Both the position numbers and the translations under genes were made by a program. DNA of 34,551 bases from positions 1 through 34,551 of the forward strand of contig CAJFMB010000015.1 in the NCBI GenBank assembly GCA_904390925.1, in the 5' to 3' direction. The DNA comes from an uncultured Subdoligranulum sp. (lineage in GTDB: Bacteria; Bacillota; Clostridia; Oscillospirales; Ruminococcaceae). This document shows positions 1 to 34,551 of the stretch, in pieces. The stretch's first letter is position 1; each line of letters opens with the position of its first letter. The notes beneath the pieces were generated by a model. It was not told the DNA's origin, did no database searches, and saw only the letters and a list, made by a program, of their open reading frames with translations.

Positions 1-35
1 GAGGCGACCGCTCTATCCAACTGAGCTACGGGGGC
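1..35 (-). tRNA. tRNA 5' portion, truncated by window edge (probably tRNA-Arg)
   Basis: Reverse complement reads GCCCCCG-TA-GCTC-AGTTGGATA-GAGC-G-GTCGC-CTC: acceptor, D-arm and start of anticodon arm in normal tRNA layout. Anticodon begins with C; isotype not fully visible. Confidence 0.75.
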
Positions 36-60
36 TTATACAGAAAATATTCAATTTTAC

Positions 61-128
61 AGGGCTCCAGGATTCGAACGATTCGATTTTTAGGAGGCGT
101 GTGCTCTATCCTGCTGAGCTACTGAGAC
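61..128 (-). pseudogene. degenerate tRNA-Arg(CCT)-like fragment, copy 2
   Basis: Reverse complement GTCTCAGTAGCTCAGCAGGATAGAGCACACGCCTCCTAAAAATCGAATCGTTCGAATCCTGGAGC: intact 5' half and a TTCGAAT T-loop, but the 3' anticodon-stem strand and variable region are missing and the acceptor does not pair. Confidence 0.6.
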
Positions 129-147
129 ATTTGAATAAATATGAAAT

Positions 148-220
148 TGTATTCCTAATTTAGACTCGAACTGTCTACCGCTTAGGAGGCTCGCGCTCTA
201 TCCAACTGAGCTACAGAGAC
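148..220 (-). pseudogene. degenerate tRNA-Arg(CCT)-like gene, copy 3
   Basis: Reverse complement GTCTCTGTAGCTCAGTTGGATAGAGCGCGAGCCTCCTAAGCGGTAGACAGTTCGAGTCTAAATTAG: 5' half fine, but anticodon stem CGAGC/GCGGT pairs at only 2 of 5 positions and acceptor 3' strand does not match GTCTCTG. Confidence 0.6.
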
Positions 221-348
221 GTATATGATTTTTGGGCTTGCGGAGATAATTTTGCAAGCCGATGAATGGCAACGGGAAAAGCCAGGAAAGTCAATCCAGA
301 AGTGACCAAAAAGTACTGCCGGGGCTCTCCCAAGCCAAGTAATATGAT

Positions 349-382
349 ACCAGAAAACATTGAAATATCAAGGTTTTCTGGT
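349..382. repeat. 34-bp near-perfect dyad (hairpin/cruciform)
   Basis: ACCAGAAAAC-a-TTGA-aata-TCAA-g-GTTTTCTGGT: 10-bp perfect outer arms plus 4-bp inner arms with one mismatch. Confidence 0.7.
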
Positions 383-433
383 GCCAATAAAATGTGAAGC
401 GCGGCAAGCAATTCCCTCACTACTGCCGCGTGA

Positions 434-494
434 GCGCCCACCCTTTGAGGGTGGGTGATCGCGCGAATTTTTAAGATGCGCGAAGAGGGTGGGC
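434..494. repeat. overlapping inverted repeats with competing pairings
   Basis: CCCACCCT (437-444) can pair with AGGGTGGG at 448-455 or with AGGGTGGG at 486-493; inner stem TCGCGC (459-464)/GCGCGA (478-483). Confidence 0.6.
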
Positions 495-689
495 ACCGCG
501 AAACGAATCCTTAGTGTAGGATGTTATGCCTTCAAAATTATTAGAAAACAGGCCGTTTATCTAATATTTTATCCGGCAAAGTCTTGAAACTGTTACACGC
601 CCGCTGCGTTAGAAAAATGCGAAATTGCAGATAGAACTCGAACCAGAGTTCAGATTCAAAAATGCCGTTTCGCCCCTGATAAGCAAATT

Positions 690-729
690 CTTAGGAGGCG
701 CGTGCTCTATCCTGCTGAGCTACTGAGAC
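690..729 (-). pseudogene. tRNA-Arg(CCT)-like 5' half, copy 4
   Basis: Reverse complement GTCTCAGTAGCTCAGCAGGATAGAGCACGCGCCTCCTAAG then non-tRNA sequence; 38/39 identical to 90-128. A GGTTCGAGTTC T-arm-like remnant lies at about 634-644. Confidence 0.65.
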
Positions 730-850
730 TGATAAGCATTCAATTTTGACCAGCGCTGTTTTCGCCAAAATGTCTGCTGCAATGTGATTTTGGGAAACAA
801 CAATTTCTTCCGATCAAGGCGAAAGGTTTCAAGCCGTTTTCCCATAAAAC

Positions 851-890
851 AATAGCCTTGCGGCAAAGCTTCTGCAACCGCAAGGCTATT
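851..890 (-). terminator. intrinsic terminator downstream of queA
   Basis: 13-bp perfect stem AATAGCCTTGCGG/CCGCAAGGCTATT followed on the minus strand by GTTTTAT. Confidence 0.8.
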
Positions 891-929
891 ATACATTTTT
901 CAGGACATAAAATCAAGTCATGGAGTCCA

Positions 930-1958
930 TTAGAGAATCAGCATCGCATCGCCGAAGCTGAAGAAGCGATACTTCTGCTCCACAGCCACTTTATAGGCTT
1001 CCATGGTTTTTTCATAGCCGTAGAAAGCGGAGATCAGCATGATCAGCGTGCTTTCCGGCAGATGGAAGTTTGTCACCAGGCCGTCAATGGCGTGCAGTTC
1101 CACGCCCGGATACAGGAAAATGCTGGTGTTGCCACTGCAGGGGCGGATTTCGCCATAAGTGGCCCAGACCGCTTCCAGCGTGCGGCAGCTGGTGGTGCCC
1201 ACCGCAATGACACGATGGCCATTGGCACGTGCTGCATTAATCGCCTCCGATGCGGCATGGTCAATGCAGTACCATTCGCTGTGCATTTCATGATCTTCGA
1301 TGTTTTCCTCATTCACTGGGCGGAAAGTGCCAAGACCCACATGCAGCGTGATTTCGGCGATGGTAACGCCTTTGGCACGAATACGGTCCAGCAGTTCCGG
1401 GGTAAAATGAAGTCCGGCGGTAGGTGCAGCCGCACTGCCCAACTCCTTGGCGTAGACCGTCTGATACTGACTCTGGTCTTCCAGCTGCTTGGTGATATAC
1501 GGAGGGAGCGGCATTTTACCGAATTCATCCAGCTTTTCATACAGCGTTTCGGTGTCATAAGTAAAGGTGACATGCTTGTTGCCGTCCGGCAGGGTTTCAT
1601 CCACCACAGCAGTCAGGCTGCCGTCGCCGAACGTCAGATGCGTGCCTGCCTGCATCCGTTTTCCGGGACGGGCAAGGCATTCCCAGGTGTCACCGTGAAC
1701 CTGGCGCAGAAGCAGCAACTCGCAAACTGCACCGGTGGGAACCTTGATGCCCATCAAACGGGCCGGCAAGACCTTGGAATTGTTGATGACCAGTACGTCC
1801 CCTGCCTCCAGATAATCCGGCAGATCATGAAAAATCCGGTGCTCAATGGAATCGTCACTGCGGCGCAGAACCATCAGGCGGGCCGAATCACGGGGATTGG
1901 CCGGCTCCTGTGCAATCAGTTCCTTCGGCAAATCATACCAGAAATCTTTTTTCAGCAT
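930..1958 (-). CDS. queA: S-adenosylmethionine:tRNA ribosyltransferase-isomerase
   Basis: 342-aa ORF; MLKKDFWYDLPKELIAQEPANPRDSARLMVL and GLHFTPELLDRI typical of QueA. Confidence 0.95.
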   Translation of the reverse strand: MLKKDFWYDLPKELIAQEPANPRDSARLMVLRRSDDSIEHRIFHDLPDYLEAGDVLVINNSKVLPARLMGIKVPTGAVCELLLLRQVHGDTWECLARPGKRMQAGTHLTFGDGSLTAVVDETLPDGNKHVTFTYDTETLYEKLDEFGKMPLPPYITKQLEDQSQYQTVYAKELGSAAAPTAGLHFTPELLDRIRAKGVTIAEITLHVGLGTFRPVNEENIEDHEMHSEWYCIDHAASEAINAARANGHRVIAVGTTSCRTLEAVWATYGEIRPCSGNTSIFLYPGVELHAIDGLVTNFHLPESTLIMLISAFYGYEKTMEAYKVAVEQKYRFFSFGDAMLIL

Positions 1959-1979
1959 CGGTTTCTTCCTCTTTTCTCG

Positions 1980-2008
1980 TTGACAATCGCCTTGTGCAAT
2001 GCTATGAT
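1980..2008 (+). promoter_or_regulatory. sigma-A-type promoter for the asd operon
   Basis: TTGACA (1980-1985), 17-bp spacer, TATGAT (2003-2008); predicted start falls at the 5' edge of the riboswitch. Confidence 0.75.
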
Positions 2009-2013
2009 GTACC

Positions 2014-2170
2014 CAAGCACAGAGGCGCGGTTTTCATGAGTATCCGTTGGGATGATACGTCTGCCAGGGCGGTAGCCTGCGGAGAAAGGGCAAACCGCCG
2101 AAGGCGATGCACGGCACGCATCGTACCTGGGTCCGCAGTCGAACAGGCGCGGAACTGTCATGTGGGCAAA
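2014..2170 (+). promoter_or_regulatory. lysine riboswitch (L-box)
   Basis: L-box core elements in order: AGAGGCGCGG...ATGAGTA...GAGAAAGGGCAAACCGCCGAAGG...CTGGGT...GAACA...AACTGTCA, upstream of asd. Confidence 0.85.
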
Positions 2171-2221
2171 CCACATGTTGCGCTGTGCAATATGCAATAT
2201 AGAATTATATTGCATTCTGTG

Positions 2222-2244
2222 CCGGTTTTCAAGCCGGTTTTTTT
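2222..2244 (+). terminator. riboswitch expression-platform terminator
   Basis: CCGGTT-TTCA-AGCCGG followed by TTTTTTT, about 50 nt after the L-box core. Confidence 0.65.
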
Positions 2245-2404
2245 GTTGTCGGGAGAAAAATTTCGGACCCGCAGCAAAACAAACCACCAGGCAAATTGCA
2301 GCAAAGACAGTCACAAGCGGATTTGCTGCTGCATACAAAAGAGGTATACAGGGGTGTATACCGGTTGGCCGGTCTGTCGCCGGCGCAGAAAGGACGGTAT
2401 TGTT

Positions 2405-3481
2405 ATGAAAAAATTCAAGGTAGGCGTCGTTGGCGCCACTGGCATGGTTGGGCAGCGTTTTATCACTCTGCTGGTCAATCACCCTTGGTTTGAGCTGACC
2501 ACTCTGGCCGCATCGGCCCGCTCCGCCGGCAAGCGTTACGAGGACGCCGTGGGTGGCCGCTGGCTGATGCAGACCCCCATGCCGGAGCAGGTCAAGGACA
2601 TGATCGTCCTGGATGCCAGCCATGTGGAGGAAGTCGCCTCCCAGGTGGATTTCGTCTTCTGCGCAGTCAATATGAAGAAGGATGAGATCAAGGCACTGGA
2701 AGAAGCCTATGCCAAGGCAGAGTGTCCGGTCGTGTCCAACAACAGCGCCCACCGCTTCACCCCCGACGTGCCGATGGTGGTGCCTGAGATCAACGCCGAG
2801 CACATTGGGATCATCCCTGCGCAGCGCCGCCGTCTGGGCACCAAGCGCGGCTTCATCGCCGTCAAGTCCAACTGCAGCCTGCAGAGCTATGTCCCGGCCC
2901 TGCATCCCCTGCGCAAGTATGGCATCACCAAGTGCCTGGTCTGCACCTACCAGGCCATTTCCGGCGCCGGCAAGACCTTCGAGACCTTCCCCGACATTCT
3001 GGACAATGTGATCCCCTACATCGGTGGTGAAGAGGAAAAGAGCGAACAGGAGCCGCTGAAGCTGTGGGGCCATATCGAGGGTGACAAGATTGTTCCCGCC
3101 ACCACGCCCAGCTTTACTGCTCAGTGCCTGCGTGTGCCGGTTTCCGACGGTCACATGGGTGCCGTGTTTGTCAGTTTTGAACACACCCCCACCAAGGAGG
3201 AAATCCTGAAAGACTGGGCCGAGTTCCATGGTCCTGCTCAGGATCTGGAGCTTCCCAGCGCTCCCAAGCAGTTCCTGCACTATTTCACCGAGGACGACCG
3301 TCCCCAGCCCAAGCTGGACCGCATGCTGGAAAACGGCATGGCCGTGAGCATTGGCCGTCTGCGTCCGGACACCCAGTACGACTACAAGTTTGTCTGCCTG
3401 TCCCACAACACCCTGCGCGGCGCCGCCGGCGGTGCGGTTCTGCTGGCCGAGCTGCTGGCCAAGAAAGGCTATCTGGATTGA
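2405..3481 (+). CDS. asd: aspartate-semialdehyde dehydrogenase
   Basis: MKKFKVGVVGATGMVGQRFITLLVNHPWF, SNCSLQSYVPALHPL. Start set to 2405 (AAAGGA upstream); the longer ORF from 1910 runs through the riboswitch. Confidence 0.95.
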   Translation: MKKFKVGVVGATGMVGQRFITLLVNHPWFELTTLAASARSAGKRYEDAVGGRWLMQTPMPEQVKDMIVLDASHVEEVASQVDFVFCAVNMKKDEIKALEEAYAKAECPVVSNNSAHRFTPDVPMVVPEINAEHIGIIPAQRRRLGTKRGFIAVKSNCSLQSYVPALHPLRKYGITKCLVCTYQAISGAGKTFETFPDILDNVIPYIGGEEEKSEQEPLKLWGHIEGDKIVPATTPSFTAQCLRVPVSDGHMGAVFVSFEHTPTKEEILKDWAEFHGPAQDLELPSAPKQFLHYFTEDDRPQPKLDRMLENGMAVSIGRLRPDTQYDYKFVCLSHNTLRGAAGGAVLLAELLAKKGYLD

Positions 3482-3590
3482 TTTACCGCCAGAAGTCTCC
3501 CCTGTTTGCAGGTTCCATACATTGATTCTAGAGTGATCCGTATTCTGTTCCAGTAAATTCTGGTGAATATCTGAAGGAGGCATGCCTGCC

Positions 3591-4478
3591 ATGAAGAAAC
3601 CCGTTTTTACCGGTGCAGGCGTTGCGATCATCACCCCCATGCTGCCGGACGGTTCCGTCAATTATGAGGAACTGGGCCGCATTCTGGATGACCAGATCGC
3701 ACACCACACCGACGCCATTATCATCTGCGGCACCACCGGTGAGTCTGCAACACTGTCCCACGAAGAGCACACCGAGTGCATCCGCTATACCGTAAAGCGT
3801 GTGGCGGGCCGCGTTCCGGTCATTGCCGGCACCGGTTCCAACGATACTTCCTACGCCATCAAGCTCTCCCAGCAGGCAGAAGCTGACGGCGCCGATGCTC
3901 TGCTGCTGGTCACCCCCTACTACAACAAGTCTACTCAGCGGGGATTGATCGCCCATTACACTGCCATTGCCAATTCGGTGCATCTGCCCTGCATCGTTTA
4001 CAACGTGCCTTCCCGCACCGGCGTGAATGTGAAGCCGGAAACTTTGGCACAGCTGTGCAAGATTCCCAACATCAACGGTGTCAAGGAAGCCAGCAGTGAT
4101 ATCGTACAGATTGCCGAGATCAAGGAACTGTGCGGCGATGAGCTGAATATCTATTCCGGCAATGACAACCAGATTGTTCCCATTCTGGCTGTGGGCGGCG
4201 TGGGCGTCATCAGTGTGTTGTCCAACGTTGCTCCCCAGATGACCCACGACATCTGCCAGCTGTGGTTTGACGGCAAGACGGAAGAAAGCCTGAAATTGCA
4301 GCTGCAGGCAATGGGTCTGGTCCGCGCCCTGTTCAAGGAGTGCAATCCCATTCCGGTCAAGTGGGCAATGAACCGTCTGGGCTGGAATGTGGGCAGTGTT
4401 CGCCTGCCTTTGGTGGATGCCAGCCCCGAGGTACAGCAGATGCTGGAGACCGAACTGAAGAAAAACGGCTTGCTGTAA
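3591..4478 (+). CDS. dapA: 4-hydroxy-tetrahydrodipicolinate synthase
   Basis: MKKPVFTGAGVAIITPMLPDGSVNYEELGRIL, GTTGESATLSHEEH. Start at 3591 gives better spacing from GGAGG than 3582. Confidence 0.95.
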   Translation: MKKPVFTGAGVAIITPMLPDGSVNYEELGRILDDQIAHHTDAIIICGTTGESATLSHEEHTECIRYTVKRVAGRVPVIAGTGSNDTSYAIKLSQQAEADGADALLLVTPYYNKSTQRGLIAHYTAIANSVHLPCIVYNVPSRTGVNVKPETLAQLCKIPNINGVKEASSDIVQIAEIKELCGDELNIYSGNDNQIVPILAVGGVGVISVLSNVAPQMTHDICQLWFDGKTEESLKLQLQAMGLVRALFKECNPIPVKWAMNRLGWNVGSVRLPLVDASPEVQQMLETELKKNGLL

Positions 4479-4600
4479 TAATGATGCAAGGCAACAGGCC
4501 CGCAGCGTTCCGCATCCTGCGGGTGCCGCGGACCTGTTTTGTATTATGACCGGCCGGAAAGGAATTCCGGCTGCGATGTAAACCAGAAAGGATTTTGACC

Positions 4601-5368
4601 ATGACCGATATCATACTTCAGGGCATCTGCGGCCGGATGGGCCATGCCCTGATGGAAAAGATTGCCCAGCGTGACGACTGCCGTGTGGTGGCCGGTGTGG
4701 ACCAGCGTGCCGGCGATGTGGGCGGTATCCCCGTCTACGCCAGTCTGGAGGAGCTTCCCGTGAAGGGGGTCCTGATTGACTTTTCCTCCCCTGCCGGTTC
4801 GGTGAATGCCGCCAGATACTGTGCCGCCCACGGAATGCCCTGCGTCATCTGCTCCACCGGCCTGACCAGTGAGGATGAGGCCGTTCTGGAAGAAGCCTCT
4901 GCCAAGGTTCCGGTTTTCCGCAGCGCCAACATGTCGGTGGGCATCAATGTTTTGATCGAGCTGGCCCGCCGTGCCACCCGTCTGTTTGACGGAGAATTTG
5001 ACATTGAGATTGTGGAGAAGCATCACCACAACAAGCTGGACGCCCCCAGCGGCACCGCACTGATGATCGCGGATGCCATCAATGCCGAGGCTGACGGCGC
5101 ATACGAATATGTATATGACCGTCATGCCGTGCGGCAAAAGCGCGGCAAGCAGGAACTGGGCATCAGCTCGGTGCGCGGCGGCGGTATCGTCGGGGAACAT
5201 GAGGTTCTGTTCTGCGGACCGGAAGAGGTGGTCACCCTCTCCCACTCTGCACAGAGCCGCGGTGTTTTTGCGGATGGTGCCGTGCAGGCAGCTTTGTTTG
5301 TCAGCACTGCACAGCCCGGTTTCTACACCATGACGGATATGCTGCGAGGAAAAATGCAATGTCTTTGA
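4601..5368 (+). CDS. dapB: 4-hydroxy-tetrahydrodipicolinate reductase
   Basis: MTDIILQGICGRMGHALMEKI and EIVEKHHHNKLDAPSGTALMIADAI (DapB signature); AGAAAGGA 8-9 nt upstream. Confidence 0.95.
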   Translation: MTDIILQGICGRMGHALMEKIAQRDDCRVVAGVDQRAGDVGGIPVYASLEELPVKGVLIDFSSPAGSVNAARYCAAHGMPCVICSTGLTSEDEAVLEEASAKVPVFRSANMSVGINVLIELARRATRLFDGEFDIEIVEKHHHNKLDAPSGTALMIADAINAEADGAYEYVYDRHAVRQKRGKQELGISSVRGGGIVGEHEVLFCGPEEVVTLSHSAQSRGVFADGAVQAALFVSTAQPGFYTMTDMLRGKMQCL

Positions 5369-6588
5369 AAAAGGGAGGGCCGGCTTTTCTGGTCATAGCA
5401 GCCGGTGTTGTTCTTGCACTTGCTGTGGCAAGCGGTAATATTACTCTGCCGTCCAGTGCACCGGTTTCGGTGGCCACCGCCAGCCCTGCCGCCTCACCGG
5501 AGCCGGTTCCGACTCCAACCGCTGCCCCCGCAGCCACACCTGCCCCCACCCCGACGGTACAGACGGTACGGTTTTCCGCCAGCGGTGATAATCTGATTCA
5601 TGAGGGGTTATACAATCAGGCGCATGCCCGTGCAGAAAATGGCGGGTATGATTTTACCGCTGCCTATGCGGATCTGAAAGAGTTTTATGGCGGATTTGAC
5701 CTGAACTGGATCAACCAGGAAACGCTGGTCAATGACGCATATCCGCCGTCCGCTTACCCGATGTTTTCCACACCCGCCGAGATGGCCGAAAACCTGTATC
5801 AGGTCGGCTTCCGGGCGTTCAGCCTGTCCAACAATCACAGTTATGACAAGGGTGCGGATGGGATCTCCTCCTCCCTGGCATGCTGGGATGCCCTGCCGGA
5901 GGATGCGGTGGCAACAGGCTTTTATAATCTTTCCACCTATGACAATTATGCCTATCTGACGGTCAACGGCATTACCTTCGGGTTCCTCTCCTACACGCAG
6001 TTCACCAACGGAATTCCGACCCCTTCCGGCAGTGAATACGGTGTCATTTATCTGAACCAGACAGATGTCATTGAAAAGCAGATCTCGGATATGCGGCCCA
6101 ACTGTGATGTTTTGGTGGTCAGCTGTCACTGGGGTGTGGAGGACAGCCACGATGTCACGGAACAGCAGCGAAACACGGCGCAATGGCTGGCCGATCAGGG
6201 CGTTGACCTGATTATCGGAACCCATCCCCATGTGACCCAGACGGCGCAATGGCTGACCGCTGCTGACGGGACCGACGCCTTTGTGGTCTATTCCCTGGGA
6301 AATCTGATCAGCGCACAGTCCAAGCCGGACAACATGATCGGATTGATTCTGGACATCACGTTCCAGAAAACCACCGCACCGGACGGGACCACAAATATCC
6401 AGATCCTGGACCCGAGTCTGCATCCCACCGTCACCCAATACGAAAACGGATACAGAAACATCCGCGTGATGCTGTTCCAGGATTATACCGACGCCTTAGG
6501 TGCGGCCCACGGGGTGTTTACCCTGAGCCGCTCGTATATTCAGGATGTCCTGAACCAAACTGTGGACACAAGTTTTTTGGCAGCCTGA
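5359..6588 (+). CDS. CapA-family (poly-gamma-glutamate synthesis-like) protein
   Basis: N-terminal hydrophobic segment, Pro/Thr/Ala-rich linker, then FSASGDNLIHEG, SLSNNHSYDKG, VSCHWGVE, GTHPHVTQ, YSLGNLI motifs of CapA-like metallophosphatases. Overlaps dapB by 10 nt. Confidence 0.85.
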   Translation: MSLKKGGPAFLVIAAGVVLALAVASGNITLPSSAPVSVATASPAASPEPVPTPTAAPAATPAPTPTVQTVRFSASGDNLIHEGLYNQAHARAENGGYDFTAAYADLKEFYGGFDLNWINQETLVNDAYPPSAYPMFSTPAEMAENLYQVGFRAFSLSNNHSYDKGADGISSSLACWDALPEDAVATGFYNLSTYDNYAYLTVNGITFGFLSYTQFTNGIPTPSGSEYGVIYLNQTDVIEKQISDMRPNCDVLVVSCHWGVEDSHDVTEQQRNTAQWLADQGVDLIIGTHPHVTQTAQWLTAADGTDAFVVYSLGNLISAQSKPDNMIGLILDITFQKTTAPDGTTNIQILDPSLHPTVTQYENGYRNIRVMLFQDYTDALGAAHGVFTLSRSYIQDVLNQTVDTSFLAA

Positions 6589-6621
6589 TTTTTTCCATAC
6601 TGAAATCAAAGGAGGATTCTC

Positions 6622-7077
6622 ATGTACGGAGTCAGCAAGATTACCAGTGAGCAGAACATCATGCTCACCACATTTCCCGGTGCAAAATACAGTGCACAGA
6701 GCCTGGCCGAACATCTGGACGTGTTTGCGCGTGCCGGCATTGTGGTGGATATGATCTGCCAGAGTGCCCCCCGCGGTGAATCGGTGGATTTCAGCTTCAC
6801 CACCAGCTATACAAATTTTGCTGCCGTGATGAAGGCATTGCCGGAAGCTGCCAAAGTCCATCCTCCGCTGGTTTCAGGCGGGTACTCCAAAATCAACCTG
6901 TACGGCGAGGAGATGGTCACCAGCTGCGGCGTTGCTTCCCGCGCGTTGACTGCCCTGGCTGCTGAGAATATTGAGATCGCCCTGATCACGACCAGCGATC
7001 TGGACATTTCCCTGCTGATCCGCCAGCAGGATGAAGATGCCGCCCTGGCTGCTTTGACAAAGGCTTTTGCGCTGTAA
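6622..7077 (+). CDS. ACT-domain protein resembling the aspartokinase regulatory region
   Basis: 151 aa; two ACT-like units: ITSEQNIMLTTFPGAKYSAQSLAEHLDVFARAGIVVDMICQ and YSKINLYGEEMVTSCGVASRALTALAAENIEIALITTSDLDISLLI. AAAGGAGG upstream; no kinase domain. Confidence 0.8.
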   Translation: MYGVSKITSEQNIMLTTFPGAKYSAQSLAEHLDVFARAGIVVDMICQSAPRGESVDFSFTTSYTNFAAVMKALPEAAKVHPPLVSGGYSKINLYGEEMVTSCGVASRALTALAAENIEIALITTSDLDISLLIRQQDEDAALAALTKAFAL

Positions 7078-7091
7078 CACTGACACACAAG

Positions 7092-7137
7092 AAACGGAGT
7101 GTACATCCCGATCTGTTCGGGAATGTACACTCCGTTT
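7092..7137. terminator. bidirectional intrinsic terminator
   Basis: AAACGGAGTGTACAT...ATGTACACTCCGTTT (15 bp) with inner CCCGA/TCGGG; between convergent ACT-protein and rnmV-like genes. Confidence 0.85.
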
Positions 7138-7755
7138 TTATATACCGTCAGATAATGCCCGATGTGCCGTTTCGCATTCCTGATGCAGTGCATCCCGGGT
7201 ATACAGGGTGTTGAGCACCTCCAGCAGTTCCTTTTTGCTCAGACGAGGCGGAAGGCCAATTTTTCTCAGAAAGCTTCGGCGGAACTCTGCACAATCCGGT
7301 CGGCCGGAAAGCCCCCACTCGTACAGATCACTGTACAGAATCGGTTCCTGTTTTTCCGAAATTTCCAAGCCTTTGGGCTGTCCGTCCAGCGCCGTCTCCA
7401 ATCCGGACAGAATCAGCTCATTGGGAACGCCCTCCACCCCCAGCAGGCCTTCCTTGCCAGGCTCCGTCTTGCGCGGCTCCTTGCCGGGCAAGGCCGGCAC
7501 ATAGGCCTGTAGCACATGCTCTGCGCCAACAATCCGGGTAATGAAATGGCGGATGCGGAAGCCGGCAGCGTCCGAATCGGTCAGGATGATCAGTCCCCTT
7601 GCCCTGGCCAGTTGTTTGAGCATATTCTGCATGGCTTTGTCTTTGAAAACGGCAAAGCCGTCGGTTGTCAGGATGGTGCCCTCCACAATACCGGCCAACC
7701 GGGCTGCGTCATATTTTCCCTCCACCACCAGGACGCGGTCCAGCTGTAGTTTCAT
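7138..7755 (-). CDS. toprim-domain protein, ribonuclease M5-like
   Basis: MKLQLDRVLVVEGKYDAARLAGIVEGTILTTDGFAVFKD...GLIILTDSDAAGFRIRHFI; start at 7755 overlaps the holA stop as ATGA. Confidence 0.8.
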   Translation of the reverse strand: MKLQLDRVLVVEGKYDAARLAGIVEGTILTTDGFAVFKDKAMQNMLKQLARARGLIILTDSDAAGFRIRHFITRIVGAEHVLQAYVPALPGKEPRKTEPGKEGLLGVEGVPNELILSGLETALDGQPKGLEISEKQEPILYSDLYEWGLSGRPDCAEFRRSFLRKIGLPPRLSKKELLEVLNTLYTRDALHQECETAHRALSDGI

Positions 7756-8783
7756 CGGCGGCCTCCCGCCAGCGCCAGCTGGCACAACGCTTTCTGCAGC
7801 AGCAGATCACTGTCCAGCTTGCTGCGCTTCAGGTCCAGATCCAGATTTTGCAGGATGGAAAGGCTTTGCTCAATCTGATCACGGCTGAACCGGGCAGCCG
7901 TTTTCTCGGCATTGCCAAGCCGGTACTGCCATTTTCCGGTATAGCCGAAATCCTTTGCCACATCCGCCAGCTGTCTGCGGCTGCGCCGGGCAAGAAAGAC
8001 CCGGTAGATATCCAGATAGTTTGCAATCAGGGCGCCGGTAATCAGGATCGGATCATTCTGCAATTCCAGCAAAACCTTGAGTTTCTGCAAGGCTTTGCCT
8101 GTCTGCCCTGCCGCCACCGATCTGACCATATCCATCGTGTCGGCATCCAGCGTGACCGTGCCAAGGGCACGGACCATATCCGGGGTGACGGTATCGTAGC
8201 CGGAAAGCGCCGCAAGCTTGTCCACCTCGTTGCGCAGCAGGAACTGATCCTCCCCGCAACGGTCCAGAAGCTGTGTGTCGGCGCCCGGCGCAAGGCGGGT
8301 GCCCATCTCTTCGGCCCAGCCTTGCAGCATCTTTTGCAATTCAGTTCGGCCGGGTTTGGTCACCTGCGCACAATACCCCAGCTTTTCACAGGCGGAAATC
8401 AGTTTCTGTTCCCGCTTGCCGGGCCGGATTTTCCCGAACTTTTCTTCCAGCACACTGGTCAGCAGAAACACAGCGTTTTCCGCATCCGCCAGGGTATCAC
8501 AGATCTCCTGCAAATCCTTGTCCGAGTAGGCAGAAGGCCGGATCAACGGCATCTTTACCAGACGGCGCCCACCAAAAAACGAGATTGTGCCCGCCGCCAT
8601 GACGATTTCCTCCACGGACGGGGTCGGCCCCGCAAGGACCGTGGTTTCCGGATCATCCTCCATAAGGAAGTGCTCGGCTTTGGACGCCGCAGACTGTACC
8701 AGTGCCTCCTCGGAAGCATAAAAATAGAAGACACCACAGCCCGCATTGAGTTTTTTATTCAGTTCCTTTTCACTGTACAGCAT
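7752..8783 (-). CDS. holA: DNA polymerase III subunit delta
   Basis: 343 aa; HolA-like layout including QKLKVLLELQNDPILITGALIANYLDIYRVFLAR and LGNAEKTAARFSRDQIEQSLSILQNLDLDLK. Confidence 0.85.
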   Translation of the reverse strand: MLYSEKELNKKLNAGCGVFYFYASEEALVQSAASKAEHFLMEDDPETTVLAGPTPSVEEIVMAAGTISFFGGRRLVKMPLIRPSAYSDKDLQEICDTLADAENAVFLLTSVLEEKFGKIRPGKREQKLISACEKLGYCAQVTKPGRTELQKMLQGWAEEMGTRLAPGADTQLLDRCGEDQFLLRNEVDKLAALSGYDTVTPDMVRALGTVTLDADTMDMVRSVAAGQTGKALQKLKVLLELQNDPILITGALIANYLDIYRVFLARRSRRQLADVAKDFGYTGKWQYRLGNAEKTAARFSRDQIEQSLSILQNLDLDLKRSKLDSDLLLQKALCQLALAGGRR

Positions 8784-10881
8784 AGGGTTTTACTCCGTCA
8801 AATGTGGCCGAACGGCCGGAACGTATGGTCAGGACCGGCTCCTCCATTCCGTAAAGCAGAGTCGTTTGCTCCTGGTCCACCTCCTCCAGCCAGTCGGTGG
8901 TGTGGGAGGTATATACGACTGTATCAGCATCCACCACATCCGGATAACTGCTGCCGGCCACATAGACATTCAGTTCCACCGGCTGATCCCTGCGGACGCG
9001 CCCTGCCATTATACCAACAGTATACCCGTCCACCGTAACCACCGCAAGGTTTCCGCCTGAATCATGCAACAGTTCCAGCTGAATTCCACCAGGCAGAGAA
9101 ACTGTCTGGACATCGGAGGACATCTGATCCATGGAAATCACCCGGTCAGCGTCAAATTCCATTTCCCGCGGGTCCTGCCGGAGGTCCACCACCAACGCAA
9201 CGGGAGGGTTTCCGGTTTCCTTCAGATACTCATCCACTGCGTTCAGATTGGAATTACCGCCCCGGAACAAAACCGTCGCATATCCATCCTGCGTGATCAC
9301 CAGGCATGGGTTCCCGGCCGTTCCCACCGCTGCCATGCGTACCACATTCTTGGAAAGCTGAATTCCCAAAAATATCGCTGCCATTGCACAGGCTGCCGCC
9401 GCAGGAATGTACCAGCGCAATCGTTTGGCACGCCAGAAAATAAAAGCCAGAAGCCCCAACACAGCCAGAACAAACAGTGTATATTTTACCGGCAGCGCAA
9501 GACGTGCCCCGGGCAGTGCAGCGCATCGGCCGATGATTTCGGTCATCCAGTGCAGCCATGCTGCAAGGATCAAACTGGCACCGCGCATGGCAAAGCCCAG
9601 AAATGGAACTGCGGACAAAAGCAACACCAGAAGGCCAAGTACCAGAGCGGGAGCAAGCATCCAGACCACCAGAAGGTTGGTCAGCACACCAACACCGCTG
9701 ACACTCATCCCATGGGCAAGCAGGACCGGCATGGTGGCCAATGCCGCGAAAACAGCAATCAGTACCGAGTCTGCCAGCCAGAAAAAGGCGGTATAAACCT
9801 TATTTTTCAGGGAATCTTCCGGTTCCTTCCATTTCCGGCGGGCACGGCGTGACAGGCTTGCAGCCACCTCGACACCAAGAACGGCGGAGAAGGACAGCTG
9901 GAATCCCAGATCACAGGGAAAGTAGGCATTGAAAAGTCCCAGAAGAATTGCAGCCAGTCCCATGGAGGTAAGCGTATCCGGAGGCTGAAGGAAATAATAG
10001 CCGCCCAAGGCAATCAGACAGCCAATCCCCGCCCGGACGGCGGAAACCGGGAATCCGATCAGAGCAAGGTAAAACAGCAGCAAAATTGCCTGCATGACTA
10101 TCAAAGGCCGGGAAAAGCGCCGGCGGTTTTCTCTGGAGGAAACCAGCAGGCCGCAAAGCAGTGTCACATGCAGGCCCGATACAGCCAACAGATGCGATAC
10201 CCCCGCCGTCCGGAAGTTTTCTTCCTGAAACTCGCTCAACCGGGACGTGTCACCGATCAGCATAGCGGCTTCCACCCCGCCTTCCTCTGTGGGAAGCCAG
10301 GTCATCAACCGGCGGGACAGTTCCTGACGAATCCGGTATAGAATAAATTCCAGCGTTGTGCTCTCGCCAAGATAGGCATACTCTCCCACAAATTCTGCCT
10401 GCAGAAAGACGCCGTCGGAGAAGTAGTTCATCCGATAGGAATCTTCGTCCAGGTTTTGCAGTTCCAGAGTAGCGGAAAAGATTTCACCCGGCCGGCTGCC
10501 TGGGAAGCTGGCGCAGGTGACCAACAAATCTGCCGGCTCCCCGTCCAGTTCGGTAATGTGCAAAGTACCGCGAAGTCGGTCTTCCTGGTAAGAGGTTTCC
10601 GAGTCGGTCCCAGCCGTTGCCACCACCCGGACCTGGCGTCCGGCCAGTTCCAGCACCGGCTGTACTGACAGCGGTTCATAGACCAGATGTGCGGCAAAAC
10701 CAAGGCACGCTGCAACTGTGAGGAGCACAACCGATGTCAGTTTCCGCTTTTGCAATGCAGTCAGTCCCGCAAAGACAAACGAAAAGGCCGTCGCCAGCCA
10801 AACAGCCAGCGACGGCAGATAGGCCGCGGCGAGCTGTGCCAGAGAAAAGGCCAGGCCAAACGCCGCAAGCTTGCGCTTCAT
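8770..10881 (-). CDS. comEC: ComEC/Rec2-family competence protein
   Basis: 703 aa; GVSHLLAVSGLHVTLLCGLL competence-domain motif, many TM segments, N-terminal OB-like segment, C-terminal MBL-like region lacking HxHxDH. Confidence 0.88.
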   Translation of the reverse strand: MKRKLAAFGLAFSLAQLAAAYLPSLAVWLATAFSFVFAGLTALQKRKLTSVVLLTVAACLGFAAHLVYEPLSVQPVLELAGRQVRVVATAGTDSETSYQEDRLRGTLHITELDGEPADLLVTCASFPGSRPGEIFSATLELQNLDEDSYRMNYFSDGVFLQAEFVGEYAYLGESTTLEFILYRIRQELSRRLMTWLPTEEGGVEAAMLIGDTSRLSEFQEENFRTAGVSHLLAVSGLHVTLLCGLLVSSRENRRRFSRPLIVMQAILLLFYLALIGFPVSAVRAGIGCLIALGGYYFLQPPDTLTSMGLAAILLGLFNAYFPCDLGFQLSFSAVLGVEVAASLSRRARRKWKEPEDSLKNKVYTAFFWLADSVLIAVFAALATMPVLLAHGMSVSGVGVLTNLLVVWMLAPALVLGLLVLLLSAVPFLGFAMRGASLILAAWLHWMTEIIGRCAALPGARLALPVKYTLFVLAVLGLLAFIFWRAKRLRWYIPAAAACAMAAIFLGIQLSKNVVRMAAVGTAGNPCLVITQDGYATVLFRGGNSNLNAVDEYLKETGNPPVALVVDLRQDPREMEFDADRVISMDQMSSDVQTVSLPGGIQLELLHDSGGNLAVVTVDGYTVGIMAGRVRRDQPVELNVYVAGSSYPDVVDADTVVYTSHTTDWLEEVDQEQTTLLYGMEEPVLTIRSGRSATFDGVKPYAVQ

Positions 10882-10884
10882 GGA

Positions 10885-11424
10885 TCAGTGGAAAAACAGC
10901 GGCAGAGGCGACAGGAAGAAAATGTCGGTGCGCTTGGCCGCATCGCCCTCCGCCAGAACTGCACAGCAGCCCACCACAGTACCGGTGCTGCGGGCAACCA
11001 GTGTCTCCAGCGCATGGAGAGAGCCACCGGTGGAAATCACGTCGTCAACAATCAGGATGCGCTTGCCGTTCATCAAGTCGATGTCCTTCTTGTCGATGAC
11101 CAGTTTCTGCTTGCCCGCGGTAGTGATGGATTCGTCCTCGATCACCACCGGCTCGCTCATGTACAGCTTGACGCCCTTGCGCGCAGTCAGCCAGGGCTTG
11201 CCGCTCTGACGGGCCATCTCATAGGCAAGGGGGATTCCCTTTGCCTCCGCAGTAAGGATCACATCAAACTCCGGGCATTTGGCCAGCAGGTCCCGGGCAC
11301 AGGCCACGGTCAGCTCCACATCCCCGAACATGATAAAGGCTGCGATGTCCATGTGGTCGTTGACTTTGCAGATCGGCAGTTCACGGTCCAGCCCCGCCAC
11401 ATGCAGGGTATAGGTTTCAGGCAT
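10885..11424 (-). CDS. adenine phosphoribosyltransferase-like protein
   Basis: PRPP-binding motif RILIVDDVISTGGSLHALE and VILTAEAKGIPLAYEMARQSGKP. Confidence 0.82.
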   Translation of the reverse strand: MPETYTLHVAGLDRELPICKVNDHMDIAAFIMFGDVELTVACARDLLAKCPEFDVILTAEAKGIPLAYEMARQSGKPWLTARKGVKLYMSEPVVIEDESITTAGKQKLVIDKKDIDLMNGKRILIVDDVISTGGSLHALETLVARSTGTVVGCCAVLAEGDAAKRTDIFFLSPLPLFFH

Positions 11425-11470
11425 AATCTACTTCCCTCTTTTTATCTCCTGATGAATTCATCCCGGACAA

Positions 11471-11812
11471 TCAGCCCGGAGGCCAGGCCAGGCTGCGCTT
11501 GGCCAGTACATGGAAATGCAGATGCTTGACACTCTGGCCGCCGTCCTCGCCCACATTGGTGACGACGCGGTAACCGCCATCACAGCCCAGTTCCTTGCAC
11601 AGCTTTGCAATGGTTGCAAAGACATGTCCCAGCAGAGGGGCATCCTCCTCCGTCAGCACAGCGGCAGAGTCAATGTGTTTTTTGGGAATGACCAGAAAAT
11701 GCACCGGGGCCTGCGGGTCAATGTCATAGAATGCCAGCAGCTGGTCATCTTCGTACAGTTTGTTCGAAGGGACCTCCCCTGCCGCAATCTTACAGAACAG
11801 GCAATCAGCCAT
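11471..11812 (-). CDS. HIT-family protein (HinT-like)
   Basis: MADCLFCKIAAGEVPSNKLYEDDQLLAFYDIDPQAPVHFLVIPKKHI and SVKHLHFHVLA histidine triad. Confidence 0.93.
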   Translation of the reverse strand: MADCLFCKIAAGEVPSNKLYEDDQLLAFYDIDPQAPVHFLVIPKKHIDSAAVLTEEDAPLLGHVFATIAKLCKELGCDGGYRVVTNVGEDGGQSVKHLHFHVLAKRSLAWPPG

Positions 11813-11983
11813 ACTTCCAACCTCCTTTGTTCTGGTTTACCAGCATAACATACAAGCGGTATAGAATAATTATACAGCTGGACCTGAAAAAAATCCAGGA
11901 TTTTATTTTTTCAGAGCAGTAGGAACCGCACTGGAAACGGGCTCATGATCTGATGAACTTTTTGAAAGGTATCAGCTCAGGCC

Positions 11984-14644
11984 TCAGGCATTCTTATCCA
12001 GCTCAGACTTGACAATGCCGCAAACCGCAGCCAGAGCCTCGTCAATCTTGGTGGTGTCGCGGATACCGGCCATGGCAAATTCCGGCTTGCCGCCGCCGTT
12101 ACCGCCGGCCACAGCGGCAATCTGCTTGACCAGCATGCCAGCCTTCAGGCCGCGGGCCTGAGCGTTCTTGCTGACGCTGACCGCCAGGGTGGTCTTGCCG
12201 GCGTCGCTGCCGATCAGGGCTGCCACCACGTTGGGAGCCTTGTCGCGGATCTTGTCGCACATGCTGCGCAGGGCATCGGAACCGGTGCCGCTGAAGAAGG
12301 CAGTAACAATGCGCACGCCATCCACATTCTCGGCGTTATCAAACAGACCGTCAATCTTGGCGGCTGCAATGGTGGCCTTGGCGATGTCCAGCTGCTTGTT
12401 GGCCTCCTTGAGCTCCGCCACAACAGCAGCCACACGGGCGGGCAGGTCATGGGCGTTGCTCACCTTCAGGCAGCGGGCAGCGCAATCCAGTTCGTTGCAG
12501 CGCTCGTCCAGCAGGCGCAGAACACCGTAACCGGTGGTGGCTTCAATCCGGCGGATACCGGCTGCCACGCTGCTTTCGCTGAGGATACGGAAGCAGCCAA
12601 TCTGTGCCGTATTCTTCACATGGGTGCCGCCACAGAACTCGGTGCTCCAGCCGCAGATATCCACAACGCGGACAATCTCGCCGTACTTCTCACCGAACAG
12701 AGCCATGGCGCCCAGCTTCTTAGCCTCGTCAATGGGCATGCTGCGGACTTGCACCGGCAGAGAAGCAAAAATCTTCTCGTTCACGCGGCGCTCCACCTCG
12801 CGCAGTTCCTCGGGCGTGACGGCGCTGAAATGGGTGAAGTCGAAGTGCGTGATCTTGTCATCCTGATAGCTGCCGGCCTGGTGCACATGGTCACCCAGCA
12901 CCTCCCGCAGGGCAGCCTGCAGCAGGTGGGTGGCAGTATGGTTGCGGCAGATAGCCATACGGCGGCCTTCATCCACAGAAGCAGTCACCTCGTCGCCCAC
13001 CTTGATGTTGCCTTCCAGCAGGGTGCAGGTATGGACAAAGTATCCCTTGGGGGTCTTCTTGACCTGATTGACACGCAGCTTGGCGTCATCAGAGACAATA
13101 TAGCCATGGTCAGCAACCTGGCCGCCCATCTCGGCATAGAACGGCGTGCGGTCCAAAACCACCAGTACGTCCTCTTTCTGCTCGATGTCGGTGGCAACCG
13201 CGTCGGCCAGCTCCTCGCCCTCGGACAGAGCGATCACCTTGGCCTGCTCGGACAGAGTCTCGTAGCCGTCAAAGGTGGTGGGCTCGGCATCCAGCGCACC
13301 GAACAGGTCAGCTGCCCAGCCGGAGATATCCTTGGCCAGACGCTCGGCACGGGCACGCTCGCGCTGCTTGGTCATGGCGGCATGGAAGGCCTCCTCGTCC
13401 ACCGTCATCCCTGCCTCGGCGACGATCTCGCGGGTCAGGTCCAGCGGGAAACCAAAGGTATCATTGAGCTTGAAGGCCTCCTCACCGGTGAGGACCGTCT
13501 TGTTCTCCGCCTTCAGCTGCTCCATCATGCCGTTGAGGATGTTCAGGCCGGCGTCGATGGTGCGGCTGAACCGCTCTTCCTCGGTGCCGATCACCTTTTT
13601 GATGTAGGCTTCATGCTCACGCAGCTCGGGGTAACCCTGCTCGCTGGAGGAGATGACAGTGTCCACCAGTTCGGTCAGGAAGGGACGGTCAATGCCCAGC
13701 ATACGGCCATGGCGGGCGGCACGGCGCAGCAGACGGCGCAGCACATAGCCGCGGCCCTCGTTGGAAGGCAGGATGCCGTCCGACACCATGAACACGGTGG
13801 AACGGATATGGTCGGTGATGACGCGAATGGAGATGTCATCCTTCTCGTTCTGCTTGTAGGTCTTGCCGGCGATGTGCTCCACATGGTGCAGCACAGCAGC
13901 CACGGTATCCACCTCGAACAGGTTGCCCACGTTCTGCATCACGCAGGCCAGACGCTCCAGGCCCATGCCGGTATCGATGTTGGGCTTGGCCAGACGGTTG
14001 TAATGACCGTTGCCATCGGAATCGAACTGGCTGAACACCAGGTTCCAGATCTCCATATACCGGTCGCAGTCGCAGCCGACGCCGCAGGTGGGCTTGCCGC
14101 AGCCATACTCGGGGCCACGGTCATAGTAGATCTCGGAGCAGGGGCCGCAGGGGCCGGAACCATGCTCCCAGAAGTTGTCCTCCTTGCCGAAACGGACCAT
14201 ATGATCCTCGGGGATGCCCACCTTCTTGGTCCAGATGTCGTAGGCCTCGTCGTCATCCAGATAAACCGAGATGTAGAGCTTCTCGGCGGGGATTTCCAGC
14301 GTCTTGGTCAGGAACTCCCAGGCCCAGGGGATGACCTCCTCCTTGAAGTAATCCTGGAAGCTGAAGTTGCCCAGCATCTCAAAGAAGGTGCCATGGCGGG
14401 CGGTGATGCCGACGCGCTCAATGTCCGGGGTACGGATGCACTTCTGGCAGGTGGTAACCCGGTGACGGGGCGGCTCCTCCTGACCCAGGAACCATTTCTT
14501 CATGGGCGCCATGCCGCTGTTGATCAACAGCAGGCTGGGGTCATCCTTCGGCACCAGCGGGAAGCTGCCCAGCCGCAGATGGCCCTTGCCCTCAAAAAAG
14601 TTCAGGAACTGTTCGCGAAGATCGTTCAATCCTGTCCACTGCAT
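11984..14644 (-). CDS. alaS: alanine--tRNA ligase
   Basis: MQWTGLNDLREQFLNFFEGKGHLRLGSFPLVPKDDPSLLLINSGMAPMKKWFLG; editing-domain and CGGTHVKNT motifs. Start trimmed to 14644 because the 14716 start lies in the T-box leader. Confidence 0.96.
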   Translation of the reverse strand: MQWTGLNDLREQFLNFFEGKGHLRLGSFPLVPKDDPSLLLINSGMAPMKKWFLGQEEPPRHRVTTCQKCIRTPDIERVGITARHGTFFEMLGNFSFQDYFKEEVIPWAWEFLTKTLEIPAEKLYISVYLDDDEAYDIWTKKVGIPEDHMVRFGKEDNFWEHGSGPCGPCSEIYYDRGPEYGCGKPTCGVGCDCDRYMEIWNLVFSQFDSDGNGHYNRLAKPNIDTGMGLERLACVMQNVGNLFEVDTVAAVLHHVEHIAGKTYKQNEKDDISIRVITDHIRSTVFMVSDGILPSNEGRGYVLRRLLRRAARHGRMLGIDRPFLTELVDTVISSSEQGYPELREHEAYIKKVIGTEEERFSRTIDAGLNILNGMMEQLKAENKTVLTGEEAFKLNDTFGFPLDLTREIVAEAGMTVDEEAFHAAMTKQRERARAERLAKDISGWAADLFGALDAEPTTFDGYETLSEQAKVIALSEGEELADAVATDIEQKEDVLVVLDRTPFYAEMGGQVADHGYIVSDDAKLRVNQVKKTPKGYFVHTCTLLEGNIKVGDEVTASVDEGRRMAICRNHTATHLLQAALREVLGDHVHQAGSYQDDKITHFDFTHFSAVTPEELREVERRVNEKIFASLPVQVRSMPIDEAKKLGAMALFGEKYGEIVRVVDICGWSTEFCGGTHVKNTAQIGCFRILSESSVAAGIRRIEATTGYGVLRLLDERCNELDCAARCLKVSNAHDLPARVAAVVAELKEANKQLDIAKATIAAAKIDGLFDNAENVDGVRIVTAFFSGTGSDALRSMCDKIRDKAPNVVAALIGSDAGKTTLAVSVSKNAQARGLKAGMLVKQIAAVAGGNGGGKPEFAMAGIRDTTKIDEALAAVCGIVKSELDKNA

Positions 14645-14699
14645 AATCCTTGATTCTCCAATCCCTATTTTGTATACTTGCCCGAAAGCACGGGCCACA

Positions 14700-14950
14700 A
14701 AAGAAAAAGCCTCCATCCCAATTCTGGGACGAAGGCTGAACTTGCTTCCGTGGTACCACCCGGTTTGCGGGCCAAACTATTGCGACCCGCCGCTTTCCCG
14801 CATTAACGCTGCGGACACGCCCGGTTCTGCCGGGGGCTCAGGGGCGGCGCTTCCCTGCCTGCCGCGAATGCCTTGCAGCAAAATGGCATCCTCTCTGAAA
14901 GCGGCGGCATGATGGGAATTGACCCCGTCACTGCCTGTTTCGATTTACGG
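14700..14950 (-). promoter_or_regulatory. T-box leader of alaS
   Basis: Minus strand carries CCGGGTGGTACCACGG (14747-14762 region) followed by terminator AGCCTTCGTCCCA/TGGGATGGAGGCT + TTTTTC (14708-14737). Confidence 0.88.
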
Positions 14951-14954
14951 TACA

Positions 14955-14984
14955 ATTATATGCCTGCCCCACCTGTTTTGTCAA
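14955..14984 (-). promoter_or_regulatory. sigma-A-type promoter of the alaS leader
   Basis: Minus strand TTGACA (14984-14979), 18-bp spacer, TATAAT (14960-14955). Confidence 0.75.
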
Positions 14985-15025
14985 GGAAACAACGACAATT
15001 TTCCTGCATCGGCGGCGATATTTCT

Positions 15026-16633
15026 CTATTCCCCGTCTATGGCGTGTAAAGCGTTCGCCACCCGGGCGAACACGGCGGCGCTGCTTGTTTCGGGGTCCAG
15101 GGTGGCGTCCTGCAAAACCGTGATCACATACTGCGGCTGCTCCGCCGGGACAAAACCGGAAAACCAGTAATTGAGAAGCTCCTCCCCATCCGCATTGAAC
15201 TGGCCGGTCTGGGCTGTCCCTGTTTTTCCGCCGGCGGTCTGCCAGTCCGGTTCTGCCTGGCTTCCGATGCCATCGGTGACCACGCTTTGCAGCATGCTGC
15301 GCAGGACGCGGGCGGTGGCGGCAGGGATCACCTGCCGGGGTTCGGTTTGCGATGCCTCCTGCTGGATTTCCAGTGTCTCGCTGTCCACCGTTCCTTTCAC
15401 AAAAGAAAGAGGCAGATAGCTGCCATCTCCGGCAATCACACGCATCATGGCGGTGATCTGCACCGGGGTCACCGTCAGGCTGCCCTGGCCAAAGGAGAAC
15501 ATCGCCAGCTGTCCTTCATTTTGCAGCTGCTTGCCATCCGGCAGGTTTCCGGCACTGGTTTTCAGTCCACCGGCTACGGCAGTCGCCTGTCCGAACCCGA
15601 AGCGTTGTGCCATTTCGGCCACGCGTTCCGCCCCCAGCGCCTGACCCAATGCCACGAAATAGCAGTTGCAGCTTTGTTCCAGCGCGCCCCGCAGATTGAC
15701 TGTGCCATGGGCACGTCCCAGTGCACAGCGGTAGGTCTGATCCGCCACATCAATGGAACCGGTGCATTCATGGGTGAACCAGTCAAAACCAGCCTCGTAG
15801 GCGGCGGCAGCAAGAACCACCTTGAACACCGAGCCGGCACTGAAGGAGGAAAACGCCCGGTTGATCAGGGAGGTATCCCCCGCCTCAATGCTTTTCTGAA
15901 TATTGTCCGGATCAAACGCCGGCATACTGACCGAGGCAAGAACTTCCCCGGATGTCACATCCGCAACCAGTATGCAGCCGCTCTTCATGGTCTGCTGGGC
16001 AATTCCCTCACAGGCCCGCTGAATTTCTGCATCCAGCGTCAGCTGCACGCCCAGTCCATTTCCCGACTCCCGGGTCTGCATATCCGGCAACGTTCCGTCC
16101 AGAAGGCTTCCCCGGGCCGTCGTGGCGCAGGACACCACATCCGCATCCGTTGCGTGGGACAGAATATCTTCATACGCCAGTTCCAGTCCCGAAACGCCGT
16201 GTCCGTCGCCGTCCAGATAGCCGATCAGGTGTTCGGCAATGGGAAGTTCCAGATACCTTTTGCTGCTGGCATAGGTAAAAATCCCGTTGGCGGTCAGATC
16301 CCGGGAAACCTCCACCAGAAACGGTTGTGTGTTGTTCCTGTTTTCGTAGAGAAAACTTTGCTGTTCATAGGGAACGTAGGGAAAAAGTTCGGCATAACTG
16401 GCATCGCCGGGAATGCACAGAGCATACCAGGTTTTGGACAGCCCGGTAAGGCGTCGCCCGTCGCGGTCAAAGAAATCGCCGCGGGTTCTGGGCAGTTCCG
16501 TGACCGAGACAGTCTGTGCCCCGGCACTGACCGCATAGCCGGAATCTGTGGCAATCCACAAGGTACGGCACAGAACGATGCCAAATAGCAGCACCAGAAT
16601 GACACTGACCCCATTCAGCCGACGTCGTGTCAT
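15026..16633 (-). CDS. penicillin-binding transpeptidase (FtsI/SpoVD/PBP2-like)
   Basis: Dimerisation-region motif ELPRTRGDFFDRDGRRLTG; SxxK SAGSVFK; SCNCYF; KTGTAQTG. Start 16633 preceded by AGGAGGG. Confidence 0.9.
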   Translation of the reverse strand: MTRRRLNGVSVILVLLFGIVLCRTLWIATDSGYAVSAGAQTVSVTELPRTRGDFFDRDGRRLTGLSKTWYALCIPGDASYAELFPYVPYEQQSFLYENRNNTQPFLVEVSRDLTANGIFTYASSKRYLELPIAEHLIGYLDGDGHGVSGLELAYEDILSHATDADVVSCATTARGSLLDGTLPDMQTRESGNGLGVQLTLDAEIQRACEGIAQQTMKSGCILVADVTSGEVLASVSMPAFDPDNIQKSIEAGDTSLINRAFSSFSAGSVFKVVLAAAAYEAGFDWFTHECTGSIDVADQTYRCALGRAHGTVNLRGALEQSCNCYFVALGQALGAERVAEMAQRFGFGQATAVAGGLKTSAGNLPDGKQLQNEGQLAMFSFGQGSLTVTPVQITAMMRVIAGDGSYLPLSFVKGTVDSETLEIQQEASQTEPRQVIPAATARVLRSMLQSVVTDGIGSQAEPDWQTAGGKTGTAQTGQFNADGEELLNYWFSGFVPAEQPQYVITVLQDATLDPETSSAAVFARVANALHAIDGE

Positions 16634-16707
16634 GGCATCCCTCCTGTTCCCAACGGTGGCAAAATTGTATTCCCGAATAGTATGTACCTTCCCCATACAA
16701 AACATAC

Positions 16708-16737
16708 GGCCGATGCTGTCCCAAGACAGCACCGGCC
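16708..16737 (-). terminator. hairpin after the VanZ-like gene
   Basis: GGCCG-a-TGCTGTC/GACAGCA-c-CGGCC with 4-nt loop, followed on minus by GTATGTTTTGT. Confidence 0.6.
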
Positions 16738-16746
16738 ATTGGAAAT

Positions 16747-17184
16747 TCAGTTTTGATTTTGTCGGCGGTTACGCCTGTACCAAAGCCAGCAGACCAGCAA
16801 TATACCCGGGACAAACCCCAGCGCATCCACCAGCACATCGGTTGCCAGGCAGGCACGCCCCGGCACAAAGAACTGATGCAGCTCGTCGCTGATCGAATAG
16901 ACCAGGCAGACCAGCAGTGCCGTTGCCGTGCAGAAGCGGAAAGGCTTTCCGGCTGGATTCCAGAAAGAGCAGACCGTCAGTGCCGTACTGATGCCCAGCA
17001 GGAAATACAGCCAGACATGCGCCCATTTGCGCAGATTGGCATGAAAGTCCGGGCTGAACCAGCCGGGTGTGGTCCCGGCCAGGTTATCCTGCTGAATCTG
17101 CTGCGCCAGCTGCGCTGAAAGTTCGTAGGACTGTTGCCCGGGTTGCGCGGACAGGAAGAAAATTCCCGCCATGATTGCAAGCAT
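16747..17184 (-). CDS. VanZ-like membrane protein
   Basis: LRKWAHVWLYFLLGISTALTV, YSISDELHQFFVPGRACLATDVLVDALGFVPGILL (VanZ pattern). Start uncertain. Confidence 0.8.
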   Translation of the reverse strand: MLAIMAGIFFLSAQPGQQSYELSAQLAQQIQQDNLAGTTPGWFSPDFHANLRKWAHVWLYFLLGISTALTVCSFWNPAGKPFRFCTATALLVCLVYSISDELHQFFVPGRACLATDVLVDALGFVPGILLVCWLWYRRNRRQNQN

Positions 17185-17244
17185 GATCAGAAAAAGAATC
17201 CAGCGTTTCAGGCGTCCGGTCCCTTCCTTTCGGAGTTGTTGTGT

Positions 17245-18189
17245 TTACAGAATATGATTATCCCGCAGGAATGTTTCCACCACGCGGCGATAGCGCGCCG
17301 GGTCGGACAACAGGCTCATGGCATGGGCAGCACCGGGAAAAACCGCCTTGCGCCGCGGGCCGGTGCATTTGGCGTCGTAATTTTCTTGCAGCATAGAAAA
17401 TGGAACGTAGGTATCCTTGTCCCCATGAATGAACAGCATAGGGGTGTTTCCGCTGCGGGCAACCGCCTGTGCCGGCTGCACCTGGGAAAACCGCACCCCG
17501 GTACGCAGCCATGCCACTGCCATGCAGGGATACAGCAAAAGCGACGGCGGCAGATGGTACCGCGTCCGCATCACATAGGCAAGCTGTTCCTTCAGGCTGG
17601 AATAGCCACAGTCCTCGATGACAAAGGCAAGCTTTTTGTCCATTGCACTGTGCAGCATGACCGTGGCAGCGCCCATGGACTCGCCGTGGGTCCCCAGTAT
17701 GCAATCCTGGCCGAACCGCTGACGTGCCCAGGTGCAGATGGTGGCCAGGTCTTCGGCTTCCCTGCGGCCCATGGTGGTGAGTGCCTGGTCGGACATACCG
17801 TGATTGCGCTGGTCATAGACAATGCAATCAAAACCAAGCTGGCGGAAAATGGCTGCATATTTCAGGCTGGCAATCAGATTTACCGTATAGCCGTGTACAA
17901 TCACCACCACACGGGTCCGCCCGTCTGCCGGTGTACAGTCCGGATCATGCGGAATCACAGCTCCGCGCAGCAGATACCCATACCGGCTTTTTACCGTGAT
18001 ATCCTCCCGGTGCCAGTTTTTCTCCCAATCGGCCAGGGAAAGCCCCGCCAGCGTCAGCTCCTTCTCGCACTTGTCGCGGGTGTCCAGCTGATGGACAGGT
18101 TTGACCACAATATTTGTCAGCGCCCACTCGGCGGCGAACAAAGCCACCGCCCCGGCTGAGAGAATCTGCCATGATTTGACCTTTGCCAA
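17245..18189 (-). CDS. membrane-anchored alpha/beta hydrolase
   Basis: VVVIVHGYTVN, YDQRNHGMS, GTHGESMGAATVML, FIHGDKDTYVPFSM. Start proposed at TTG 18189 (GGGAGG upstream); the ORF is open to 18324. Confidence 0.75.
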   Translation of the reverse strand: MAKVKSWQILSAGAVALFAAEWALTNIVVKPVHQLDTRDKCEKELTLAGLSLADWEKNWHREDITVKSRYGYLLRGAVIPHDPDCTPADGRTRVVVIVHGYTVNLIASLKYAAIFRQLGFDCIVYDQRNHGMSDQALTTMGRREAEDLATICTWARQRFGQDCILGTHGESMGAATVMLHSAMDKKLAFVIEDCGYSSLKEQLAYVMRTRYHLPPSLLLYPCMAVAWLRTGVRFSQVQPAQAVARSGNTPMLFIHGDKDTYVPFSMLQENYDAKCTGPRRKAVFPGAAHAMSLLSDPARYRRVVETFLRDNHIL

Positions 18190-18336
18190 AACGGTCACCC
18201 TCCCTGAAAATAAAGTCCGGTATTTCCGAGAAAGATCGGACACCGTGTTTATATTTACAGTTTCAGGATACCAAGTTTCACAGCGTTTTTCAATCCCTGT
18301 CAGTGCAATTTGAACATTGGTCATAAAACTGGCAAA

Positions 18337-18370
18337 ATGCGGGCAGCCCTGAACCGAACGCTGCCCGCAT
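18337..18370 (-). terminator. terminator after metH
   Basis: ATGCGGGCAG/CTGCCCGCAT stem followed on minus by TTTTGCC. Confidence 0.7.
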
Positions 18371-18380
18371 GCCCTGATTC

Positions 18381-20786
18381 TTATTCTGCAAAAACCTGTT
18401 TTGCAATGTCCGCAGCTGCCTTTGCGTCCTTGGCATAGAAATCAGCACCGATCTGAGCAGCATACTCCGGCGTAAGCACAGCGCCGCCCACCATCACCTT
18501 GCAGGGCAGCCCAGCCGCATGCAGCTGTTCGATGGTCGACTGCATGGACGGTACCGTGGTGGTCATCAATGCCGACAGCCCCACCAACGGGGCGCCGGTA
18601 CGCTGCACCGTCTCCACCACCATCTCGGGCGGCACATCCCGGCCAAGATCAATCACCTCATATCCATAGTTTTCCAGGATGACCCGCACAATATTCTTGC
18701 CGATATCGTGCACATCTCCCTTGACGGTGGCAATGACAATACGGCCCCGGCTTTCTCCCTGGGTACCGCTGGCGGCAATGGCCGCCTTGACCACGTCAAA
18801 GGCTGCCTGTGCAGCGGATGCCGACTGCAGCAGCTGCGGCAGGAAAATGGTTCCCTTTTCAAAGCCATCCCCCACCTGATCCAAGGCAGGAATCAGCACC
18901 TGATTGACCAGGTCCAGCGGTTCCATCCGGGTAAGGGCCTCCTCGGCGGCGGCACGGGCTTCCGTTTTCAGGCCCCGGCGGACCGCATCCGTCAGGCTGT
19001 GGTGCTCCCCTTCCGGCTTGGCCGTGGAAGCCGAAACCGCCGTCTTTGCCGTCTGGGTGGTCTGAATCTGCAGATCCGCATAGGCACGGATGTATTCGGT
19101 GCTCTTGTCATCCTGGCCGGTCAAAACACGGAATGCCCGGACCGCCCCCATCATATCCGGCGTATTGGGGTTGATGATGGCCAGATCCAACCCCGCCGCC
19201 ATGGCCATGGTCAGGAAGGTGGCATTGAGGTATCCCCGGCAGGGCAAGCCAAAACTGATATTGGAAACGCCAAGGATGGTCCGGACCCCCAGTTCCTTCT
19301 TGCAGATGGAAAGTGCTTTGAGCGTCTGCGCAGCACCGTCCTGCTGGGCGCTGGCGGTCAAAGTGAGACAGTCAATATAGATATCTTCACGGGGAATGCC
19401 ATAACGCTCGGCATATTCGGTGATGCGCCGGGCGATCACCACCCGTTCAGCCACCGTTTTGGGAATGCCATGCTCGTCCAGCGTGAGGCCGACCACGGCG
19501 GCGCCGTACTTCTTGCACAACGGCAGAATCGTCTCCAGGGTTTTCTGTTCCCCGTTGACCGAGTTGACAATCGGCTTGCCATTGTACACACGCAGCGCCC
19601 GGGCCAGTGCCTCCGGGTTGGAGGAATCCAGCTGCAGGGGCAGTTCCGTGATACTTTGCAGCTCCCGCACCAGATGCTCCAACGTGGCTGCCTCGTCAAT
19701 GCCAGGCAGTCCCACATTCACGTCCAACAGATCGGCGCCTGCCTCCGCCTGGGCAACCGCCTGGGACGCCGGGTACGCCATGTCCCCGGTCCGCAAGGCC
19801 TGTTGCAGCCGCTTTTTGCCTGTGGGATTGATCCGCTCGCCCACCACGGTAATGCCGTCAATCTCCACACAGCGCACCGGCGTGCAGAGAACGCTGCGGC
19901 GCAGCGGTACCTTCTGGGCAGGAAAATGTCCGGCAAACGCCTGTTTCAGCAGGCGGATGGTTTCCGGGGTTGTGCCGCAGCAGCCGCCGGCCATCGAGAT
20001 ACCGGTGGGCAGGTATGCCATCATTTCCCGGGCAAAATCCGCAGGCGTCAGATTGTAGCTGCCGTCGGGATTGGGCAGGCCGGCATTGGCCTTGACAAAC
20101 ACCGGCACGCCGCCGGGAACCAAACGGCAGAGACGCTGAATAAAAGGAAGAATCTCCACCGGCCCCAGGGAGCAGTTGATGCCGACCGCATCGGCACCCA
20201 GTCCCACCGCCGTGGCGGCAAAGCTCTCGACAGTACAGCCGGTGAAGGTACGGCCATTGCTCTCAAAGCTCATGGAAGCAAAGACCGGAAGGTCAGAATG
20301 TTCTTTCACCGCCAGCAGTGCAGCTTTAAGCTCATAGAGATCGGTCATGGTTTCCAGAAATACCAGATCCGCGCCGGCCTTGACACCGGCTTCCACCATG
20401 ACGGAAAACTGCGCCACCGCATCCTCAAATTCAAGGCTTCCGGCGGGAGCCAGCAGTTCTCCCAGCGGGCCGATGTCCAGCGCCACCAAAGCGCCGGTCT
20501 CTGCCGCTGCGGCACGTGCACAGGCAATGGAAGCGGTGATTACTTCCTCCGCCGAATGGCCGGTACCAGCCAGTTTATGGGGATTGGCTCCGAAGGTGTT
20601 GGCCAGCAACAGATCCGCGCCGGCCCGGGCGTAGTCACGGTGGATGGCCGTGACGGTTTCCGGCATGGTCAGGGCAGCCAGCTCCGGTTTCTGCCCCGGC
20701 TGGAGGCCACGGGCGGTGAGCTGGGTTCCCATGGCGCCATCCAGAAAGACAAAGCGTTTGCGGGCAAAAAAGTCATTCAGTTGCAC
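18381..20786 (-). CDS. metH: cobalamin-dependent methionine synthase lacking the activation domain
   Basis: Homocysteine methyltransferase (DGAMGTQLTARGLQ, GGCCGTTPETIR), pterin-binding (GERINPTGKKRLQQAL), B12-binding (VKGDVHDIGKNIV) domains; ends after the B12 domain. GTG start 20786 overlaps the upstream stop. Confidence 0.92.
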   Translation of the reverse strand: MQLNDFFARKRFVFLDGAMGTQLTARGLQPGQKPELAALTMPETVTAIHRDYARAGADLLLANTFGANPHKLAGTGHSAEEVITASIACARAAAAETGALVALDIGPLGELLAPAGSLEFEDAVAQFSVMVEAGVKAGADLVFLETMTDLYELKAALLAVKEHSDLPVFASMSFESNGRTFTGCTVESFAATAVGLGADAVGINCSLGPVEILPFIQRLCRLVPGGVPVFVKANAGLPNPDGSYNLTPADFAREMMAYLPTGISMAGGCCGTTPETIRLLKQAFAGHFPAQKVPLRRSVLCTPVRCVEIDGITVVGERINPTGKKRLQQALRTGDMAYPASQAVAQAEAGADLLDVNVGLPGIDEAATLEHLVRELQSITELPLQLDSSNPEALARALRVYNGKPIVNSVNGEQKTLETILPLCKKYGAAVVGLTLDEHGIPKTVAERVVIARRITEYAERYGIPREDIYIDCLTLTASAQQDGAAQTLKALSICKKELGVRTILGVSNISFGLPCRGYLNATFLTMAMAAGLDLAIINPNTPDMMGAVRAFRVLTGQDDKSTEYIRAYADLQIQTTQTAKTAVSASTAKPEGEHHSLTDAVRRGLKTEARAAAEEALTRMEPLDLVNQVLIPALDQVGDGFEKGTIFLPQLLQSASAAQAAFDVVKAAIAASGTQGESRGRIVIATVKGDVHDIGKNIVRVILENYGYEVIDLGRDVPPEMVVETVQRTGAPLVGLSALMTTTVPSMQSTIEQLHAAGLPCKVMVGGAVLTPEYAAQIGADFYAKDAKAAADIAKQVFAE

Positions 20787-21435
20787 AGGTGGTTCCCTTC
20801 TTTCGGTAAGCACATTTTGTGCGCAGGGCACAGGTGGCACAGCCGGCCTTGGTTCCCGTTACCGGGTGGTCCGCCGTGCCAAGAATTGCCGTGACGCTTT
20901 TGCGGGGGGTCAGCAGACAATCCGGCGTCAGGCAAAGACCGATGCCGCGCACCGTGTCCAGCGCGAGACAAAAGTCCTTTTGGAGCGTCAACGGGCAGTC
21001 TCCGTAGCCGGGTGAATAGCGGCCGGTCAGATACAGCCCCTTTTCAGTGATTTGCTGCCGGATTTCTGCTTCAAACTGGTCACAGACCTGCTCCAGCAAG
21101 ACCGAGGCAGCGGCATCTGCCACCGCACCCAGGGCAATATCCTGCAAACAGAGACGCCGCAGTGCAGTATCAACCCCGCTGCCCAGTGTGGCGGCCATCA
21201 ACACCATTCCGTCGCAGCCGTTCAGATGGCGGGCCAGATCCGTTCCCGCATTCTCCAGCGGCAAGGCATCCAGCGGCAGCTGCCGCCAGATTCCCCGCGG
21301 CGTGGCGGCACGGCGGAGTGACGCTTCCGCCCTGGCAAGAAGCTGCTGCATGGAATCATCCGGTGTCCATCCGGCAGCCCCCAGATAGCGCAGCACGGTT
21401 TGGGTATTCAACTGTTCGGGCAATGGCAGCTGCAT
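20773..21435 (-). CDS. stand-alone methionine synthase activation-domain protein
   Basis: VLRYLGA...MVLMAATLGSGVDTALRRL...RYSPGYGDCPLTLQKDFCLALDTVRGIGLCLTPDCLLTPRKSVTAILG resembles the C-terminal MetH activation domain. Start 21435 with GGGAGG upstream. Confidence 0.85.
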   Translation of the reverse strand: MQLPLPEQLNTQTVLRYLGAAGWTPDDSMQQLLARAEASLRRAATPRGIWRQLPLDALPLENAGTDLARHLNGCDGMVLMAATLGSGVDTALRRLCLQDIALGAVADAAASVLLEQVCDQFEAEIRQQITEKGLYLTGRYSPGYGDCPLTLQKDFCLALDTVRGIGLCLTPDCLLTPRKSVTAILGTADHPVTGTKAGCATCALRTKCAYRKKGTTCATE

Positions 21436-21559
21436 GGGCGGTTTCCTCCCTCGGCAGGTCATGTTACCGGGTAAAAAAGACCATGAGATACCATGCGGCA
21501 AATATGGCATCTGTTGGTTATCTTTCCTTCCGGTCTTCCAGTCAGGACATTTTGTCAGA

Positions 21560-22426
21560 TCACAGCAGATCGTGGATGCCATCATACACAGCTTCCGCCA
21601 CGTCGGCGTCGTTCATGGCATAGAGATGAACGCCGTCGGCACCGCCTTCAATCATATCGCGCAGCTGATGGACTGCATAGTCAATGCCCGCCTTGTACAG
21701 CGATGCCGGATCATCCTGCCAGCGGGAAACCATGCGGGTGAACTCGGAAGGCAAACTGGCACTGGAAAGCGCTACCGTTCTCTCGATCTGGCTGCGGCGG
21801 ACAATGGGCATGATACCGGCCGAGACCGGCAGCGTGATGCCGGCTTTCCGGGCCATGTTCAAAAAGCGATAGAATTTGCCGTTATCAAAGAAAAGCTGTG
21901 TCACCAGATGCACCGCCCCGGCCTGCTGTTTGTGAAGCAGATTGGCCACGTCCGCAGTAAGGGAAGGTGCCTCCGGATGTCCTTCCGGGTAGCAGGCACC
22001 GGAAAATTCCATGTCCGGTGCCGTTTTCCGGATAAATTCCATCAGATCACTGGCATGGTGAAAATCCGGGCTTTCCGGGCGAAGCGGCGTATGATCCCCC
22101 CGCAGGGCCAGAACATTATGTACCCCGACCGCACGCAGGTCATCCAGCTGGACAGCCATCTTTTCCCGGTCACTGCCCATGCAAATGGTATGGGCAAGGG
22201 GCAGAATGCCAAGGTCATTTTTCAGGAAATTGGCCACCTGCACCGAGGAAACGCCCCCCGCCGAACCGCCGGCACCATAGGTGACGCTGACAAAATCCGG
22301 GTGCAGTTCCTTCATACGGCGGAGTGTTTGCTGCATGTCGGCAAATTTCGTGGTCTGCTTGGGGGGAAAACACTCAATGGAAAAGACACAGGACTTTTCC
22401 TGAAAAAGCTGGGCAATGGTAGACAT
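21560..22426 (-). CDS. metF: methylenetetrahydrofolate reductase
   Basis: MSTIAQLFQEKSCVFSIECFPPK, FVSVTYGAGGS, VHLVTQLFFDNGKFYRFL. Start trimmed to 22426. Confidence 0.93.
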   Translation of the reverse strand: MSTIAQLFQEKSCVFSIECFPPKQTTKFADMQQTLRRMKELHPDFVSVTYGAGGSAGGVSSVQVANFLKNDLGILPLAHTICMGSDREKMAVQLDDLRAVGVHNVLALRGDHTPLRPESPDFHHASDLMEFIRKTAPDMEFSGACYPEGHPEAPSLTADVANLLHKQQAGAVHLVTQLFFDNGKFYRFLNMARKAGITLPVSAGIMPIVRRSQIERTVALSSASLPSEFTRMVSRWQDDPASLYKAGIDYAVHQLRDMIEGGADGVHLYAMNDADVAEAVYDGIHDLL

Positions 22427-22490
22427 GGTTTTCACTTTCCTTTCTGTTTGGCCAGGATACAGCCGTATTTTGGTTTTTCCAGTAAATAGA

Positions 22491-23519
22491 TCAGGCGGCA
22501 GGGTCCTGCACTTCGCTGTCGGAAGTACAATGGACCTGAATTCCGTTCGAGTCATAGACCACGGTAACCGTCCCGTCATAATCGGTGCGATAAAACTCGG
22601 CACCAATGGCTTGGATGCGGTCCACCACCTCTGCATGGGGATGCCCATAATCATTGTTCAACCCGCAGCTGGCCACCACAATATCGGGAGAAACTGCACT
22701 CAGAAATTCTTCTGTATTGGATGTGCTGGAACCATGGTGTGCTGCCTTGAGCAGATTTGCCTTCAGGTCGTCACCGTAGCGGTTCACCAGCTGCCGTTCC
22801 ACTTCCTGTTCTGCATCCCCGGTATCCACAAAGGCAAAGCCTCCCGCCGTATACCGCAGACAAAGGGACAGATTGTTGGCATCAATCTCCTGGTCCGGAT
22901 TCTCCGGGGTTTCCCCGGCCTGCAGCACCGTAAGCGTTCCGCTACCCAGGGCAAAGGTATCGCCGTCCAGTGCCACATACATCGGGACTCCATTTTCGGC
23001 AGCGGCATCCAAAGTGCGCTCCAGACCAGCGGATTCCTCGTCATATTCGGTCAGGTCCGGAAGGATCAGCATTCCGGTGGGGAATGTCTCCAGCACATCC
23101 GGCATGCCACCGATATGGTCCGCATGGGGATGGGTCATCACCACATAATCCAGTTCTTCCACCCCGCAGGCACGCAGATCCGAGATCAGCCCTTCAGCGG
23201 AATCCGTTGTACCGGCATCAATCAGGCAGAAATTGTCATCCTGGCACAGCAGAACAGAATCCCCCTGCCCCACGTCAAGAAAGGTGACGCTGGTTTCCCC
23301 GGAGGCAATGATCTGTGGATCGGGGGCCTCATCCGATACATCCAGCCAGTCATACAGCTGGTTCCAGGTGGGCACAAAACCTTGCCCGCCGTACTCCTGA
23401 ATGACAAAGCTGAACCCTGCCGCCAGCAGTCCGAGAAGACTGCACACCACGGCGACAAGTTTCCGGTGATTCGGATTTGCATTGCCGCCACGGCGCTTTT
23501 GTCCACGGGAATTTGCCAT
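22491..23519 (-). CDS. ComEC-like metallo-beta-lactamase-fold protein
   Basis: TSVTFLDVGQGDSVLL, CLIDAGTTDSAEG, VVMTHPHADHIGGMPDVLETF, LLKAAHHGSSTSNTEEFLSAVSP; one N-terminal TM segment. Confidence 0.9.
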   Translation of the reverse strand: MANSRGQKRRGGNANPNHRKLVAVVCSLLGLLAAGFSFVIQEYGGQGFVPTWNQLYDWLDVSDEAPDPQIIASGETSVTFLDVGQGDSVLLCQDDNFCLIDAGTTDSAEGLISDLRACGVEELDYVVMTHPHADHIGGMPDVLETFPTGMLILPDLTEYDEESAGLERTLDAAAENGVPMYVALDGDTFALGSGTLTVLQAGETPENPDQEIDANNLSLCLRYTAGGFAFVDTGDAEQEVERQLVNRYGDDLKANLLKAAHHGSSTSNTEEFLSAVSPDIVVASCGLNNDYGHPHAEVVDRIQAIGAEFYRTDYDGTVTVVYDSNGIQVHCTSDSEVQDPAA

Positions 23520-23568
23520 GATGTCTCCTTATGTCCGGCTGCTTGCCGGCAGTCCTTGCCCTGTCAGA

Positions 23569-26500
23569 TCATTCCTCTTCCGGGGCGCCCAGTTTCCGTT
23601 CCTGCCACTGTGCACAGGTAACCAGCACACTGCGGGGCTTGGCGCCCTCATAGGGTCCAATGATGCCTTCCTGTTCCATCTGGTCCATGATACGCGCGGC
23701 ACGGGCATAGCCCAGCTTGCAGCGGCGCTGCAGCAGACTGGTGGATGCCTGTCCGGCGTCAATCACGCATTCCACTGCCTGATCAAACATCGGGTCATGG
23801 GCAGAACCGCCGTCCGAATCGTCGCCGGAATCATGGCTGCCTTTTTCGGCCACAGCACGGCGCTCCATCTCGGCAATCATCTCTTCGTCATACTGAGCAG
23901 AGCTGGTAGCCTTGATGAAGTTTAGCACTGCGCTGATTTCCTCGTCGGTGACGTAGGTGCCCTGAATCCGCACAGGCTTGGGCGCTCCCACCGGCAGGAA
24001 AAGCATATCGCCATTGCCCAGCAGTTTTTCGGCACCGCCGGAATCCAGGATGGTCCGGCTGTCGATCTGGCTGGAAACTGCAAACGCGATGCGGCTGGGG
24101 ATATTTGCCTTGATCAGACCGGTGATGACATCCACACTGGGACGCTGGGTGGCAATAATCAGATGGATACCGGCAGCACGGGCTTTCTGGGCAATGCGGC
24201 AGATATAATCTTCCACTTCCTTGCCCGCCACCATCATCAGGTCGGCCAACTCGTCAATGACAATGGCAATGTAAGGCAGGTGCTCCAGAACCGGACTGGA
24301 TGCGGCAAGCTTGTTATAGCTCTTGATATCGCGGACGTTGTTCTCCGCAAACAGCTTATACCGGCGCTCCATCTCGGCCACTGAAGCTCCCAGCGCACCG
24401 GCAGCCTTGCGGGGTTCGGTGACCACCGGCATCAACAGATGGGGAATGCCATTGTATTCGGCCAGCTCCACCACCTTGGGGTCAATCAGGATCAGTTTGA
24501 CATCCTCCGGCGAGGAGCGGAACAGAAAACTGATGATGATGGAATTGACACAGACCGATTTGCCGCTGCCGGTGGAGCCGGCAATCAGCAGATGGGGCAT
24601 TTTGCACAGGTCCGCCACCTGGGCGGTACCGGCAATGTCCTTGCCCAGCGCCATGGTCAGCGGGGACCGCATATTGATATAATTGGGCGACTCAAAAACG
24701 CTGCGGATGTTGACCGCCGTCCGGATCCGGTTGGGGACCTCGATGCCGACGGCAGGTTTGCCGGGAATGGGGGCCTCGATACGGACGCCCGCCGTGGCCA
24801 GATTCAGGGCAATATCGTCAGCCAGATTGGTGATCCTGCTGATTTTGACACCGGCCTGCGGCTGCAGCTCATACCGTGTGACGGAAGGCCCGCGGCAGAT
24901 GTCCATGATCCGTGTCTTGACACCAAAGCTGTCCAGCGTGCGGACCAGGGTATCGGCATTCTTTTTCATTTCCCGTGCAGCGCCGGCGTCGTCTTCCGGT
25001 TTTGTGGGATTGAAAAGATTCAGGGACGGATAGCAGTAGGGCTGCACTTCTGTCTTGGCGAGTTCTGCCAGATCCGGCTGTGCCTCGCCTTTTTCCGTTG
25101 TCTGCACCGGAGTGGCCTTGTCGGCACGGGGCGGCGTGTGGATCGGCTCAGAAGCGGTATTGCCGATACTGCTGGAGACGCGCAGCCGTCCCGTACTGTC
25201 CGATGCGGTTTCGGAATAAGCATCGTTGGCGGATGTAGCCTGGGACATCGTCGGCTGCGGGGCGGCTGGAGCTGTCCCGGCCAGCACCGCACCGATGGGC
25301 CTTCCGGCATTCCAGGCGTCCCGGGCAGCTTCAAAACTGCCGCCCAGTGTTGGGATCACGTCCCGGGTCCCCTGCGGCTCCGGCTGGACAACAGGCTGTG
25401 GCTCCGGCTGAGGCTGAACCACCGCGGACTTTTGTGCCTCCACATCCAGGTGAATTTCACCCACATGGTTCTCGTCCGCTTCCTCCGGAATGCCCGCCAT
25501 TGCCTTGCGGATCAAGTCATCCAGCTCGTCCTGGCTGGCAGAGTCCTGCTTGGGCGCAGATTCCAGATGCAGGGAAAAGTCCTCCTTTTCCTCCTGACGC
25601 TGCGGTGCCGGGGAAGGCGGTGGAGTCAGCGGTTTCTGCTGAACCTGCTTTTCGTGGCCAAGCTGCAGCAGCGGGTCCAGGCCAAAGGTACCGCCCGGGC
25701 CAATTTCCACCGGCTGCAACGGATCATGTTCCAGTGCTTCATGCAGCATCCGGTCAGACATATCGGGGCCCAGATCCACATCAAAGGAGGCGCGGGTGTC
25801 CTGCTGAGGTGCCGCCGAGACCGCAGGGGCAGCCGGAGCAGCCGCTGCCGCCGGTCGGGAAACCACTGGCGGCTGTGTCGGCTGCATGGACGGCTGCTGC
25901 ACAGTCTGTTGCTGGGCGGCAGCGCGGCGGCGGGCAAGACGAGCTTCGTCCTGTTCCAGGTAGGGTTCCGCATTGAAGGCCGGATGGTGCGGGACCTGAT
26001 TTTGTTCCTCCGCCGGCAGACCACCCGTCAGATTTTCGATGGGTTCCTCCTCCGGCTCACCTCTGAAAAGCGGTGTGTCATATTCCGTTTCCCGGGCGTA
26101 TGCATTGGCCCGGGACTGCTTCCACCTTGCCACCTGGTAGGCAATGAACTGCACCACATCCCGCGGTGTGACGGCAAAAAACACCATCAGCCCGGTCAGA
26201 AACAGCAAAATCATGACAAAGTTGGAGGCGGGGCGCCCGCAGAGAGCAACCAGGGTCGCACCGATCACACCGCCAACCACGCCTCCGGCCCAGAATCTTG
26301 TCTGACCCCAGGCAAACAGTGTCTGAACCACCTGAATAAAACTGGAATCGCCAATTTTAAAGGCAGAAAAAACAACCGGCACGCTGGAGCATACCAGAGC
26401 CAGCAAAAACGCCTTGGCCACGAACTTGCCCACCAGATAGCCCGATGCCATCAAGTAAGCCACATAGATCAGAAAAGGCCCGACAAAATAAGTCAAAATG

Positions 26501-26787
26501 CCAAATACGCCAAAAAGTCCACTGCGGATAGCGCTCCACACACTTTGCCCCGGGACAATGACAAATGCAATGGCAAGGATGCCAATTGCCGCCAGTGGAA
26601 TGCTGCCCATAACGCTGTTGCGTTCTTTTCTGCGCTGGGCCCGGCGTGAGACATTCTCCCTGGCGGAGGCGCTGCGGCTTCGGGAAGCTGAAGATGCAGC
26701 TTTTTTGCCCGATGAGGACCCGCGTGTGCTGGAAGAAGACCGCCGTGATGAACTACCGGTGGATTTTCCGGAACGAGATTGTGCCAT
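23569..26787 (-). CDS. FtsK/SpoIIIE DNA translocase
   Basis: Four-TM-like N-terminus, long Pro/Gln-rich linker, LLIAGSTGSGKSVCVNSII Walker A, C-terminal gamma winged helix (DPMFDQAVECVIDAGQASTSLLQRRCKLGYARAARIMDQME). Confidence 0.95.
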   Translation of the reverse strand: MAQSRSGKSTGSSSRRSSSSTRGSSSGKKAASSASRSRSASARENVSRRAQRRKERNSVMGSIPLAAIGILAIAFVIVPGQSVWSAIRSGLFGVFGILTYFVGPFLIYVAYLMASGYLVGKFVAKAFLLALVCSSVPVVFSAFKIGDSSFIQVVQTLFAWGQTRFWAGGVVGGVIGATLVALCGRPASNFVMILLFLTGLMVFFAVTPRDVVQFIAYQVARWKQSRANAYARETEYDTPLFRGEPEEEPIENLTGGLPAEEQNQVPHHPAFNAEPYLEQDEARLARRRAAAQQQTVQQPSMQPTQPPVVSRPAAAAAPAAPAVSAAPQQDTRASFDVDLGPDMSDRMLHEALEHDPLQPVEIGPGGTFGLDPLLQLGHEKQVQQKPLTPPPSPAPQRQEEKEDFSLHLESAPKQDSASQDELDDLIRKAMAGIPEEADENHVGEIHLDVEAQKSAVVQPQPEPQPVVQPEPQGTRDVIPTLGGSFEAARDAWNAGRPIGAVLAGTAPAAPQPTMSQATSANDAYSETASDSTGRLRVSSSIGNTASEPIHTPPRADKATPVQTTEKGEAQPDLAELAKTEVQPYCYPSLNLFNPTKPEDDAGAAREMKKNADTLVRTLDSFGVKTRIMDICRGPSVTRYELQPQAGVKISRITNLADDIALNLATAGVRIEAPIPGKPAVGIEVPNRIRTAVNIRSVFESPNYINMRSPLTMALGKDIAGTAQVADLCKMPHLLIAGSTGSGKSVCVNSIIISFLFRSSPEDVKLILIDPKVVELAEYNGIPHLLMPVVTEPRKAAGALGASVAEMERRYKLFAENNVRDIKSYNKLAASSPVLEHLPYIAIVIDELADLMMVAGKEVEDYICRIAQKARAAGIHLIIATQRPSVDVITGLIKANIPSRIAFAVSSQIDSRTILDSGGAEKLLGNGDMLFLPVGAPKPVRIQGTYVTDEEISAVLNFIKATSSAQYDEEMIAEMERRAVAEKGSHDSGDDSDGGSAHDPMFDQAVECVIDAGQASTSLLQRRCKLGYARAARIMDQMEQEGIIGPYEGAKPRSVLVTCAQWQERKLGAPEEE

Positions 26788-26869
26788 GTTTCATGTACTC
26801 CTCAAAACAATGTCTGCGGCAAAACAACATGCCGGCTGTCTGAAAGATTTCCCTTAAATTATCTTTCAG

Positions 26870-27105
26870 GTATGTAAAGCGGGAGAACCTGTCACCGGCC
26901 ATTTCTGTGTCGGTCGGCCTGTCTCCCTGGCAGATGCCACGGTAGGGCCCCTTTTCCCTCATGGGTCCCTCTGGCTGTACATCCTGACACAGAAACGGTC
27001 TGGGGTCTTGATTTTCTGTGTCAGGCGGACAAACGCCCTCCGCAAAGCATCGATATTTCGCAAAATAGCATCAAACACATGGGCATATTGTTACACTACC
27101 CATGG
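26870..27105 (-). promoter_or_regulatory. structured leader / candidate RNA upstream of ftsK
   Basis: 13-bp perfect inverted repeat 26983-26995/27013-27025 with a third TTTCTGTGTC arm at 26902-26911, plus GGGAGA/TCTCCC (26881-26886/26932-26937). Confidence 0.5.
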
Positions 27106-27111
27106 TCTTTT

Positions 27112-27140
27112 ATTTTAGCACGATTTCGGTATCTTGTAAA
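27112..27140 (-). promoter_or_regulatory. putative promoter of the ftsK leader
   Basis: Minus strand TTTACA (27140-27135), 17-bp spacer, TAAAAT (27117-27112). Confidence 0.55.
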
Positions 27141-27235
27141 ATCATACGGCCTTGTTTCCACTGCCGGAATCCGTAAAAAGTTATTGTTGTTTTTATCGCC
27201 GCTTTTGGGCATGCTGCCAAACGCTAAAGCCGGTA

Positions 27236-27934
27236 TCAGCCTCTGGATGCGTCAATTTCCCGGTACAGATAGTGCAGTGCATCACTCAGCCCGCCAAGAG
27301 AGTCGATCAGTCCCTCCTCCACAGCCTGCTGCCCATTGAGTACTGTTCCCATATCCATGACAAGCTCACCGGTATTGTGCATCAGTTCCACAAACCGCTT
27401 TGCCGATATCCCCGAATGCCCCGATACAAAACTGACAATCCGTTCCTGCATCTGCTCAAAATAGCGCATGGTCTGGGGAACGCCCAATACCATTCCCGAA
27501 TGGCGCACCGGATGCACGGTCATGGTGGCGGTGGGGACAATAAAGCTTCGTCTGGCCGATACCGCCAGCGGAATTCCGATGGAATGTCCTCCCCCCAGCA
27601 CCAGGGTGGCGCTGGGCTTGGAAAGTCCGGCAATCAACTCCGCCAGGGCAAGGCCCGTCTCCACGTCGCCGCCCACAGTGTTCAGGATTACCAGCAACCC
27701 TTCAATCTCCGGGTCTTCCTCAATATCCACCAGTTGGGGAATCACATGCTCATACTTTGTCGTCTTTTGATTGTCCGGCGCAAAGCTGTGGCCTTCAATT
27801 GTTCCGATCACCGTGAGGCAATGAATGGTATGGCTGCCACGGGTTGCGGCAACCGTGCCGCTTTCGGCGATCAGCTGCTGCTCCTTTTGTTTCTGCATGG
27901 TAGATTCCCCTGCTTCGGATTCTTTCCGACTCAT
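27236..27934 (-). CDS. ClpP-class serine protease, TepA-like
   Basis: [65 protein letters not shown]. Start 27934 with AGGAGG upstream. tepA next to spoIIIE is known in Bacillus. Confidence 0.85.
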
Positions 27935-28078
27935 GGTATACTCCTCCTTTCGGCTGCCGCCCCGCACTGGGCAGCGGTATACCTCAGTATGCCCCGCATT
28001 GCCTTGCCTTATTTCAAATGACCCGCATTCATGCCGGAGAAGAAGGAAGACCCCATACGAATCCACTTAGATAAAAAT

Positions 28079-28107
28079 TTGACAAATCCTTGTGCAGCGA
28101 TTATACT
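28079..28107 (+). promoter_or_regulatory. sigma-A-type promoter for rex
   Basis: TTGACA (28079-28084), 17-bp spacer, TATACT (28102-28107). Confidence 0.75.
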
Positions 28108-28128
28108 ATTTTTGTACGATATGTTTAC

Positions 28129-28150
28129 AGGCGGTGTCAGCCCGCCTTTT
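28129..28150 (+). terminator. short terminator-like hairpin in the rex leader
   Basis: AGGCGG-TGTCAGC-CCGCCT followed by TTT. Confidence 0.45.
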
Positions 28151-28211
28151 CTATGTGATTTTGAAATACTGGTCATAGCAGCATCATTTTCTGGGATCGG
28201 GAGGTGCGAAC

Positions 28212-28853
28212 ATGCCCGCACAAAGCAAAGTTTCGCTGCCAGTCATCAAACGTCTGCCCAAATATTACCGCTATCTGGTGAATCTGTCCGCCGATGGCCG
28301 GGAAAAGGTTTCCTCCAGTGAACTGGCACATATGATGGGAACCACCGCCAGTCAGGTACGCCAGGACTTCAATTGCTTCGGCGGCTTTGGACAACAGGGC
28401 ATCGGGTACAAGGTCAACGTCCTTCTGGATGAGATCGGCCGCCTGTTGTTTGGCAATGGTGAACTGCTGCCCACCATTCTGATCGGTGCCGGCCGCCTGG
28501 GAAATGCCGTGTCCAGCTTTATCTCCCGGGAGGCAAACGGATACCGGCTGCTTGCAGCATTTGACGTGAATCCTGCACTGGTTGGGCAGGAAATGGCAGG
28601 CGTTATCATCCGTCCGCTGGATGAGCTGGAATCCTTCTGTCTGGAATACAAGCCTGTGGTTGCAGTGTTGTGTGTTCCCCGGCAAAGTGCCGTGGAGGTA
28701 AGCGGAGATCTGGTCCGTCTTGGCATCAAGGGGTTCTGGAATTTCAGCCATTACGACCTTTCTGTGGAGCATCCGGAAGTAACCGTCGAAAATGTACATC
28801 TGGGCGACAGCCTGATGAGCCTGGGATATCGCCTGCGCAATACCGAGGGTTGA
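28212..28853 (+). CDS. rex: redox-sensing transcriptional repressor Rex
   Basis: RLPKYYRYLVNLSADGREKVSSSELAHMMGTTASQVRQDFNCFGGFGQQGIGYKV; ILIGAGRLGNAV Rossmann motif. Confidence 0.95.
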   Translation: MPAQSKVSLPVIKRLPKYYRYLVNLSADGREKVSSSELAHMMGTTASQVRQDFNCFGGFGQQGIGYKVNVLLDEIGRLLFGNGELLPTILIGAGRLGNAVSSFISREANGYRLLAAFDVNPALVGQEMAGVIIRPLDELESFCLEYKPVVAVLCVPRQSAVEVSGDLVRLGIKGFWNFSHYDLSVEHPEVTVENVHLGDSLMSLGYRLRNTEG

Positions 28854-28862
28854 AATAAAAAG

Positions 28863-28893
28863 TGTCTGCCGTGTATTCCGGCAGACATTTTTT
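28863..28893 (+). terminator. terminator after rex
   Basis: TGTCTGCCG/CGGCAGACA followed by TTTTTT. Confidence 0.85.
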
Positions 28894-28959
28894 GTATCTG
28901 CGTACCCTGCTTTGTGCTATACTGCCATAGACAGGATTTATACCATAAGGAGCAGCAAG

Positions 28960-29571
28960 ATGGCAAAACTGTATTTCCGATATGGAGCAATGAACAGCGG
29001 CAAGACAACGGCACTTCTTCAGGTGGCATACAATTATCAGGAACGCGGAATGCGGGTACTGATTTTGAAGCCTTCGGTGGACACCAAGGGAGGAGACCGG
29101 CTGGTCTCCCGGCTGGGCACCGAGCGTAAAGCAGATTACCTTGTCACCGCCTGTGAGAATGTATTTGATCTGGTGGCACAGGATCAACAGGCCCACGGAA
29201 AGCTGGCCTGCATCCTTTGCGATGAGAGCCAGTTTTTCACACCGGCCCAGGCGGAGCAGCTCTTTCTGGTAACGGTGGACCTGAATATTCCGGTCATCTG
29301 CTACGGACTGCGGGCGGATTTTATGCTGAAAGGTTTCCCCGGCGCCACAAGGTTTCTGGAGCTGGCACATACCATTGAGGAAATGAAAACCATCTGTGCC
29401 TGCGGACGAAAAGCCACCTGCAACGGGCGCAAGATCAACGGAGAATTTGTCTTTGAAGGCGACCAGATTGCCATTGACACGGTAGACCAGGTACAATACG
29501 AAAGTCTCTGCCCCCAGTGCTGGTTCCGGGAATACCGTGCTTACCTGCACCGAAAGCAGAAAGACTGCTGA
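28960..29571 (+). CDS. tdk: thymidine kinase
   Basis: MAKLYFRYGAMNSGKTTALLQVAYNYQERGMRVL, ILCDESQFFTPAQ, CACGRKATCNGR. Start 28960 after AAGGAG. Confidence 0.95.
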   Translation: MAKLYFRYGAMNSGKTTALLQVAYNYQERGMRVLILKPSVDTKGGDRLVSRLGTERKADYLVTACENVFDLVAQDQQAHGKLACILCDESQFFTPAQAEQLFLVTVDLNIPVICYGLRADFMLKGFPGATRFLELAHTIEEMKTICACGRKATCNGRKINGEFVFEGDQIAIDTVDQVQYESLCPQCWFREYRAYLHRKQKDC

Positions 29572-29587
29572 ACTATTTGACCAAAAA

Positions 29588-29625
29588 ACGCAGTGTATCC
29601 CTGCACAAACAGGCATACACTGCGT
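29588..29625. terminator. bidirectional terminator between tdk and hydrolase
   Basis: ACGCAGTGTAT...ATACACTGCGT (11 bp) with inner CCTG/CAGG. Confidence 0.75.
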
Positions 29626-29628
29626 AAT

Positions 29629-30591
29629 TTATTGTTTTTCCGGTGCCGGGGCATTGTCAAACAGCCGGTCCTGCATCCAGTTCAGTTCATCGGCGAAAAC
29701 TTTTTCCCGTTCGGTTTCGTTGTGCATCTCATGGCGACCACCCTCGTAAAGATTGCAGGTCAGATCCTGCATGCCGGCATCCCCCAGCATGGCATAGACT
29801 GCGCGTACACCGTCGCCGTAGTCCCCTACCGGGTCATCGGTGCCGGAAACCAGTAAGATCGGCAGATTTTTCGGCAGGGCCTCCGCCCACTTCCGGCTGC
29901 TCACATGGGTCAGTGCAGTCAGCATGTCACGGTAAGCGGAAGCCGTAAAATTGAAGCTGCACTGTGGGTCGGCATCATATTCCTGCACCACCGCCGGGTC
30001 GGTACTGATCCAGGCATTGCGGGAAACCGCATCCGGAATCCGCTTGCAGTAGGCGCCCGTCTGTCCTTTGACAATCACGGCGGAATGGTAACGGGGTCCC
30101 GCCACGGCCGCCGCCAGGCTGGCAAAGACCAGCCCCAGCCGGTTGCGCGGCGAGGGGCCTGCTGTTCCGCTGAGGATCAAAGCGTCGATGGTATCCGGCC
30201 AAAGCTCCGCATACCAGCGGGCGAAGAAACCGCCCATGCTGTGTCCGTACAAAACCAGCGGCAGGCCCGGATACCGCTGATGCAGGATCGTGTTCATGCT
30301 TTTCAGGTCTGCCAGCAGGCATCGGTATCCGTTTTTCTCGGCAAAATGGCCGTATTCTTCCTTGGTCGTACTTCCGCCATGACCCAAATGGTCATTTCCG
30401 GCCACCACAAACCCGTGGGACGTAAAATACTGAATCAGATACCGGTAGCGTCCCACATACTCACACATTCCATGGCTGATCTGGATGATCGCACGGGGAA
30501 CAATCCCTGGCATAGTGTACAGATAGCCTGCAATTGTGTGCTGTTTGTTTGCAGACGGATAGTGTACGGTTTCGCAACTGAACTGAGTCAT
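29629..30591 (-). CDS. alpha/beta hydrolase (monoacylglycerol lipase/lysophospholipase-like)
   Basis: AIIQISHGMCEYVGRYRYLIQYFTSHGFVVAGNDHLGHGGS, LYGHSMGGFFARWYAELWP, LLVSGTDDPVGDYG. Confidence 0.88.
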   Translation of the reverse strand: MTQFSCETVHYPSANKQHTIAGYLYTMPGIVPRAIIQISHGMCEYVGRYRYLIQYFTSHGFVVAGNDHLGHGGSTTKEEYGHFAEKNGYRCLLADLKSMNTILHQRYPGLPLVLYGHSMGGFFARWYAELWPDTIDALILSGTAGPSPRNRLGLVFASLAAAVAGPRYHSAVIVKGQTGAYCKRIPDAVSRNAWISTDPAVVQEYDADPQCSFNFTASAYRDMLTALTHVSSRKWAEALPKNLPILLVSGTDDPVGDYGDGVRAVYAMLGDAGMQDLTCNLYEGGRHEMHNETEREKVFADELNWMQDRLFDNAPAPEKQ

Positions 30592-30614
30592 ACAGCTTCC
30601 CCCATGGGTTGAAA

Positions 30615-31937
30615 TCAGAAACGCTCGACCCCTTCCGGCGTAACGCGGGCATAGACCAACGGCGGCAGTTCCGGCTTCCGGTCAGAGATCTCCAGCCCAC
30701 TGCGGTACATTTCCTCTGCGGCCATAAACAGAGCCGGGTCATCGGCATAGAAGGTACAGATGGCATCGCCGGAACGGACATAGCTGCCCAGCTTTTTGTG
30801 CATGACAATACCGGCGGCAAAATCAATGGCATCTTCCTTTTTCAGGCGGCCCGCCCCCAGCAATACGCTGGCATTGCCGATTTTTTCCACATCGTTTTTT
30901 ACGATATATCCGTCCGTCCTGGCGGTCAGGTCATAGCGGTACGCCGCCTTGCGCAGTTTACCGGGATCATCAATACAGGACACATCCCCCCCCTGCGCCG
31001 CGAACATCTGCCGGCATTTGCAAAAGGCTGTGCCATCGGCAATGGTCCGTTCCGCCATGGCCCGGCATTTGGCAAGTGTCCCCATGCCCGCCAGTACCAG
31101 CATATTCGAGGCAAGCTGCAGACAGACTTCGGTCAAATCTGCCGGACCGTGCCCCTTCAAAACGGCCAGGCTTTCGGCAACCTCCAGAGAATTACCGATC
31201 TGATATCCCAGCGGCCTGTCCATATCCGTGATCAGCGCTGTCATTTTACGGCCATGGGAGGTTCCAATGGAAACCATCAGCCTGGCCAGCTCAATCGCGT
31301 CGTCCAGGTTTTTCATGAAGGCGCCATCCCCCACCGTTACATCCAGCAGGATTGCATCTGAACCGGATGCCAGCTTCTTACTCATGATGGAGGAGGCGAT
31401 CAGCGGAATGCACCCCACCGTGGCGGTGACATCCCGCAATGCGTAAATCTTTTTGTCCGCGACGGCAATCTTCCCGCTTTGGCCGATGACTGCGATGCCG
31501 ATCTCGTTGACCTGGCGGAAAAATTCTTCCTGGTTCAGACTGGTGCGGGTGCCGGGAACCGATTCCAGCTTGTCAATGGTGCCGCCGGTATGCCCCAGTC
31601 CGCGGCCGCTCATTTTGGCAATGCGAACCCCGCAGGCCGCCACAATGGGGGCAATGACCAGCGTGGTTTTATCCCCAACACCGCCGGTGGAATGCTTGTC
31701 CACCTTGATGCCAGGAATGGCTGACAGGTCTACCATCTCGCCGGAGTGTGCCATCACATCGGTGAGCAGGGCGGTTTCCGTATCGGTCATTCCCTTCAGA
31801 TAGATGGCCATGAGCAGGGCACTCATCTGATAATCGGGGATCTCCCCTGCCACGTATCCATTGACCGCAAAGGCAATTTCCGCCTGGGTCAGCCTGCCAC
31901 CGTCCCGCTTTTTGGCAATGATATCGTACATCCGCAT
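30615..31937 (-). CDS. pyrimidine-nucleoside phosphorylase
   Basis: MRMYDIIAKKRDGGRLTQAEIAFAVNGYVAGEIPDYQMSALLMAIYLKGM; DKHSTGGVGDKTTLVIAPIVAACG. Start 31937 after GGGAGG. Confidence 0.94.
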   Translation of the reverse strand: MRMYDIIAKKRDGGRLTQAEIAFAVNGYVAGEIPDYQMSALLMAIYLKGMTDTETALLTDVMAHSGEMVDLSAIPGIKVDKHSTGGVGDKTTLVIAPIVAACGVRIAKMSGRGLGHTGGTIDKLESVPGTRTSLNQEEFFRQVNEIGIAVIGQSGKIAVADKKIYALRDVTATVGCIPLIASSIMSKKLASGSDAILLDVTVGDGAFMKNLDDAIELARLMVSIGTSHGRKMTALITDMDRPLGYQIGNSLEVAESLAVLKGHGPADLTEVCLQLASNMLVLAGMGTLAKCRAMAERTIADGTAFCKCRQMFAAQGGDVSCIDDPGKLRKAAYRYDLTARTDGYIVKNDVEKIGNASVLLGAGRLKKEDAIDFAAGIVMHKKLGSYVRSGDAICTFYADDPALFMAAEEMYRSGLEISDRKPELPPLVYARVTPEGVERF

Positions 31938-31966
31938 GACAGAACGCCTCCCTTCCGACTCGTCTG

Positions 31967-32006
31967 AAAAAAAGCCGCCCCACCCGCAAGATTCGGGCCG
32001 GGCAGC
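31967..32006 (-). terminator. terminator in the nucleoside phosphorylase leader (possible attenuator)
   Basis: Minus strand GCTGCCCGGCCCG-AATCTTG-CGGGTGGGGCGGC followed by TTTTTTT, between a promoter and the phosphorylase start. Confidence 0.7.
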
Positions 32007-32057
32007 TGCCGTAGAGGGGCAATGGGATTTTTCCCCATTCCCTTTTCCTTTGACTGT

Positions 32058-32086
32058 ATTATAACGAATTGCGCCCTGTTTTACAA
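32058..32086 (-). promoter_or_regulatory. putative promoter of the nucleoside phosphorylase gene
   Basis: Minus strand TTGTAA (32086-32081), 17-bp spacer, TATAAT (32063-32058). Confidence 0.6.
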
Positions 32087-32143
32087 CAATTCCAAAGGTG
32101 AAATTCCGTACAGGGTCATTGGCATTGCCCGAAAACACAAAAA

Positions 32144-32175
32144 CAGCCCGGCCGGGCAGACTGCCGGTCGGGCTG
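32144..32175 (-). terminator. terminator after pheT
   Basis: CAGCCCGGCCGG/CCGGTCGGGCTG 12-bp stem (one G-U), minus-strand TTTTTGTGTTTTC tail. Confidence 0.8.
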
Positions 32176-32198
32176 ATGAAAAAGGTTCTTCTGAACAA

Positions 32199-34551
32199 TC
32201 AGCGGATTTCGACGCCGAGACGATACTTCAGGTTACCCAGAATCTTCTTGACGAAGCGGTCCACTTCCTCATTGGTCAATTCCTTGCTGTCCGGCACAAA
32301 GTGCAGCGTGAAGGCCATGCTCTTTTTGCCTTCACCCAGCTGCTCGCCGCGGTAGATGTCAAACAGTTGAATCTCACCCACATGGGGGCAGGCCTTGCGC
32401 ATTTCGTGGACGATATCGCCGCAGGTGACCTCCTCGTTGGCAACCAGGGCCAGGTCCCGGCTGACGATATCAAACTCGGGGATGGGACGGTAGCGCAGGT
32501 TGGGGTTGACCAGCTCGGAGAAGGCCACATAGTCGATCTCACCCAGATAGATGTTCTGGTGGGTCTTGCTGTCCTTGGGCAGCTTGAGCTCGGCGGTGAC
32601 ATCGTTGGCCAGCTTGCCGAAGCAGCCGATCCGCTTGCCCTGGCAGAGAATGTCGGCGGAGATACCGGGATGCAGCCAGGGTGTGGAGGTGGCGCGCTGG
32701 TAGTCAAAGGTCAGGCCGAACTGCTCGCCCAGAGCCTCCACGGCGCCCTTGATCCGGAAGAAGTCCTCATCATCGCCCCAGGCCACAAAGCCCAGGTGCA
32801 GGCGTTCCTCAGGCAGCTCGGTGACGGGAATCTGCTTGGGAATATAGATGTTGGACAGCTCGAACAGGCGGCCGGCGGTGTTGCCGTTTTTCAGGTTGAT
32901 GACGGCAGAGTTCAGCAGCGAAGGCGCCAGCAGCGACCGCATGATGGTCAGGTTGGAGCTGATTGGGTTGAGGATGCGGATGACATTGCGCTCGGGGGCA
33001 TCGGCGGCAATGTGCAGGGCATCCAGGTCAGCGTCGGCATAGAAAGCCAGGGTCTCAGCCTCGTAGAAGCCCTGGGCGCAGAGCACCCGCTTGACCTTGG
33101 CGCGACGGTGCTGCTCCGGGGTCAGGCCGCCGCTGGTGACGGTGGCAGCCTTCAGGAAGGTGGGAACAATGTGCTCGTAGCCGTACTCGCGGATGACTTC
33201 CTCCGCCAGATCCGGCTCGCCCACCTCGATATCCTCGCGGTAGCGGGGTGCGATGACATCCAGCTTGTCCCCGTCACGGGTGACCTGGAATTCCAGGCGG
33301 GTCAGGATATCCACCACAGCGTCGCCGGGCACCTCGATGCCCAGGATGCGGTTGATGCCGCTGATGCTGGCGCTGATGTGCTTGCCCTCGCGGGGGGCGC
33401 CTGCGCTCACGTCAAAGGCGCTGGCGGTGACCTCGCCGCAGCCCAGCTCCTGGATCAGGTGCAGGGCGCGGGCCATGCCCAGCTCGGCGGTGTACTCGGA
33501 GACGCCCTTCTCGTAATGGCTGGAGGCGTCGGTGGACTGGCCCAGGCTGCGGGAAGTCTTGCGGATGCTGTCCCGGGCAAACTTGGCGGACTCAAACAGC
33601 AGCTGGGTGGTCTTGTCGGTGATCTCGCTGTTCAGGCCGCCCATGACACCGGCCAGAGCCACCGGCTTGGAACCGTCGCAGATGACCAGATTGTTGTGGT
33701 TGAGGGTGAACTCCTTGCTGTCCAGGGTGACGATCTTCTCGCCGTCCTGGGCGCGGCGGACAATGATCTGGCAGCTTTCCAGCGTGGACATGTCAAAGGC
33801 ATGCATGGGCTGGCCGATCTCCAGCATGACGTAGTTGGTGATATCCACCACGTTGGAGATGCTGCGCAGGCCGCACAGGGCCAGGTGGCGCTTCATCCAG
33901 CGGGGAGACTCGCCGGGGGTGATGTTGCGCACATAGTGGCCCAGGTAGCGGGGGCAGAGATCGGGCGCTTCCACCGAGATGGAAAGACGCGGGTCCTTGT
34001 AGTCGCTGGTGGTGTAGTCGGTGGCGGGCATCTTGAGGGGCTTGTTCAGCACAGCGGCCACCTCTCGGGCAATGCCCAGGACCGACTGGCAGTCGGCACG
34101 GTTGGCGGTGATGGAGATGTCGAAGATGTAGTCGTCCAGGCCCACAACCGAACGGATGTCGGTGCCGGGAACCGTATCCTTGGGCAGGTCCAGCAGACCG
34201 TAGACCTCGGCGCCGGGGTACAGGTCATCGTTCAGGCCCAGTTCCTCGCCGCTGCAGAGCATGCCGTTGGACTCGACACCCATCAGGGGTTTGGCCTTGA
34301 TTTTGACGCCGCCGGGCAGCGTGGAGCCGTCCAGCGCGGCGGGGGTGTGCATGCCCACATAGACGTTGGGTGCGCCGGTGCTGATCTGGATGTCGTGGCC
34401 GTACTCGCCGCAGTCCACCTTGCAGATGTGCAGATGGGTACCCTCCTGAGGCACCGCCTCGGTCACCACGCCCACAACGACGCGGCTGATCTCGGCGCCC
34501 AGGTCGATGAGCTCCTCCACCTCGAACCCGCAGGAGAAGAGTTTGCGCTCC
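32199..34551 (-). CDS. pheT: phenylalanine--tRNA ligase subunit beta (5' end outside window)
   Basis: tRNA-binding region, B3/B4 and B5 domains (CGLRSISNVVDITNYVMLEIGQPMHAFD), FDX-ACB C-terminus. Frame stays open to the window edge (ERKLFSCGFEVEELIDLG), so the listed Met at 34520 is not the start. Confidence 0.95.
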   Translation of the reverse strand, partial: ERKLFSCGFEVEELIDLGAEISRVVVGVVTEAVPQEGTHLHICKVDCGEYGHDIQISTGAPNVYVGMHTPAALDGSTLPGGVKIKAKPLMGVESNGMLCSGEELGLNDDLYPGAEVYGLLDLPKDTVPGTDIRSVVGLDDYIFDISITANRADCQSVLGIAREVAAVLNKPLKMPATDYTTSDYKDPRLSISVEAPDLCPRYLGHYVRNITPGESPRWMKRHLALCGLRSISNVVDITNYVMLEIGQPMHAFDMSTLESCQIIVRRAQDGEKIVTLDSKEFTLNHNNLVICDGSKPVALAGVMGGLNSEITDKTTQLLFESAKFARDSIRKTSRSLGQSTDASSHYEKGVSEYTAELGMARALHLIQELGCGEVTASAFDVSAGAPREGKHISASISGINRILGIEVPGDAVVDILTRLEFQVTRDGDKLDVIAPRYREDIEVGEPDLAEEVIREYGYEHIVPTFLKAATVTSGGLTPEQHRRAKVKRVLCAQGFYEAETLAFYADADLDALHIAADAPERNVIRILNPISSNLTIMRSLLAPSLLNSAVINLKNGNTAGRLFELSNIYIPKQIPVTELPEERLHLGFVAWGDDEDFFRIKGAVEALGEQFGLTFDYQRATSTPWLHPGISADILCQGKRIGCFGKLANDVTAELKLPKDSKTHQNIYLGEIDYVAFSELVNPNLRYRPIPEFDIVSRDLALVANEEVTCGDIVHEMRKACPHVGEIQLFDIYRGEQLGEGKKSMAFTLHFVPDSKELTNEEVDRFVKKILGNLKYRLGVEIR

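Follow-up and report, generated by a model that had tools for sequence, protein, structure and literature searches.

A conserved hairpin and UACAUA hexamer in the leader of the ftsK operon of Oscillospirales, a candidate target of MazF

The ftsK locus and the fold of its leader

The analyzed stretch of DNA (the window, 34,551 nucleotides, contig G000:C15) belongs to a Gemmiger-like genome, and the closest relatives of its ftsK gene are found in Gemmiger. On the minus strand, a tepA gene (28066-27236) is followed by an intergenic region and by ftsK (26787-23569). The following features define the locus:

27236-28066, minus strand: tepA-like gene for a ClpP-family protease, the upstream neighbour in conserved synteny (ORF list and domain match)
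27112-27140, minus strand: sigma-A-type promoter TTTACA-17-(TG)cTAAAAT, conserved; the same type is present in the ftsK leaders of 40 relatives
26798-26803, minus strand: Shine-Dalgarno sequence GAGGAG of ftsK
23569-26787, minus strand: ftsK, encoding a FtsK/SpoIIIE DNA translocase of 1072 aa (ORF list and Pfam FtsK)

Both the promoter at 27140-27112 and the ftsK start at 26787 had been proposed in a first-pass annotation of this DNA and were borne out, the former by its conservation in relatives and the latter by the Pfam FtsK match and the Shine-Dalgarno sequence. The relatives keep a promoter of the form TTTTACAA-N-TTCRTGnTAAAAT together with the ftsK start. Judged by the position of the promoter, transcription probably starts near 27105 (minus strand), and the region upstream of ftsK in the window is best explained as the 5' leader of the ftsK mRNA. 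No convincing ORF had been seen in this leader. A 69-aa ORF does exist (26962-26753, minus strand), which covers part of the leader and extends into ftsK in a different frame, in a region where the leaders of the relatives cannot be aligned; no evidence for its status as a gene was found. A conserved small upstream ORF (ATG-NNN-TAA), considered for some of the relatives, was rejected, as it is not genus-wide and has no Shine-Dalgarno sequence. Elsewhere in the window, a lysine riboswitch was identified (2012-2193, plus strand, 95.5 bits).

The leader has a minimum free energy of -112 kcal/mol (z -4.0), and among 55 GC-matched stretches from the same window, 8 fold with equal stability. The perfect 13-bp stem reported in the first-pass annotation is an exact inverted repeat (26983-26995/27013-27025) with pairing probabilities of 0.85-1.0. 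It is not expected by chance, since perfect 13-bp repeats with a short loop occurred in none of 30 Markov simulations. The third arm, which had been suggested to compete for the middle strand of this stem, is exactly present, but does not pair there in the predicted ensemble. Further stems from the same annotation were recovered to different extents: GGGAGA/TCTCCC has a pairing probability of about 0.87 for the five outer pairs and 0.57 for the innermost one, TGGCA/TGCCA reaches 0.8-0.98 in four of five pairs, the stem ATCTTTCA is close to 1, and AGGGaCCC/GGGgCCCT pairs only partially. An intrinsic terminator or attenuator, i.e. a GC-rich hairpin with a U-run, was not found at any site within the leader. 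Two other long perfect inverted repeats are located in the window (851-890 and 7092-7137). They resemble terminators, and the second is followed by a T-run.

26928-27099, minus strand: insert relative to all relatives (comparison of leader lengths)
26983-27025, minus strand: perfect 13-bp stem-loop CCTGACACAGAAA/TTTCTGTGTCAGG inside the insert, without a U-run and thus not a terminator
26902-26911, minus strand: third arm GACACAGAAA, exact copy, pairing with the middle strand P 0.00

The leader of the window is 318 nt long, whereas those of the six nearest relatives measure 111-197 nt. The architecture seen here is mostly an insert of about 185 nt, which contains the 13-bp stem and separates the bases next to the promoter from a hairpin common to the relatives. 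Neither the 13-bp stem nor the third arm is present at the locus of any relative, and in the own genome they occur at one place. Of 99 loci, 94 lack the sequence GACACAGAAA. Four of the loci that contain it are copies of the window, and the fifth is an unrelated one elsewhere in the own genome. As the insert is single-copy in its genome and gave no phage match, it does not appear as a mobile repeat, and a one-off insertion is a possible origin. The ftsK leader of Gemmiger formicilis ATCC 27749 (L041) contains an unrelated, MITE-like insert of about 190 nt with inverted ends GGCAATATCGCATAATTC...GAATTATGCGGTATTGCC. As far as the compared leaders tell, the 320-nt architecture is specific to this species and the stems listed above are not the conserved part. 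The first-pass annotation had named missing conservation as the result that would speak against its proposal, and for the large fold with its competing stems this is what was found.

The conserved hairpin and UACAUA

In contrast to the large fold, a small core is conserved among the relatives. It consists of a short GC-rich hairpin, a few nucleotides and then UACAUA, lies ahead of the Shine-Dalgarno sequence or flanks it, and is well supported by the comparison of leaders. The proposal of a cis-regulatory RNA in the ftsK leader thus holds for this smaller element and not for the 320-nt fold. In the window, the element reads GGGAGA...TCTCCC-GCTT-TACATA (26927-26871):

26881-26927, minus strand: element hairpin with the closing stem GGGAGA (26927-26922)/TCTCCC (26886-26881), positional counterpart of the hairpin of the relatives
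26871-26876, minus strand: UACAUA hexamer, separated by 4 nt from the element hairpin on its 5' side; it matches the cleavage site of EndoA/MazF exactly
26974-26982, minus strand: ATGTACAGC, predicted partner of GCTTTACAT (26880-26872), which would mask UACAUA (P 0.89-0.98)
26840-26869, minus strand: 9-10-bp stem CCTGAAAGAT...ATCTTTCAG, directly 3' of UACAUA, in this species only

Examples from relatives are GGGGCAGTTTGCCCC-AT-TACATA, CCCGATTTTATCGGG-TT-TACATA and CGGCCGATGTGGCCG-TA-TACATA, and the sequence of the hairpin varies between them. Among all hexamers, TACATA is over-represented most strongly in a set of 44 dereplicated ftsK leaders: 23 of them contain it, with 1.07 expected (z 22). 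Over 50 ftsK leaders there are 33 copies compared to 1.3 expected, distributed over 27 leaders, and within Gemmiger its density in ftsK leaders is 5.0 per kb, compared to 0.25 per kb in the regions ahead of other genes. A general motif linked to Shine-Dalgarno sequences is not indicated, as there was no genome-wide enrichment and the counts were below the reversed-pattern control. In 29 of the 33 cases, TACATA is preceded by a hairpin at a distance of 0-8 nt, and UACAU is followed by A in 33 of 40 occurrences in leaders. Its distance from the inferred transcription start ranges from 27 to 229 nt, and only in few species (L020, L037, L044) is it located between the Shine-Dalgarno sequence and AUG. 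The mean unpaired probability of UACAUA is 0.64 versus 0.58 for matched 6-mers; in the window, the hexamer is predicted to be masked.

MAFFT alone left the hairpins unaligned and a covariance model was used instead. The first-pass annotation had called for a covariation check in relatives. There, the 13-bp stem and also the third arm are absent, and the check turned out positive for the small hairpin. All five stem pairs show changes on both sides. Of the cells 98.8% are paired, compared to 54% after shuffling and 34-59% after sliding, and the covariation score is 1.00 versus 0.21 for shuffled sequences; the alignment was fitted to the structure, which biases these figures towards it, and the sequences can be checked by eye. 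In a search of 0.9 Mb with a covariance model built from six sequences, the best 15 hits were all located in ftsK or uppP-ftsK leaders. The hairpin-UACAUA motif is absent from Rfam release 15, and the accessible main texts of ncRNA discovery papers and of a human-microbiome structured-RNA survey do not contain a motif of the ftsK leader.

Variants of this arrangement were observed as well. The leaders L023, L027, L029, L032 and L042 have a second hairpin followed by ACATAGAGGAG right at the Shine-Dalgarno sequence and thus hold two UACAUA or near-copies each. In L024, L026, L031, L036, L055 and L069, a hairpin is present at the same position, and TATAGA or GATAGA takes the place of TACATA behind it.

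Several relatives have uppP, encoding undecaprenyl-diphosphatase, ahead of ftsK, and in these the element is located ahead of uppP. Therefore, it belongs to the promoter of the operon and not to the codons of ftsK. The order tepA-[promoter-element]-(uppP)-ftsK is found across families of the Oscillospirales. The held-out set consisted of 30 loci that were selected by tepA alone and represent other genera and families within the order. Of the 11 loci in which tepA is followed by uppP or ftsK, 7 have TACATA in between, compared to none of the 19 loci with another gene after tepA, and the best four hits of the model in this set were all in tepA-uppP/ftsK intergenic regions. By this distribution, the element is specific to the ftsK (uppP-ftsK) operon. 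At L130 (3529-3505, minus strand), a hairpin with TTACATA was observed before a gene for a RluB-like pseudouridine synthase, and the tepA-uppP junction of the same genome is without the element.

Candidate readers of the element

The transcript of the window carries the EndoA/MazF hexamer U^ACAUA (26876-26871, minus strand). In B. subtilis, the in vivo site of EndoA (MazF) was determined as U/ACAUA by end mapping, with the sixth base A being required (PMC11780869). The same hexamer UACAUA is preferred by MazF of S. thermophilum (PMC10893535). The own genome contains a gene for an EndoA-type MazF (G000:C12:16160-16477). Its product matches EndoA structures at about 140 bits and retains Arg25, Asn36 and Thr48 (positions read from the sequence), and residues for activity or specificity of MazF have been placed at R25, N36 and T48 (PMC10893535). 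A PF02452 match was detected in 31 of 35 Gemmiger genomes (30 of 34 besides this one), and the genomes of 48 of 50 relatives contain a mazF copy with at least 68% identity, one of them truncated. A correlation of the presence of mazF with that of UACAUA had almost no contrast, since mazF is nearly universal among the relatives. L041 and L124 have neither an EndoA-type mazF nor UACAUA. L043, a metagenome-assembled genome, contains UACAUA and gave no mazF match; in L026, L031, L035, L055 and L067 mazF is present and UACAUA is replaced by TATAGA, GATAGA or other letters. MazF was considered only after the motif had been found, although the requirement for the sixth base was learned later still. 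MazF is favoured here as the most economical mechanism for reading the element, and that it does read UACAUA appears possible, though somewhat short of probable.

The similarity to the targets described in B. subtilis and S. thermophilum consists in the hexamer, in the EndoA-type MazF of the host and in the location of the site outside the coding sequence, near the Shine-Dalgarno sequence. In the accessible parts of those reports, targets are scattered through coding sequences or the transcriptome, whereas the ftsK leader site is 3' of a covarying hairpin and is found in one operon throughout the order; cleavage is a candidate activity here. The leaderless mRNAs generated by MazF of E. coli are similar in that a toxin site in the 5' leader would part the leader from the coding region. 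However, the E. coli enzyme cuts at ACA, and a cut in the ftsK leader would mostly leave the Shine-Dalgarno sequence on the coding fragment. None of the retrieved titles and abstracts on MazF and ftsK dealt with the ftsK leader; a single mention of ftsK occurs in one staphylococcal paper.

Alternatively, the element may be real and cis-acting but read by something other than MazF, such as an RNA-binding protein, a small RNA acting in trans or constitutive processing of the RNase Y type directly 3' of the hairpin, which would set the basal stability or translation of the mRNA. We regard this as a possible reading that we would not call probable. In its favour, all of the conservation evidence fits any reader and some relatives retain the hairpin with TATAGA or GATAGA in place of UACAUA. 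In addition, endonucleolytic cleavage just downstream of GC-rich stem-loops was described in the clostridium R. cellulolyticum, where it requires the stem but no particular sequence at the site (PMC10311766). The cip-cel elements of this organism resemble the ftsK element in the GC-rich stem-loop, the cut (here a candidate cut) just 3' of it and the free stem sequence. However, they are intergenic, serve stoichiometry and have no preference for a site sequence, whereas the ftsK element is located in a 5' leader and has an invariant hexamer, its most conserved feature. A reader other than MazF would also not explain why the site agrees with the EndoA hexamer at every position, the sixth base included, and the literature on UACAUA and RNA-binding in bacteria yielded nothing relevant. 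An element acting at the level of DNA or transcription between the ftsK promoter and the gene (an operator, a pause or a promoter-proximal element) is improbable. Its constant position downstream of the same conserved promoter type would fit, but the stem changes its sequence wholly and keeps its pairing, which is RNA-like and not operator-like, the range of distances of UACAUA from the inferred start is unfit for a promoter or operator, and a U-run for a terminator or attenuator is missing. The independent small RNA, perhaps 6S-like, that had been suggested in the first-pass annotation is very improbable. The leader shares with 6S RNA (RF00013) an own promoter and a strong fold, but a scan with Rfam gave no relevant match even at E 10, RF00013 included, a terminator is lacking and the large fold is not conserved. 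The true 6S RNA of this genome is located elsewhere (G000:C28:17984-18177, plus strand, 63.9 bits).

A separate question concerns the large structure of this species, which is probably an incidental insertion or expansion without a regulatory role, so that at most the small core would matter; such a reading can be combined with the explanation favoured for the core. In support of it, the insert is missing in every relative, the unrelated long insert in L041 indicates that the leader tolerates inserts, and 8 of 55 matched stretches of the window are no less stably folded. On the other hand, the perfect 13-bp stem goes beyond chance expectation and the insert supplies a strand complementary to the conserved site. 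This strand, AUGUA (26982-26978), adjoins the 13-bp stem and is predicted to pair with UACAU (P 0.89-0.98, from one sequence). It could mask UACAUA in this species, according to this single-sequence prediction.

A possible toxin-responsive switch in the ftsK operon

For the conserved core, we tentatively propose, at slightly less than even confidence, a leader that is guarded by its hairpin and carries a dedicated site for MazF, at which the ftsK (or uppP-ftsK) mRNA would be cut once the toxin is free. In Gram-positive bacteria, a hairpin at the 5' end commonly protects mRNA against 5'-to-3' decay. The hairpin of the element would shield the 5' end of the message until MazF/EndoA is released from its antitoxin and cuts at U^ACAUA, which would strip off the 5' hairpin and leave the message open to decay. 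Given this protection, we infer that cleavage immediately behind the hairpin would silence the operon. FtsK would then fall, and UppP too where uppP comes first. Envelope growth and chromosome segregation would thereby be tied to the stress state that the toxin controls. In this species, the insert would add the strong 13-bp hairpin and the AUGUA strand over the site.

In its wider form, the proposal describes an order-wide RNA switch in which the hairpin presents the toxin site and MazF regulates ftsK (and uppP) specifically instead of destroying mRNA in general, with the extra domain found here masking the site and possibly making it conditional. We consider this form rather doubtful. The purpose of chromosomal MazF is a long-standing question, which has mostly been framed as bulk mRNA decay. 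The conserved element suggests that the ftsK leader is built for switching upon toxin activation. If this is true, a hexamer fixed throughout the order in the leader of one cell-cycle operon, and held in place while the remaining leader turns over completely, would be a specific physiological target of MazF, and the question of MazF targets would become directly testable by a reporter.
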